Below, piece after piece: positions 1-64,000 of a stretch of 64,000 nt of DNA. Numbering within the stretch: the stretch's first letter is position 1; each line of letters starts with the position of its first letter. Made by a program: the position numbers and the translations under genes. This stretch comes from Lapillicoccus jejuensis (lineage in GTDB: Bacteria > Actinomycetota > Actinomycetes > Actinomycetales > Dermatophilaceae): NCBI RefSeq assembly GCF_006715055.1, contig NZ_VFMN01000001.1, positions 4,464,001 to 4,528,000 on the forward strand, written 5' to 3'. The notes under the pieces were generated by a model, which worked only from the letters and a program-made list of their open reading frames with translations, made no database searches and was not told the origin of the DNA.

Positions 1-987
1 CGGCCCGACCTCGCCTACACCGACGCCGAGGTGCTGCCGCTGGCCGACGGACTCGGGCTCAGCCCCGGGATGACCGGGCTGCACGCGCTGTGGCAGTCGC
101 AGCAGCTGGCCGTCGTGCGCGGTGTCGGCTACCCGAAGCCCGACCACAGCCACTTCCGTTCGATGGACATCTGGCAGACCGCCTCGCCGGACACCCCCGT
201 CAGCAGCGGCTGGGTCGGGCGGTGGCTCGACGGCGCGGGCGACGACCCGCTGCTCGCGCTCAACCTCGGCGACGTCCTGCCCCCGCTCGCGGTGGGGCAG
301 CAGGCGACCGCGGCGGCGCTCTCGCTGCAGGCCGCCCCGAAGGGCGCCCCGGACGGCAGCGTGCTCGACCACTTCGCGGCCGACGACCCGCGGGACGGGG
401 CCGCGGCCCGGCAGGTCGTGGCGTCGTACGCCGCCGCCCGGACCGTGCGCTCGGCCCTCGCCCCCGTGACGGACGCCGTCGACCCGCAGGCCGCGTCCTC
501 CAAGGGCGCCGACGGGCTGTCGGCGCAGCTCGACCTCGTCGCCCGGTGCCTGGCCATGGGCGCGCCGACCCGCGTCTACAGCGTCTCGCTGTCGGGATTC
601 GACACGCACGCCGACGAGAAGGCCACGCAGAGCGCGCAGCTGGGGCTGCTCGACCAGGCGCTGACCCGGTTCCGCCAGTCGCTGGCCACGACCGGGCGCG
701 CGAAGGACGTCGTCGTCATGGCGTACTCCGAGTTCGGCCGGCGGGTGCGCGCGAACGCCTCGGAGGGGACGGACCACGGCACGGCCGGTCCGGTCCTCGT
801 CATGGGCGAGGGGGTCAGGGGCGGGTTCGTCGGCGACCAGCCGTCGCTCACCGACCTCGACGCCGGCGACCTCAAGGTGACGACCGACTTCCGGTCGGTG
901 TACGCGGACGTGCTGCGGTCGGTGCTGGGGGCCGACCCGCAGCGGGTCCTCGGGCAGGACCCGGCGCCGCTGGGGCTGTTCGCCTGA
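1..987 (+). CDS. DUF1501 domain protein, 3' part only
   Basis: The reading frame is open from the first base of the window, so the start lies upstream and about 328 C-terminal residues are seen. The sequence fits the DUF1501 family (Pfam PF07394): an early stretch on a trough 'LHALWQSQQLAVVRGVGYP', then 'SGFDTHADEKATQSAQL' and, near the end, 'YSEFGRRVRANASEGTDHG', which recalls the metal-binding core of the alkaline phosphatase superfamily. Family members are usually Tat-exported and sit beside a DUF1800 gene; neither the signal peptide nor that partner can be checked here. It is convergent with the sseB-like gene, with a strong palindrome between them. The biochemical function of the family is not established. 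Confidence 0.85.
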   Translation, partial: RPDLAYTDAEVLPLADGLGLSPGMTGLHALWQSQQLAVVRGVGYPKPDHSHFRSMDIWQTASPDTPVSSGWVGRWLDGAGDDPLLALNLGDVLPPLAVGQQATAAALSLQAAPKGAPDGSVLDHFAADDPRDGAAARQVVASYAAARTVRSALAPVTDAVDPQAASSKGADGLSAQLDLVARCLAMGAPTRVYSVSLSGFDTHADEKATQSAQLGLLDQALTRFRQSLATTGRAKDVVVMAYSEFGRRVRANASEGTDHGTAGPVLVMGEGVRGGFVGDQPSLTDLDAGDLKVTTDFRSVYADVLRSVLGADPQRVLGQDPAPLGLFA

Positions 988-1029
988 CGTTGGGGGGTGC
1001 AGGGCCGGGTCTCGGCGGCCCCGGGGCCG

Positions 1030-1097
1030 CTTGACGCAGCGTCGAGCCGGTTGACGCCCTGTGCACAGGGCGTCGAGTGCCATGACGCTGCGTCAAG
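1030..1097. terminator. 68-bp nested palindrome between convergent genes
   Basis: The outer arms CTTGACGCAGCGTC (1030-1043) and GACGCTGCGTCAAG (1084-1097) share one centre with a perfect 22-bp inner palindrome at 1053-1074. The right arm contains the stop codon of the sseB-like gene (1093-1095). No T-run follows. A bidirectional terminator is the simplest reading. Confidence 0.7.
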
Positions 1098-1869
1098 TGG
1101 CGGGGCGCAGCGCGAAGGCGAGGCCGTCGACGCGGGCGCGCAGCTCGCCGTCGGCGGCGAGGCGCTCCCCCACCCGGGTGGCGAGCGCGGCGACGGCGTC
1201 CTGGTCCAGGCCGGGGCGCAGCGCGAGGACGACGCGCAGGGTGCCGCTGCCGGCGGGGGCGCCGTCCTCGAGGTCGGCGCGCTCGACCGCGTCCTCCGGG
1301 CGTACGGCGCCCTCCACGGCCGCCCGCACGAACGGGTCCTCGTGCGCGGGCAGCCACGCGCGCCGCTGCGCGAGCGCCCACACCTGGCTGGGGCGCAGCT
1401 CCGTCGCGGGCGCTCCCCCGCCGCCGGCGAGGTCGACGACCATGACGTCGCAGCCCTCGGCGACGGCGGCCTGAGCGGCCCGATCGGCGGGGACGGGGAC
1501 GGGCCGGGCGGCGGGGTCCCAGGCGGTCAGCGCCGCGGTGCCGGTGAAGACCGGCAGGGCCCGGCGCCCGTCCGGCCCGGTGAGGGTGACGACGGCCATG
1601 TCGGTGGACGTCTCCACCGTGTGGCCGGTGGCCCCCTCCTCGACGTCGACGGCCACGGCGACGACGGGGACGAGCCAGCGGGCGGCGGCCGCTGCGCGGG
1701 TCAGCGCGAGGTCGGTGGCCGGCGACGGGTCGGCGGCGCGGGCGACGAGGGCGGCGACGAGGTCCGGGTCGGCGGCGCCGTCGTCGCCCTCGAACCCGCC
1801 GGCCGGCAGCGTCCGCCCGCCCCACGGGACGCCGGCGCTGTCGTGCCCGTCCTCGCGCCCCTCGCTCAC
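1093..1869 (-). CDS. SseB family protein
   Basis: 258 residues. It matches the actinobacterial SseB-type proteins (Pfam SseB N-terminal domain): 'GGFEGDDGAADPDLVAAL' near the N-terminus, 'TSTDMAVVTLTGPDGRRALP' in the middle, followed by 'FTGTAALTAW', the usual fold core. No catalytic residues are known for the family and its role is unclear; the homologues sit downstream of hisA in many actinobacteria. The GTG start at 1869 overlaps the ridA stop by four bases, so translation is probably coupled and it is the last gene of the histidine transcript. Its stop codon lies inside the 1030-1097 palindrome. Confidence 0.8.
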   Translation of the reverse strand: MSEGREDGHDSAGVPWGGRTLPAGGFEGDDGAADPDLVAALVARAADPSPATDLALTRAAAAARWLVPVVAVAVDVEEGATGHTVETSTDMAVVTLTGPDGRRALPVFTGTAALTAWDPAARPVPVPADRAAQAAVAEGCDVMVVDLAGGGGAPATELRPSQVWALAQRRAWLPAHEDPFVRAAVEGAVRPEDAVERADLEDGAPAGSGTLRVVLALRPGLDQDAVAALATRVGERLAADGELRARVDGLAFALRPAT

Positions 1870-2264
1870 TCCGGCCCCCCGGCGCCGACGACCGCCTCGA
1901 CCTCGATCTCGACGCGCATGTCGGGGTGGAGCAGCCCGGCGACGACGACCATCGTCGCGGCCGGGCGGACGGCGCCGAACAGCTCGCCGTGGGCGCGGCC
2001 GACGAGCTCGCAGTCGCGCCGGTGGGTGACGTAGAGCCGGGTGCGGACGACGTCCTCGAGCCGGCCGCCGAGCTCGACGACGGCGGCGACCGCGGTCTCG
2101 ACCGCGAGCCGCAGCTGGGCGGCGGGGTCGCCGGGGAAGCGGACCGCGCCGTCGCGGGTCGACGTGCAGCCGGAGACGAGGATGGTGTCGCCGGTGTGGA
2201 CGGCGCGCGAGTAGCCGAACGACTCCTCCCAGGCGCCGCCGGAACCGATCCTCGTGACGGTCAT
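1866..2264 (-). CDS. ridA: RidA/YjgF family protein
   Basis: 132 residues, the usual length for RidA-type enamine/imine deaminases that clear reactive 2-aminoacrylate and similar intermediates. Family features seen are 'DTILVSGCTSTRDG' (usually VSGQ), 'VVELGGRLEDVVRTRLYVT' and the C-terminal 'DMRVEIEVEAVV' containing the EIE-type segment. The canonical RidA arginine (IPRTT-like motif) is not obvious, so it may be one of the Rid subfamilies without that activity. ATG start at 2264, 18 bases after hisA. The sequence before it gives only a weak Shine-Dalgarno match. Confidence 0.85.
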   Translation of the reverse strand: MTVTRIGSGGAWEESFGYSRAVHTGDTILVSGCTSTRDGAVRFPGDPAAQLRLAVETAVAAVVELGGRLEDVVRTRLYVTHRRDCELVGRAHGELFGAVRPAATMVVVAGLLHPDMRVEIEVEAVVGAGGPE

Positions 2265-2282
2265 CGGGCGCTCATCGGCGCG

Positions 2283-3071
2283 TCACGGCCGTCCCGCCAC
2301 GTCGAGCGCGTCGGGGAGGGTGAAGGCGCCGCGGTAGAGCGCCGAGCCGATGATGGCGCCCTCGACCCCGGCGGGGACGAGGGTGCGCAGCGCCCGCAGG
2401 TCCTCCAGCGTCGAGACGCCGCCGGAGGCGACGACCGGGCGGTCGGTGCGCGCGCAGACCTGCTCGAGCAGCTCGAGGTTGGGGCCGGCGAGCATGCCGT
2501 CCTTGCGGACGTCGGTGACGACGTAGCGCGCGCAGCCCTCGCGGTCGAGGCGGGCCAGGGTCTCCCACAGGTCGCCGCCGTCGCGGGTCCAGCCGCGGGC
2601 GGCCAGCGTCGTGCCGCGCACGTCGAGGCCGACGGCGATCCGGTCGCCGTGCTCGGCGATCGCGGCCGCGGTCCACTCGGGGTCCTCGAGCGCGGCCGTG
2701 CCGACGTTGACCCGGCGGCAGCCCGTCGCGAGCGCGGTCCCCAGCGTCGCCGCGTCGCGGATCCCGCCGGACAGCTCGACCTGCAGGTCGAGCCGGCCGA
2801 CGATCTCGTCGATGACGGCGCGGTTGCTGCCGCGGCCGAAGGCGGCGTCGAGGTCGACCAGGTGCAGCCACTCGGCCCCGGCCTCCTGCCAGGCCAGGGC
2901 GGCGGCCAGCGGGTCGCCGTACTCCCCGCCGGTGCCGGCGACGCCCTGGACGAGCTGGACCGCGCGGCCGTCGGCGATGTCGACGGCGGGCAGCAGCTCG
3001 AGCCGCGGCCCGGTCGCGGTGGGCTCGATGGCGGGGTCGGTGGTCGGGTCGGTGGTGGGGTCGGTGCTCAC
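2283..3071 (-). CDS. priA: Phosphoribosyl isomerase (HisA, PriA-like)
   Basis: A (beta/alpha)8 isomerase for ProFAR in histidine synthesis. Segments seen are '[20 protein letters not shown]' with the N-terminal catalytic Asp, 'VELSGGIRD' and '[16 protein letters not shown]' with the second catalytic Asp, and 'VVASGGVS'. These fit the actinobacterial PriA form, which can also do the TrpF reaction; bifunctionality is inferred and depends on whether a separate trpF exists elsewhere. The GTG at 3071 gives 262 residues and overlaps the hisH stop by four bases. The frame stays open further upstream, but that is a shadow of hisH. The first ~20 residues are Asp/Thr/Pro-rich and not part of the barrel. 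Confidence 0.92.
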
Positions 3072-3712
3072 AGGGATCTCACCCAGTTCTCCAGCAGGGT
3101 CGCGCCGGCGTCGCCGGACTTCTCGGGGTGGAACTGCGTCGCCGACAGCGGACCGTTCTCGACGGCGGCGACGAAGGGGGCGCCGTGCTCGGCCCAGGTC
3201 ACGAGCGGCGCGACGACGGCGAAGGCGCCCTCGGGGTGCAGCGTCCACGACTGCGCGGCGTACGAGTGGACGAAGTAGAAGCGCTCGTCGCGCACGCCCT
3301 CGAACAGCCGGGAACCCTCCGGGACCTGCACGGTGGACCAGCCCATGTGCGGGACGACGTCGGCGGGCAGCCGGTCGACGCTGCCGGGCCAGTGCCCGAG
3401 ACCCTCGCGCGGGTCGGCCGACGGCTCGCTCGCCTGCTCGAACAGCACCTGCATCCCGACGCACACGCCGAGGACCGGGCGCCCGCCCGCGAGCCGCACG
3501 TCGATGATCCGCGGCCCGTCGGCGGCGGCGAGCTGCGCGAGGCAGGCGTGCACGTTGCCGACGCCGGGGACGAACAGCCCGTCGGCGCCGAGGGCCTCGA
3601 CGCGGTCCGCGGTGAGGCTCACCCGCGCCCCGACGCGCTCGAGCGCCCGGACGGCGGAGTGGACGTTGCCGCTGCCGTAGTCGAGGACGACGACGTGCTT
3701 GGCGCCGGTCAC
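3068..3712 (-). CDS. hisH: Imidazole glycerol phosphate synthase, glutamine amidotransferase subunit
   Basis: 214 residues, a normal length for HisH, which supplies ammonia to HisF. Class I amidotransferase features are '[17 protein letters not shown]' at the start, the oxyanion/nucleophile segment '[11 protein letters not shown]' with the catalytic Cys, and '[13 protein letters not shown]' with the catalytic His and Glu. The GTG at 3712 is preceded by AGGAG and overlaps the preceding orf by four bases. An upstream extension in the same frame is just overlap with that orf. hisF is not in the window and should lie elsewhere. Confidence 0.95.
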
Positions 3713-4461
3713 CGGTGCTCCTCCGTGTCGGGGCTGTCGGGGCTGTCGGTCGAGGGGTCCGTACGGCGCCCCGCGGACGGCCGGCCCTCGTCGGCGTCGT
3801 CGGGAGCCGTCATCTCGGCGTGCCACGACGCGTCGTCGGCGACCATCCTCGCGAACGCGGCGACCCCGCGCGGGGCGGGCGTCACGTGCCGGGCCTCGTC
3901 GTCCACCGGTGCCCCGAGCAGGCCGCCGCCGGGCAGGCCCAGCGCGGCGAGCAGCCGGCGCAGGGTCTCCACCGGGCTGCCGGTCGGGTCGTGCAGGACG
4001 TCGGCGACGTCGCCGAGCGCGCCGGGCGCCTCGCTGCCGGACAGGTGGACCAGGTCGGCGACGCGCAGCGGCGCCAGGCCGCCGGGCCGCACGACGCCGA
4101 CGCCGGGCTGCCAGGCGACCCAGCGCGGGACGGCGCGCCAGCCGCCGGCGGTGGCGGTGAGCAGGGCCTGCCGCCCGACGACGCCGACCCCGAAGGCCGG
4201 GCGCATCCGGTGCGGGACCGGCCGGTTCAGCAGGACCGCCACCGGGTCGTCGTACGGCGGCGGGACGGCGCTCGAGGGGGTGCTGGGCGTCAGCGCCGAC
4301 CAGCCGTCGGACAGGCCGGTGACGTGCACGCCGGTGAGGCCCTGCTGCGCCCAGGAGGCGGCGGCCTCGGGCTGCGCCCGGACCAGGCGCAGCGCCACCG
4401 GCGCCCCGCCCCGGGCGGCGCCGCCGGGCGCCGCCGTCCCGCTAGAGGCTGCCCTTGGCAC
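3709..4461 (-). CDS. Unrecognised protein between hisB and hisH
   Basis: About 250 residues from GTG 4461, or 229 from the GTG at 4398, which I find equally likely because the first start overlaps hisB by 20 bases. I do not recognise a family. Visible features are a basic/hydrophobic N-terminal half ('[20 protein letters not shown]', a possible amphipathic helix), several Gly/Val/Trp-rich beta-like stretches ('[19 protein letters not shown]'), no clear membrane helix, and a disordered Asp/Ser/Pro tail. Its stop overlaps the hisH start by four bases, so it is co-translated with the histidine enzymes. The coding quality is as good as its neighbours'. A role linked to histidine synthesis is only a guess from position. 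Confidence 0.7.
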
Positions 4462-5047
4462 TGGGGATCCCGGTGACGCGCGGGTCGGGCGCCACGGCGG
4501 CGCGCAGGGCCCGCGCGACCGCCTTGAACTGCGCCTCGACGATGTGGTGCGGGTCGCGGCCCGAGATCACCCGCACGTGCAGGCAGATCGCCGCGTGGTG
4601 CACGAGCGACTCGAAGACGTGCCGGGTCATCGAGCCGGTGAAGTGGCCGCCGATGAGGTGGTACTGCTGCCCCTCCGGTTCGCCCTCGTGGACGAGGTAG
4701 GGCCGGCCGGAGACGTCGACGACGGCCTGGACGAGGCACTCGTCGAGCGGGACGGCGGCGTCGCCGAAGCGGGAGATGCCGCGCTTGTCGCCGAGCGCCT
4801 CGCGCAGCGCCTGGCCCAGGACGATCGCGACGTCCTCGACGGTGTGGTGCACGTCGACGTCGATGTCCCCGGCGGCCTTGACGCGCAGGTCGATGAGCGA
4901 GTGCTTGGCCAGCGAGCGCAGCATGTGGTCGTAGAACGGCACGCCGGTCTCGACGTCCGCCTCGCCGGTCCCGTCGAGGTCGAGGCTGAGCTCGATGCTC
5001 GACTCGCTCGTCGTGCGCGACAGCGAGGCGGTGCGGTGCGTGCTCAC
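4442..5047 (-). CDS. hisB: Imidazoleglycerol-phosphate dehydratase
   Basis: 201 residues, the monofunctional IGPD form. It dehydrates imidazole glycerol phosphate, binding two Mn ions. The metal-binding motifs of the family are present: '[20 protein letters not shown]' and the second-half '[15 protein letters not shown]', with '[16 protein letters not shown]' and '[18 protein letters not shown]'. GTG start at 5047 with a four-base overlap to the hisC stop. Its last bases overlap the following orf. Strong call. Confidence 0.96.
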
Positions 5048-6216
5048 GCGGGCTCCTCCTGGCGACTCGTGCGGGCGGTGGGGGTCGAGGTGCGGTGCGA
5101 GTCTGGCAGACCGGACACGGCGGCGAGGAACGCGTCGGTCTCGGCGGGCGTGCCGGCGGTGACCCGCAGGTAGCCGGGCAGGCCGACGTCGCGGACGAGG
5201 ACGCCGGCGTCGAGCAGCGCCCGCCACGTCGACGGCGCGTCGGCCAGCCCGCCGAAGAGGACGAAGTTCGCGTCGCTCGGCACCGGCGGGTAGCCGAGGG
5301 TGTCGAGCTCGGCGACGATCCGGTCGCGCTGCTCCTTGATCGCCTCGACGGTGCGCAGCAGGCTCGGGTGGTGCTCCAGCGCGGCGAGCGCGACCGCCTG
5401 GGTCGGGTCGGACAGGTGGTACGGCAGCCGCACCAGGCGCAGCGCGTCGAGCAGCTCGGCCGCGCCCGCGAGGTAGCCGACGCGGGCACCGGCGAGGGCG
5501 AAGGCCTTGCTCATCGTGCGGGTGACGACGAGCAGCGGGTGGTCCTCCAGCAGGGTGACCGCGCTGGGCGTGCCGGGCCGGGCGAACTCGGCGTAGGCCT
5601 CGTCGACGACGACGAGCGAGGTCGGCGCGGCGTCGAGGACCGCGCGCACGACGTCGAGGCCGAGCGCGGTCCCGGTCGGGTTGTTCGGCGAGCAGAGGAA
5701 GACGACGTGCGGGCGGTGGCGTCGTACCTGCTCGGCGGCCGACCCCGGCGTGAGGTCGAAGGTGCCGGACGGCGCCCCGCGCAGCCCGTCGACCCACGTG
5801 GTCCCCATGGTGCGGGCGATGATCGGGTGCATCGAGTAGGCGGGGGTGAAGCCGAGCGCGGTGCGGCCGGGACCGCCGAAGGCCTGGACGAGGTGCTGGA
5901 GCACCTCGTTGGAGCCGTTGGCCGCCCACACCTGCTCGGCGGTGAGGGTCACGCCCGTCTGCCCGGTGAGGTACGACGCGAGCGCGCTACGGAGAGCGAC
6001 GAACTCGCGATCGGGGTAGCGATTGAGGTGGCGCGCGGTGCGGGCGACCGCGTCGGTCACCGCGTCGACGACGTCGTCCGGGACGTCGTAGCTGTTCTCG
6101 TTGGTGTTGAGCCGCACCGGGACGTCGAGCTGCGGGGCGCCGTACGCGCTCTGGCCGCGCAGGTCCTCGCGCAGGAGGGCCTGGACGAGGGCGGTCGGGT
6201 CCTGGGCCGCGCTCAC
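5044..6216 (-). CDS. hisC: Histidinol-phosphate aminotransferase
   Basis: 390 residues, fold type I PLP enzyme that transaminates imidazole acetol phosphate. Family marks in order: '[19 protein letters not shown]' at the N-terminus, '[13 protein letters not shown]', '[14 protein letters not shown]', '[11 protein letters not shown]', the PLP-lysine in '[18 protein letters not shown]' at about residue 238, and the C-terminal '[16 protein letters not shown]', where Arg would bind substrate carboxylate or phosphate. GTG at 6216 overlaps the hisD stop by four bases. The frame continues upstream only as a hisD shadow. Confidence 0.95.
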
Positions 6217-7571
6217 GCCGGGTCCGGCACGCGGTCGCCGAAGCGGGCCGTGACCGCCTCGCCGTGGGCGGGCAGGTCCTCGGCCTGGGCGAGCGTGACG
6301 ACGTGGTGGGCGACGTCGCGCAGCGCCGCCTCGTCGTAGGCGACGACGTGGATGCCGCGCAGGAAGGACTGGACGGACAGGCCGCTGCTGTGGCAGGCGC
6401 ACCCGGCGGTGGGCAGGACGTGGTTCGACCCGGCGCAGTAGTCCCCGAGGCTGACCGGGGCGTGCGGGCCGACGAAGACGGCGCCGCCGTTGCGGACCCG
6501 GCCGGCGACGGCGGACGCGTCGCGCGTCTGGATCTCGAGGTGCTCCGCGGCGTAGGCGTTGACGACCTGCAGACCGGCGTCGACGTCGTCGACGAGGACG
6601 ATCCGCGACTGGGTGCCGGTGAGGGCCTCGGTGACCCGCTCGCTGTGCTTGGTCGCCGGGACCCGGCGGGCGAGGGCCTGCTCGACGGCGTCGGCGAGCG
6701 CCTCGCTGTCGGTGACGAGGACGGACGCCGCGAGCGGGTCGTGCTCGGCCTGGCTGACCAGGTCGGCGGCGACGTGCTCGGGGTCGGCGCTGTCGTCGGC
6801 GAGGACGGCGATCTCCGTCGGCCCGGCCTCGGAGTCGATGCCGATGAGGCCCATGAGCAGGCGCTTGGCGGCGGTGACGAAGATGTTGCCGGGGCCCGTG
6901 ACGAGCACGGCCGGCTCGCAGCCGATCTCGGTGCCGTCCTCGGCGGTCTCGGTGTAGCCGTAGGCGAACATCGCCACGGCCTGGGCGCCGCCGACGGCGT
7001 AGACCTCGTCGACGCCGAGCAGGGCGCAGGTCGCGAGGATCGTCGCGTTGGGGTAGCCCTCGAAGCCGGCGAGGTTCTCCTTCTGCGGCGGGCTCGCGAC
7101 GACGAGGGACGGGACCTCGGCGAGCTGGGCCGGGACGACGTTCATCACGACGCTGCTCGGGTACACCGCGCGGCCGCCGGGGACGTAGAGGCCGACCCGG
7201 TCGACGGGGACCCAGCGCTCGGTGACGGTGCCGCCGTCGACGACCTGGGTCGTCGTGTCGGTGCGGCGCTGGTCGGCGTGCACGAGGCGGGCGCGGCGGA
7301 TCGACTCCTCGAGCGCGGCGCGCAGGTCGGGGTCGAGGGCGTCGAGCGCGGCCTGGAGCACCTGGGCCGGGACGCGCAGGTGCGTCGGGCGAACCCCGTC
7401 GAAGCGCTCCCCGAGGTCGCGCAGCGCGTCGGCGCCGCGATGGCGGACGTCCGCGACGATCGGGCGCACCTGCTCGAGGGCGGCCTCGACGTCGAACTCG
7501 GCTCGGGGCAGGGCGTGGCGCAGGTCGCGCACGTGGAGGGTGCGCCCCCGCAGGTCGAGACGGGACATCAT
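6213..7571 (-). CDS. hisD: Histidinol dehydrogenase
   Basis: 452 residues. It oxidises L-histidinol to histidine with two NAD and one Zn. Family segments seen are '[20 protein letters not shown]', '[20 protein letters not shown]', '[15 protein letters not shown]', and '[15 protein letters not shown]', which carries zinc and catalytic residues. It is the first gene of the histidine operon. Two consecutive ATG codons (7571, 7568) could start it. A TAGACT hexamer ends seven bases before the first ATG, so the message is probably leaderless and 7571 is preferred; no good Shine-Dalgarno is present. Confidence 0.96.
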
Positions 7572-7578
7572 GCGCCCC

Positions 7579-7584
7579 AGTCTA
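7579..7584 (-). promoter_or_regulatory. -10 element of hisD, leaderless promoter
   Basis: TAGACT on the minus strand, with seven bases between it and the ATG at 7571. The first transcribed base would be the A of the start codon. It is preceded by CCACC, a context shared with the opdB promoter. No convincing -35 is seen. Confidence 0.5.
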
Positions 7585-7642
7585 GGTGGGGCCCGTACGG
7601 CGCCCCGACGGCGTCCGGACCCCGGGCGGCCGCCTCGGACGT

Positions 7643-7731
7643 CGTACCGGGTGCTGGAACCCATCGATCGATGGAGGTCAGCAGCCGGCCACGCGTACGG
7701 CGTGCTGAGAGCCAACGATCGATGGAGGTCA
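7643..7731. repeat. Two-copy intergenic repeat, 51-base period
   Basis: Two copies of a ~38-base unit start at 7643 and 7694. The shared core CGATCGATGGAGGTCA lies at 7665-7680 and 7716-7731, preceded in both by GTGCTG and CGTAC. The left core contains the perfect palindrome CCATCGATCGATGG (7661-7674). The last three bases of the right copy are the stop codon of the FetB-type gene. It lies 60-145 bases upstream of the hisD start, so it could end the upstream transcript, bind a regulator of hisD, or both. Confidence 0.75.
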
Positions 7732-8496
7732 CCGCAGGGTGTCGCGGGCGACGAGCTCGAGGGTGAGCAGGACGGCGACGGCCTGGACGAGCAGGAGGGC
7801 GGCGAGGACGACGAGCTGGACGGCGGCCGCCTGGAGGGGGCTCGCGCCGCCGAGCAGGACGCCGACGAAGGCGCCGGGGAGGGTGACGAGGCCGACGGTG
7901 CGGGTCTGGTCGAGGCCCGGCAGCAGCGCGAGCGCGGCGTCGTCGCGGCCGACGAGCAGCCGGGCGTCACGCTCGAGCAGACCGATGGACAGGGCCGCCT
8001 CGACCTCGCCGCGGCGGGTGCGCAGCGCGTCGAGGGTACGACGCCCCGACAGCACGGTCGCGGTCATCGCGTTGCCGATGAGGATGCCGAGGACCGGCAC
8101 GACCGACACCTCGGTGAGCGGGACGAGCCCGGTCGCGAGCAGCGCGGCCCCCACGGGCACCGCGCCGGTGACGACGGGCACGGCCGCCACCCACCACCGC
8201 CCGCGGGGCACGAGCCGGCGCCCGGCCGTCACCGACGCGACGCCGAGCATGAGCGCGACGAACCCGAGCGTCAGCCACCACGACGCGAGGACGGCCGCGA
8301 TGAGCAGCCCGACGACGCCGAGCTGCACGGTCGCGCGACCGGCCGCCCCGAGCTGGCGCCACGGTGACCCGAGACCCCCGACGTGGGCCACGGCCGCGGC
8401 CAGCGCCGCGAGGGCGGCGACGACGACGACGAGCCGCACGTAGCCCGCCGTGCCGTGCAGGTCGACGAGCGCCGCCGACGGCGCGAGCGCGGTCAC
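7729..8496 (-). CDS. FetB-type ABC transporter permease (UPF0014)
   Basis: 255 residues with about seven hydrophobic segments. It matches the FetB/YbbM family (Pfam UPF0014), the membrane part of an exporter linked to iron homeostasis in E. coli. Family-like stretches are '[20 protein letters not shown]', '[20 protein letters not shown]', '[18 protein letters not shown]' and '[20 protein letters not shown]'. GTG start at 8496, 13 bases after the opdB stop, so it is co-transcribed with the peptidase. No cognate ATPase (FetA type) is adjacent, which is unusual. The stop codon is inside the 7643-7731 repeat. Confidence 0.85.
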
Positions 8497-8509
8497 CGCG
8501 GCGGCGGGG

Positions 8510-10657
8510 TCAGCCGGCCGCCGCGGCCTCGGGCAGCGGGTCGGTCGCGACCGTCACCAGCCACGCCCACTCCCGCGCGGTCTGCTTCCAGGCGTCGTAC
8601 CGGCCCGAGACGCCGGCGTGGCCGGCGACCAGCTCGGTGCGGAAGACGATCGGCGCGTCCTCGCGCTCGCCGGCGCCGAGGGCCCGCAGCCGGGCGACGT
8701 ACTTGGCCGGCTCGGTGACCAGGACCCGGGTGTCGTTGAAGCTCGTCGTGACGAGCAGGGCGGGCAGGGGGTGGCCGCCGGGCTCGGCCGCGAGGTTCTC
8801 GTACGGCGACCAGCCCTTCATCCGGGCGTAGTCCTCGGCGCTCTCGATGGGGTTGCCCCACTCCTCCCACTCCCCCGCCGTGAGCGGCAGGGTCGGGTCG
8901 AGCATCGTCGTCAGCGCGTCGACGAACGGCACCTGCAGGTGCACCGCGCGGAACCGGTCGGCGGCGAGGTTGACGACCGCGCCCATGAGCAGGCCGCCGG
9001 CGGAGCCGCCCTCGGCGACGAGCCGGCGGCGGTCGACCAGCCCGAGGTCGAGCAGGTGGTCGGCGCACGCGACGAAGTCGCTGAAGGTGTGCTCCTTCGC
9101 GGCGAGCTTGCCGTCGTCGTACCAGGGCCGGCCCATCTCGGAGCCGCCGCGGATGTGCGCGACGGCCCAGACGAAGCCGCGGTCGAGCAGCGAGAGGCGC
9201 GCCACCGAGAACCACGGGTCGAGGCAGATGCCGTAGGACCCGTAGCCGTAGAGCAGGCCTGGTGCGGTGCCGTCGAGCGGGGTGTCGCGCCGGTGGACGA
9301 TGCTGATCGGCACCTTCGTGCCGTCGGCGGCCGTCGCCCACTCGCGGCGCTGGACGTAGTCGGCCGGGTCGAAGCCGCCGAGCACCGGGGTGGCCTTGAC
9401 CAGGGTCGACTCCCCCGTCGCGACGTCGTGCTCGAGCACGCTCGAGGGCGTGACGAGCGAGGTGTAGCCGAGCAGCAGCGTCGTCGAGGCCGGGTCGGGG
9501 TTGTCGCCGAGACCGACGGTGCGCACCGGCTCGTCGAAGGCGAGGTCGTGCGCCGCACCGAAGCCGGTCGGCGCGGCCGGGTCGCGCGGCAGCAGCCGCA
9601 GCGCGGTGAGCCCGCCGGTGCGCAGCGAGACGACCGCGAAGCCCGCGAACGCGTCGACGCCGACGACGTACTCGTCCTCGCTCGTCACGCCGAGCGGTTC
9701 CCAGGCGCCGACGCGCCCGTCCTCGACCCGGGCGCGGGCGACCTCGAAGTTGCGCCGGTCGCGGTTGTGCACGACGAGCAGCTCGTCACCGAGGGGCTCG
9801 ACGTCGTACTCGACGCCGGGCACCCGCGCGGCCACGAGGACCGGCTCGCCGGTGACGTCGGCCGCGTCGAGCAGCCGCACCTCGTTGGTCGTGCTCGACC
9901 CGGCCGCGACGACGACCCAGCGGTCGTCGCGCGAGGTGCCGAGGCCGAGGGTGAAGCGCACGTCGTCCTCCTGGACGACGAGGACGTCGGTGTCGGCGGG
10001 TGCGCCGATCTCGTGGCGCCAGACCTGGAACGGCCGCCACGCGTCGTCGACGCGGGTGTAGAGCAGGTGCCGCCCGTCGAGCGACCAGGCCAGGCCGTAG
10101 CCGATGTCCGAGACGGCGGTGTCGAGCACCCGGCCGCTGTCGAGGTCGCGCACGGTGAGCGCGAAGCGCTCGTCGCCGGCGGTGTCGGTGGAGAAGGCGA
10201 TGAGCCGCCCGTCCGGCGAGACGTCGCTCGAGCCGACCGAGAAGAACTCGTGGCCGGCCGCCTCGGCGTTCTCGTCGAGCAGGACCTGCTCGCCGGCCGG
10301 CGGGGCGTCGCCCTCGAGGGCCGGGCGCTGCGGCGAGTCGGCGACGGCGACCCGGGCGTGGACGGCGTACTGCTGGCCCTCGACCGTGCGCGAGTAGTAC
10401 CACCAGCCGTCGTGCCTCACCGGGACGCTGAGGTCGGTCTCCTGGGTGCGGCGCTTGATCTCGCCGAAGATCTCCTCGGCCAGCGGCGTCGCGCGCCCGG
10501 TGACCTGCGCCGCGTACGCGTTCTCGGCCTCGAGGTAGGCCCGCAGCGCGGGGTCCTCCTTGTCGGCCATCCAGGCGTACGGGTCCTCGACGGCGTCGTC
10601 GTGGACGGTGCGGGTGTGCGGGCGGGCGGGGGCGACCGGGGGCTCGGGCAGGGGCAC
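8510..10657 (-). CDS. Oligopeptidase B-type S9 serine peptidase
   Basis: About 715 residues: an N-terminal beta-propeller, then an alpha/beta-hydrolase domain. Catalytic triad motifs are 'EGGSAGGLLMGAVVN' (Ser near residue 550), 'TTSFNDTRVLVTEPAKY' (Asp) and 'VAGHAGVSGRYDAWK' (His near 680). 'YGSYGICLDPWFSVARLSLL' and 'AHIRGGSEMGR' are typical of oligopeptidase B, which cuts short peptides after Lys or Arg. No signal peptide, so cytoplasmic. The first in-frame GTG (10666) is part of the TAGAGT hexamer; the GTG at 10657 lies exactly where a transcript from it would begin, so I chose 10657 as a leaderless start. The three-residue difference does not affect function. Confidence 0.92.
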   Translation of the reverse strand: MPLPEPPVAPARPHTRTVHDDAVEDPYAWMADKEDPALRAYLEAENAYAAQVTGRATPLAEEIFGEIKRRTQETDLSVPVRHDGWWYYSRTVEGQQYAVHARVAVADSPQRPALEGDAPPAGEQVLLDENAEAAGHEFFSVGSSDVSPDGRLIAFSTDTAGDERFALTVRDLDSGRVLDTAVSDIGYGLAWSLDGRHLLYTRVDDAWRPFQVWRHEIGAPADTDVLVVQEDDVRFTLGLGTSRDDRWVVVAAGSSTTNEVRLLDAADVTGEPVLVAARVPGVEYDVEPLGDELLVVHNRDRRNFEVARARVEDGRVGAWEPLGVTSEDEYVVGVDAFAGFAVVSLRTGGLTALRLLPRDPAAPTGFGAAHDLAFDEPVRTVGLGDNPDPASTTLLLGYTSLVTPSSVLEHDVATGESTLVKATPVLGGFDPADYVQRREWATAADGTKVPISIVHRRDTPLDGTAPGLLYGYGSYGICLDPWFSVARLSLLDRGFVWAVAHIRGGSEMGRPWYDDGKLAAKEHTFSDFVACADHLLDLGLVDRRRLVAEGGSAGGLLMGAVVNLAADRFRAVHLQVPFVDALTTMLDPTLPLTAGEWEEWGNPIESAEDYARMKGWSPYENLAAEPGGHPLPALLVTTSFNDTRVLVTEPAKYVARLRALGAGEREDAPIVFRTELVAGHAGVSGRYDAWKQTAREWAWLVTVATDPLPEAAAAG

Positions 10658-10664
10658 GACGAGC

Positions 10665-10670
10665 ACTCTA
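10665..10670 (-). promoter_or_regulatory. -10 element of opdB-fetB, overlapping a stop codon
   Basis: TAGAGT on the minus strand; its first three bases are the TAG stop of the upstream pseudouridine synthase gene. Seven bases separate it from the GTG at 10657. The context CCACCTAGAGTG resembles that of hisD and dnaE. Confidence 0.5.
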
Positions 10671-11660
10671 GGTGGCGGGTGCGCCAGCGTCCTGCGGGGG
10701 CCCGTCGAGCGCCGCCAGCAGCTCCGCGCGGTCCCAGCCGGACAGCGTCCGCCCGCTCGTGAGGACGAGGCGCCGCCCGTCGACCGGGTCGGTGAGGACG
10801 AGCCGGGCCGCGAGCAGCGCGAGCGGGCGCGCGAGGTCGTCGGGGGTGTCGGGGGTGTCCGGCGCGGGGTCGGGGGCGCCGTACAGGGGGTCGTGGAGGA
10901 TCGGCGTGCCGAGGTGGGCCAGGTGGGCGCGCAGCTGGTGGGTGCGCCCGGTCGTCGGGGTGAGCCGGTGCAGCCCGACGCCGTCGCGCTCCCCCACCAG
11001 CTCGACCCGGGTCTCGCTGTTCGGTGGTCGCCCGGGTACGACGCGGGCGCGCAGGTCGCCGCGGTCCTTGGCCAGGTGCAGGGCCACGGTCGTCAACAGC
11101 GTCGCCCCCGGGCGCACCGGCGCGAGGGCGAGGTAGGTCTTGGCGACCTCGCGGCGGGCGAAGAGCTCCTGGTAGGCGCCCCGGTGCCGCGGGTCGCCGA
11201 CGAGGAGCAGGACGCCGGAGGTCAGCCGGTCGAGGCGGTGCGCCGGGACCAGGTCGGGCCGCCCGGTGGCCCGTCGGGCGCGGGCCAGCGCGGTCTCGCG
11301 CACGTGCCGCCCGCGCGGGGTCGAGGCGAGGAACGGCGGCTTGTCGACGACGACGAGCCGCTCGTCCTCGTGCAGCACGGGCATGGCCAGGGGCACGACC
11401 GGCTCCGGCTCGAGCTCGCGGCGCACCCAGACGGTCCCCCCGGGCCGGTACGGCGTCCTGTCGTCGACCGGCTCGCCGTCGGCGCCCCGCACCCGCCCCT
11501 CGGCGAGCAGCCGGGCCACCCCGTCCGGGCCCACCGGGCCGAGGCGGGCGACCAGGTGGGCCGCGACGGTGGGCCACGGTCCGGGCGGCAGGCGGAGCCG
11601 GGCCGCGTCGACGCCGTCCTGCTGCGGGAACGGGGAGCGCGGCCGGGGCCCGCGGGCCAC
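10668..11660 (-). CDS. RluA-family pseudouridine synthase
   Basis: 330 residues. The N-terminal ~85 residues look like a degenerate S4-type segment ('DGVARLLAEGRVRGADGEPV'). The catalytic domain carries 'LVVVDKPPFLASTPRGRHV', the signature 'AHRLDRLTSGVLLLV' with the catalytic Asp near residue 142, 'KTYLALAPV' and 'GRTHQLRAHLAHLGTPILHD'. It isomerises uridine in rRNA or tRNA; the target cannot be told from sequence. GTG start at 11660, one base after the stop of the AlkZ-like gene, so the two are one operon. It is distinct from the rluD-like paralogue at 17125-18051. Confidence 0.9.
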   Translation of the reverse strand: MARGPRPRSPFPQQDGVDAARLRLPPGPWPTVAAHLVARLGPVGPDGVARLLAEGRVRGADGEPVDDRTPYRPGGTVWVRRELEPEPVVPLAMPVLHEDERLVVVDKPPFLASTPRGRHVRETALARARRATGRPDLVPAHRLDRLTSGVLLLVGDPRHRGAYQELFARREVAKTYLALAPVRPGATLLTTVALHLAKDRGDLRARVVPGRPPNSETRVELVGERDGVGLHRLTPTTGRTHQLRAHLAHLGTPILHDPLYGAPDPAPDTPDTPDDLARPLALLAARLVLTDPVDGRRLVLTSGRTLSGWDRAELLAALDGPPQDAGAPAT

Positions 11661-11661
11661 C

Positions 11662-12831
11662 TCAGCCGTCCCCGCCGGGCGCCGGCGCCCAGGTCGTGTC
11701 GACGGGCCGGCCGAGGAAGGCGCCGTACCGGGCGACCGCCTCCTCGACGGCGCGACGCGTCCGCGCCGCCGGCGGGTCCCACGGGCTCATCGTCACCCGG
11801 GCCCGCTCGGTGCCCAGCCGCCGCCCCCAGGTGCCGCGCACGGCGCCGTCGACCACCACGGTGGCGAGGAACATGCCGTTGCCGCCGGGGACGACGACCC
11901 GCTCCTGCTCCGCGGTGAGCAGCGCCCAGCGCTCCTTGTAGCCGAGCACGAGCTCGTCGAACGGGGCGGCGAGGACGACTCCGCCCTCCCCCGCGGTGGG
12001 GGCGTCGACGTGGACCAGCAGGTCGCGACCGGCGACCCGCTCGACCGCGAGGACGTCGCCGGCGAGGGCGACCGCGGCCCGGACGTCGCGCAGCGGCAGC
12101 CCCGTCCACCCGGCGAGGTCGCGCTCCCCGACCGGACCGTGGCGGCGCACGTAGCGCGTCGCGAGCGTGGCGAGCGCCTCGTCCCGGTCCGGGCGCCACG
12201 GGTCCAGCACCCACTCGTCGTGCAGCACGAAGGTCGGGTCGCGGCCCTGCGGCGGTCCCTGGACGAGCAGCCCCTCCTGGCTGAGCAGGCCGAGCAGGTG
12301 CACCCCGCGCTGGCCGTCGGGGTCGATCCCCGCGGCGCGCAGGGCGTCGTACGCGCGGGGACGGGTCAGCGGCGGGTGGTCGGCGTCGCGTCCGGCCCCC
12401 TGGGCGGCGGCGACGAGGGTACGGCGCGCCCGCGCCGTCACCTCCTCGTCGAGGCCGAGGTCGCGCCGGCGCCGCGCGGACGCGGCGACGGCGCGTCCGG
12501 CGAGCAGCCCCGTGAGCCAGCCGGCGTCGCGGGCGGCGACGAGGTGCAGCGTGCCGCGCATCGGCCAGGTCCGCGTGATGGTCCCGGCCGCCCACGCGTC
12601 CACGACCTGCTCCCGGGTCAGCCCGGACCGCGACCCGACCGACCAGAGCCCGCTCTCGAGGTCCTGGGCCTGCAGCGCGAGGTGGCTGCCGACGACCGCC
12701 TCGGCCCGCTCGGGCGCGTCGGTCGGTGCCAGCCCGGTGGCGGCGAGGCGGCGCCGCACGACCTCGCGGCGGACCCGCCCGCTCGGCTCGGGACCCGGGG
12801 TCGCGGGGGTCGCGGGGGTCGGGGCGGGCAC
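11662..12831 (-). CDS. AlkZ/YcaQ-like winged-helix protein (HTH_42), possible DNA glycosylase
   Basis: 389 residues matching the HTH_42 family (Pfam PF06224). Motifs are 'SHLALQAQDLESGLWSVGSR' with Q54, Q56 and D57, 'TRTWPMRGTLHLVAARDAGW', 'GPVGERDLAGWTGL', and the C-terminal 'DELVLGYKERWAL' and 'GNGMFLATVVVDG'. In characterised AlkZ/YcaQ proteins a Gln-X-Gln or Gln-X-Asp pair unhooks alkylated or crosslinked DNA bases, and the QAQD here could serve that role; activity is inferred. The frame runs to 13248 but the extra N-terminus is low-complexity. The GTG at 12831 lies six bases after a TACCGT hexamer, so a leaderless start is favoured. Confidence 0.82.
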   Translation of the reverse strand: MPAPTPATPATPGPEPSGRVRREVVRRRLAATGLAPTDAPERAEAVVGSHLALQAQDLESGLWSVGSRSGLTREQVVDAWAAGTITRTWPMRGTLHLVAARDAGWLTGLLAGRAVAASARRRRDLGLDEEVTARARRTLVAAAQGAGRDADHPPLTRPRAYDALRAAGIDPDGQRGVHLLGLLSQEGLLVQGPPQGRDPTFVLHDEWVLDPWRPDRDEALATLATRYVRRHGPVGERDLAGWTGLPLRDVRAAVALAGDVLAVERVAGRDLLVHVDAPTAGEGGVVLAAPFDELVLGYKERWALLTAEQERVVVPGGNGMFLATVVVDGAVRGTWGRRLGTERARVTMSPWDPPAARTRRAVEEAVARYGAFLGRPVDTTWAPAPGGDG

Positions 12832-12837
12832 GCGACC

Positions 12838-12843
12838 ACGGTA
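12838..12843 (-). promoter_or_regulatory. Candidate -10 of the AlkZ-like gene
   Basis: TACCGT on the minus strand with six bases to the GTG at 12831. If used, transcription begins at or next to the start codon. No clear -35 was found. This is weaker than the hisD case. Confidence 0.4.
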
Positions 12844-13286
12844 GCCACGCGGGGGCCCACCGGGACGGCAGCCGGGGGGACCACGGGGAGACCCCGGGGA
12901 CAACGAAGGGTGCCGCCCCCCACGGCCGGCACCCCTCGCGTGCACGGAGCCCGTCCGTCCGCCGGGCCGCGAGGCGGCCGGCGCTCCCTCCCGGGGACCG
13001 GAGGACCGTGCGTGCTGACGACCATAACAGCGCCGTCTGACGGGTCCCCGCCGTCGACCCGACGGACCTGCGTGACGCGTTGCGTCATCCGAAGGGTCCC
13101 GCAGCAACCCGCTCGCCGTGCGAGCCGTCAACCCCGTGAACGACCCGACACGCCGTACGACGCGCCGTGTCGGGGAGAGGAACGCCCGGTTATGTCGTAC
13201 ATCGGCGCTTTCCCGGGAGGACGGGCCGCCCTCCACCGGCGACGTCACCGCGATCCGGCCGCCGGCGGGATGTCCTCAACTCGCCA
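12844..13286. other. Gene-free stretch with two hairpins
   Basis: Most of the 544-base gap between dnaE and the AlkZ-like gene. One hairpin pairs GGGTGCCG (12908-12915) with CGGCACCC (12927-12934), with a C-rich 11-base loop. Another pairs CCCGACACG (13144-13152) with CGTGTCGGG (13166-13174). A minus-strand TATGGT near 13022 could be a -10. The frames crossing it are low-complexity shadows. It may hold a long leader or a small RNA; I cannot decide. Confidence 0.4.
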
Positions 13287-13329
13287 CCGTCACGTACCGG
13301 TCATCCTCGTCGGGACCGGCGGGTGACGG
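13287..13329 (-). terminator. Hairpin downstream of dnaE
   Basis: CCGTCAC (13287-13293) pairs with GTGACGG (13323-13329), and inside it ACCGGTC pairs with GACCGGC with a small internal loop. It lies 47 bases after the dnaE stop. No U-run. Confidence 0.55.
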
Positions 13330-13375
13330 CATCCTCCGGGAGCGTTCCTGGCGGGGCACGCAGCCTGGCCGGACG

Positions 13376-16975
<3,600 letters not shown>

Positions 16976-17030
16976 CAGGCGGCTCTGGGGGGTCGTGACG
17001 GGCGGGTGTCGGGGGCTGGTGCAGGGGCCC

Positions 17031-17036
17031 ACTCTA
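17031..17036 (-). promoter_or_regulatory. Candidate -10 of dnaE
   Basis: TAGAGT on the minus strand, in the same CCTAGAGTG context as the opdB promoter. It lies 55 bases before the dnaE ATG. No clear -35. Confidence 0.45.
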
Positions 17037-17082
17037 GGTCGCCGCGGTGACAGCGACGACGCCGTACGGCGTGTCCGCAGGT

Positions 17083-17118
17083 CGCCCCGGCGTGTCGGCG
17101 CGACGCGCCGTCGGGGCG
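17083..17118 (-). terminator. Hairpin after rluD
   Basis: CGCCCCG (17083-17089) pairs with CGGGGCG (17112-17118), extended by a G-U and two further pairs. It begins six bases after the rluD stop codon. A separate 14-base palindrome around GTAC lies at 17059-17072. Confidence 0.6.
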
Positions 17119-17124
17119 CTCTCC

Positions 17125-18051
17125 TCAGCCCTCGGCGACGACGTCGAGGGCGTGCTGGAGGTCCTCCGGGTAGGTGCTCTCGAAGGTCACCCACTGCCCC
17201 GTCCCGGGGTGCTCGAAGCCGAGCCCCATCGCGTGCAGCCACTGCCGCTCGAGGCCCAGGCGGGCGGCGAGGGTGGGGTCGGCGCCGTACGTGAGGTCAC
17301 CGCAGCAGGGGTGGTGCAGCGCCGAGAAGTGGACCCGGATCTGGTGCGTGCGACCGGTCTCGAGGTGGATCTCGAGCAGCGAGGCGCGGCGGAAGGCCTC
17401 GATGACCTCGTAGTGGGTGACGGCGTGCTTGCCCGAGTCCATGACGGCGAACTTGTAGTCGTGGCCCGGGTGGCGCCCGATCGGCGCGTCGACGGTGCCG
17501 ACGACCGGGTCGGGCAGGCCCTGGACGAGCGCGTGGTAGGTCTTGTCGACCGTGCGCTGCTTGAACGCGCGCTTGAGGACCGAGTAGGCGTACTCGCTCT
17601 TGCAGACGACCATGAGGCCCGACGTCCCGACGTCGAGACGGCTGACGATGCCCTGCCGCTCGCTCGCGCCCGACGTCGAGATCCGGTAGCCGGCCGCGGC
17701 GAGGCCGCCGAGGACGGTGGGTCCGGTCCAGCCGACGGAGGGGTGCGCGGCGACCCCGACCGGCTTGTCGACGACGACGATGTCGTCGTCGTCGTGGACG
17801 ACGCGCATGCCCGGCACCGGCTCGGCGACGACCTGCGGCGCCGGGGCGGCGGCCGGGATGGCGACCTCGAGGAGGTCGCCGGCGCTGACCCGGTGCGACT
17901 TGCCGACCTCGGCGTGGTTGACGAGGACGTCGCCACCCGCGGCCAGCAGGGCCGCGGCCGTGCGAGACAGCCCGAAGAGGCGGGCGAGCGCGGCGTCGAC
18001 CCGCTCCCCCTCCAGCCCGTCGGGCACGAGGACGGTGCGCGTGTCAGCCAT
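17125..18051 (-). CDS. rluD: RluD-type 23S rRNA pseudouridine synthase
   Basis: 308 residues. An N-terminal S4 RNA-binding domain ('[20 protein letters not shown]', '[20 protein letters not shown]') is followed by the catalytic domain with '[17 protein letters not shown]', '[15 protein letters not shown]' (catalytic Asp near 138), '[13 protein letters not shown]' and '[17 protein letters not shown]'. The conserved lspA-rluD neighbourhood supports the RluD/YlyB subgroup. The ATG at 18051 overlaps the end of lspA by eight bases, so the two are translationally coupled. Target sites on 23S rRNA are inferred from the family. Confidence 0.92.
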
Positions 18052-18625
18052 CGGCCGGCTCGCGCTCCGTGCGACCCTCGCGCCGGCCGTCGACGCCGAT
18101 CCCGCGCAGCGCGAGGAGGGCGATGAGGACGGCGGCGGCCACGATGGCGATGTCGGCGACGTTGCCGATGAACAGGTCGTAGTAGTCGATGAAGTCGACG
18201 ACGTGGCCGCGGCCGAAGCCGGGCTCGCGGACGAGCCGGTCGGTGAGGTTGCCCAGCGCGCCCCCGAGGAGCAGCCCGAAGGCCCACGCCCAGCCGAGGC
18301 TGCCCAGGCGGCGGCTGAACCGGACGATGACGACGAGGACGACGACCGCGACGACCGTGAGCACCCAGGTGCTGCCGGTGCCGAGCGAGAAGGCCGCCCC
18401 GGGGTTGCGGATGAGCTGGAGGCGCAGCAGCGACCCGAGCAGGGGCCGGGGCAGGCCGTCGCCGAGGGCGGCCACGGCCCACAGCTTGGTCAGCTGGTCC
18501 AGGACGTAGGCGACGGCGGCGATAACGGCCAGGAGCAGGGTCAGCCGGCGGCGACGGACGAGGTCCGGGGCAGGCCCGGAGGCGTCGGTCGCCGGCCGTA
18601 CGGCGTCGTCCTGGGGCTCGTCCAC
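18044..18625 (-). CDS. lspA: Lipoprotein signal peptidase
   Basis: 193 residues with four membrane helices. It cuts the signal peptide of prolipoproteins after lipidation. Signature motifs are '[14 protein letters not shown]' (about residue 75), '[11 protein letters not shown]' with the first catalytic Asp (about 127) and 'HVVDFIDYY' with the second (about 140). The frame is open to 18706, but GTG 18625 has GGGAGG nine bases upstream and removes a Pro-rich stretch that overlaps the preceding gene's end, so I start there. The first ~25 residues are acidic and probably cytosolic. Confidence 0.93.
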
Positions 18626-18669
18626 GGGGTCGATCCTCCCGCCCGCGCCCTCGGCCGGCGTCGGCGGGG

Positions 18670-19815
18670 TCAGCGGCTCTCCTGGCGGGTCTTGCAGTCG
18701 ACGCACAGCGTGGCGCGCGGGGCGGCCTGCAGCCGCAGCTTCCCGATCGGCTTCCCGCAGCTCTCGCAGGTGCCGTACGTGCCGTCGTCGAGCCGCTCGA
18801 GGGCGTGCTCGACCTGGTCGAGCTTGTCGCGCTGACCGGCGGCGAGGGTCATCTCGTAGTCGCGGCCGCCGATGCTCGCGCCGGCGTCGGCCTGGTCGTC
18901 ACCGGCACCGTCCCCCGCCTCGCGCAGCAGGCCCTGCAGGTCGGCCTCGGCGATCTGCAGGTCGTGCCGCGCCTTGTCGCGCTCGGTCTCGAGCTCGGCG
19001 CGGATCTCGCGCAGCTCCTCCTGGGTCCACTCGATCCCGCCGACGGTCACCGGACCCGCGGGCGCAGCGGTCGTCGTGGCGGTCTTCTTCGTGGCCGTCT
19101 TCGTGGCCGTCTTCGTGGTGCTCTTCGTCGTCGTGGCGGTGGTCTTCTTGGCGGGGGTCGTCACCGGGGCGGCCTTCGTCGTCGGGGCGGCCCGGCGGGC
19201 CGCGGTCGGGGTGGCGCTCTTCGCCGGGGTCGTGCGGGCGGCCGTCGCCGGGGGCGGGGCCGTCGTCCTCGTCGTGCTCGAGGCCGTCGTCGCCGGGGCG
19301 GCCTTGGAGGCCGCCTTCTGGGCCGGCGCGGCCTTCGTCGTCGCGGCCTTCGTGGCCGGCGCGGTCTTCTTCGCCGGCGCGGTCGTGGTCGCCGCCTTCT
19401 TCGCCGGCGCGGCCTTCGTCGTCGCCGCCTTCTTGGCCGGCACGGTCGTGGTCGCCGCCTTCTTCGCCGGCGCGGCCTTCGCCGGCGCGGCCTTCGCCGG
19501 CGCGGCCTTCGCCGGCGCGGCCTTCGCCGGCGCGGCCTTCGCCGGCGCGGCTTTCGTCGTCCCCGCCTTCTTGGCCGGCACGGTCTTGGTCGCCGCCTTC
19601 TTCGCCGGCGCGGCCTTCGTCGTCGCCGCCTTCTTCGCCGGCGCGGCCTTCGTCGTCGCCGCCTTCTTGGCCGGCGCGGCCTTCGTCGTCGCCGCCTTCT
19701 TGGCCGGCGCGGCCTTCGTCGTCGCCGCCGTCTTCGCCGTCACCGCCGTGGTCGCCGCGGTCGTCGTACGGGAGGTGGTGGCCGCCTTGGCGGGGACGGA
19801 CCTCGATGGGGCCAT
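18670..19815 (-). CDS. DksA/TraR C4 zinc-finger protein with H1-like Lys/Ala repeats
   Basis: 381 residues. The C-terminal ~125 residues form a DksA/TraR-like module: a coiled-coil pair ('[20 protein letters not shown]', then '[20 protein letters not shown]') and a four-cysteine zinc finger, '[13 protein letters not shown]' with 'LCVDCK' near the end. Such proteins bind the RNA polymerase secondary channel. The N-terminal ~250 residues are Lys/Ala/Thr/Pro tandem repeats ([11 protein letters not shown]-type and a KAAPA run), like histone H1 or HupB tails, so DNA or RNA contact is likely (inference). ATG at 19815 has GAGAGG upstream. It precedes lspA by 44 bases. Repeat number may vary between strains. 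Confidence 0.88.
19320..19735 (-). repeat. Coding tandem repeats in the DksA-like gene
   Basis: 33-base units encoding 11 residues of the [11 protein letters not shown] type are interrupted by six 15-base units encoding KAAPA (about 19470-19555). Units are near-identical at DNA level. This looks array-like but is in frame throughout, so it is a protein repeat, prone to slippage. Confidence 0.85.
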
Positions 19816-20010
19816 GGTGGACGGCCTCTCTGAACGAAGGTGGCGGGTCGCCCTCGGCACCGGTCTCGGCCTGGGGCGCGACGTGCGCCGCAGGATACGG
19901 GCCGGGTGAGCGTGCCTCCAAACCGGCTCGCCGCTCACGGGGTCCCCCTGGCGTCCGCAGCGGGACGGCACCGGTGCCCCACGGGTGCGGACGCAGCGGG
20001 GGACCCGGAC

Positions 20011-20042
20011 GGGCCCCGACCCCCCGGGGGGGGTCGGGGCCC
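20011..20042 (-). terminator. GC-rich hairpin after the divIVA-like gene
   Basis: GGGCCCCGACCCCC (20011-20024) pairs with GGGGGTCGGGGCCC (20029-20042), a 14-bp stem with a four-base loop. It lies 21 bases after the stop. A likely intrinsic-type terminator without a U-run. Confidence 0.75.
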
Positions 20043-20063
20043 GTCGCGACGGACCGCCTGCGG

Positions 20064-21362
20064 TCAGTGGCTCTCGGCCGGGGCGGGCTCGGGCTCGCCG
20101 CCGCCCTCGACGGCGGTCTGCTCGAGCTCCTGGAGCTGGCCCTGGAGGTACGAGCGCAGCTGCTGGCGGTAGCTGCGCTCGAAGCCGCGCAGCTGGTCGA
20201 TCTTCTTCTGCAGCTTCTGCTTCTCGTCCTCGAGCTCCTCGAGGACGCGGGCCTTCTTCTGCTGCGCCTCGGCGATCATGCCCGTGGAGCGCTCGCGGCC
20301 CTCGGTGATGAGCTCCTCGTGCCGGGCGGTGGCCTCGGCGATGAGCCGGTCGTGCTCGCTCTGGCCGGTGCCGAGCAGCTCGTCGTGACGCGACTGCGCC
20401 GTCGTCACGAGCTCCTCGTGCCGGGCCGTGGCCTCGGCGATGAGCCGGTCGTGCTCGCTCTGGCCGGTGCCGAGCAGCTCGTCGTGACGCGACTGCGCCG
20501 CGGCGACCAGCTCGTCGTGCTGGCGCTGCCCCTCGGAGACCAGCTCGTCGTGCTTGGCCTGGCCCTGGCCGACGTGCTCGTCGTGCAGGCGCTGGGCCAG
20601 CTCGATGAGCGCGGCGGCGCTGGCGCCGCCGCCGGCGCCGGCCGCGACGGCGCGCATGGCGCCGGTCGCGGTCTCGCCCTCGGCCGCCTCGGCCGGGGCG
20701 CTGGTGCGGGCGGCCTCGAGCTCCTGCTGGAGCTGCTGGACCTGCTGCTGGGCGGCGTCGGCGCGGGCCTGCTCCTGCTCGGCCCGCTGCTCGGCCGCGG
20801 TCAGCTGCTCGCGCAGCTGCGTCTGGGCCTCCTCGCCGGCGCTGCTGGCCTCCTGGTGGCCGGAGTGCGCGGACTCCAGCTGGCGCTCGAGCTCGGCGAT
20901 CCGCGCCTCGGCGGCCTGCTTGGCCTCGGTGGCCTCGCGGGCGGTGCGCTCGGCGCCGTCGAGGCGCTCCTGCACCGACTGGTCCACGGCGCCCTGGCGG
21001 TCCTTGAGGAAGGTCTCCGCGTTGGCGATGTCGGTGTTCACCTTGGCCAGGCGGCCCTGGGCCTCCTGCTCCTGGCCCTGCAGCTGACCGAGGCGCGCCT
21101 CGAGCTCGGCCACGCGGGCCTGGGTGGCCTCCGCCTGCGAGGCGTCGACGGGGGCGGCCCCGCCGTCCTGCACCGCACCGAGCCCACGGCCCGAGCGGCA
21201 GTCGTCCAGCTGCTGCGTGACGTCGTCGCGCTGGGCGATGAGGGTGCGCATCTCGGCCACGATCTCGTCGAGGAAGTCGTCGACGTCGCGCTCGTCATAA
21301 CCCTTCCGGAACTGGGTCGTCTGGAAGTGCTTGTTGAGGATCTGTTCGGGCGTCAGCGCCAT
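20064..21362 (-). CDS. DivIVA/Wag31-family polar coiled-coil protein with hendecad repeats
   Basis: 432 residues. The N-terminal DivIVA domain is clear: '[18 protein letters not shown]' followed by '[17 protein letters not shown]'. In actinobacteria such proteins mark cell poles and organise peptidoglycan growth. A long coiled coil follows (about 60-250), a Gly/Ala break, then roughly nine 11-residue units of the kind '[11 protein letters not shown]' and '[11 protein letters not shown]' (about 280-385), and an acidic tail. This is longer than typical Wag31 (about 260 residues). ATG 21362 was chosen for the domain start and the GGAG upstream. A 99-base tandem duplication lies inside. It follows the division cluster, as in other actinobacteria. 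Confidence 0.9.
20311..20508 (-). repeat. 99-base tandem duplication in the divIVA-like gene
   Basis: Two near-identical 99-base copies (20311-20409 and 20410-20508) encode 33 residues each, equal to three 11-residue units. The small number of mismatches points to a recent duplication within an older hendecad array. Confidence 0.8.
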
Positions 21363-21396
21363 GGGCTCCACCTCGGTCGTCGGGCTATCGGACGCA

Positions 21397-21425
21397 ACGT
21401 TAGCGAAGCCCCCTCGTCCCACCAA
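21397..21425 (-). promoter_or_regulatory. Promoter of the divIVA-like gene
   Basis: On the minus strand TTGGTG (21425-21420) and TAACGT (21402-21397) are separated by 17 bases, a good vegetative sigma arrangement. Transcription would start near 21390 and give a leader of about 28 bases ending in a GGAG ribosome site. TTCGCTAACGT is shared with the sepF upstream region. Confidence 0.6.
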
Positions 21426-21489
21426 CACCGTGGGTCCCGTGGGGCCCTCCGGGCTCGCGAAGGGCATCTCCCCGCGCGGGCCGCCGCCG

Positions 21490-21771
21490 TCACACCGGGT
21501 TGAGGTTCATCAGCACCGAGGTGACGACCATGAGGACGAGGAACGCGAAGTCGATGCGCAGCCCGCCGAAGCTCACCGCCGGGATGACCTTGCGCAGCGC
21601 CTTGAGCGGCGGGTCGGTGACGGTGTAGACGCCCTCGGCGAGGACGAGGACGGCGCCGCGCGGACGCCAGTCGCGCGCCAGCACCTGCACCCAGTCGATG
21701 ACCAGGCGCCCGATGAGCGCGAGGAAGAAGAGGAAGACGACGGTGCGGAACAGCGACCAGAACAGACCCAT
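21490..21771 (-). CDS. YggT family membrane protein
   Basis: 93 residues with two hydrophobic helices, '[19 protein letters not shown]' and '[17 protein letters not shown]', and the family loop '[20 protein letters not shown]'. YggT proteins sit next to sepF in many Gram-positive genomes and are thought to assist envelope or division-site functions; the molecular role is unproven. ATG at 21771. A 79-base gap separates it from sepF and no strong internal promoter is evident, so it likely shares the sepF message. Confidence 0.88.
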
Positions 21772-21850
21772 GGGACCAGTGTCACCGACGCGACTGTGGG
21801 CGGGTCGTCAGGCTGCTGTCAGCCGGCTCCCACCCGGTCGCGGACGGCGC

Positions 21851-22387
21851 TCAGCTCTGGTTGAAGAACCCGCGCTGCTGGCGCGGGCCGGGGACGGACT
21901 CCTCGGTCGACACCTCGACGTGCGCCGGCGAGAGGAGGAAGACCTTGGAGGTCACGCGCTCGATCTCGCCGTGCAGCCCGAAGATCAGGCCGGCCGCGAA
22001 GTCGACGAGCCGCTTGGCGTCGTCGTCGGCCATGTCGGACAGGTTCATGATGACCGGGGTCCCGTCGCGGAAGGCCTCGCCGATCTTCTTGGCCTCGTTG
22101 TAGGTGCGCGGGTGGATGGTCGTGATGCGGGTCAGCTGACCCACCTCCGTCTCGCGGACGACGCGGGCCACGGGCGTGTGGCGCTGCGGCAGCGGGGTGA
22201 CGGCGGCGCGGTGCTCCGTCTCGGGCTCGGGGACGGCGGCGACGTGGGGGCGCTCGGCCCGCTCGGTCCGCTGACCGCGCGCGTCGTCGCGGCCCGCCTC
22301 GTCGTCGTACTCGTCGTAGCCGTCGTAGCGCTCGTCCTCCTCGGCCAGTCCGAGGTACACCATCGTCTTGCGCAGTGCCCCAGCCAC
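21851..22387 (-). CDS. sepF: Cell division protein SepF
   Basis: 178 residues. It anchors FtsZ to the membrane in actinobacteria that lack FtsA. The N-terminal amphipathic membrane-targeting helix ('[18 protein letters not shown]') is followed by an acidic, disordered linker, then the SepF core: '[20 protein letters not shown]', '[20 protein letters not shown]' and '[15 protein letters not shown]'. The GTG at 22387 has GAGGAG before it. It lies downstream of ylmE with about 100 bases between and appears to have its own promoter. Confidence 0.95.
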
Positions 22388-22486
22388 GGTGAACTCCTCG
22401 AAATGCCTCGGTGATGTTGCTCGGCGTCGTGCTCGGCGTCGTGCCCGCCGTCGGGCCGCGTCGAGCGGGTCCCGGTGTCGCCAGCG

Positions 22487-22492
22487 ACGTTA
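22487..22492 (-). promoter_or_regulatory. Candidate -10 of sepF overlapping the ylmE stop
   Basis: TAACGT on the minus strand inside TTCGCTAACGT, the same context as the divIVA promoter. The first three bases are the TAA stop codon of ylmE. No good -35 match at 16-18 bases. The leader to sepF would be about 90 bases. Confidence 0.45.
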
Positions 22493-23224
22493 GCGAACGC
22501 CCGGGCGCGCGCCGAGGATTGCCGACCCGACACGCAGGTGTGTCGCCCCGTGCCGCACCGCGTCCTCGAGGTCGCCGCTCATCCCGGCCGAGACGACGAC
22601 CGCGCCGGGGTACGACGCCCTGACCTCCGCGGCGAGTTCGGCGAGCCGCGCGAAGGCGGCGTCCGGGTCGGCACCACGCGGCGCGACGGCCATGAGGCCG
22701 GCGAGGTCGAGGCCCTCGGACCCGGCCGTCAGCTCGGCGAGGGCCGGCAGGTCGGCCGGCCGCACCCCGCCACGGCCCGCGTCCGCGCCGTCCTCGAGGT
22801 CCACCTGGAGCAGCACGCCCTGGACCGTGCCGGCCGCCTGCGCCGCCCGGTCGAGCGCGCGGACGAGCTTGGGCCGGTCGACCGAGTGGATCAGGTCGGC
22901 CCAGCCGACGACGGCGGCCGCCTTGTTGGTCTGGACCTGGCCGATGAAGTGCGTCGTCAGGCGCTCCCCCGCCGGCGCCGGCCAGGGCGCGAGGGCGTCC
23001 TCCTGCGCCTTGGCGAGGGCCTCCTGGACCCGGCTCTCCCCCACGTCGCGCACGCCGAGCCCGGCCAGCAGCCGCACGTCGGCGGCGGGGAAGAACTTCG
23101 TCACGACGACGAGGGTGACCTGCGACCGGTCGCGGCCGGCGTCCTCGCAGGCGCGGGCCACCCGCTGCTCGACGGCGGCGAGCCGCTCGGCCAGCTCGAC
23201 CCGGCGCGGGTCGTCGCCGCTCAC
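22490..23224 (-). CDS. PLP homeostasis protein, YggS/YlmE family
   Basis: 244 residues, a single-domain PLP-binding barrel without known catalysis that buffers pyridoxal phosphate. Family segments seen are 'QVTLVVVTKFFPAADVRLL' with the PLP lysine, 'DVGESRVQEALAKAQ', 'HFIGQVQTNKAAAVVGWADL', 'LAGLMAVAP' and 'SAGMSGDLEDAVRHGATHLR'. The position between pgeF and sepF is the conserved division-cluster location. GTG at 23224 overlaps the pgeF stop by four bases; a longer open frame upstream is a shadow of pgeF. Confidence 0.93.
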   Translation of the reverse strand: MSGDDPRRVELAERLAAVEQRVARACEDAGRDRSQVTLVVVTKFFPAADVRLLAGLGVRDVGESRVQEALAKAQEDALAPWPAPAGERLTTHFIGQVQTNKAAAVVGWADLIHSVDRPKLVRALDRAAQAAGTVQGVLLQVDLEDGADAGRGGVRPADLPALAELTAGSEGLDLAGLMAVAPRGADPDAAFARLAELAAEVRASYPGAVVVSAGMSGDLEDAVRHGATHLRVGSAILGARPGVR

Positions 23225-24015
23225 GACGTCCCGCCCGGCTCGGGCGACGTCGGCGCCAGCAGCCGGACGACGCCGGCGGACCGGCCGGTGAGGCCGTCGC
23301 CGCGGTAGGAGTAGAGGTCGGGGTCCTCGCGCGCGCACCCGGGGACCCAGTCCACCGCGACGCCCGCGCGCACGAGCTGGTCGACGACGCCGGCGGCGAC
23401 GTCGACCGCGGGGGTGCCGGTCCACGACACCGTCGCCGACACCGGGCTGCGCCGCGCGGCGGCCGCGACCATCTCCTGCGGCACCTCGTAGCAGCGTCCG
23501 CACACCGCCGGACCGACGACGGCCCGCAGGTCGCGGGCGCCGAGGTCGCGCAGCGCGCCGACCGTCTCGCCGACGACCCCGTCGGTCATCCCCGGGCGGC
23601 CGGCGTGCACGGCGGCGGCGACCCCGGCCACGGGGTCGACGAGCAGCACCGGCGTGCAGTCGGCGACGAGCGCGGCCAGCGCGACGTCGCCGCGGGTCGT
23701 CACGACCGCGTCGCAGGCGGGCGGGTCGCCCTCCCACGGCCCGTCGACCCGGACGACGCGGGTGCCGTGGCACTGGGCCATGAAGATCAGCCGCGGGGGC
23801 GGGACGTCGTACGTCGCCGCGACCGCGGACCGGTTCGCGGCGACGGCCGCCGGGTCGTCGCCGACCGCGCCGCCGAGGTTGAGGGCGTCGTACGGCGGCG
23901 CGCTGACCCCGCCGCGGCGGGTCGTGAACCCCCACCGGTAGCCCCACGCGCCCTCCACCCCCGGGGCGACCACCCGCTCGCCGCGCAGCGGCACGGGTGG
24001 CCGGACCCCGGGCAC
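23221..24015 (-). CDS. pgeF: Multicopper polyphenol oxidase-like (YfiH/PgeF) protein
   Basis: 264 residues of the YfiH family, shown in E. coli to hydrolyse mis-incorporated L-Ser from peptidoglycan precursors (PgeF) and in other work to act as purine nucleosidase/laccase. Conserved segments seen are 'WGFTTRRGGVSAPPYDALNL', 'MAQCHGTRVVRV' (Zn His), 'LVADCTPVLLVDP' (Zn Cys), 'AAVHAGRPGMTDGVV' (Zn His; the usual Trp-Arg of HAGWRG is Arg-Pro here) and 'VGPAVCGRCYEVP'. GTG start at 24015 lies seven bases after ftsZ, so the genes are co-transcribed. A link to wall-precursor quality control fits the neighbourhood. Confidence 0.88.
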   Translation of the reverse strand: MPGVRPPVPLRGERVVAPGVEGAWGYRWGFTTRRGGVSAPPYDALNLGGAVGDDPAAVAANRSAVAATYDVPPPRLIFMAQCHGTRVVRVDGPWEGDPPACDAVVTTRGDVALAALVADCTPVLLVDPVAGVAAAVHAGRPGMTDGVVGETVGALRDLGARDLRAVVGPAVCGRCYEVPQEMVAAAARRSPVSATVSWTGTPAVDVAAGVVDQLVRAGVAVDWVPGCAREDPDLYSYRGDGLTGRSAGVVRLLAPTSPEPGGTS

Positions 24016-24022
24016 GGCGGTC

Positions 24023-25315
24023 CTACTTGAGGAAGTCGGGGACGTCGAGGTCGTCGCCGTCCTCGAACGTCACCGTGCGCGGCGGGCTCTGCGCCGGCTG
24101 CTGGGCCGGCGCGGGCTGCTGGGCGGGCGCCGGCTGCGGGGTCTGCTGGGGGGACTGCTGGGGGGACTGCTGCGGTGCCGCCTGCGCGGGGGCCTGCTGG
24201 TACGACGGCTGCGGCGCGGCCTGCTGGAAGGAGGGTCGCGGGGCCGCCGGGCCACCGGTGGGGGCGGTCGGTGCGGGCTGGCCGGCCGGCCCGGACGGGC
24301 TGGTCGAGCGCGGCGCCGGGGTGCCCTGGATGGTGCCCAGCGCGCCGTCGTTGCGCTTGGTCGGGCCACCGCCGTCGAAGCCGGCCGCGATGACCGTGAC
24401 CCGCACCTCGTCGCCGAGGGCGTCGTCGATGACCGTGCCGAAGATGATGTTGGCCTCGGGGTGCGCGGCCTCCTGGACGAGGCGGGCGGCCTCGTTGATC
24501 TCGAACAGCCCGAGGTCGGAGCCGCCGGAGATCGACAGCAGGACGCCGTGGGCGCCGTCGATGCTCGCCTCGAGCAGCGGCGAGGAGATGGCCAGCTCGG
24601 CGGCCTGGACGGCGCGGTCGTCGCCGCGGGCCGAGCCGATGCCCATGAGGGCCGAGCCCGCGCCCTGCATGACCGACTTGACGTCGGCGAAGTCGAGGTT
24701 GATCAGACCCGGGGTGGTGATGAGGTCGGTGATGCCCTGGACACCGGAGAGCAGCACCTGGTCGGCGCTGCGGAAGGCGTCCATCATCGAGACGTTGCGG
24801 TCGCTGATCGACAGCAGCCGATCGTTGGGGATGACGATGAGGGTGTCGACCTCCTCGCGCAGGCTGGCGATGCCGGACTCGGCCTGGTTGGCCCGCCGAC
24901 GGCCCTCGAAGGTGAACGGGCGGGTGACGACGCCGATGGTCAGGGCGCCGAGGTTGCGGGCGATCCTCGCGACGACGGGGGCACCACCGGTGCCGGTGCC
25001 ACCGCCCTCGCCGGCGGTGACGAAGACCATGTCGGCCCCCTTGAGGACCTCCTCGATCTCCTCCTGGTGGTCCTCGGCGGCGCGGCGCCCGACCTCGGGG
25101 TCGGCGCCCGCACCGAGGCCGCGGGTGGCCTCGCGGCCGACGTCGAGCTTGACGTCGGCGTCGCTCATCAGCAGCGCCTGGGCGTCGGTGTTGATGGCGA
25201 TGAACTCGACGCCCTTGAGGCCCACGTCGATCATCCGGTTGATCGCGTTGACACCTCCACCGCCGATGCCGACGACCTTGATGACGGCGAGGTAGTTGTG
25301 CGGGTCTGCAGCCAC
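24023..25315 (-). CDS. ftsZ: Cell division GTPase FtsZ
   Basis: 430 residues, tubulin-like GTPase forming the Z-ring. '[16 protein letters not shown]' binds nucleotide; the tubulin signature is '[16 protein letters not shown]' near residue 110, and the T7 loop region '[19 protein letters not shown]' supplies the catalytic aspartates. Residues ~320-415 form a Gln/Pro/Ala-rich disordered linker with SPQQ repeats. The tail '[10 protein letters not shown]' is the conserved SepF-binding peptide. GTG at 25315 is preceded by AGGAAGG. It has its own upstream region of 236 bases after ftsQ. Confidence 0.98.
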
Positions 25316-25415
25316 GATGGGGCCTTCCTGCGGTGTGCGAGGCGGAGTCGAGAGTCTTGACGTCTACTGGAGGTCGACACCGGCGCGGGGGGTCCGCGCA
25401 CGACGTGTCCGCCCG

Positions 25416-25445
25416 ACCGTATGCCGCGGGCCCGTGCGGGCCCAA
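25416..25445 (-). promoter_or_regulatory. Candidate ftsZ promoter
   Basis: On the minus strand TTGGGC (25445-25440) and TACGGT (25421-25416) are 18 bases apart. Transcription would begin about 100 bases before the ftsZ GTG. A second possible -10, TAGACG, lies nearer the gene. Confidence 0.4.
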
Positions 25446-25545
25446 GTCGTGGCCCGGCGTGTCCTGCACCTGCAGGCGAGATCGACCCCCGTGATGGTAC
25501 CGGTGTGACGGACGGGGTCCGTGGGGCCCCCGGGACCTCGACCCG

Positions 25546-25560
25546 ACGACCTCAGGTCGT
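25546..25560. terminator. 15-base palindrome centred on the ftsQ stop codon
   Basis: ACGACCT-C-AGGTCGT is perfect and contains the TGA of ftsQ (25552-25554). Flanking bases extend the stem with a bulge. It may reduce read-through from the mur/ftsQ transcript into ftsZ. Confidence 0.45.
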
Positions 25561-26361
25561 GGTCGGGGTGTCCGGCGCGGAGACGTCGACGGTGGCCGGC
25601 TTCGTCCCGAGGAGGATCTGCAGGACCCGCGCCTTCTTCGGCCCGTCGGCGGGCCCGCCCCAGCGGACCGTCACGTCGCCGAGCTGGAAGGAGACGGCGT
25701 CGGCGCTCGCGACGGTCATCCCGGTGACCTGGCGACGCAGGTCGGCGGGCAGGACCTGGAGGACCCCGGCGGCGGCGCGCAGCCCCTGCGGGTCGGGCGA
25801 GGCGCTGCTGGAGGTCACGAGCGGCACCCCGGCAGGGACCGCGGCGACCTGCTCGTACGGCGACCCGGTGGTGTCGACCACGCGCAGCGTCCCGTCGGGC
25901 AGCCGGACCGCGAGGGCCGGCGTCTTGCGGGTGACGGCCACCGTCACGGTCCCCGGCCAGGACCGGGTCACCTCGACGCTCGCGACGGTGGCGATCTCCC
26001 CGACCCGGCGCGCGGCGCCCGCGGTGTCGACGCGGGCGAGCGGGGTGCCGTCGGGGACGTCGGCCGCGGCGAGGACCGCGGCGGTCTCGCCCGCGTCGGT
26101 GAGCCCGGTGACCCGGACCTCGCGGACGGCGAGCACCGGCCCGAGGGCGAGCAGCCAGACGAGGCCGAGCAGCACCGCGAGGACGAGCAGCCCCCACCCG
26201 GCGAGCCGCCACGGGCGGCGGCGGGCCCGGGCCGTGCGGCGCTCGAAGCGGGCCCGGCTGGAGGCGACGCCGCGCGCGGCGCGGCCTGCGGTCCGGCGCC
26301 CTGCGCCCGGGCCGTCGCCCCCCGTCCCGGACGGGGTCCGTCGTGTCGTGCGCACGCTCAT
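25552..26361 (-). CDS. ftsQ: Cell division protein FtsQ/DivIB
   Basis: 269 residues with the FtsQ layout: a basic cytoplasmic N-terminus (about 1-50), one membrane helix ('LAGWGLLVLAVLLGLVWLL'), a POTRA domain starting 'VREVRVTGLTDAGETAAVLA', then 'SVEVTRSWPGTVTVAVTRKT' and the beta domain. It recruits the septal wall synthase through FtsB/L. ATG at 26361 overlaps the murC stop by four bases. The stop codon lies in a palindrome. Confidence 0.93.
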   Translation of the reverse strand: MSVRTTRRTPSGTGGDGPGAGRRTAGRAARGVASSRARFERRTARARRRPWRLAGWGLLVLAVLLGLVWLLALGPVLAVREVRVTGLTDAGETAAVLAAADVPDGTPLARVDTAGAARRVGEIATVASVEVTRSWPGTVTVAVTRKTPALAVRLPDGTLRVVDTTGSPYEQVAAVPAGVPLVTSSSASPDPQGLRAAAGVLQVLPADLRRQVTGMTVASADAVSFQLGDVTVRWGGPADGPKKARVLQILLGTKPATVDVSAPDTPTTT

Positions 26362-27878
26362 GCGCTCCCCTCCCCTGCCTCGTCGGACGGCGCGGTCCCG
26401 TCCCGCGGCTCGCGCTCGGCGAGGGCCAGCAGGACCTCCGGGCCGACCATCGTCACGTCACCGGCCCCGACCGTGAGGACGAGGTCGCCCGGGCGGACGA
26501 GCTCGACGACGAGCGGCGCGACGTGCACCCACGACGGCTCGTAGACGACCTGCGGACCGGGCTGCCCGGCGCGCGCGGCCGCGTGACCGACCGCGTCGGC
26601 GACCAGCGCCCCGGAGACGCCGGGCACCGGGTCCTCGCGGGCCGCGTAGACGTCCATGAGGACGACCGCGTCGGCGGGCACGAGCGCGGCGCCGAGCTCG
26701 GCGGCGAAGTCGCGCGTGCGCGAGTAGAGGTGCGGCTGGAAGACGACGACGAGCCGCGCGGTCCCGCCCCGCTCGCGGGCCTCGTCGACGAGCCGGCGAC
26801 CGGTCGTCACGACGGCGGCCAGCTTGCCCGGGTTGTGGGCGTAGTCGTCGACGACCTGCACCCCGGCGGCGGTGCCGCGCGGCTCGAAGCGGCGCCGGGT
26901 GCCGGCGAAGGAGGCCAGCCCGGCGAGGACGACGGCGGGGTCCTCCCCCAGCCCGGCGACCGCGGCGCCGTACGCGCCGGCGGCGTTGAGGACGTTGTGG
27001 TGACCGGGGACGGCGAGGACGAGAGGGCTCGACCTCCCGTCGAGGGTGAGGGTCGCCCGGGAGGCCAGACCGTCGTGGCGGACGTCGGTGACCCGCAGGT
27101 CGGCGTCCGGCGCCTCGCCGTACCCGACGACCCGCAGGCCGCGGCCCCGGGCGTGCTCGGCGAGCGCCCGGGCGCCCGGGTCGTCGACGCAGGCGACGAG
27201 CAGCCCGTCGCTGGCGATGGTGTCGACGAAGGCCCGGTAGGCCTCCTCGACCGTGGCGAGGTCGCCGTAGAAGTCGAGGTGGTCGGCCTGGACGCTGGTG
27301 ACGACGGCCACCTGCGGGCGGTAGCAGAGGAACGAGCCGTCCGACTCGTCGGCCTCGACGACGAAGACGTCGCCGGTGCCGCGGTGCGCGTTGGTGCCGA
27401 GGGCGGTCAGCTCCCCGCCGAGCGCGAAGGACGGGTCGAGGCTGCCCGCCTGGAGGGCGACGACGAGCAGCGACGTCGTCGTCGTCTTGCCGTTGGCGCC
27501 GGCGACGGCGACCCCGCGCGCGCCGACCATCGTCGAGGCGAGGCCCTGCGCGCGGTGCAGCACCCGCAGGCCGCGCTCGCGGGCGGCGGCGAGCTCGACG
27601 TTGCCGTCGCGCACCGCCGAGGAGACGACGACGGTGTCGGCGCCGTCGACGTGGCTCGCGTCGTGCCCGACCCAGACCTGCGCGCCCTCGTGCTCGAGGG
27701 CGGTGAGCAGCGCCGACCCGCGGGCGTCGGACCCGCTGACGGGCACCCCGGAGGTGAGCATGACCCGGGCGACGCCGGACATCCCCGCCCCGCCGATGGC
27801 GATGAAGTGGACCCGGCCCAGGTCCGCGGCCGGCGGCACGGGGGCGGTGAAGTCGAAGCGGGTGGCGGGCAGCGTCAC
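26358..27878 (-). CDS. murC: UDP-N-acetylmuramate--L-alanine ligase
   Basis: 506 residues. It adds the first amino acid to UDP-MurNAc. The N-terminal Rossmann motif is 'HFIAIGGAGMSGVARVML'; the ATP loop is 'VAVAGANGKTTTTSLLVVAL' near residue 120. Then 'EADESDGSF', 'SVQADHLDFYGD' and the C-terminal 'VDDYAHNPGKLAAVV' and 'FQPHLYSRTRDF' are typical of MurC. The GTG at 27878 overlaps the murG stop by four bases; longer forms of the frame are murG shadow. Confidence 0.97.
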   Translation of the reverse strand: MTLPATRFDFTAPVPPAADLGRVHFIAIGGAGMSGVARVMLTSGVPVSGSDARGSALLTALEHEGAQVWVGHDASHVDGADTVVVSSAVRDGNVELAAARERGLRVLHRAQGLASTMVGARGVAVAGANGKTTTTSLLVVALQAGSLDPSFALGGELTALGTNAHRGTGDVFVVEADESDGSFLCYRPQVAVVTSVQADHLDFYGDLATVEEAYRAFVDTIASDGLLVACVDDPGARALAEHARGRGLRVVGYGEAPDADLRVTDVRHDGLASRATLTLDGRSSPLVLAVPGHHNVLNAAGAYGAAVAGLGEDPAVVLAGLASFAGTRRRFEPRGTAAGVQVVDDYAHNPGKLAAVVTTGRRLVDEARERGGTARLVVVFQPHLYSRTRDFAAELGAALVPADAVVLMDVYAAREDPVPGVSGALVADAVGHAAARAGQPGPQVVYEPSWVHVAPLVVELVRPGDLVLTVGAGDVTMVGPEVLLALAEREPRDGTAPSDEAGEGSA

Positions 27879-28990
27879 GACCGGCCCCCCGCGAAGGCCT
27901 CGTGGACGAGGTCGGCGAGGGCGTCGTCCGCCCCCCGCCGGCCCACCGACGCGGCGGCGGCCGCCATCGCGGCGACCCGCCCGGCGTCGCCCGCGAGCGG
28001 GACGAGCTCGCGGCGGACCCAGTCGGCGCTCAGCCGCGGGTCGTCGACGAGCAGCCCGCCGCCGGCGGCGACGACCTGGCGCGCGTTGAGCCGCTGCTCG
28101 CCGTTGCCGATCGGCAGCGGCACGTAGACGGCCGGCAGGCCGACGGCGGTCAGCTCGCAGACGGTGTTGGCACCCGAGCGGCACACGACGAGGTCGGCGG
28201 CCGCGTACGCCAGCTCCATGCGGTCGGCGTACTCGAGGACGACGTACGGCGCCCCGCCCGGCACCCGCGCGGGCGCGGGCACCGCCTTGCCGCGCCCGGT
28301 GACGTGCAGGACCTGGACGCCCGCGGCGGCGAGGTCGCCGCCGGCGGCCGCGAAGGCCTCGTTGAGGCGCTGCGCGCCGAGCGAGCCCCCGGTGACCAGC
28401 ACGGTGGGCCACCCGTCCTCGAGCCCCAGCGCGGCCAGCGCCGCGGGGCGCTGCGCCGCGCGGTCCAGGCCGGTGATCTCCGGGCGCAGGGGCATCCCGA
28501 GGACCCGGGCGTGGGCCAGCCGCGTCTCGGGGAACGTCGTGGCGACGTACGGCGTCAGCCGCGCGCCGAGGCGGTTGGCGAGCCCGGGCGTCGAGTTCTG
28601 CTCGTGGACGACGATCGGCAGCCGGCGGCGGCGGGCAGCGAGGTAGGCGGGCGTGCTGACGTAGCCGCCGAAGCCGACGACGACCTGGGCGCCCGCCTCG
28701 TCGATGGCCCGGCCGGCCGCGGCGACCGCCCCCTGCAGCGCCCCGGGCAGGCGGGCGAGGTCGGCGCTCGGCCGGCGCGGCATGGCGACCTTGGGCACCG
28801 TGGCGAGGGGGTAGCCGCGCTCGGGGACGATCCGCGCCTCGAGCCCGGTCGACGTCCCGAGGGCGGTGACCCGGACGCCTGGGTCGCGGCGGCGCAGCGC
28901 GTCGGCGAGGGCCAGCAGCGGCGAGACGTGGCCGGCCGACCCCCCGCCGGCCAGCAGCACCGACGAGGGACCCGGGGAGGACGCGCTCAC
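27875..28990 (-). CDS. murG: Lipid II synthase MurG
   Basis: 371 residues, GT28 glycosyltransferase that adds GlcNAc to lipid I on the inner membrane face. Features: 'VLLAGGGSAGHVSPLLALAD', 'IVVHEQNSTPGLANR', 'TVLVTGGSLGAQRLNEAF' and the UDP-sugar site 'CRSGANTVCELTAVGLPAVY' with 'PIGNGEQRLNARQV'. GTG at 28990 overlaps the ftsW stop by four bases. Confidence 0.97.
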   Translation of the reverse strand: MSASSPGPSSVLLAGGGSAGHVSPLLALADALRRRDPGVRVTALGTSTGLEARIVPERGYPLATVPKVAMPRRPSADLARLPGALQGAVAAAGRAIDEAGAQVVVGFGGYVSTPAYLAARRRRLPIVVHEQNSTPGLANRLGARLTPYVATTFPETRLAHARVLGMPLRPEITGLDRAAQRPAALAALGLEDGWPTVLVTGGSLGAQRLNEAFAAAGGDLAAAGVQVLHVTGRGKAVPAPARVPGGAPYVVLEYADRMELAYAAADLVVCRSGANTVCELTAVGLPAVYVPLPIGNGEQRLNARQVVAAGGGLLVDDPRLSADWVRRELVPLAGDAGRVAAMAAAAASVGRRGADDALADLVHEAFAGGRS

Positions 28991-30270
28991 GGTGTGCGCC
29001 GGTGCCGGCGGCTCGGCAGGACGGAGAGCGAGCTGCGCACGAGGCTCGGGCGCTCGGCCAGCAGCTCGCGCGCGCCGGGCTCGTTGCGCGCGAAGGCGAG
29101 CAGCATCCCGAGCGCGGCGAGGGTCATGACGAGGGCCGACCCGCCGGAGGAGACGAGCGGCAGCGGGATGCCGATGACCGGGAGCAGACCGATGACGACG
29201 CCGATGTTGATGAGGGCCTGGACGAGGATCCACACCATGACCCCGGCGCTGGCGACGCGCACGAACGGGTCGGTGGAGCGCACGACGAGCCGGTAGCAGG
29301 CCCAGGCGAGCACGCCGAAGAGGGCGAGGACGACGAGCGTGCCCGGCAGCCCGAGCTCCTCGCCGATGATCGCGAAGATGAAGTCGTTGTGGGCCTCGGG
29401 CAGCCAGCTCCACTTCTCCTTGCTGGCGCCGAGGCCGACGCCCCACCAGCCGCCGTCGGCGAGCGCGTAGAGCCCGTGGACGGTCTGGTAGCAGGAGGCG
29501 GCCTCGTCGGAGGTGCAGTGCCCGCCGAGGTAGGCCTGGACCCGCGCCATCCGGTTGCCGCTCGTCGTGACGAGCGCGACGACGGCGAGCGCGGCGACGA
29601 CGGCGGCGACCCCGAAGAAGCGTCCGGGCACCCCGGCCGTGAAGAGCACCGCCCCGACGATCGCGACGAGGACGAGGGTGGTGCCGAGGTCGCCGCCCTT
29701 GAGGACGAGCCCGAGGCCGACCAGCACGCAGGGCACGAGGAACGGCACGAGGACGTGCAGGGGCCGGTCCAGCAGCCGCTGCTTCTTCGACAGCACGACG
29801 GCGCCGAGCAGGACGAGCGCGAGCTTGAGGATCTCCGACGGCTGCACCGTGACCGGCCCCAGCCTGATCCAGTTGCGGTTGCCGAGGACGGTGACGCCGA
29901 GACCGGTGAAGGTCAGCAGCTGCAGCGCGATCGCCGTCGCGAACGCGGGCACGGCGAGCCGCCGGAACCACCGCACGGGCAGGTGCGCCGCCACGGCCGC
30001 GACGACGACGCCGAGCACGGCGAACATCGCCTGGTTGGCGAAGTCGGAGAAGGCCGAGCCGCCGGCCTCGATCGAGGTGACGGTCGAGGCGGACAGCACC
30101 ATGACGAGCCCGAAGACGACGAGCAGCGCGGTGGTGCCGAGCAGGACGTAGTACGTCGTCACCGGCGACTCGAGGCGCGCCGCGGCACCGCGCAGCCCGC
30201 CCGCGGTCGCATCACCCCGGGTGTCGCGGGGACGGCGCCCCGCCGGGACCGGGGCGCCGGCGGCGGTCAC
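28987..30270 (-). CDS. ftsW: Peptidoglycan glycosyltransferase FtsW
   Basis: 427 residues, SEDS polymerase of septal wall, with about ten membrane helices. SEDS marks are 'GNRNWIRLGPVTVQPSEILK', 'LVLKGGDLGTTLVLVAIVG', 'LPEAHNDFIFAIIGEELGLP' and 'GIPLPLVSSGGSALVMTLAA'. An extracellular loop holds two cysteines ('GGHCTSDEAASCYQTV') that may form a disulfide. The position in the mur cluster between murD and murG, before ftsQ, makes FtsW rather than RodA. GTG at 30270 overlaps the murD stop. Confidence 0.96.
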   Translation of the reverse strand: MTAAGAPVPAGRRPRDTRGDATAGGLRGAAARLESPVTTYYVLLGTTALLVVFGLVMVLSASTVTSIEAGGSAFSDFANQAMFAVLGVVVAAVAAHLPVRWFRRLAVPAFATAIALQLLTFTGLGVTVLGNRNWIRLGPVTVQPSEILKLALVLLGAVVLSKKQRLLDRPLHVLVPFLVPCVLVGLGLVLKGGDLGTTLVLVAIVGAVLFTAGVPGRFFGVAAVVAALAVVALVTTSGNRMARVQAYLGGHCTSDEAASCYQTVHGLYALADGGWWGVGLGASKEKWSWLPEAHNDFIFAIIGEELGLPGTLVVLALFGVLAWACYRLVVRSTDPFVRVASAGVMVWILVQALINIGVVIGLLPVIGIPLPLVSSGGSALVMTLAALGMLLAFARNEPGARELLAERPSLVRSSLSVLPSRRHRRTP

Positions 30271-31853
30271 GCCCCGCCCTCGCGGCGGGTGCGGTGCCGG
30301 GCCACGGCGGCGGCGAAGGCGTCGCCGCGCGCGCCGTAGTCGGTGAACATGTCCATCGAGGCGGCGGCCGGGGCGAGCAGCACGACGTCACCGGGGTGCG
30401 CGAGTCCCGCCGCCCGCTCGACGACGAGATCCATGACGTCGGCTCCCGGCATGGCCCCAGTGTCCGACGGATCGACGTCGACGACGGGGACATCCGGGGC
30501 GTGTCGGGCGAGCGCCTCGGCCAGCCGGGCGCGGTCGCGGCCGATGAGCACGACGCCGCGCAGCCGGCCCTTCGCGCGGGCCACGAGCTCGTCGAGGACG
30601 GCGTCCTCGGCGCCCTTGAGCAGCCCACCGGCCACCCAGACGATCGACTCGTACGCGGTGAGCGAGGCCTCGGCGGCGTGCGGGTTGGTCGCCTTGGAGT
30701 CGTCGACGAAGCGGACCCCGTCGACGCTGCCGAGCTCGGCGATCCGGTGCGGCTCGGGGCGGTAGGCGCGCAGGCCGTCGCGGACCGAGAGCGGGCCGAC
30801 GCCGTACGCCCGGGCGAGGGCCGCGGCGGCGAGCGCGTTGGCGACGTAGTGCGGTGCGACGTCGGGGGCGTCGCCCTGCAGGTCGGCGAGGGTGCCGAGC
30901 TCGGCGGCCGAGCTGGCCCGCTGCTCGACGAAGGCGCGGTCGGCGAGGACGTCCTCGACGAGGCCGAGCATCGACGGCGCGGGGACGCCGAGGGTGAACC
31001 CGATGGCGCGGCAGCCCTCGACGACCTCGGCCTCCATGACGAGCTGCTCGGTCAGCGGGTCGTTGACGTTGTAGACGCAGGCGATGTGGGTGTGCTCGTA
31101 GACCTTGCCCTTGGCCCGCAGGTACTCCTCGAACGAGCCGTGCCAGTCGAGGTGGTCGGGGGCGACGTTGAGGCAGGCGGAGGCGACCGGCGAGACCGAG
31201 CGCTGCCAGTGCAGCTGGAAGCTGCTCAGCTCGACGGCGATGACGTCGTACGGGTCGGGGTGCAGCACGGCCTCGAGGATCGGCGTGCCGACGTTGCCGG
31301 CCGCCGTGGCCCGCAGCCCGGCGGCGCGCAGGATCGAGGTGAGCATCCCGACCGTGGTCGTCTTGCCGTTGGTGCCGGTGATGGTCAGCCAGGGCGCGGC
31401 GCCCTCCCTGGTCCGCATCCGCCAGGCCAGCTCGACCTCGCCCCACACGGGGATGCCGCGGGCGGCGGCCTCGAGCAGCAGCGGCTGGTCGGGACGCCAG
31501 CCGGGCGAGGTGACGACGAGGTCGACGTCCTCCGGCGGCAGCGCGGCGACGTGCTCGGGCCCCTGGCGCACGGTGACGTCGAGGATGTCGAGGATCCCGG
31601 CGCGCTCGTCGACGACGGTGCGCTCCCCCGGCGGCAGGCCGTCGACGGCGGTGACGAGCGCGCCGCGCTCGGCGAGGGCGTCGGCGGCGGCGAAGCCGCT
31701 CACCCCGAGCCCGCAGACGAGCACCCGCAGGCCCGCCCAGTCGGCGTCGCGGTGGGTCAGCCCGGGCCGGGGCTCGTACGTCGTGTCGATCCAGTCGTCC
31801 TGGGGTCCGTCCTGGGGTCCGTCCTGGGATCCGTCCTGCGGTCCGTCGCTCAC
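30267..31853 (-). CDS. murD: UDP-N-acetylmuramoylalanine--D-glutamate ligase
   Basis: 528 residues, longer than usual because of about 35 extra N-terminal residues. The Rossmann start '[19 protein letters not shown]' follows; the ATP loop is '[20 protein letters not shown]'; '[19 protein letters not shown]' and '[17 protein letters not shown]' are MurD marks. The first ~20 residues are [19 protein letters not shown]-like, encoded by a 12-base tandem repeat. GTG at 31853 overlaps the mraY stop. The repeat-containing extension is real reading frame but its function is unknown. Confidence 0.96.
31801..31848 (-). repeat. 12-base tandem repeat at the murD 5' end
   Basis: Four units of TGGGGTCCGTCC type (31801, 31813, 31825, 31837) encode QDGP/QDGS four-residue steps. 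The first two are identical, the next differ by one and a few bases. Confidence 0.8.
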
Positions 31854-32932
31854 TGGCTGCCCACCACCCATTCGGCGTAGAAGATCCCGAGGCCGGCCGC
31901 GGCGCACAGCCCGGCGATGATCCAGAAGCGGATGGTCACCGTGATCTCGTTCCACCCCACCAGCTCGAAGTGGTGGTGCAGCGGTGCCATCCTCAGCACC
32001 CGTTTCCTCGTCAGCTTGAACGAGCCGACCTGCGCGATGACCGACAGCGTCTCGATGACGAAGAGCCCCGCGAGGACGATCATCAGCAGCTCGGTGCGGG
32101 TGCAGATGGCCAGCCCGGCGATGGCGCCGCCGAGGCCGAGCGAGCCGGTGTCGCCCATGAAGATCTTCGCGGGCGAGGCGTTCCACCAGAGGAACCCGAA
32201 GCAGGCCCCCATCCCGGCGGCGGCGACGACGGCGAGGTCCTGGCTGTCGCGCACCTCGTAGCACTTGATGCCCGGGTTGGTCTGGCAGTTCTGGTTGTAG
32301 GTCCAGATGCTGATGAGCGTGTAGGCGCCGAAGACCATCGTCGAGGCGCCCGTCGCGAGGCCGTCGAGGCCGTCGGTGAGGTTCACCCCGTTGGACGCGC
32401 CGGCGATCATGATGTTGGCCCAGACGACGAAGAGCACGACGCCCGCCACCGTCCCCGCGAAGGCGAGGTTGACGTGGGTGTCGCGCACCGTCGAGATGAA
32501 CGGGGCCGCCGGGGTGCGGCCCTGGGCGTTGGGGAACTGCAGCGCGAGGATCGCGAAGACGATGCCGACGAAGGCCTGCCCGGCCAGCTTCTGCTTGCTG
32601 CGCAGGCCGAGGCTGCGTTGCCGCGAGATCTTGATGAAGTCGTCGAGGAAGCCGACCAGGCCGAGACCACCGGCGAGGAAGAGCACGAGCAGCCCGCTCG
32701 CGCTCGGCTCGGTGAACGTCACGAGGTGGGAGGCGAGGTAGGCGAGGATCAGCGCCCCGAGGATGACCGCGCCGCCCATCGTCGGCGTCCCCCGCTTGGT
32801 GTGGTGCGAGGTCGGTCCGTCGTCGCGGATGAACTGGCCGTAGCCGCGCCGGACGAGGAAGCGGATGAAGAGCGGGGTGCCGAGCAGCGCGAAGACGAGC
32901 GCGAGCGCGCCGGCGGCGACGACGGCCTTCAC
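31850..32932 (-). CDS. mraY: Phospho-MurNAc-pentapeptide transferase
   Basis: 360 residues, ten-helix membrane enzyme that makes lipid I. Signature stretches are '[20 protein letters not shown]', '[19 protein letters not shown]' with the Asp pair, '[17 protein letters not shown]', '[19 protein letters not shown]' and '[13 protein letters not shown]' with the HHH motif. GTG at 32932 overlaps the murF stop by four bases. A longer frame upstream is a murF shadow. Confidence 0.97.
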
Positions 32933-34386
32933 GCGGGCACCGTCCCCGCGCCGGCGGGCAGCGGCACCCCGGCGAGCCGGTCGCCGAGCCAGCGCAGCCC
33001 GGCGTCGCGGCTGGACTTCAGCAGGACGACGTCGCCCGCCCGCAGCTCGCGCTGCAGGACGTCGTACGCCGCGTCGGTGTCGGCGACGAGGGTCGTGACC
33101 GCCGGGTCGGAGCCGGCCGCGACGGCGCGCGCCCCCTCGCCGACGACGAGGACGCGGTCCACGCCGAGCTCGGTGGCGAGCCGCCCGATGCCGGCGTGCT
33201 CGGCGTCGGCCTGGTCGCCGAGCTCGAGCATCGCCCCGAGCACCGCGACGGTACGGCGCCGCGCGCCTCCCTGCGCGGTCGGCGCGTCGGCGATGGCGCG
33301 CAGCGCCCGCAGGGCGGCGGCCATCGAGTCGGGGTTGGCGTTGTAGGCGTCGTTGACGACGGTGACGCCGTCCTCGCGCTCGTGGACCTCCATGCGCCAG
33401 CGGCTCGCCGCCCCGGCCGCCCCGAGGGCCGCGACCGCGTCGGTGGGGTCGAGCCCGACGGCGACGGCGGCCGCGACGACGGACAGGGCGTTCCCGACCT
33501 GGTGCGCCCCGCTCACCGCGAGCCGGACCGGCAGGTCGAGCCCCCAGCCGTGCAGCGTGAACGAGGCCCGGCCGGCGGCGTCGAGGACGACGTCGCCCGC
33601 CGTGACGTCGGCGGGCTGCTCGACCCCGACGGTGACGACGTGGCCGGGGGTGCGGGAGGCCATGGCGGCGACCCGCGGGTCGTCGGCGTTGAGCACGGCG
33701 GTGCCGTCCGGCGACAGGGCCTCGACGAGCTCGCCCTTGGCCCGGGCGATCGCGTCCTGGGAACCGAACTCGCCGACGTGGGCCAGCCCGACGTTGAGCA
33801 CGACGGCGACGTCCGGCGGGGCGATCCGGGTGAGGTAGGCGATGTGGCCGACGCCGCGGGCGCCCATCTCGGCGACGAGGAAGCGGGTGGCGGGCTCGAC
33901 CCGGCAGACGGTGAGGGGGACGCCGATCTCGCCGTTGTAGGAGCCCACCGGGGCCACCGTGGGCCCGGCCGTCGCGAGCACCTGGCCGAGCAGGTCCTTG
34001 GTGCTCGTCTTGCCCGACGAGCCGGTGATCGCGACGGTGCGCAGGCCGCCGGCCCGCGCCCGGTCGTGGACCCCGCGGGCCAGCGCCCCGAAGGCGCTCT
34101 GGACGTCGGGGACGACGACGGTGCCCAGCTCCGGCACGGGCCGCTCGCCGAGGACGGCGACCGCGCCCGCGGACCGGGCCGCGGCGGCGAACGCGTGCCC
34201 GTCGGCGTGCTCGCCGACCCGGGCCACGAAGAGCGACCCGGGGCCGCACTCGCGCGAGTCCGTCGTCACCGGCCCGTCGACGAGCAGGTCCTCCGGCCTC
34301 GCCCCGGAGGGGTCGTCCGACGGGGACGCCGGGTGCAGCGCGCCCCCGGTCAGCGCGACGACGTCACGCAGGTGCAGGGGGATCAT
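32929..34386 (-). CDS. murF: UDP-MurNAc-tripeptide--D-Ala-D-Ala ligase
   Basis: 485 residues. It adds D-Ala-D-Ala to the UDP-MurNAc tripeptide. Features: '[20 protein letters not shown]' at the N-terminus, the ATP loop '[20 protein letters not shown]', '[20 protein letters not shown]', '[12 protein letters not shown]' and the C-terminal '[20 protein letters not shown]', characteristic of MurF. ATG at 34386 overlaps the murE stop by four bases. Confidence 0.97.
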
Positions 34387-36014
34387 GCAGGGTCTTCCGG
34401 TCGGTAGGCGGTGCCGTCGAGGGCGGCCCGCAGGGCGTCGCGGTCGTCGAAGGGGTGGCGGGTGCCGGCGACCTCCTGGCCGGTCTCGTGCCCCTTGCCG
34501 AGGACGAGGACGGTGCCGGGGGCGCTCGCGGCGGCGCGCTCGCGCGCCAGGGCCACCGCGCGCTCGACGGCCGCCGCCCGACCGGCGACCTCGAGGACGA
34601 GGGGGTCCGGCGCACCCGTGCCGTCGCGGGCGTCGCGGGCGCCGCGTTCGACCTCGGCGCGGATCGCGGCCGGGTCCTCGCTGCGCGGGTTGTCGTCGGT
34701 GACGACGACGACGTCGGCGTGCCGGGCCGCGGCGGCGCCCATCGCGGGGCGCTTGCCGGTGTCGCGGTCGCCGCCGGCGCCGAGGACGACGACGAGCGGG
34801 CCGGCCGTCGTCGGCCGGATCGCGCGCAGCGCCGCCTCGACGGCGTCGGGGGTGTGGGCGTAGTCGACGATGCCGCGCGGGTCGTCGCCCCGCGGCGCGC
34901 CCGCCGTGACGACCTCCATCCGGCCCGGCACGACCGGCTCCTCGCCGAGCGCGCGCTCGACGTCGGCCGGGGCGTGCCCGAGCTGGAGCAGGGCGAGGGC
35001 GGCCATCGCGGTGTTGGCGACGTTGAAGTCACCGGGAAGGTGGCAGTGCAGGTGCAGCACGACGGGTCGCCCGCCCGACGCGGGGCCCTCCAGGACCAGG
35101 TCTGGCCAGGCGGCGTCGCGTACCCGCCAGTCGGCCTCGACGCCGTCGCGGGTGGCGAGCGTCGTCACCGGCACCCCGGCCTGCGCCGCGAGCCGTCGCC
35201 CCCACTCGCCGTCGACGCAGACGACGCCGCGCCGGCTGTGCTCGGGGGTGAAGAGCAGCGCCTTGGCCTGGAAGTAGTCCTCCATGCTCGGGTGGAAGTC
35301 GAGGTGGTCCTGCGAGAGGTTGGTGAAGAGGGCGACGTCGAAGACCGCACCGTCGACCCGGTGCTGCGCCAGGGCGTGGCTGGAGACCTCCATCACCGCC
35401 GCGGCGACGCCCTCCTCGCGCATGAGCGCGAACAGCGCGTGCAGGTCGGGCGCCTCGGGCGTGGTCCGCGCCGACGGCAGGCGCGTCGCGCCGACCCGCG
35501 TCTCGACGGTGCCGATGAGCCCGGTCGCGAGGCCGAGGTGCCGCAGCCCCGACTCGATGAGGTACGCCGTCGTCGTCTTGCCGTTGGTGCCCGTCACCCC
35601 GACGAGCGTGAGCGCCTGCGCCGGGTGGCCGTGGACGACGGCGGCGAGGCCGCCGAGGACGGCGCGCGGGTCGTCGGCGACCAGGGCGGGCAGCCGGACC
35701 CCGTCGGCGCGCAGCCGGGCCAGCCCGGCGTCGTCGGTGAGGACCGCGACGGCGCCGGCGTCGCGAGCGGCGCCCGCGAAGGCGGCACCGTGCGTGGTGA
35801 AGCCGGGCAGGGCGGCGTACAGGTCCCCGGGCCGGACGGCGCGCGAGTCGAGCGTGACCCCCGTGACGAGCACGTCCGGTCCGTCCGGAGCGGTGCCGAG
35901 GTCCGGGCGCAGACCCGGTACGGCGTCGCGGAGCGCGCCGAGGCCGGTCCCGTGGACCTCACGGGGACGGGCGGACGACACGACGGCGAGACTACTGCTT
36001 GCGCTTGGTGCCAT
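34383..36014 (-). CDS. murE: UDP-MurNAc-dipeptide--diaminopimelate ligase
   Basis: Up to 543 residues. 'TLDSRAVRPGDLYAALPG', the ATP loop '[20 protein letters not shown]', 'EVSSHALAQHRVDGAVFD', 'LSQDHLDFHPSMEDYFQAK' and 'IVDYAHTPDAVEAALRA' identify MurE. 'TDDNPRSEDP' carries the DNPR motif of enzymes that add diaminopimelate, so a DAP-type wall is inferred. The ATG at 36014 overlaps the ftsI end by 23 bases; GTG 35981 just after the ftsI stop is an alternative, and neither has a strong ribosome site. Confidence 0.96.
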   Translation of the reverse strand: MAPSASSSLAVVSSARPREVHGTGLGALRDAVPGLRPDLGTAPDGPDVLVTGVTLDSRAVRPGDLYAALPGFTTHGAAFAGAARDAGAVAVLTDDAGLARLRADGVRLPALVADDPRAVLGGLAAVVHGHPAQALTLVGVTGTNGKTTTAYLIESGLRHLGLATGLIGTVETRVGATRLPSARTTPEAPDLHALFALMREEGVAAAVMEVSSHALAQHRVDGAVFDVALFTNLSQDHLDFHPSMEDYFQAKALLFTPEHSRRGVVCVDGEWGRRLAAQAGVPVTTLATRDGVEADWRVRDAAWPDLVLEGPASGGRPVVLHLHCHLPGDFNVANTAMAALALLQLGHAPADVERALGEEPVVPGRMEVVTAGAPRGDDPRGIVDYAHTPDAVEAALRAIRPTTAGPLVVVLGAGGDRDTGKRPAMGAAAARHADVVVVTDDNPRSEDPAAIRAEVERGARDARDGTGAPDPLVLEVAGRAAAVERAVALARERAAASAPGTVLVLGKGHETGQEVAGTRHPFDDRDALRAALDGTAYRPEDPA

Positions 36015-37875
36015 CGAGGACCGCCGGGTCGTTGGGGTCCCACCCGGAGTCCGAGCTGAGCGGGATGACGGGGGCGGCCTGGCCGGACGGGGCGATCTGG
36101 TGCTTCTGGAGCAGGTAGGACATGACCTTCTGGAACACGGGGGCGCCGAGCATGCCGCCGAAGTGGCCGTGCACGGGCTTCTGGAGGGTGACGGCCACGA
36201 CGTACTTCGGCGCGTCGGCGGGGGCGTAGCCGATGAACGACGCCGTGTAGCCGGAGTAGCCGCCGACCGCGGGGTCGTAGCGGTTGGCCGTGCCGGTCTT
36301 GCCGGCGACGCGGTAGCCGTCGATCTTCGCCTTGGGCGCGGTGCCGTGCGGCCCGACGACCTCCTCGAGCATCTGCGACATCTGCGTCGCGGTCTGCTGC
36401 GAGACGACCCGGACGCCCTGCGGCTGCGGCGCCTGGGTCACCGTGCCGTCGGGGGCGGTCGTGCTCTCGACGAGGGTCGGCGGGACGCGGACGCCGCCGT
36501 TGGCCAGCGTCTGGTAGACGCCGGCGGCCTGGATCGCGGTGACCGAGTAGCCCTGCCCGAACAGCGTCGTGTAGCGCTTGGTCCCGCTCCAGTCGCTCGC
36601 CTTGGCGAAGATGCCGGGCGACTCGCCGTACAGGCCCGAGCCGGACGCCGACCCGATGCCGAACTTGCGGAACGAGGCCTCCATGTCCGCCGGGGCCACG
36701 CCCTCGGTGGCGAGCATCGTGCCGATGTTGCTCGACATGGCCAGCGCGCCGGCGACGGTGAGGTCGAGCGTGGGGTGGTCCTCGTCGTCCTTGAAGCTCT
36801 CCCCCGCCCGCGGCAGCCGGTTCGGCACGATGAGCGGCGTCGTCGGGGTGATCTTCTTCTCCTCCAGCGCCGTCGCGATCGACATGACCTTGCCGGTCGA
36901 GCCGGGCTCGTAGACGTCCTCGAAGGCGTGGTTCTGGCGCTGGAAGGCGGTGGCGGCCCCCGGGTCGGACGGGTCGAAGGTCGGGTACGACGCCACGGCC
37001 CGCAGCTTGCCCGTCGCGACCTCCATGACGACGGCGTAGCCGGAGATGGCACCCGAGGACTGCACGACCGAGGCGATCTGGTTCTGCGCGTACCACTGCA
37101 GGTCGGCGTCGATGGTCAGCGTGACGTCCTGCCCGGGGACGGCCGGGGTGTCGACGTCCTGCGCCCACGGGATGGGCTCGCCGGACGCGCCGCGCTGGCC
37201 GACCTGCTTGCCCGGGGTGCCGTTGAGGACGGAGCGCTCGGTGAACTCCACGCCGGAGGCGGGGGTCCCGTCGGCCTGGGTGAAGCCGACGAGCGAGGCG
37301 GTCGATGGGCCCTCCGGGTAGACCCGCTGGGTCGTCGTCTCCGCGTAGACGCCGGGGATGCCGAGGGCGTCGATCTGGCGCCACACCAGCGGGGTGACGC
37401 CCTTGGCCAGCACCCGGTAGCGCGCCGTGCCGGTCAGCTGGGTCACGAGCTTGTCCGGCGTCGTGCCGAGCAGCGGGGCCAGCTGCTGCGCCGCGCCGAC
37501 GACACCGACCGTGACGTCCTTCCGCTTCCCGTCGACGACGAGCTTGCGCTCGTAGGTCGGCACCGCGGTCTGGTCGACCGAGACGGTCTTGCGCTCGACG
37601 CTGGAGGCGAGGACGACCCCGTTGCTGTCGAGGATCTCGCCCCGGCTGGCGGGGATGACGGTGCTCGTCAGGCGCCGCTCCTGCGCGGCGTTCGCGACGG
37701 CCGAGGCGTCGAAGGCCTGCACCCGCAGCAGCTGGCCGCCGAAGACGGTGAGGACGAAGAGTCCTGCGATGAGCATGGTGCGCGCGCGGCGTCGCGGGTT
37801 CGCCACGCCGGGGACCGGCCGGCGACGGCGGGTGGCGTGGCCGGAGGCGGCCGGGCGGCGACGGGTGGGCGTCAC
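35992..37875 (-). CDS. ftsI: Septal penicillin-binding protein (FtsI/PBP3)
   Basis: 627 residues, class B PBP. A cytoplasmic basic tail and one membrane helix ('MLIAGLFVLTVFGGQLLRVQ') are followed by the pedestal ('RGEILDSNGVVLASSVERKT') and the transpeptidase domain. The catalytic SxxK lies in 'VYEPGSTGKVMSIA' (Ser near 326), SxN in 'LAMSSNIGTMLA' and KTG in 'RVAGKTGTANRYDP'. GTG at 37875, four bases after the ftsL-like stop. Partners are FtsW and FtsQ/L/B. Confidence 0.96.
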   Translation of the reverse strand: MTPTRRRPAASGHATRRRRPVPGVANPRRRARTMLIAGLFVLTVFGGQLLRVQAFDASAVANAAQERRLTSTVIPASRGEILDSNGVVLASSVERKTVSVDQTAVPTYERKLVVDGKRKDVTVGVVGAAQQLAPLLGTTPDKLVTQLTGTARYRVLAKGVTPLVWRQIDALGIPGVYAETTTQRVYPEGPSTASLVGFTQADGTPASGVEFTERSVLNGTPGKQVGQRGASGEPIPWAQDVDTPAVPGQDVTLTIDADLQWYAQNQIASVVQSSGAISGYAVVMEVATGKLRAVASYPTFDPSDPGAATAFQRQNHAFEDVYEPGSTGKVMSIATALEEKKITPTTPLIVPNRLPRAGESFKDDEDHPTLDLTVAGALAMSSNIGTMLATEGVAPADMEASFRKFGIGSASGSGLYGESPGIFAKASDWSGTKRYTTLFGQGYSVTAIQAAGVYQTLANGGVRVPPTLVESTTAPDGTVTQAPQPQGVRVVSQQTATQMSQMLEEVVGPHGTAPKAKIDGYRVAGKTGTANRYDPAVGGYSGYTASFIGYAPADAPKYVVAVTLQKPVHGHFGGMLGAPVFQKVMSYLLQKHQIAPSGQAAPVIPLSSDSGWDPNDPAVLDGTKRKQ

Positions 37876-37879
37876 CGGG

Positions 37880-38371
37880 TCATCGTCCCGTCGGGGCGCC
37901 CGCGGACGGAGCCGACGCGCCGGTGGCCGGCGTCGGGACGGCAGGAAGGTTGGTCAGCGCCTGCGACGGCGAGGCGGCGGTCGCGCTGCCGAGGACGGCG
38001 CCGTCCGAGAGCCGCACGAAGGCCATGCTGCGGCCCGGCACCATGCCCAGACCCTGGGCCCGGGCGGCGAGCTGGCGCGGCGAGCGCTGCTGGTCGATGG
38101 CGTTGGTCAGCTGCTCCTGGGTGTCGGTGAGGACCCCGGAGCGCTGCTGCAGCGCGGACGCCTCGAAGGCCCCCTGGGCGAGGCTGGTGTTGAGGATGAG
38201 CAGGGTGACCAGCCCGGCGAGCAGGAGCAGCGTGCACAGCCCGGCGAAGACCGCGTTGCCGGTGCGCGAGATCGCCGCGGGGACCACGCGCAGGGCCGGG
38301 GCCGGCCGGCGCGCGGGTCGCGGGCGCGCCGCCGGACGCGTCGCCGGACGGAGGGCGGTCTGCTGGCTCAT
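37880..38371 (-). CDS. ftsL: FtsL-like division protein
   Basis: 163 residues: a basic, Pro/Arg-rich cytoplasmic N-terminus (about 1-40), one membrane helix ('[20 protein letters not shown]'), and a heptad-rich external region ('[20 protein letters not shown]') with an Ala/Pro tail. FtsL is poorly conserved in sequence; this call rests on topology, size and position between rsmH and ftsI. ATG at 38371 with AGGGAG upstream, overlapping the rsmH stop by four bases. Confidence 0.8.
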
Positions 38372-39411
38372 CGGGGCTCCCTGCCTCGGGTCGTGCTGCG
38401 GGTGGTGCGGGTGGTGCGCATCGAACCGCTGACGCGCATGGTGCCCGTGGTGTCGCGGGTTCTCTCGGCGGCGCGCAGGCGGGCGGACGCGGAACGGGGG
38501 TTCTGCTGCGTCTCGGCCTCGTCCGGCACCTCGGCGCCGCGGGTCAGCAGACGCAGGTACGGCGCGTGCTCGGGCAGCTCGACGGGCAGGTCGGGCGGGG
38601 CGCTGGAGCGGGCGCCGGCGGTGAGGACCTGCTTGGTGATCCGGTCCTCGAGCGAGTGGTAGGACAGCACCGCCACCCGACCGCCGACGGCGAGCCGGTC
38701 GACGGCGACAGGCAGCGCCTGCTCGTAGCCGGCCAGCTCGCCGTTGACCTCGATCCGCAGGGCCTGGAAGGTGCGCTTGGCCGGGTGCCCGCCGGAGCGC
38801 TGCGAGGCGGCGGGGACGACCCCGCGCAGCAGGTCGACGAGCCGGGCCGAGGTCGTGAACGGCTCGCGCTCGCGCTCGCGGACGACGGCCTTGACGATCG
38901 GGCGGGCGAACTTCTCCTCGCCGTACTGCGCGAGGATCCGCACGAGCTCGCCGGGCTCGTAGGTGTTGAGCACGTCGGCCGCGGTCGGCCCGGTGGCCTG
39001 GTCCATCCGCATGTCGAGCGGCGCGTCGACGCGGTAGGCGAAGCCGCGGTCGTCCTCGTCGAGCTGCAGCGAGGACACCCCGAGGTCGAAGAGGACGGCG
39101 TCGACGGTCGGCAGGTCGAGGTCGTCGAGGACGTCCTCGAGGTCGGCGTCGACGGCGTGGACGAGCCGGGCCCGGTCGCCGTACGGCGCGAGCCGCTCCC
39201 CCGCGAGGGCCAGCGCCTCGTGGTCGCGGTCGAGACCGACGAGCACCGCCTGCGGGTGGGCGGCGAGGACCGCCTCGGCGTGCCCGCCCATCCCCAGGGT
39301 GGCGTCGACGTAGACCGCGCCCGGGCGCTCCAGCGCCGGCCCGAGGAGCCCGACGACGCGGTCGCGCAGCACCGGCACGTGCCGGTCGGCCGCGTGGCCT
39401 CGGGTCGTCAT
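38368..39411 (-). CDS. rsmH: 16S rRNA m4C1402 methyltransferase
   Basis: 347 residues. SAM-binding '[20 protein letters not shown]', then '[20 protein letters not shown]', '[19 protein letters not shown]', '[18 protein letters not shown]' and '[14 protein letters not shown]' are the RsmH/MraW family marks. The last ~40 residues are a Thr/Arg-rich tail not found in the enzyme core. ATG at 39411 has GGAAGGA before it. Preceded by a 225-base gap after mraZ. Confidence 0.96.
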
Positions 39412-39555
39412 GCGGGTCCTTCCAGGGCGGGTGGGGCTCGGTGGTGGGGCTGGGCGGTGGGCTCCGGCCCCGGGGTCCCCATCCGCCCGGCGCGGGCCCG
39501 GGGCGGGGGAAGATCGTCCCGGGACCGTTCGGGCGGCTGGAGGCCGCGCGGTCGG

Positions 39556-39615
39556 TGCTGTGCTGCTGGTGCTGCTGGTGGAGCTGCTGCTGGTGGAGCT
39601 GCTGCTGGTGCTGCA
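39556..39615 (-). repeat. CTG/CAG-rich repeat between mraZ and rsmH
   Basis: Two perfect 15-base units GAGCTGCTGCTGGTG (39581-39595, 39596-39610) sit in a longer CTG-rich run, in the mraZ-rsmH intergenic stretch 39412-39636. One minus-strand frame would read it as a Gln/His-rich segment, but it has no start or ribosome site of its own. I see no other feature in the gap. Confidence 0.75.
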
Positions 39616-39636
39616 GGTTGAGCGGGGTGGAGGGCC

Positions 39637-40068
39637 CTAGAAGAGCCCGGGGATGACCTCCTCGGACTGCTCGGCGAAGGCCGCCTCGCTGCGCACGAGG
39701 TAGGCCTCCCACGCCTTGGTGTCCCACACCTCGACGCGGTTGCCGGCGCCGATGACGGTGCAGTCACGGGTGAGGCCGGCGTAGGCCCGCAGCGGCGGGG
39801 GGACGGTGACCCGCCCCTGCTTGTCCGGCACCTCGTCGGAGGCGCCGGAGAGGAACACGCGCACGTAGTCGCGCACGGCCTTGCTCGAGGTGGGGCCCTG
39901 CTGCATCGCCGTGGCCACGCGGGTGAACTCGGCGACGTCGTACACGTAGAGGCAGCGCTCCTGCCCCTTGGTCATGACCAGCCCGTCGGCGAGCCGGTCG
40001 CGGAACTTCGCGGGGAGGAACAGGCGGCCCTTGTCGTCGAGGCGGGGGGTGTGGGTGCCGAGGAACAC
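39637..40068 (-). CDS. mraZ: Transcriptional regulator MraZ
   Basis: 143 residues, the standard length, with two SpoVT/AbrB-like halves each holding the DxxGR motif: '[19 protein letters not shown]' and '[20 protein letters not shown]'. It binds repeated boxes upstream of its own operon and represses it in E. coli. The first gene of the division and wall cluster. GTG at 40068 was chosen for the family start and the GGGAGGTGG ribosome site upstream; the longer open frame reaches across the intergenic region and is not supported. Confidence 0.96.
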
Positions 40069-40157
40069 GACGCCACCTCCCGGTCCGACGGCCTCGACCC
40101 GTCCTGCTCCGGTGGCCGGTCGGAGCCGGTGACGAAGGCCCACGTCCCTCCGTCGCG

Positions 40158-40183
40158 CCCCACGGTACTCCACTTTGCTCCAC
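40158..40183 (-). promoter_or_regulatory. MraZ operator upstream of mraZ
   Basis: On the minus strand three direct boxes occur at an exact 10-base period: GTGGAG (40183-40178), GTGGAG (40173-40168) and GTGGGG (40163-40158). E. coli MraZ recognises TGGGN-type boxes with the same period, so this is very probably the autoregulatory site. It lies 90-115 bases before the mraZ start. Confidence 0.8.
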
Positions 40184-40256
40184 ACACAACGCGCCACGAC
40201 CGGAATGTCGGACTTTTTTCGACCCCGTCCTGAGCGTCTGCGCAGGTCAGCGCGCA

Positions 40257-40282
40257 GTGGCCGCGGGTGGGGCACAGTGGAG
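40257..40282 (+). promoter_or_regulatory. Mirror MraZ-like boxes facing the moxR operon
   Basis: On the plus strand three boxes share the 10-base period: GTGGCC (40257-40262), GTGGGG (40267-40272) and GTGGAG (40277-40282). They mirror the mraZ operator about a centre near 40220. A divergent promoter pair between them is inferred. Confidence 0.55.
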
Positions 40283-40519
40283 GACGCAGGGCCGTCCCAC
40301 CCCACCCACCGGGCCCCTCCCCGGCCCCCGAGGAGCCCCGGACGGGGCCCGTACGGCGCCCTCCCCCGCTCCGGCCCGCGGTCGGGGCACCCGAGGGGCG
40401 CCCCGGTCGTTGCGGCGTCCGGGACGATTCCCCTTCCCGCCCTTGGTGGGTGGGGCAGAGTGGGGGAAGATCGAGCCGGTGGGGTGCAGCCCCCGCCGCC
40501 GCAGGCGAAGGGACGACGC
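40283..40519 (+). other. moxR upstream region, further GTGGG boxes
   Basis: The rest of the 451-base mraZ-moxR gap. Plus-strand GTGGGG at 40450-40455 and GTGGGG at 40460-40465 are again 10 bases apart, with a further GTGGGG at 40479. CCCCACCCACC (about 40300-40310) is the inverse of GGTGGGTGGGG (40445-40455). Whether these bind MraZ or form structure in a long leader is open. Confidence 0.35.
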
Positions 40520-41545
<1,026 letters not shown>

Positions 41546-41553
41546 GCCCTCGG

Positions 41554-42852
41554 GTGTCCGGCGCGGCGGCGGGACCTGGGCGGGTGCGCGACGTCCTCAC
41601 CACGCGCGGGCAGGCGTTCGTCGCGGCCGGGATCACGCTCGCGCTGTGCGGCCTCGGTCTCGGCTTCGTCGACATCACCCGGGTCGGGGTGCTGCTCGTC
41701 GCGCTCCCGCTCGTCGCCGCCTTCCTCGCCCGGCGCCAGCACGCCGCGCTGCAGGTCGAGCGGCACCTCGTGCCGCCGCGGGTCTCGGTCGACGAGCCGG
41801 CCACGGTGACCGTGAGCGTGGAGAACGCCGGCGAGCGCCGCTCCCCGCTGCTCCTGGTCGAGGAGCGCCTCGACTACGTCCTCGGCGACCGACCGCGGTT
41901 CCTGCTCGGCGCGATGCAGCCGGGCGAGGGGCGCCAGGTCGACTACGCGATCCGCTCCCACCTGCGCGGCCGGCACCGGCTCGGGCCCCTCGCCGTGCAG
42001 CTGCGCGACGCGTTCGGGCTCACCACCCGCTTCGCCGAGGTCGGGGGGTACGACGAGGTCGTCGTCCTGCCCCGCGTCGAGCCCCTCGCGGGCGGGCGGC
42101 TCGCGGGGCAGGGGCTCGGTCAGGAGGGCGAGACCCCGCACATGGTCGCGCTGCACGGCGAGGACGACCAGTCGATCCGCGAGTACCGCGACGGCGACGA
42201 CCTGCGCCGCATCCACTGGCCGGCGACCGCGCGCACCGGCGACCTCATGGTCCGCCAGGAGGACCGTCCGGCCCGGCGCAGGGCGGTGCTGCTGCTCGAC
42301 CCGCGCGTCGCCGCGCACCGCGGCTCGGGCGCCGGGTCCTCGTTCGAGTGGGCGGTGACCGCGGTGGCGTCGGTCCTCGTCCACCTCGCCGAGGCCGGCT
42401 TCGCCGTCCACCTCGTCTCCAGCGAGAGCACCCGCGACGGCGCCGTCGAGGTCGTGCCGGACACCGACGCCGCGCTCGACCTGCTCGCCGAGGCCCGCAC
42501 CGGCGGCGACGGCGAGCTCGACCTGCTCGTCCACGCCGCCCACGTGCCCGCCTCGCAGGGCGGCCTCGTCGTCGCCGTCCTCGCCGACCGCGACGAGGAG
42601 GCCGTGCGCCAGGTCGCCTCGCTGCGCCAGCCCGGCAGCACCGGCCTCGCCGTCGTCCTCGACACGGCCACCTTCGGCGACCGCGACGCCGGCTCCGCGT
42701 CCCGGGCGGACCCGGGCTCACCCGGCGACGACGCGACGGCGTACGCCGACATGCTGCGCATCGCCGGGTGGCACGCGGTGACGGTGCCCGCCGGCCAGCG
42801 CGTCGCCGGTGTCTGGCAGGCGCTCACCGCCCGCGGGGTGGCGGCGCGATGA
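41554..42852 (+). CDS. DUF58 domain protein
   Basis: 432 residues. Two N-terminal membrane helices ('AFVAAGITLALCGLGLGFVD', 'VGVLLVALPLVAAFLA'), an immunoglobulin-like domain, then the DUF58 core with the diagnostic 'SIREYRDGDDLRRIHWPATA' and a VWA-like fold region after it. GTG 41554 is eight bases after moxR; GTG 41584 is an alternative start. The stop overlaps the ATG of the transglutaminase gene by four bases. DUF58 proteins always travel with MoxR; molecular role unproven. Confidence 0.9.
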   Translation: MSGAAAGPGRVRDVLTTRGQAFVAAGITLALCGLGLGFVDITRVGVLLVALPLVAAFLARRQHAALQVERHLVPPRVSVDEPATVTVSVENAGERRSPLLLVEERLDYVLGDRPRFLLGAMQPGEGRQVDYAIRSHLRGRHRLGPLAVQLRDAFGLTTRFAEVGGYDEVVVLPRVEPLAGGRLAGQGLGQEGETPHMVALHGEDDQSIREYRDGDDLRRIHWPATARTGDLMVRQEDRPARRRAVLLLDPRVAAHRGSGAGSSFEWAVTAVASVLVHLAEAGFAVHLVSSESTRDGAVEVVPDTDAALDLLAEARTGGDGELDLLVHAAHVPASQGGLVVAVLADRDEEAVRQVASLRQPGSTGLAVVLDTATFGDRDAGSASRADPGSPGDDATAYADMLRIAGWHAVTVPAGQRVAGVWQALTARGVAAR

Positions 42853-45221
42853 CCCGGGTCCGGGCCGTGGACGCCGCTGTGGCGCTGCTCGCGTCGATGT
42901 GCGCCGTCTTCGCCGTCACCACGCTGACGACGCCGGCGTCGTGGCTGGCCCCCGCCTTCTGGTGCAGCCTCGTCGCCGTCCTCGTCGGGGCCGGTCTGCG
43001 CCGGCTGACCTCGCGCAGCCTGCTCGTGCTCCTCGGCCAGCTCGTCGTCGGGGCGTACGTCGTCTTCGCCGTCACCGTCCCCGGGTCGCTGCGCGGCGGG
43101 CTGCCGTGGACCTGGACGGCCGAGGCGGTCGACCGGGTCGGGATCGACGTCACCGACGTCGTCACCCGGTACGCCGCCCCCATCCCCTCGACGTTCGGCA
43201 TCACCGCGATGCTCGTCGCCGCCGCGGTGCTCCTGACGATCGTCGTCGACTTCCTCGCGGTGACCCGTGAGGCGCCGGCCGCCGCGGGCCTGCCGCTGCT
43301 CGCCGCGTTCCTCGCCGCCGTCGCCAACAGCGGCGCCGCGCTGGGGCTGGGCTACTTCGTCCTCGTCGCGCTGTCCTGGCTGCTGCTCGTCTCGCGCACC
43401 ACCAGCGCCGTCGTCCGGCGGTGGTCGACGGCCGCCGCGACCCCGCGCACCCCCACCGCCGACCCGGAGACCGAGCCGGGCGTCCTGTCGGGCCTCGGGG
43501 CGAGCGCGCGGAAGCTGGGCGTCGTCGCCGTCGCCGCGGCGGTGCTGCTGCCGGTCGTGCTGCCGCACCTGCCGACGCGGTTCGTCCTCGACGGTCTCGG
43601 GCAGGACGACGGCGCCGTCGGTCGCGGCGGCCGGGTCGGCTTCTCCTCCACGCTCGACCTCAGCCGCAGCCTGCAGAGCGGGTCGCTCAACCCGGTCCTC
43701 ACCTTCCGCACCGACGCCCCGGGCACCCCTCCGCCGCTGCGGGTCGTCGTCGCCCCCGAGTTCGTCGACGGCCAGTGGCGCACGACGACCACCGGGTCGG
43801 ACAGCCGCACGCTCGTCGGGGCGGCGCGGATCTCCTCGCAGGTGCTGACCCGCGACCGCCGCGTGCAGGTGTCCGCCAACACGCTGGACGCGCCGCACCT
43901 CGCGACGATCCAGCCGGTCGTCAGCGCCGACCTCGGCAGCACGGCGTGGTCGGCCGACCAGCAGACGGGCGACCTCTTCGTCCGGTCCAAGCCGGACGAC
44001 TACGTCCTGGCCTACCGCGAGGTGACCGTGAGCGCCGACCAGCTGCGCGAGGGCATCCCCGGCGGCGACTCGGGCGCGAGCGACCCGCAGGTGCAGGCCT
44101 CCCGGGCCCTCGACCCCGGCTCGGCCCAGGTCGTGCGGGAGACCACGGCGCAGGTGACCAAGGGCGCGACCAGCCCGTGGGAGTCGGCCGTGAAGATCCA
44201 GGACTACCTGCGCGGGACGGCCTTCACGTACTCGCTGCAGTTGCTGCCCGCCCCGACCCGGGCGGACGGGCGCCAGGAGACCGACCCGGTCGTCGCGTTC
44301 CTCGAGACCAAGCAGGGCTACTGCGTGCAGTTCGCCACGGCCATGGTGATGATGGCGCGGGCCGCGGGGATCCCCGCGCGGATGGCCATCGGCTTCCTGC
44401 CGGGCACCTTCGAGCAGGGGCAGTGGACCGTCCGCGCCGCCGACGCGCACGCCTGGCCCGAGCTGTACTTCCCCGGCGCCGGCTGGCTGCGCTTCGAGCC
44501 GACCCCGGCCGAGCGGACGGGCAGCACGCCGTCGTACGCGCAGGAGCCGACCGGCGGCGCGACGACTGCGCCGAACCGCGACCCGGAGGCGACGCAGAGC
44601 GCGACCGGCACGGCGGCGCCCACGACGAACCGCCGCCCCGACGTCGACCCGACGACGGGCGCCGTCCTCACCCCGTCGGTCGGCGACCGGCTGCGCGGCT
44701 GGGTCACCTCGCCGGCGGCGTACGTCGTCCTCGCGATCCTCCTCGGGCTGCTCGGCTCGCTCGTCCTGCCGGTGACCGCACGGCTCCTGCACCGACGGCG
44801 CCGCGAGCGCGCGCCGGACCCCGCGACCCGGGCCGAGGCCGAGTGGCAGGAGCTGGTCAGCCGGCTCGGCGACCTCGGGCTGCGGCCACCCTCCGGCGGC
44901 ACCCCGCGGGAGTGGGCACGCCACTACGTCGTCGAGGGCTACCTCGACGAGCAGGCCGAGGAGTCGATGGGGCGGGTCGTCACGACCCTGGAGCGCGGCC
45001 GGTACGCCCGGCCGGGCTCGGCGCTCGACGACCGGCACCCGGACGTCGAGTCCGTCGCGAGGGCGGCCGCCCGCGGCCGGCCGGTCTCCCGGCGGGTCAG
45101 GGCGTTCCTCGCGCCCCGGGCCGCGGTGGCCTGGTGGTCGGGGCTCGGGTCCCGCGTCGCGGCCCTGCCGCGCCGGGCGCTGTCCGGGGTCGTGGCCCGG
45201 CTGCCGCGCCGCGGTCGCTGA
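42849..45221 (+). CDS. TgpA-like membrane transglutaminase (DUF3488)
   Basis: 790 residues. About six N-terminal membrane helices form the DUF3488 part, followed by an extracytoplasmic transglutaminase-like domain with the Cys in 'TKQGYCVQFATAMVMMARAA' (about residue 492), the His in 'ADAHAWPELYFPG' and the Asp region 'LRFEPTPAER'. A Thr/Pro-rich linker, one more helix ('AYVVLAILLGLLGSLVLPV') and a cytosolic DUF4129-like tail with 'PREWARHYVV' follow. Likely acts on envelope proteins or peptidoglycan peptides (inference). ATG at 42849 is coupled to the DUF58 stop. Confidence 0.9.
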   Translation: MTRVRAVDAAVALLASMCAVFAVTTLTTPASWLAPAFWCSLVAVLVGAGLRRLTSRSLLVLLGQLVVGAYVVFAVTVPGSLRGGLPWTWTAEAVDRVGIDVTDVVTRYAAPIPSTFGITAMLVAAAVLLTIVVDFLAVTREAPAAAGLPLLAAFLAAVANSGAALGLGYFVLVALSWLLLVSRTTSAVVRRWSTAAATPRTPTADPETEPGVLSGLGASARKLGVVAVAAAVLLPVVLPHLPTRFVLDGLGQDDGAVGRGGRVGFSSTLDLSRSLQSGSLNPVLTFRTDAPGTPPPLRVVVAPEFVDGQWRTTTTGSDSRTLVGAARISSQVLTRDRRVQVSANTLDAPHLATIQPVVSADLGSTAWSADQQTGDLFVRSKPDDYVLAYREVTVSADQLREGIPGGDSGASDPQVQASRALDPGSAQVVRETTAQVTKGATSPWESAVKIQDYLRGTAFTYSLQLLPAPTRADGRQETDPVVAFLETKQGYCVQFATAMVMMARAAGIPARMAIGFLPGTFEQGQWTVRAADAHAWPELYFPGAGWLRFEPTPAERTGSTPSYAQEPTGGATTAPNRDPEATQSATGTAAPTTNRRPDVDPTTGAVLTPSVGDRLRGWVTSPAAYVVLAILLGLLGSLVLPVTARLLHRRRRERAPDPATRAEAEWQELVSRLGDLGLRPPSGGTPREWARHYVVEGYLDEQAEESMGRVVTTLERGRYARPGSALDDRHPDVESVARAAARGRPVSRRVRAFLAPRAAVAWWSGLGSRVAALPRRALSGVVARLPRRGR

Positions 45222-45285
45222 CCGACCGGTTCCCGCGGGGGCCGGGCGGGTAGGGGGCCTGCACCCCCGACCCGAGGAGACCGCC

Positions 45286-45723
45286 GTGCCCACCGTCGTC
45301 CGCACCTTCACCGTCACGCCCCCGCCCGAGCGCGTCCTGCCCTACCTGGCCGACTTCGCCCACGCCGAGGAGTGGGACCCGGGCACCGAGTCCTGCACCC
45401 GCATCGGCGCCGGCCCGGTCGAGCCCGGCGCGCAGTGGCACAACGTCAGCAAGATCATGGGCATGTCCACCGAGCTGACCTACACGCTGCGCGAGGTCAC
45501 GTCGGACCGGGTCGTCCTCGTCGGCGAGAACGACAGCGCCGAGTCGACCGACACCATCGTCGTCGTGCCCACCCCCGAGGGCGGCAGCGAGATCACCTAC
45601 ACCGCCGACCTCGAGATGAAGGGCGCCGCCAAGCTCGCGGCGCCGGCGATGAAGCTCGTCTTCGAGAAGCTCGGCAACGACACCGAGGAGCAGCTGAGCC
45701 AGGTGCTCAACGCCCGCGGCTGA
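45286..45723 (+). CDS. SRPBCC (polyketide cyclase/START-like) protein
   Basis: 145 residues. Helix-grip fold pattern: 'VVRTFTVTPPPERVLPYLAD', 'AEEWDPGTESCTRI', central beta strands 'STDTIVVVPTPEGGSEITYT', and a long C-terminal helix ('AAPAMKLVFEKLGNDTEEQL'). Such proteins bind small hydrophobic ligands; no specific ligand can be named. GTG at 45286 has GAGGAG before it. Convergent with sigA and separated by a strong hairpin. Confidence 0.85.
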   Translation: MPTVVRTFTVTPPPERVLPYLADFAHAEEWDPGTESCTRIGAGPVEPGAQWHNVSKIMGMSTELTYTLREVTSDRVVLVGENDSAESTDTIVVVPTPEGGSEITYTADLEMKGAAKLAAPAMKLVFEKLGNDTEEQLSQVLNARG

Positions 45724-45746
45724 CCCGCCCACGAGCGCACAGACGA

Positions 45747-45779
45747 CGGCGCCCCCGACCGATGAGGTCGGGGGCGCCG
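45747..45779. terminator. Bidirectional terminator between the SRPBCC gene and sigA
   Basis: A perfect 14-bp stem: CGGCGCCCCCGACC (45747-45760), five-base loop, GGTCGGGGGCGCCG (45766-45779). It sits between two convergent stops (45723 and 45805). Confidence 0.85.
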
Positions 45780-45804
45780 CAGTGGCTGGTGCTGGTGCCG
45801 CGGC

Positions 45805-47520
<1,716 letters not shown>

Positions 47521-47729
47521 CGATCACCTTTCGACGCATCACCCCGCGCCGTGCACGCCGCTGACCCGGGCGCACGGACGGACCCACCGAGTGGGCAAGG
47601 ACCACAGCAGCCGGATCATTCCGCATCGGCCCGGGGATGGAGAGCCATCGAGGGAAACCCGCTCCTCGGCTGGGCCCCCGCGCGGCGACGTCGGTGGGTC
47701 CGGACCCCTTGCGACTGGCTGCTCCGACC

Positions 47730-47735
47730 ATTATA
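47730..47735 (-). promoter_or_regulatory. -10 element of sigA
   Basis: A perfect TATAAT on the minus strand, the only consensus -10 I noticed in the window. It would give a leader of about 200 bases before the GTG. No -35 match at the usual distance. The 287-base gap 47521-47807 otherwise holds only the usp terminator. Confidence 0.6.
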
Positions 47736-47765
47736 AAACGCCGAGGGCTCCCTGCGCGACGAGGA

Positions 47766-47780
47766 CCCCTCCGAGAGGGG
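47766..47780 (-). terminator. Short hairpin after the universal stress gene
   Basis: CCCCTC (47766-47771), loop CGA, GAGGGG (47775-47780), 28 bases past the stop and just upstream of the sigA promoter. Short stem, moderate support. Confidence 0.5.
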
Positions 47781-47807
47781 CGTGGCGCGGCGGTATCCGG
47801 TCGTGCG

Positions 47808-48215
47808 TCAGGGCTGCGGGGCCTTGACGGCCAGCACCGGGCAGCCCGCGTCGAGCAGGATGCGCTGGGCGTTGGAGCCGAGGATGAGCTTGCCGACCGG
47901 GGTGCGACGGCGCAGCCCGATGACGATGAGGTCGGCCTCGACGTCGCCCGCGATCTCCAGGAGGTCGTCGGCCGCGTCGCCGGAGGCGGTCACCTCGCGG
48001 GTGCTGACGTGGTGGCCGGCGGCCTCGACGTCGCGCACGACCTCGCCCAGCTCGCGCTCGAACGTCGCCACCGACTCCGGGTCGTACGTCGACCCGTCGG
48101 GACGCACCGTGCGCACGACGACGACGTCGGACCCCGAGCGCACCGACTCGTCCCCGGCCCGGCGCAGTGCCGCCCGGCCCTCGTTGGTCGGTACGTACCC
48201 CACGACGATGGTCAC
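47808..48215 (-). CDS. Universal stress protein (UspA family)
   Basis: 135 residues, single Usp domain. 'TIVVGYVPTNEGRAALRRAG' starts the fold; 'ADLIVIGLRRRTPVGKLILG' followed by SNAQRILLDAGCPVLAV carries a GxxxxxxxGxxxxGS-like ATP loop close to the usual G2xG9xG(S/T). ATP binding is therefore likely. GTG or ATG start at 48215. It lies 64 bases after metX on the same strand and may be part of its message. Confidence 0.92.
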   Translation of the reverse strand: MTIVVGYVPTNEGRAALRRAGDESVRSGSDVVVVRTVRPDGSTYDPESVATFERELGEVVRDVEAAGHHVSTREVTASGDAADDLLEIAGDVEADLIVIGLRRRTPVGKLILGSNAQRILLDAGCPVLAVKAPQP

Positions 48216-48279
48216 GTCGATGCCTCCCTCACGCCCTGCGCTGACCGGCGGGCCGACGGACCGGGCCCCGACGCCGACG

Positions 48280-49458
48280 CTACACCGAACGCTGCGCGGT
48301 CGCGGGCGGCTCGTCGAGCAGCGCGCGCAGGTGCGCCCCCACCTGGTCGACCTCGACGAGGAACCCGTCGTGGCCGTGGCGCGAGGAGATCGTCGCGAGC
48401 CGGGCGCCCGGCACCCCGGCGGCGAGCTCCTCGCTGAGCCGGACCGGGTAGAGCCGGTCGCTGTCGACGCCGAGCACCGTCGTCGTCGCGGTGACCCGCG
48501 CCAGCGCCGCCGGCACCCCGCCGCGGTCGCGGCCGACGTCGTGCGAGCTCATCGCCTCGGTGAGGACGACGTAGGCGTTGGCGTCGAAGCGGCGCGCGAG
48601 CTTGCCCGCGTGGTGGTCCAGGTAGCTCTCGACGGCGTAGCGACCGCCGGCGCCGAGCGGCTGCTCGCCCCCCTGGGCGGCGCGCCCGAAGCGCTCGTCG
48701 AGCTCCTCGCCGCTGCGGTAGGTCACGTGCGCGATCCGGCGGGCGATGCCCAGGCCGGCCTCGGGACCCCGTACGGCGTCGTAGTAGTCACCACCGCGGA
48801 AGTCCGGGTCCTCGCGGATGGCCAGCAGCTGGGGCTGGGCCCAGGCGATCTGGTCGGCGGTGGCGGCGGCCGTGCTGGCCAGGACCATGAGCCGCGCGAC
48901 CCGCTCGGGGTGGGTCACCGCCCACTCGACGGCGCGCATGCCGCCCATCGAGCCGCCCACGACCCCGGCCCACCGCCGGATCCCCAGGGCGTCGGCCAGC
49001 CGGGCCTCGACCTGCACCTGGTCGCGCACGGTGACGAAGGGGAAGCGGCCGCCCCACGGCCGGCCGTCGCGGGTCGGCGACGCCGGGCCGGTGGTGCCCT
49101 GGCAGCCGCCGAGGACGTTGGCGGCCACGACGAACCAGCGGTCGGTGTCGAGCGGCCGGCCGGGGCCGACCAGGCCCTCCCACCAGCCGGGCGAGGGGTG
49201 GCCGGGTCCGGCGGGCCCGACGACGTGGCTGTCCCCGGTCAGCGCGTGCTCGACGAGGACCGCGTTGCCGCCGTCGGCGTCGAGGGTGCCCCACGTCTCG
49301 TAGGCGACGACCACCTCGGGCACGACGCCGCCGCGCTCGAGGGGCACGTCGCCGACGGCGACGAAGCGCCGCTGCCCCACCGGGTCGCCGGGGCGCCAGG
49401 CACCGCTGGGGCGTGGGGTGGACCGCACGGTGTCGGGTTCGTCCCGGGTGACCGTCAC
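48280..49458 (-). CDS. metX: Homoserine O-acyltransferase (MetX)
   Basis: 392 residues, alpha/beta hydrolase that activates homoserine for methionine synthesis. 'VLVEHALTGDSHVVGPAG', 'NVLGGCQGTTGPASP', the nucleophile elbow 'AGVVGGSMGGMRAVEWAVTH' (Ser near 168) and the C-terminal Asp and His ('GVDSDRLYP', 'SSRHGHDGFLVEVDQ') are MetX marks. Whether acetyl- or succinyl-CoA is used cannot be read with certainty; acetyl is usual in actinobacteria. GTG at 49458 with AGGAG upstream, right after a SAM-IV riboswitch. The common partner metY is not adjacent. Confidence 0.95.
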   Translation of the reverse strand: MTVTRDEPDTVRSTPRPSGAWRPGDPVGQRRFVAVGDVPLERGGVVPEVVVAYETWGTLDADGGNAVLVEHALTGDSHVVGPAGPGHPSPGWWEGLVGPGRPLDTDRWFVVAANVLGGCQGTTGPASPTRDGRPWGGRFPFVTVRDQVQVEARLADALGIRRWAGVVGGSMGGMRAVEWAVTHPERVARLMVLASTAAATADQIAWAQPQLLAIREDPDFRGGDYYDAVRGPEAGLGIARRIAHVTYRSGEELDERFGRAAQGGEQPLGAGGRYAVESYLDHHAGKLARRFDANAYVVLTEAMSSHDVGRDRGGVPAALARVTATTTVLGVDSDRLYPVRLSEELAAGVPGARLATISSRHGHDGFLVEVDQVGAHLRALLDEPPATAQRSV

Positions 49459-49472
49459 TGGAGACTCCTGGT

Positions 49473-49581
49473 GATCGCGCTTGCCCGCCGGGACCGGCGG
49501 GCCGTGTCATCACCCGGGGCACCCCGCCGCGAGGAGGGTTGCCGGCCAGCGAGCCGGGGCTTGACGCTGGCGCTCATGACC
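49473..49581 (-). promoter_or_regulatory. SAM-IV riboswitch controlling metX
   Basis: Read on the minus strand, it begins GGTCATGAGCGCCAGCGTCA (49581 downward), then has the conserved AAGCCCCGGC, GCTGGCCGGCAACCCTCC, GGGGTGCCCCGGGTGATGAC blocks and a closing hairpin of GCCCGCCGG/CCGGCGGGC, ending AAGCGCGATC near 49473. This order matches the actinobacterial SAM-IV class, known in front of methionine genes. The metX ribosome site follows within 15 bases, so SAM binding may block translation or stop transcription. Confidence 0.93.
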
Positions 49582-49588
49582 TGACTCG

Positions 49589-49594
49589 AGTGTA
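49589..49594 (-). promoter_or_regulatory. -10 of the metX riboswitch transcript
   Basis: TACACT on the minus strand, seven bases before the first G of the riboswitch at 49581. The transcript would then start at the first base of the aptamer. Confidence 0.5.
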
Positions 49595-49621
49595 CCCGGC
49601 GGCGGGCGCCCGCCGGTCGTG

Positions 49622-49658
49622 TTGTCCACAGGGGTGGGCCGGCGGGGCACTGTCCACA
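49622..49658 (+). promoter_or_regulatory. Two DnaA-box-like sequences
   Basis: TTGTCCACA (49622-49630) equals the high-GC actinobacterial DnaA box consensus, and CTGTCCACA (49650-49658) differs by one base. Both are followed by GGGG and are 28 bases apart, in the divergent gap between metX and the DUF4192 gene. Confidence 0.45.
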
Positions 49659-49712
49659 GGGGGCGGCCCGCGCCGCCGCGCGGCCGACGCCGTCCGGCCC
49701 ACGCTGAGGGGC

Positions 49713-50906
49713 ATGTCGACGACCCCGCGCCCGCCCCGTCCCGCGTCCCCCGCCTCCCGCGCCGAGGAGGAGGACGTCATCCGCCTGCACTCCCCCGGTG
49801 ACGTGCTCACGACGCTGCCCTACCAGCTGGGCTACGTCCCCGAGCGCTCGCTCGTCGTCCTCACGCTGCGCGGTAAGTCCGTCTTCTTCGTGGGTCGGGT
49901 GGACCTGCCGCCCCGGACGGCGTCGGGGCGGGAGGCCGCGGCGGCCCTGCTCGTCCCGCTGAGCCGGCACCGCTTCGACCGCGCCCTCGTCGTCACCGTG
50001 GAGGACGCGCTCGTGGCCGACGCGGACCAGTGGGACGGGGGCGCCGGGGTCGAGGAGCGTACCCGGGCCGGCTGTGACCCGGTGGAGCGGCGGCGGGCGG
50101 CGCCCCGGTCGTGGACCGACCTGGCCCGGGAGGTCTGCGCCGGGCTGCGGGCGCTCGGCGTCCAGGTGGACGAGCGGATCACCGTGCGCGACGGGATGTG
50201 GTGGTGCCCTGACGGCACGGCCCGCGAGCGCCGACCGCAGCGGCTGCCCGGCGCCGGCGACGTCGCGGCCGTCGCCGAGTTCGTCGGGCGGGGCCGGGTG
50301 CCGCTGCGGCACCGCGACGACCTCGCCGCGATGGTGGTCGGCAGCCCGGAGGAGGTCCGGGACGCGGGCGAGGTCGACGACCTCGTCACCCGTTTCACCG
50401 GGGGCGGCGCCGACCGCCGGTCGCTGCTGCGTGCCGCCGCGGCGGCGTGGGCGCGGTTCGTGGCCGACGACCCCGGCGGGGCCGACCCCGACGACGTGCC
50501 CCTGCTCCTCGCCTCGCTGCACGACGTCCCGCTGCGCGACCTCGTGCTGGCCTGGCTGTGCCCCCGCCACGAGCCGGGGCCGTCGGGCTCCGCGGCCGCC
50601 GAGGGACTGCACGGGGCCGTCGGAGGGGACCCGCCGCTGGGCGGGCTCGTGCGGGTGCTCGGGCCCGGCCCGGAGCAGGGGCGCGGTCACCTGGTGGCGG
50701 CGCTGACCCGCCTGTGCCGGGCCTGCCCGCCCGGCCGGGGCGCCCCCGTCCTCGCGGCCCTCGCGCACGTGGCCTGGTGGCACGGCGACGGGGCGCTGGC
50801 GCGGGTGGCGGTCGACGCCGCGCGCGAGCACGACCGCGACCACGGCCTGGCCGCGCTGCTCGAGCAGGTGCTCGACCTCGCCGTGGCCCCGGAGCACGTC
50901 GCGTGA
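49713..50906 (+). CDS. DUF4192 family protein
   Basis: 397 residues. 'IRLHSPGDVLTTLPYQLGYV' followed by 'PERSLVVLTLRGKSVFFVGR' is the typical start of actinobacterial DUF4192 proteins, and the C-terminal 'ALTRLCRACPPGRGAPVLAA' with 'AHVAWWHGDGALARVAVDAA' matches the family end. No enzymatic motif is known. The ATG at 49713 follows GAGGGG closely. Cytosolic, no membrane helix. The stop lies in a dyad shared with the DUF1232 gene. Confidence 0.85.
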   Translation: MSTTPRPPRPASPASRAEEEDVIRLHSPGDVLTTLPYQLGYVPERSLVVLTLRGKSVFFVGRVDLPPRTASGREAAAALLVPLSRHRFDRALVVTVEDALVADADQWDGGAGVEERTRAGCDPVERRRAAPRSWTDLAREVCAGLRALGVQVDERITVRDGMWWCPDGTARERRPQRLPGAGDVAAVAEFVGRGRVPLRHRDDLAAMVVGSPEEVRDAGEVDDLVTRFTGGGADRRSLLRAAAAAWARFVADDPGGADPDDVPLLLASLHDVPLRDLVLAWLCPRHEPGPSGSAAAEGLHGAVGGDPPLGGLVRVLGPGPEQGRGHLVAALTRLCRACPPGRGAPVLAALAHVAWWHGDGALARVAVDAAREHDRDHGLAALLEQVLDLAVAPEHVA

Positions 50907-50955
50907 CGCGCGTCGCAGCTCGCGTGTCGTGCGTCGGGCGTCAGCGCACGACGTG
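50895..50955. terminator. Dyad enclosing both stops of a convergent pair
   Basis: CACGTC-GCG-TGACGC (50895-50909) is the near inverse of GCGTCA-GCGCAC-GACGTG (50938-50955). The TGA of DUF4192 (50904-50906) and the TGA of the DUF1232 gene (50941-50943) are both inside the arms. Confidence 0.55.
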
Positions 50956-51453
50956 GCCCTCGACGGTGGAGGTCCCCCACCCGGCGCGCCGGTCGTGGCG
51001 GTGGGCGCCGTCCGGGGCGTCCTGCGGGCGACCCCAGCGGTCGCGGGGGCCGGTGGTCGATCCCCCGTCGGTCGCGCCGGACGAGGTCCGGCCGGCGGAC
51101 CTGCCGGGTCCGGCGGTCCGCTCCCACTGCAGGAAGGCCTCGGTGTCGTGGACGAGCGCGGCGGCGAGCCAGGCGACGACGACGGCGTCATCGGCGAGCC
51201 CCACGAGCGGCAGCAGCCCCTCGGGGAGCAGGTCGACCGGCGAGGCGACGTACGCGACCGCGAGCAGCAGGAGGCCGAGGTGCCCGGGGGTGACGGCGCG
51301 GTAGCGCCCGGACAGCACCGCCCGCACCAGCCGGGGGACGGCCCGGCCGCGGTCGGCGAGGCCGGGGCCACCAGGTCGCAGGGTGACGCGGACGGCGCCG
51401 GCGAGCTGACGCAGCAGCCCGGTGCGACCGGGGCGGGCCGAGGTGCGCGGCAT
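50941..51453 (-). CDS. DUF1232 (YkvA-like) protein
   Basis: 170 residues. The family motif is clear: 'LGLLLLAVAYVASPVDLLPE' followed by 'GLADDAVVVAWLAAALVHDT', a pair of hydrophobic helices with the conserved SPVDLLPE turn. Basic N-terminus and a disordered, Gly/Arg/Asp-rich C-terminal tail. ATG at 51453 with AGGAG upstream. Function unknown; probably membrane-associated. Confidence 0.85.
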   Translation of the reverse strand: MPRTSARPGRTGLLRQLAGAVRVTLRPGGPGLADRGRAVPRLVRAVLSGRYRAVTPGHLGLLLLAVAYVASPVDLLPEGLLPLVGLADDAVVVAWLAAALVHDTEAFLQWERTAGPGRSAGRTSSGATDGGSTTGPRDRWGRPQDAPDGAHRHDRRAGWGTSTVEGHVVR

Positions 51454-51579
51454 GGGGACTCCTGGGGTGCGGGTGCGGCTGGGGGTGCGGCTGGGGACGG
51501 CCTGCTCTGTCGTGGACGCACGGGGAGCGGGCCCGGTTCCCGGCCGACCCCCGTCGTCCGGCCCGCGCCGCCGCCCGGC

Positions 51580-52296
51580 TCAGCGCGTGAGGGCGGGGGC
51601 GACCGGCGGGAACTCCTGGCGGGCCTGGTCGGCGATCCGCTTGAGCATGTAGGTGTCGAGCCCCGCGCCGACGGCCCCGCCCACCACCGGGACGTAGCGG
51701 CCGAAGCGGGCCAGGGTCGAGCGGCCCATCGTCGTGAGGAGGCGGAACCCGATGGCCTTGTTGACGACCATGAGGGCGGGCCCGGGCAGCCGCTGGGCGG
51801 CGAGGTTCGTCAGCCGGCTGCCGCCCCCGGCGATGCCGGCCTTCTTGAGCAGGTCGTCGGCGTCGGCGCCGACCAGCGTGAGCAGGACGGCGCTGCGGAT
51901 CTGCGGCTGACGCAGGTCGTAGCCGCGCAGCGCCGCGATGGCCGCGGTCATCCGGGTGGCGACCAGGTAGAACGAGACGACGTTGGCCGGCAGCGCGACC
52001 GGCAGGGTGACGAAGCCCCCCAGACCGGTGACGAACCCGCCGGCGCCCGCGACGGTCAGGTGCTGGCGCACGACCTTGTCGATGGCGGCCTCGGTGTCGG
52101 CGGCGTGGCTGCGGGCCGAGTCGGCCACCCGCTGCGCGCCGTCGAGCGGCCCCCGGCCGTCGATGCCGGTGTCGAGCAGCCGCTCGACCAGGCCCGCGGC
52201 CGCGCCACCGAGCCCGTCGGCAGGCCGCTCCTGGCCGGCGCGCTCGATGGCGCTGCCCGGCTGCGGCGTGTCGTCCTTGCCACCGAAGATGCCCAC
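51580..52296 (-). CDS. EcsC family protein
   Basis: 238 residues with EcsC-like architecture: a short N-terminal segment ('GIFGGKDDTPQPGSAIERAG'), then 'DKVVRQHLTVAGAGGFVTGL', 'VALPANVVSFYLVATRMTAA' and 'GRYVPVVGGAVGAGLDTYML', amphipathic or membrane helices typical of the family. GTG 52296 was chosen for its AAGGAG; the open frame further upstream is antisense to the polymerase-like gene. A GGCGAC/GTCGCC hairpin (52341-52356) lies in its leader. Function unknown. Confidence 0.82.
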   Translation of the reverse strand: MGIFGGKDDTPQPGSAIERAGQERPADGLGGAAAGLVERLLDTGIDGRGPLDGAQRVADSARSHAADTEAAIDKVVRQHLTVAGAGGFVTGLGGFVTLPVALPANVVSFYLVATRMTAAIAALRGYDLRQPQIRSAVLLTLVGADADDLLKKAGIAGGGSRLTNLAAQRLPGPALMVVNKAIGFRLLTTMGRSTLARFGRYVPVVGGAVGAGLDTYMLKRIADQARQEFPPVAPALTR

Positions 52297-52469
52297 GGTG
52301 CTCCTTCTGCTCCGGCCCCGCCGAGCGCGGCGGGGCGCGGGGCGACCCTCGTCGCCCCTCGTCGATACAGGTGGGGGGTACCCACCGCCGTCAAGGACGA
52401 CCCGTGGCGCCCGTGGGTTCCCGCCGGCGGGCGCACGGCACCGGGGCCGGCGTCGTCGGGGGTCTCGGC

Positions 52470-52475
52470 CAGACT
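52470..52475 (+). promoter_or_regulatory. Candidate -10 of the polymerase-like gene
   Basis: CAGACT, seven bases before the GTG at 52483. A leaderless arrangement like that of hisD, with one mismatch from TANNNT. Confidence 0.35.
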
Positions 52476-52482
52476 GGCGCCC

Positions 52483-54252
52483 GTGCTCCCCCTGCTCGTC
52501 GTCGGTGACCGCGCCGTCCTCGGCGCGGGGGCCGGTGGTGGCCCGCCGGGCGGCCCCGTCGTGGGGACGGTGGCGGACGTCGTCGACGCGCTGGCCCCGC
52601 TGCTCGAGGGCGACGCCCCCCGGCTCGTCGTCGTCGACGCGGCGTCCGCGGCCCCGGTCCTCGCCCACCGCCGGTTCGCGGGACGGCAGCGGGTCCACCG
52701 GCTGTGGGACGTCGCCGAGGCGCACCGCCTGCTGGCCGGCGGGTGGGCCGCCGACCCGGGGCTCGCGTGGGCGCACGTCGCCGGCCTCGACCCGGCGACC
52801 CGCCCGCGGTCGGCGTCGGGCGACCTGTTCGACTTCGCGGCCGACCCGGGGGCCGAGGGTGACCCCGGGTCGCCGTACGGGCGGGGTGGGCACCTGCGCC
52901 CGGACGCCCTCACCGGGTCGTGGGCGACCACCCCGGCGCGGCTGCTCGCGGCGGCCGACGCCCTCGCCCGGCTGGCGCTCCACCAGGTCGAGGCGCTCGG
53001 CGCCGTGTCGTCCCGGGCGGTCGCGACGGCCCACGCCGAGTCGGCCGCCGCCCTGCTGTGCGTCGAGCTCGAGCGCGACGGGCTGCCGCTGGACCGCCCC
53101 ACGGCGCTCGAGCTCATCGGGCTGAGCGCGGGTCCCCCGCCGCGCGACGAGGCGGACGCGGCGGCGACCCGCGCGCAGCGCGACCGCGACGTCCTCGCCC
53201 ACGCGCCCGGCTGGGAGTCGACCGACCTGCGCAACCCCGCCCAGGTCAGGACGCTGCTGGCCGCGCACGGGGTGAGCGTCCCGTCGACGAGGGCGCACGT
53301 CCTCGAGCCGTTCCGGCGCACCCATCCGCTCGTCGAGGCCCTCCTGCAGTGGCGCAAGGACGAGCGGATCGCGACGACGTACGGCTACCGCTGGCTGGCC
53401 GAGCACGTCGGTCCGGACGACCGGCTGCGGGGCGCGTGGACCGCGTGCGACGGTGCGGCCGGGCGGATGACCGCGCAGAACGGGCTGCACAACCTGCCTG
53501 CGCCGCTGCGACCGGCGGTCGCGGCCGCGGACGGTCACGTGCTCGTCCGGGCCGACCTCGGCCAGGTCGAGCCGCGCGTGCTCGCCGCGGTCTCCGGCGA
53601 CCCGGCCTTCGCCGAGGCGACCCGCGCCGACGACCTCTACGCGCCGGTGGCCCGGAAGCTCGGGGTCCCCCGGCCGACGGCCAAGATCGCCGTCCTCGCC
53701 GCGATGTACGGCCAGCGCAGCGGCGCCGCCGGGGAGGCGCTGCGGGACCTCGAGCGCGCCTACCCCGTCGCGATGCGCCTGCTCGACGACGCCTACGCCG
53801 CCGGGGTCGCCGGGCGGCCGCTGCGCACCGTCGGTGGCCGGCTCCTCCCGCTCGACCGCCTCCTGCGCGCCGCCGACGCCCGCGAACCCGCGTCCGCGGG
53901 CGACGACGACCCGGGCGGCGGCGAGGCGCCCGTCGGGGCCCGCGACCGGTCCGCCCTCGACGCCGGCCGCGGCCGGTTCGCCCGCAACGCGGTCATCCAG
54001 GGCGCCGCCGCCGAGCTGTTCAAGGCGTGGGCGGCCACCGTGCGGCACGCCGTCCTCCCGTACGACGCCGCGATCGTCCTCTGCCTGCACGACGAGCTCC
54101 TCGTCCACGCCCCCGAGCAGCACGCCGCCCGCGTGGCCGGCCTCGTCGAGCGCTCGCTCACCGACGCCGCACGGCGCTGGACCGGCTCGGACCGGGTGCG
54201 CTTCGTCGCCGAGACCTCCGTCGTGCGCCGGTGGTCGGAGGCGAAGGACTGA
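52483..54252 (+). CDS. Family A DNA polymerase-like protein
   Basis: 589 residues, the type often annotated as bifunctional 3'-5' exonuclease/DNA polymerase in actinobacteria. The C-terminal half has motif A 'VRADLGQVEPRVLAAVSGDP', motif B 'RPTAKIAVLAAMYGQRSG' and motif C 'LCLHDELLVHAP'. The N-terminal half is exonuclease-like in position but I cannot find an intact DxE pair, and there is no 5' nuclease domain. Motif B has Leu where Pol I has Phe (K plus four). GTG 52483 was chosen because no start exists in the frame for about 100 bases upstream and a -10-like hexamer precedes it. Confidence 0.85.
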   Translation: MLPLLVVGDRAVLGAGAGGGPPGGPVVGTVADVVDALAPLLEGDAPRLVVVDAASAAPVLAHRRFAGRQRVHRLWDVAEAHRLLAGGWAADPGLAWAHVAGLDPATRPRSASGDLFDFAADPGAEGDPGSPYGRGGHLRPDALTGSWATTPARLLAAADALARLALHQVEALGAVSSRAVATAHAESAAALLCVELERDGLPLDRPTALELIGLSAGPPPRDEADAAATRAQRDRDVLAHAPGWESTDLRNPAQVRTLLAAHGVSVPSTRAHVLEPFRRTHPLVEALLQWRKDERIATTYGYRWLAEHVGPDDRLRGAWTACDGAAGRMTAQNGLHNLPAPLRPAVAAADGHVLVRADLGQVEPRVLAAVSGDPAFAEATRADDLYAPVARKLGVPRPTAKIAVLAAMYGQRSGAAGEALRDLERAYPVAMRLLDDAYAAGVAGRPLRTVGGRLLPLDRLLRAADAREPASAGDDDPGGGEAPVGARDRSALDAGRGRFARNAVIQGAAAELFKAWAATVRHAVLPYDAAIVLCLHDELLVHAPEQHAARVAGLVERSLTDAARRWTGSDRVRFVAETSVVRRWSEAKD

Positions 54253-54310
54253 ACGCGCGGGACCCGGGCGACCCCGCGGTAACCCGGTCGAGGCTGTCGG
54301 TGCGAGCGGC

Positions 54311-54316
54311 TACGGT
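54311..54316 (+). promoter_or_regulatory. Candidate -10 of the ABC exporter operon
   Basis: TACGGT, eight bases before GTG 54325. Another leaderless-type arrangement; no clear -35. Confidence 0.4.
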
Positions 54317-54324
54317 GGTGGTTG

Positions 54325-56193
54325 GTGACGACAACGACTTCCTCCCCCAGCGACACGACCGACAACGACTCCCGAGGGGAGGCGGGCGCGGCCGACGGGC
54401 CGACTCCCCCACCACCCCCGGACCCCGGCTCGGCCCGACCCGGCGAGCGGCAGGTCTCGGCCGCCCGGGCGCTGTGGCGGATGGCGCCGTACATGCGCCC
54501 GTACGTCGCCCGGATCGTCGTGATGATGGTCGCGGCCCTCGGCGGGGTGGGGGCGAGCATCGTCGTCCCGCTCGTCACCCAACGCGTCGTCGACGGCCCC
54601 ATCGCCCACGGCGACCGGGCCGGGCTGCTGCCGCTGGGGCTGCTGGCCATCGGCCTCGGTCTCGCCGAGGCGGTCCTCGTCTTCGTGCGCCGCTGGGTGC
54701 AGAACGTCGCCACCTTCGGCATCGAGACCCGGATGCGCGACGACCTCTACCGGCACCTGCAGGCCCTGCCGCCGTCGTTCCACGACCGCTGGCAGTCGGG
54801 GCAGCTGCTGTCCCGTGCGACGTCGGACCTGTCGGCGATCCGCCGGTTCACCGGGTTCGGGGTGGTCTTCCTCGTCGTCAACACCGCCACCTTCGTCACC
54901 ATCGTGGCGCTGCTCATCCACCTCGACCCGCTCCTCGGCGTCGTCGTCGCCGTCTGCCTCGCCCCGGTCGTCGTGCTGTGCCAGCGCTTCGAACGCCGCT
55001 ACCGGGTCGTCAGCCGCCGGGTCCAGGACCAGGAGGGCGACCTGACCACCCTCATCGAGGAGTCGGTCACGGGGCTGCGCGTCATCAAGGCCTTCGGCCG
55101 CCGGCAGATGGTCCTCGACCGCTACGTCGACGCCGCCCGCGGGATGCGCGAGACGCAGCTGGACAAGGCCCGGCTGCGCGGTGGGCTCATCGCCTTCCTC
55201 GACCTGGTCCCCAACGCCGCCCTCGTCGTCGTCCTGCTGCTCGGCGCCTACGCCGTCGGCGAGGGCCGGATGACCCTCGGCGCCCTCGTCGCCTTCATCA
55301 CCCTCGTCCTGCAGCTCGTCGTCCCGGTCGAGATGCTCGGCTTCATCCTCGCCTCGGCGCAGGAGGCGGCGACCGCGACGACGCGCTTCTTCGAGGTCCT
55401 CGACGCGGAGCCCGACATCGCCGACCGCCCCGGCGCCACCGACCTCCCGGACGGCCCGGGCCACGTGCGCCTCGAGGGCGTCGGCTTCGCGTACGACGAG
55501 CGCCGCGGCGCCGTCCTCGACGGCGTCGACCTCGACCTGCGCCCCGGCGAGACCCTGGCCCTGGCCGGGGCCAGCGGGTCCGGCAAGACGACCCTGGCCA
55601 TGCTGCTCCCGCGGCTGGCCGACCCGACGTCCGGACGGGTGACCATCGACGGGCAGGACATCCGCGACGTCACCCTGCGCTCGCTGCGCACGGCCGCCTC
55701 GACGGCCTTCGAGGAGCCGATCCTCTTCTCCGCCAGCGTCCGCGAGAACGTCACCCTCGGTCACCCCGACGCGACCGACGAGCAGGTCGCGCAGGCGCTC
55801 GACCTCGCGCAGGCGGGCTTCGCCTACGACCTCCCGTGGGGGCTGGACACCAGGGTCGGCGAGCAGGGCATGTCGCTCTCCGGCGGTCAGCGCCAGCGGC
55901 TCGCGCTCGCCCGCGCCGTCCTGGGCCGGCCCCGCGTCCTCGTCCTCGACGACCCGCTGTCGGCCCTCGACGTCGAGACCGAGCACCTCGTCGAGGAGGC
56001 GCTGCGCCGCGTCCTCGCCACGACGACGGCGCTCATCGTCGTCCACCGCCCGAGCACCGTCGCCCTCGCCGACCGCGTGGCGCTGCTGCACGAGGGCCGG
56101 GTCGTCGCCGTCGGCACCCACGCCGAGCTGCTCGCCACGGTCCCGGAGTACGCCGACGTCCTCGGCCAGGACGAGCACGAGGAGGTCGCATGA
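54325..56193 (+). CDS. ABC exporter, first subunit (degenerate site)
   Basis: 622 residues, type IV fold half-transporter: six-helix membrane domain (about 50-340) then a nucleotide-binding domain. Walker A 'LAGASGSGKTTLAMLL', signature 'GEQGMSLSGGQRQRLALARA', Walker B 'VLVLDDPLSALDVETEHLVE'. The catalytic Glu after Walker B is Asp, while the H-loop His ('IVVHRPSTVALADR') is kept, so one ATP site of the heterodimer is probably weak. GTG 54325 is preferred over TTG 54322 by the leaderless -10. The ATGA overlap couples it to the second subunit. Confidence 0.93.
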   Translation: MTTTTSSPSDTTDNDSRGEAGAADGPTPPPPPDPGSARPGERQVSAARALWRMAPYMRPYVARIVVMMVAALGGVGASIVVPLVTQRVVDGPIAHGDRAGLLPLGLLAIGLGLAEAVLVFVRRWVQNVATFGIETRMRDDLYRHLQALPPSFHDRWQSGQLLSRATSDLSAIRRFTGFGVVFLVVNTATFVTIVALLIHLDPLLGVVVAVCLAPVVVLCQRFERRYRVVSRRVQDQEGDLTTLIEESVTGLRVIKAFGRRQMVLDRYVDAARGMRETQLDKARLRGGLIAFLDLVPNAALVVVLLLGAYAVGEGRMTLGALVAFITLVLQLVVPVEMLGFILASAQEAATATTRFFEVLDAEPDIADRPGATDLPDGPGHVRLEGVGFAYDERRGAVLDGVDLDLRPGETLALAGASGSGKTTLAMLLPRLADPTSGRVTIDGQDIRDVTLRSLRTAASTAFEEPILFSASVRENVTLGHPDATDEQVAQALDLAQAGFAYDLPWGLDTRVGEQGMSLSGGQRQRLALARAVLGRPRVLVLDDPLSALDVETEHLVEEALRRVLATTTALIVVHRPSTVALADRVALLHEGRVVAVGTHAELLATVPEYADVLGQDEHEEVA

Positions 56194-58079
56194 GCACCCG
56201 GCCCACCGGCACGCCGTCGGCGGGCGGGGCCGCCGGTGGCAGCGCCGGCAGCACCGCCGGCAGCACCCCCGAGCCGCGGTGGCGTGGCGTCGCCGCCGAG
56301 CGCACCGAGGACGTCTCCGCCGGCGTCCGCGCGCTGCTCCAGCAGCGCACCACCCGGCTGCTGCGCGACCTGCTCGGGCCGCACCGTCGCGCCCTGGTCT
56401 GGCTGACCGTCCTCATCGTCGTCGAGAACCTCGCCAGCCTCGCCGGGCCCTACCTCGTCGGCCTCGGCATCGACAAGGGCATCCCGCCGCTGCTGGAGGG
56501 GGGCAGCCCGACCCCGCTCGTCGCCGCGGTCGTCGCGCTCGCCGTCGCGACCGTGCTCCAGATGGTCACCGAGCGCGCGTTCCTCGTCCTCACCGCGCGG
56601 ATCGGACAGGACGTCGTCCTCGACCTGCGCCGCCGCGTGTTCGACCACATGCAGCGGCTGTCGCAGTCGTTCCACGAGACCTACACCTCGGGGCGCACCG
56701 TCTCGCGGCAGACCTCGGACATCGACGCGATCTCCGACTTCCTCTCGGACGGGCTGCAGGCGGTCGTCGTGTCCGGCCTGTCGATCCTCACCATCGGCAT
56801 CACGCTGTTCAGCCTCGACGTGCCGCTCGCGCTCGTCGGGGTCGCGTCGTTCGTCCCGCTCGTCCTCGTCACGGTGTGGTTCCGCCGCGAGTCGGCGAGG
56901 GCCTACCGCGCCACCCGCGAGGCCGTGGCCCGGGTCATCGTCCAGTTCGTCGAGACGTTCGGCGGGCTGCGGGCGGTGCAGGCCTTCCGCCGCGAGCCGC
57001 GCGGCGAGGCGATCTTCGGCGACCTCAACGACCGCTACCGGGTGACCAACCGCCGGACGTTCGACCTCATGGCGGTCTACATGCCGGCGGTCAAGCTCAT
57101 CGGCAACCTCGCCGTCGGCGTCGCCCTGCTCTACGGCGGCCACCGCGTCCTCGACGGCGACCTGCAGGTCGGCGTCCTCACCTCGATCCTGCTCTACCTG
57201 CGTCGCTTCTTCGACCCCCTGCAGGACCTGTCGCAGTTCTTCAACTCCTTCCAGTCGGCGTCCGCGGCGCTGGAGAAGCTGTCCGGCGTCCTCGAGGAGG
57301 AGCCGAGCGTGCGCGAGCCCACGGACCCGGTGCCCCTCGAGCGGGTCCGTGGGGACCTGCGGCTCGAGCGCGTGACCTTCGGGTACGGCGACCGGGTCGT
57401 CCTGCCGCGCCTCGACCTGCACGTCCCGGCCGGGCAGACCGTCGCCCTCGTCGGGCGCACGGGGGCCGGCAAGACGACCATCGCCCGGCTGGTCGGGCGG
57501 ATGTGGGACCCGACTTCGGGCACCGTGCGGCTCGACGGCGTCGACCTGCGCCGGGTCACCGACGCCGACCTGCACCGCGGGGTCGTCACGGTCACGCAGG
57601 AGAGCTTCCTCTTCTCCGGCACCGTCGCCGACAACATCGCCGTTGGCCGGCCGGGGGCGAGCCGGGCGCAGGTCGAGGCGGCCGCGCGGGAGATCGGCGC
57701 GCACGACTTCATCAGCCGGCTCCCCGAGGGCTACGACACCGACGTCCGGGCCCGCGGCGGGCGGCTGTCGGCCGGTCAGCGCCAGCTCGTGTCCTTCGCC
57801 CGCGCGTTCCTCGCCGACCCGGCCGTGCTCGTCCTCGACGAGGCGACGTCGTCGCTCGACATCCCCAGCGAGCGGCTGGTGCAGCGGGCGCTGCGCACGA
57901 TCCTCGCCGACCGGACGGCGATCATCATCGCCCACCGCCTCTCGACCGTCGCGATCGCGGACCGGGTCCTCGTGCTCGAGGCCGGCGAGGTCGTCGAGGA
58001 CGGCACCCCGCAGGACCTCATCGGCGGCACGGGCCGGTACGCCGCCCTGCACCGCCAGTGGGAGGACTCGCTCGTCTGA
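56190..58079 (+). CDS. ABC exporter, second subunit (consensus site)
   Basis: 629 residues. Membrane domain (about 65-360) and nucleotide-binding domain with Walker A 'LVGRTGAGKTTIARLVGRM', signature 'GGRLSAGQRQLVSFARAFLA', Walker B 'AVLVLDEATSSLDIPSERLV' with the catalytic Glu, and H-loop 'IIIAHRLSTVAIADRVLVL'. Partner of the preceding gene in a heterodimeric multidrug or lipid exporter; the substrate is not readable. ATG at 56190 after GAGGAGG. Confidence 0.94.
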   Translation: MSTRPTGTPSAGGAAGGSAGSTAGSTPEPRWRGVAAERTEDVSAGVRALLQQRTTRLLRDLLGPHRRALVWLTVLIVVENLASLAGPYLVGLGIDKGIPPLLEGGSPTPLVAAVVALAVATVLQMVTERAFLVLTARIGQDVVLDLRRRVFDHMQRLSQSFHETYTSGRTVSRQTSDIDAISDFLSDGLQAVVVSGLSILTIGITLFSLDVPLALVGVASFVPLVLVTVWFRRESARAYRATREAVARVIVQFVETFGGLRAVQAFRREPRGEAIFGDLNDRYRVTNRRTFDLMAVYMPAVKLIGNLAVGVALLYGGHRVLDGDLQVGVLTSILLYLRRFFDPLQDLSQFFNSFQSASAALEKLSGVLEEEPSVREPTDPVPLERVRGDLRLERVTFGYGDRVVLPRLDLHVPAGQTVALVGRTGAGKTTIARLVGRMWDPTSGTVRLDGVDLRRVTDADLHRGVVTVTQESFLFSGTVADNIAVGRPGASRAQVEAAAREIGAHDFISRLPEGYDTDVRARGGRLSAGQRQLVSFARAFLADPAVLVLDEATSSLDIPSERLVQRALRTILADRTAIIIAHRLSTVAIADRVLVLEAGEVVEDGTPQDLIGGTGRYAALHRQWEDSLV

Positions 58080-58093
58080 GGCGGGCTCGGGCC

Positions 58094-58182
58094 CGGCACC
58101 GTTCCTCGACGATCCTCGAGATCCGATGCCGTCAGGCCCGGATCCGGCGCCGTTCCTCGAAGATCCTCGAGATCCGACGTGC
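58094..58182. repeat. Two-copy intergenic repeat, 51-base period
   Basis: The unit CCGTTCCTCGA-N-GATCCTCGAGATCCGA occurs at 58099-58126 and 58150-58177, exactly 51 bases apart, with only one or two differences. Each unit contains a CTCGAG-centred near-palindrome, and GCAC/GTGC bracket the whole. It lies just after the ABC exporter stop, before the hairpin at 58193. Confidence 0.75.
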
Positions 58183-58192
58183 CCCGGGTACG

Positions 58193-58229
58193 ACGACGGG
58201 GACCGAGCCGGTGGCGCGGTCCCCGTCGT
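58193..58229. terminator. Hairpin between the ABC exporter and PAC2 genes
   Basis: ACGACGGGGACCG (58193-58205) pairs perfectly with CGGTCCCCGTCGT (58217-58229), 11-base loop. It stands between two convergent stops. A GCCGTACGGC palindrome follows at 58243-58252. Confidence 0.75.
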
Positions 58230-58263
58230 GGTGGTGGGAGGACGCCGTACGGCGCCCTGCGGC

Positions 58264-59205
58264 TCAGCCCTGCGACGGACCGCCGTCGCCGTCGGGCCGC
58301 GTGTCGTCGACGTCGGCGAGGAAGGCCTCGAGCTCGGCGCCGATCTCGTCGGCGGTCGGCAGCTCCGAGATGCTCGTCGCGAGCAGGCTGGGGCGGCGGT
58401 GGCCCTCCATGAAGGCGTCGTACTGCTGCTCGAGGGCGTGGACGACGCCCTGCACCTCCTCGGAGGAGGCGACCTCGGTGGCCAGCTGGGCCCGGTTGAG
58501 GCCGGCCATCGCCGCGAGGTCCTCGGTGTTGAGCGCGAGCCCGGTGGCGGCGATGACGGCGCCCAGCCCGGACAGCGCCGCGTCGGGGAACTCGGCCTGG
58601 CCGAGGTAGTGCGGCACGTGGACCGAGAAGCCGACCGCGTCGCGCCCGGACTCGCCGAGCCGCAGCTCGAGCAGCGCGGCCAGCGACCCGGGCACCTGCA
58701 CGGCCCCGAAGACGCTCTCGTAGGTCGAGATGAGCCGGGGGTCGGTCGCGTGCGCGGTCAGCCCGATCGGGCGGGTGTGCGGCACCGCCATCGGGATGCC
58801 GTGCACCGACAGCGTCAGCTCGACGCCGAGGACGCGGATGAGACCGGTGACGGCCTCGACGACGCGCTCCCACTGGTAGTCCGGCTCGACGCCGGCGAGC
58901 AGCAGGAAGGGGGTGCCCTCGCGGTCGACGAGCCGGTAGAGCAGCAGCGACGGGTCGTCGTACGAGGTGTAGCGGTCGCGGTCGAAGGTCATGACGGGCC
59001 GGCGCCCGCGGTAGTCGAGCAGCTGGTCGACGTCGAAGGACGCGACGACGGTGTGCTCGTGGGTGTCGAGCAGGTGCTGGGTCATCAGCTGCTGCGTGCG
59101 CCCGGCGTCGACGAAGCCGCCGACGGCGACGAGCAGCACGGACGCCCGCGCGGCGGCGGGGTGGGTGTCGGTCTCGAAGCGGTAGAGCGCGGAGGGGTCC
59201 TGCAC
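58264..59205 (-). CDS. PAC2 family protein
   Basis: 313 residues of the PAC2 (proteasome assembly chaperone 2-like) family common in actinobacteria: 'LLVAVGGFVDAGRTQQLMTQ', 'DQLLDYRGRRPVMTFDRDRY', 'LLLAGVEPDYQWERVVEAVT', 'VPHTRPIGLTAHATDPRLI' and 'GFSVHVPHYLGQAEFPDAAL'. The C-terminus is acidic. The bacterial function is not settled; a proteasome link is inferred from the name only. GTG at 59205 with AAGAAGG upstream. Convergent with the ABC exporter. Confidence 0.88.
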   Translation of the reverse strand: MQDPSALYRFETDTHPAAARASVLLVAVGGFVDAGRTQQLMTQHLLDTHEHTVVASFDVDQLLDYRGRRPVMTFDRDRYTSYDDPSLLLYRLVDREGTPFLLLAGVEPDYQWERVVEAVTGLIRVLGVELTLSVHGIPMAVPHTRPIGLTAHATDPRLISTYESVFGAVQVPGSLAALLELRLGESGRDAVGFSVHVPHYLGQAEFPDAALSGLGAVIAATGLALNTEDLAAMAGLNRAQLATEVASSEEVQGVVHALEQQYDAFMEGHRRPSLLATSISELPTADEIGAELEAFLADVDDTRPDGDGGPSQG

Positions 59206-59236
59206 GGCGAGCCTTCTTCACGTCGGGTGCTGGGCG

Positions 59237-59272
59237 GGCGACCGGGGCCGGTCGCCGTTCACGCCGCATAAC
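59237..59272 (-). promoter_or_regulatory. PAC2 upstream hairpin and candidate -10
   Basis: GGCGACCGG (59237-59245) and CCGGTCGCC (59248-59256) form a nine-bp stem with a two-base gap at its centre. TTATGC on the minus strand (59271-59266) is a possible -10, placing the hairpin in the PAC2 leader. It could also end the hrpA transcript. Confidence 0.4.
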
Positions 59273-59310
59273 GTCCCGGGTCGCGCCGGGATTCCTGGGG
59301 GCGGCGCGGC

Positions 59311-62300
59311 TCAGTCGACGGGGACGGCGGCGATCGCCCGCTGGATGCGCTTGACCGACACCGGCGCGGCGGTCCCGAGCCGGTTGGCGAAGAGCGACAC
59401 CCGCAGCTCCTCGATCATCCAGCCGACGGCGACGACGGGCTCGGACGCGCGCTGCGCGGGACGCAGCCGGTCGAGCAGGTCGCCGTACGCCCGCTCGGCG
59501 AGGAGGACCTCGTCCATGGCGCGGCCGTCGCGCAGCGGGTCGAGGGGGGCGCGCTCGAGCCGCAGCAGCACGCCCTGGAGGTAGCGCCCGAGGTCGGGCA
59601 GCCGGGCGAGGCCGGTCTCGGCGACGAACCCGGGCCGGACGAGCTCGGCGAGCTGGGAGCGGACGTCGGCGACGGTGTCGCGCAGCGCCGGCTGGGTCAT
59701 CCGCTCGAGGGTGTTGACGGCCTGCAGGTGACGGGCGAGGACCGGCTCGACGAGCCCGACGACCTGCAGGACGCGGGCGGCGGCGTGGGTGCGGACGGCC
59801 TTGAGCGCGGCCTCGAAGTCCGCGTCCGTGCGCACCTCGTGGGGCACGTGCTCGGCGGCGAGGGCGTCGACGGCGCACTCGAGGCAGTCCTCGAGGAGCT
59901 TCTGGACCGACCCGTGCGGGTTGTGCCCGAGGGCCAGCTTCTGGGTGTTGGTCAGCCTGGCCAGCACCTGCTTCCACGGCGGGCTGGTGCCGAGGACGAG
60001 CAGCCGCCGTACGCCGACGCGGTGCTCGGCCTGCGCCTCGGCGCGGGTCGGGAGCACCCGCAGCGCGACCGAGGTGCCCTCGTCGACGAGGGCGGGGTAG
60101 CCGTGGACGGTGCGCCCGCCGCCGCCCTGCGTCGTCACCTCGACGGGGATCTCGCCCACGGTCCAGGACGTCAGGCCGGTGCGCTGCAGGTCGGCACCCG
60201 CGCGGGCGACCTGGCGGCGCAGCTGCGGCGCGGCCTGCTCGCGCAGCGCGTCGAGGTCCTGCCCGACGGCGATGACCCGGCCGCCGGGGTCCTCGATGCT
60301 GAACCGCACGCGCAGGTGGGTCGGCACGCGCTCGACGTCCCAGTCCCCCTCCTGGACCACGACGCCGTGCGTCTCGCGCAGCACCCGGGACAGGACGGTG
60401 GTGAGCGGGCCGTCCCCCGCGCCGAGGCCCCGCTCGCGCAGGACCCGGACGGTCGCCGCGGCGTGCTCGGGGGCCGGGACGAGCAGGCGGCGGGTGGCCT
60501 TGGGCAGGGTGCGGATCAGCGCGGTGACGAGGTCCTCGCGCAGCCCCGGCACCTGCCAGTCGAAGCCGTCGGCCGTGACCTGGTTGAGCACCTCGACGGG
60601 CACGTGGACGGTGACGCCGTCGTCGTCGCGGCCCGGCTCGAAGCGGTAGTCCACGGCGAGGCGCAGGTCGCCCTGCACCCACGTCGTCGGGTAGGCGTCG
60701 CGGTCGACCGCCTCGGCGCTGTCGCGCACGAGCAGGTCCTCGGTGAAGTGCAGCAGCCGCGGTTCGCGTCGCGACGCCTTCTTCCACCAGGTGTCGAAGT
60801 GCCGGGCCGAGACGACCTCGGCGGGGATCCGCTCGTCGTAGAACGCGCGCACGGTCTCGTCGTCGACGACGATGTCGCGCCGTCGGGTCCGGGCCTCGAG
60901 CTCGCGCAGCCGCTCGACGAGCGCGGCGTTGTCGTGGAAGAACCGGTGCCGGGTGGTCCACTCCCCCTCGACGAGGGCCCGCTGGACGAAGAGGTTGCGG
61001 GCCTCCTCGCGGTCGACGGCGGCGTAGCCGACGGTGCGGCCGGTGACGATGGGGACGCCGTACAGGGTCACCCGCTCGGTGGCGACGGCGCTGCCGCGGC
61101 GGGCCGACCAGGTGGGCTCGGAGTAGGTGCGCTTGACCAGGTGCTTGCCCGCCTCCTCGGCCCACAGGGGGTCGATCCGGGCGCAGCCGCGGGCCCAGGT
61201 GCGGTTGGTCTCGACGAGCTCGCCGGCCATGACGAAGGCCGGCTGCTTCCTGAACACGACGCTGCCGGGGGCGATGGAGAAGTGCAGCCCGCGCGCACCG
61301 AGGTAGTCGCGGCGGACCTCGTCCCGGGAACCGATCTGCGAGAGCAGCCCGGTGAGCAGGCTGCGGTGCACGGCCTCGAGGTCGGGCTCGGCGTCCTCCT
61401 CGGACGTCCCGCGCGCGGTGTCGTAGCCGGCCTGCTTGCACGCCTGGCGAAGCTGCGCGTGCAGGTCCTGCCACTCGCGGACCCGCAGGAAGTGCAGGTA
61501 CTCCGCCTTGCAGAGCCGGCGGAACGCGCTGGAGGACAACGCCTTCTGCTGCTCGCGCAGGTAGCGCCACAGCATGAGGTAGGCGCCGAAGTCGCTGCCC
61601 TCGACGGCGAAGCGCTTGTGCGCGGCGTCCGCGAGCTCGCGCTTCTCCAGCGGCCGCTCGCGCACGTCCTGCAGCGACAGGGCCGAGACGACGACGAGGA
61701 CCTCGCGCAGGCAGCCGCGCGCATCGGCCTCGATGACCATCCGCGCGAGGCGCGGGTCGACGGGGAGGGCGGCGATGGTGCGTCCGTACGGCGTCAGCCG
61801 TCGCCTCCGCGCGGCCGAGCCGCCTTCGCTCGGGCGGCTGCTCGTCTCCTCCGGCTCGACGGCGCGCAGCTCCTCGAGCAGCCGGACGCCGTCGGTGACG
61901 GCCCGCGGGTCGGGCGGGTCGAGGAAGGGGTAGGCGGCGACGTCGCCGAGGCCCAGCGAGGTCATCTGGAGGATGACCGACGCGAGGTTGGTCCGCAGGA
62001 TCTCGGGGTCGGTGAACTCCGGGCGCGAGAGGTAGTCGTCCTCGGAGTAGAGGCGGATGCAGATGCCCTCGGCGACGCGGCCGCAGCGGCCCTTGCGCTG
62101 GTCGGCGCTGGCCCGGCTCACCGGCTCGATCGGCAGGCGCTGCACCTTGGTCCGCGCGGACCACCGCGAGATGCGGGCGGTGCCGGTGTCGACGACGTAG
62201 CGGATGCCGGGGACGGTCAGCGAGGTCTCGGCGACGTTGGTGGCGAGGACGACGCGGCGGGTGACGCCGGGCGGGCGGCGGCCGAAGACGCGGTGCTGCT

Positions 62301-63309
62301 CGGCGGCGGACAGCCGGCCGAAGAGCGGGAGGACCTCGGTCTGCGGGAGGTCGAGCCCGGCGAGCGCCTCGGCGGCGTCGCGGATCTCCCGCTCGCCGCT
62401 GAGGAAGACGAGGATGTCGCCGTCGCGGCGTTCCGTCCACAGCTCGGTGACGGCGTCGACGATGCCGGTCGTCTGGTCGCGGTCGGCGACGGCGGGGCCG
62501 TCACCGGGACCGTCCTCGTCGTCGTCGGCCTGCGCGTCCTCGGCGGCGAGCGGGCGGTAGCGGACCTCGACGGGGAAGGTGCGACCCGACACCTCGACGA
62601 CCGGCACGGGCGGCTGCCCGGGCTGGGAGAAGTGGTCGGCGAAGCGCTGCGGGTCGATCGTCGCCGACGTGATGACGACCTTGAGGTCGGGGCGGCGCGG
62701 CAGCAGGCGCTTGAGGTAGCCGAGGATGAAGTCGATGTTGAGCGAGCGCTCGTGCGCCTCGTCGATGACGATCGTGTCGTAGCGGCGCAGGTCGCGGTCG
62801 TGCTGCAGCTCTCCGAGCAGGATGCCGTCGGTCATCACCTTGACGAGCGTGTCGCGGCTGCTGTGGTCGGCGAAGCGGACCTGGTAGCCCACGACGCCGC
62901 CGAGCTCGACGTCGAGCTCCTCGGCGAGGCGCTCGGCGACGGCGCGGGCGGCGATCCGCCGCGGCTGGGTGTGCCCGATCGTGCCGGCGACCCCGCGTCC
63001 GAGCCCCAGGAGGATCTTCGGCAGCTGGGTGGTCTTGCCCGACCCGGTCTCCCCGGCGACGACGACGACCTGGTGGTCGCGGATGGCCGCGGCGATGTCG
63101 TCGCGGCGCCCGGAGACCGGCAGGTCCTCGGGGTAGCGGATCTCGGGGACGAGGCCGCGGCGGTGCTCGAGCCGTCGGGCCCGGCCGGCGGCCCGCTCGG
63201 CGGGGTCGACGTCGCCGCGGGGACGCCCCCGCCCGCGGCGACGAGGGCGGCGGGGCCGGTCGTCCGGGCCGCCGCCGCGCGACGGCACCGGCTCGGACGT
63301 CTCGGACAC
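59311..63309 (-). CDS. hrpA: ATP-dependent RNA helicase HrpA
   Basis: 1332 residues, DEAH-box helicase of HrpA length. Basic disordered N-terminus (about 1-50), Walker A 'VVVAGETGSGKTTQLPKILL', 'IVIDEAHERSLNIDFILGYL' with DEAH, motif III 'KVVITSATIDPQRFADHF', motif VI 'ASADQRKGRCGRVAEGICIR', then HA2/OB regions and the long DUF3418 C-terminus. RNA remodelling or translation roles are known for E. coli HrpA. GTG 63309 lies eight bases after TAGACT; the frame continues upstream through intergenic DNA and is not supported there. Confidence 0.95.
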   Translation of the reverse strand: MSETSEPVPSRGGGPDDRPRRPRRRGRGRPRGDVDPAERAAGRARRLEHRRGLVPEIRYPEDLPVSGRRDDIAAAIRDHQVVVVAGETGSGKTTQLPKILLGLGRGVAGTIGHTQPRRIAARAVAERLAEELDVELGGVVGYQVRFADHSSRDTLVKVMTDGILLGELQHDRDLRRYDTIVIDEAHERSLNIDFILGYLKRLLPRRPDLKVVITSATIDPQRFADHFSQPGQPPVPVVEVSGRTFPVEVRYRPLAAEDAQADDDEDGPGDGPAVADRDQTTGIVDAVTELWTERRDGDILVFLSGEREIRDAAEALAGLDLPQTEVLPLFGRLSAAEQHRVFGRRPPGVTRRVVLATNVAETSLTVPGIRYVVDTGTARISRWSARTKVQRLPIEPVSRASADQRKGRCGRVAEGICIRLYSEDDYLSRPEFTDPEILRTNLASVILQMTSLGLGDVAAYPFLDPPDPRAVTDGVRLLEELRAVEPEETSSRPSEGGSAARRRRLTPYGRTIAALPVDPRLARMVIEADARGCLREVLVVVSALSLQDVRERPLEKRELADAAHKRFAVEGSDFGAYLMLWRYLREQQKALSSSAFRRLCKAEYLHFLRVREWQDLHAQLRQACKQAGYDTARGTSEEDAEPDLEAVHRSLLTGLLSQIGSRDEVRRDYLGARGLHFSIAPGSVVFRKQPAFVMAGELVETNRTWARGCARIDPLWAEEAGKHLVKRTYSEPTWSARRGSAVATERVTLYGVPIVTGRTVGYAAVDREEARNLFVQRALVEGEWTTRHRFFHDNAALVERLRELEARTRRRDIVVDDETVRAFYDERIPAEVVSARHFDTWWKKASRREPRLLHFTEDLLVRDSAEAVDRDAYPTTWVQGDLRLAVDYRFEPGRDDDGVTVHVPVEVLNQVTADGFDWQVPGLREDLVTALIRTLPKATRRLLVPAPEHAAATVRVLRERGLGAGDGPLTTVLSRVLRETHGVVVQEGDWDVERVPTHLRVRFSIEDPGGRVIAVGQDLDALREQAAPQLRRQVARAGADLQRTGLTSWTVGEIPVEVTTQGGGGRTVHGYPALVDEGTSVALRVLPTRAEAQAEHRVGVRRLLVLGTSPPWKQVLARLTNTQKLALGHNPHGSVQKLLEDCLECAVDALAAEHVPHEVRTDADFEAALKAVRTHAAARVLQVVGLVEPVLARHLQAVNTLERMTQPALRDTVADVRSQLAELVRPGFVAETGLARLPDLGRYLQGVLLRLERAPLDPLRDGRAMDEVLLAERAYGDLLDRLRPAQRASEPVVAVGWMIEELRVSLFANRLGTAAPVSVKRIQRAIAAVPVD

Positions 63310-63317
63310 GGAGGTCG

Positions 63318-63323
63318 AGTCTA
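63318..63323 (-). promoter_or_regulatory. -10 of hrpA, leaderless promoter
   Basis: TAGACT on the minus strand, identical to the hisD hexamer, eight bases before the GTG at 63309. TCGAGA about 18 bases upstream could be a weak -35. Confidence 0.5.
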
Positions 63324-63375
63324 CGGAGCGCCGTACGGGGCTCTCGACGCGGTTTCGGCCGCTGTCAGCAGGGAG

Positions 63376-63457
63376 GGGACGACTCCTTGCTCCTGATGCG
63401 CCCTTCTCGGGCCGGATCCGGGTCAGGACGGGCACATCCGGAGCAAGAAGTCGTCCC
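63376..63457. terminator. 82-bp imperfect palindrome abutting a stop codon
   Basis: GGGACGACTCCTTGCTCC (63376-63393) mirrors GGAGCAAGAAGTCGTCCC (63440-63457), with inner near-matches TGATGCGCCC and GGGCACATCC, all centred on GGATCC at 63414-63419. The next base, 63458, begins the stop codon of the old-yellow-enzyme gene. Likely a terminator isolating it from hrpA. Confidence 0.75.
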
Positions 63458-64000
63458 TCACGCGGTGGGCCAGGTGCCGCGGGTGTACTGCGGCGGCCAG
63501 GGGGCGTCGTCGACGGCGACGCCGAGCTCGTGCGCGGCGCGCAGCGGCCACGCGGGCTCGCGCAGGGCGGCGCGGGCGAGCAGGACGACGTCGGCCTCGC
63601 CGTTGGCGAGGACCTTCTCCGCCTGGACCGGCTCGGTGATCAGCCCGACCGCGCCCGTCGCGACACCGGCGCCGGAGCGCACCCCGGCCGCGAGCGGCAC
63701 CTGGTAGCCGGGGCCGACGGGGATCGACGCCGGCGCGTTGCCACCGGAGGACACGTCGACGAGGTCGACCCCGCGCGGCGCCATCAGCCGGGCCAGCTCG
63801 ACGGACTGCTCGAGGTCCCAGCCGCCCTCGAGCCAGTCGGTGCCGGAGATCCGCACGAGCAGCGGCATCCCGTCGGGGATCGCGCCGCGGACGGCGTCGA
63901 CGGTGTCGAGCAGCAGCCGGGTGCGGCCCTCGAAGGAGCCGCCCCACGCGTCGTCTCGGTGGTTGGACAGCGGGGAGAGGAACTCGTGGAACAGGTAGCC
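63458..64000 (-). CDS. NADH:flavin oxidoreductase (old yellow enzyme), 3' part
   Basis: The last 180 residues of an OYE-family FMN barrel; the 5' part lies beyond the window. '[20 protein letters not shown]' followed by '[18 protein letters not shown]', then '[10 protein letters not shown]', '[13 protein letters not shown]', and '[20 protein letters not shown]' match the YqjM-like branch that reduces activated C=C bonds. The stop abuts the 63376-63457 palindrome. Substrate not predictable. Confidence 0.92.

Follow-up and report, generated by a model that had tools for sequence, protein, structure and literature searches.

Inverted, helically phased MraZ-like operator sites upstream of mraZ in Lapillicoccus jejuensis and its relatives

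Gene organization of the mraZ-moxR region

The window, by which we mean the whole 64-kb stretch of DNA analysed, is a piece of the 4.58-Mb, one-contig genome of Lapillicoccus jejuensis. It carries mraZ, with mraW and other dcw genes downstream, and a divergent set of genes for a MoxR-type AAA+ ATPase, a DUF58 protein and a TgpA-like membrane transglutaminase; 448 bp separate the start codons of mraZ and moxR (Table 1). MraZ, which is widely conserved, regulates the division and cell-wall cluster. The genome encodes one such protein (PF02381, TIGR00242), the only two PF02381 matches being the two halves of mraZ, and its nearest named relative is from a Lapillicoccus MAG (89%). The MoxR-DUF58-transglutaminase order is like that of aaa-atp/duf58/tgm in the bifidobacterial PFNA cluster (PMC8430577), and the MoxR-DUF58 order like that of the mycobacterial moxR1-DUF58 operon (PMC12067865); the available text of neither paper describes a link to MraZ. 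Low-complexity CTGCTGGTG/GGAGCTG repeats occupy positions 39560-39620, in the stretch from the mraZ end (39640) to the mraW ATG (39411). An Rfam search at gathering scores over 39500-41000 gave no match.

Table 1. Features of the mraZ-moxR region, in window coordinates.
Feature	Position	Strand	Basis or remarks
mraZ, 144 aa	39640..40071	-	GTG start at 40071; Pfam PF02381 1.2e-35; TIGR00242 over cut-off
O1, predicted MraZ operator of mraZ	40148..40183	-	three GTGG boxes; fourth box degenerate (ACGGAG, 40148-40153)
mraZ promoter, inferred	40162..40189	-	-35-like TTGTGT (40184-40189), 16-bp spacer, -10-like TACCGT (40162-40167, inside boxes 2-3)
TGACCTGC element adjoining O2	40242..40249	-	consensus across relatives
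O2, inverted MraZ-like operator	40257..40282	+	pattern searches, conserved pairs; mirror set of the first-pass annotation
O3, second inverted MraZ-like pair GTGGGGCAGAGTGGGG	40450..40465	+	pattern search, conserved pairs
moxR, MoxR-type AAA+ ATPase	40520..41545	+	GTG at 40520; AAA_3 PF07726 3.5e-64, AAA_lid_2 2.8e-25
DUF58 protein	41551..42852	+	PF01882 9.1e-11; exact start uncertain
TgpA-like membrane transglutaminase	42849..45221	+	TgpA_N 4.2e-33, Transglut_core 9.1e-28

Three sets of GTGG boxes in one gap

Two triplets of boxes lie in the gap, each with a 10-base period: GTGGAG, GTGGAG and GTGGGG on the minus strand (5' ends at 40183, 40173 and 40163), and GTGGCC, GTGGGG and GTGGAG on the plus strand (starts at 40257, 40267 and 40277). 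They are mirrored about 40220, and both sit exactly where the first-pass annotation had placed them. A further plus-strand pair, O3, is absent from that annotation; its GTGGGGGAAGATC end is common to near relatives, or nearly so. O1, O2 and O3 all consist of GTG(G) direct repeats with the 10-bp period of MraZ operators. The window contains the pattern GTGG-N6-GTGG-N6-GTGG twice, where 0.03 occurrences are expected, and 0 of 100 shuffles reached two. Genome-wide there are four matches, including the two in the mraZ-moxR gap, and a backwards control gives five; a single triplet is thus no rarity in the genome, and what is rare is its doubling within one gap. The looser two-box pattern GTGGDGNRNAGTGGDG has exactly three matches in the genome, one each in O1, O2 and O3, and its backwards control has none.

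O1 and the mraZ promoter

Upstream regions of mraZ were gathered from 254 loci including our own, and in 221 of them moxR diverges from mraZ within 1.2 kb; these reduce to 191 non-redundant gaps. All 191 gaps have two or more boxes spaced by 10 bp on the mraZ strand (three boxes in 98, four in 30), and a distance of 10 is sharply over-represented in the relatives on either strand. The logo of 54 distinct strict-triplet sites, our own among them, reads GTGGRGnRAA GTGGAGTAnn GTGGRG(C/G) followed by a fourth GG(A/G)G. Its positions 16 and 17, inside boxes 2-3, are T and A in 54 of 54 sites, and together with the T of the third GTGG they spell TANNGT, which we take to be an actinobacterial -10 element. 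A motif of the form TTGACG-16-TAGAGT is present in relatives of the spacing class in which O2 lies at distance 72, and a scan of 40060-40540 with a generic sigma-70 consensus found no promoter. Eraso et al. 2014 reportedly placed the MraZ operator of Escherichia coli upstream of mraZ. The E. coli sequence there contains three GTGG boxes on the mraZ strand with a 10-bp period and the core GTGGGGCAAAGTGG, which is of the same kind as O1. On this evidence, O1 is probably a standard MraZ operator that here overlaps the -10 region. O2 and O3 lie upstream of mraZ, clear of that promoter.

Conservation and orientation of O2 and O3

A stricter form of the motif was searched in 60 genomes of the family, drawn evenly from a larger group, and gave 111 matches, six of which were unplaced, the mraZ coordinate being lacking. 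Among the 105 placeable matches, all but two (103) are found no more than 700 bp upstream of mraZ, the mraZ strand having 54 of them and the opposite strand 49; the other two are in genomes G018 and G002, the latter of the window's own genus. Opposite-strand matches were found in 44 of the 56 genomes having a listed mraZ coordinate, a count made with a motif that overlooks weaker pairs and in our own genome detects O1 only. The concentration of matches at mraZ, together with the likeness to the boxes that precede mraZ in E. coli, bears out the earlier suggestion that both sets resemble MraZ operators, as do the gaps of genomes with no MraZ match, which have no pairs (see below).

On the moxR-facing strand of the 191 gaps, 315 pairs of GTGG words lie at a distance of 10, compared with 14 at 9 and 18 at 11, and at least one two-box pair is present in 174 gaps. 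The mirror set had been described as a triplet, and in this form it is hardly kept: a strict GTGG triplet facing moxR occurs in 3 of 191 gaps (L085, which is the window's own, L094 and L189). The conserved unit therefore appears to be the pair, and the set scored as a triplet would seem unconserved. When similar gaps were merged into 159 cluster representatives, 256 opposite-strand pairs were counted, against a mean of 2.8 and a maximum of 6 in 40 shuffles; boxes upstream of moxR and facing it were found in 142 clusters, O2 pairs in 114, O3 pairs in 110 and neither O2 nor O3 in 17. The pairs fall into two groups, whose median distances from the start of mraZ are 136 and 277 bp. Upstream of O1, the mraZ strand itself almost never carries a pair (4 of the 159 linked and 0 of 23 moxR-less loci), which indicates that the orientation is conserved as inverted. 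An alignment of 16 near relatives revealed little conservation besides the box sets, the end of the mraZ leader and a GCAGGTCA block adjoining O2.

Among 20 distant members of the phylum, which were left out of the phasing tests below, nine have opposite-strand pairs within 600 bp, four of these nine belonging to one other family of the same class. Two loci of one distant family of the phylum (L308 and L309) have their distal pair on the mraZ strand (-188, -168) rather than opposite.

It is conceivable, at quite low probability, that O2 and O3 bind another regulator using the same GTGG direct repeats, as MraZ is their presumed ligand and a conserved TGACCTGC element adjoins O2, so that another factor may bind there. 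In 116 of 187 moxR-linked loci the GGTCA of this element is 59-61 bp further upstream than the O1 anchor; in the window the element is about 72 bp from the anchor, and in other loci it moves with O2. It could be a site for an activator, or else a third box of O2 in degenerate form. A different regulator fits poorly with the O2 and O3 logos, which resemble that of O1 beyond GTGG itself (G at position 5, a purine at 7, A-rich positions 8-9), and with the mraW-moxR gap of the three genomes without a MraZ match described next.

The boxes accompany mraZ rather than moxR

In a phylum-wide search, 4 of 118 genomes gave no MraZ match, G296 being one of them. The other three (G232, G300 and G317; loci L321-L323) belong to one genus, have genomes of 7.9-9.7 Mb and carry moxR divergent from mraW; they appear to have lost the regulator naturally. 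The mraW-moxR gap of all three is devoid of GTGG-N6-GTGG pairs, a test that comprises three genomes of one genus and in which a diverged MraZ could have escaped the search. In one of these genomes the strict pattern matches at three other places, two of which overlap in a 10-bp repeat. At G232:C1:4226999-4227024 three GTGG boxes follow one another every 10 bp, perhaps as a simple repeat.

The first-pass annotation had explained the moxR-facing set as placing the moxR-DUF58-transglutaminase operon under MraZ. O2 and O3 might accordingly be operators of this operon, repressed by MraZ together with the dcw genes: both face moxR, and 54 bases separate the end of O3 from the moxR start codon. We consider this reading unlikely, and the purpose once given to the set is unsupported as it was stated. 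Twenty-five loci, forming 23 clusters, have mraZ with moxR not adjacent; this set omits L036, L040, L063, L065, L169, L196, L223 and L244, in which the contig ends early or moxR is further upstream, and covers 1.6 kb of upstream sequence for L253 and L255. Opposite-strand pairs are retained in 17 of the 23 clusters (30 pairs; shuffled maximum, 3 loci), so that most moxR-less mraZ regions keep them. In L041 and L075 the upstream gene encodes a DUF3040 protein (PF11239) in the same direction as mraZ, ending 649 and 608 bp before it, respectively; the opposite-strand pairs lie in between and therefore face no divergent gene. Five of 21 genomes (G016, G072, G201, G208 and G211) have no moxR match at E 1e-30, and four of them keep opposite-strand pairs, G201 having none. 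By coordinate comparison, 30 of the 31 strict matches in these 21 genomes are at mraZ, and the remaining one (G202:C8:110515) is not at a moxR match.

Nor do the boxes accompany moxR away from mraZ. Thirty MoxR loci from 16 genomes, out of 44 matches, were examined, and two have any pair within 600 bp upstream; none of the 10 close moxR homologues away from mraZ (at least 60% identity, with a DUF58 match in the locus) has a pair. The retention in moxR-less loci, the bare moxR homologues and the empty gaps of MraZ-matchless genomes together indicate that the boxes go with mraZ, not with moxR.

One count points the other way. O2 is commoner beside moxR (114 of 159 linked against 9 of 23 moxR-less clusters; Fisher p 0.003), which would favour a moxR operator and suggests that moxR linkage, or lineage, matters somewhat, lineage being confounded with linkage in this comparison. 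The frequency of O3 does not differ significantly (110 of 159 against 13 of 23; p 0.24), which speaks against one. The GTGGGGGAAGATC end of O3 in near relatives can also be read as putting a -10-like GAAGAT in the TANNGT register of O1, and in the window and its near relatives this end could overlap a moxR -10. That a -10 element is a common feature of O3 was considered and rejected, the element being present in the near clade and missing from the wider logo. O3 is moreover unphased to the predicted moxR start, as described below. MraZ might control moxR in linked genomes, the window included.

Spacing and helical phasing of the operators

The set gathered for phasing comprised 224 loci, 191 moxR-linked and 33 others, and the spacing tests used 187 of the 191 moxR-linked gaps, L024, L095, L171 and L182 being dropped for want of an O1 anchor. 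Distances were referred to the GTGGAGTA-type box of O1. The O1-O2 spacings fall into four classes of 60-61, 68-73, 80-83 and 91-97 bp (9, 124, 5 and 7 pairs, respectively), with no O2 pair at any other spacing between 30 and 110 bp in the 187 gaps. The centres correspond to about 6, 7, 8 and 9 turns of 10.8 bp, which would put O2 on the same face of the helix as O1. The O2 periodogram alone gives a broad peak at 11.6 and is uninformative, since one spacing class dominates; the quantisation depends on the 21 pairs, of 145, that do not belong to the 68-73 class and of which several come from one clade, and is weak by itself on both counts. In the window, the spacings from O1 are 83/93 and 276 bp.

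The distance of O3 from O1 ranges from 142 to 352 bp. It has a period of 10.80 bp (bootstrap 10.65-11.00) with R 0.60 over 110 clusters, compared with a maximum R of 0.29 for a null jittered by one turn and with R 0.175 for 416 unpaired GTGG words. O2 and O3 are likewise phased to each other (R 0.75, n=82 clusters), and when the 41 distinct O2-O3 distances are each counted once R is 0.63, whereas 2000 null draws reach 0.46 at most. Splitting the loci by MraZ identity gave periods of 10.65-10.85 in both subsets. In the moxR-less loci some O3 pairs depart from the phase, the largest deviation being 5.4 bp.

Two other sources of periodicity were rejected. The 10-bp register of the boxes, with boxes 1-2 detected in some loci and boxes 2-3 in others, predicts a period of 10.0, at which R is about 0.32-0.33 and which lies outside the bootstrap limits. 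Phasing to the genes is absent, R being 0.16 to the mraZ start and 0.17 to the predicted moxR start. Operator spacing is, on this comparative evidence, constrained modulo the helical repeat, as a bridged complex requires.

The phasing also bears on whether O2 and O3 are MraZ sites outside any joint complex, either titrating spares or the product of drift in tandem copies of a two-box unit. Such a unit recurs at O3 every 22-24 bp in L041 (five copies, ten boxes), in L169 and in several other loci, as tandem drift would have it. This explanation nevertheless seems improbable, as it predicts neither helical phasing between operators in the absence of phasing to start codons, nor a near-strict opposite orientation, nor the persistence of the sets in gaps that otherwise scarcely align.

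A proposed bridged complex at the mraZ promoter

It is proposed that O2 and O3 are auxiliary MraZ operators by which a phased and bridged complex would be kept on the mraZ promoter, a reading to which we assign a probability of roughly 0.6. Its groundwork, namely the motif, position, orientation, conservation and phasing of the boxes, their presence without moxR and their absence from the mraW-moxR gap of three MraZ-matchless genomes of one genus, was read from the compared sequences; MraZ binding, bridging and repression, and any effect on moxR, are what we infer from it. O1, which overlaps the -10 region of mraZ, would serve classical autorepression. O2 and O3, on the opposite strand and about 60-97 and 142-352 bp from O1, would act as auxiliary sites, and MraZ oligomers would bind all three. 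Because the spacings keep the helical repeat, these oligomers would face the same way and could touch or share a ring, so that the DNA would be bent or looped into one folded repression complex on mraZ. An inverted arrangement would be suited to a face-to-face meeting of two rings, although this is speculation. By arithmetic, about 50-60 bp of free DNA lie between O1 and O2, which is tight for a simple loop, and side-by-side contact between rings may therefore be nearer the truth. Where moxR diverges from mraZ, its promoter region would lie in or beside the complex, and its co-repression in linked genomes is plausible for this reason. As a broader and more tentative proposal, to which we give somewhat less than even odds, the MraZ of Actinomycetota may be an architectural repressor whose rings bridge the promoter operator and two inverted, phased distal operators, switching the division and cell-wall cluster and, where divergent, the MoxR-DUF58-transglutaminase operon.

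Relation to known MraZ operators and looping repressors

MraZ is a ring-forming, AbrB-like protein that reads direct repeats, and we know of no clear reason for its large rings. LacI and AraC are looping repressors with auxiliary operators, for which spacing matters modulo the helical repeat. The proposed array is like theirs in having multiple operators and helix-dependent spacing; it differs in that MraZ reads direct repeats as a ring and in that the phasing here is deduced from comparative spacing. Solved MraZ structures, known to us by name, include 1n0e and newer entries. The available text of PMC7761207 describes MraZ as an octameric toroid and its site in Burkholderia cenocepacia as four 7-nt repeats with 3-nt spacers, i.e. 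a 10-bp period. This site is like O1 in its period, its GTG core and its location at the mraZ promoter; it is a single cluster over the transcription start, and the same text describes no distal or inverted set. The E. coli operator, for which that text likewise gives one cluster, downstream of the -10, differs from the window with its inverted distal sets. The 601-bp cra-mraZ gap of E. coli contains no opposite-strand pair, and the inverted array is therefore not general to MraZ. In Mollicutes, according to the available text of PMC8475190, the site consists of AAAGTG[T/G] direct repeats, and it is comparable to O1 in its direct repeats, AAAGTG core and position at the mraZ promoter; in Mycoplasma genitalium that promoter is the only chromosomal occurrence, and auxiliary operators are not described in that text.

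A literature search, outside which most subscription journals fell, yielded among the matches listed no paper connecting MraZ with moxR, DNA looping, distal or auxiliary operators, or helical phasing. As far as the available texts go, the co-mentions of MraZ and moxR in PMC12067865, PMC5055667, PMC9275681 and PMC7688217 are unrelated, and that of MraZ in PMC8430577 is a surname fragment. We accordingly file the MraZ operator as known and the inverted, phased and presumably auxiliary sites as new.

In E. coli, loss of mraZ has no apparent phenotype in the available text of PMC8475190. The family searches presented here suggest that for one bacterial family the target list of MraZ is short, comprising the mraZ promoter and, at most, the neighbour that diverges from it. 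The conserved, inverted and phased array, if true, would give the MraZ ring a concrete job, that of holding distant sites together.
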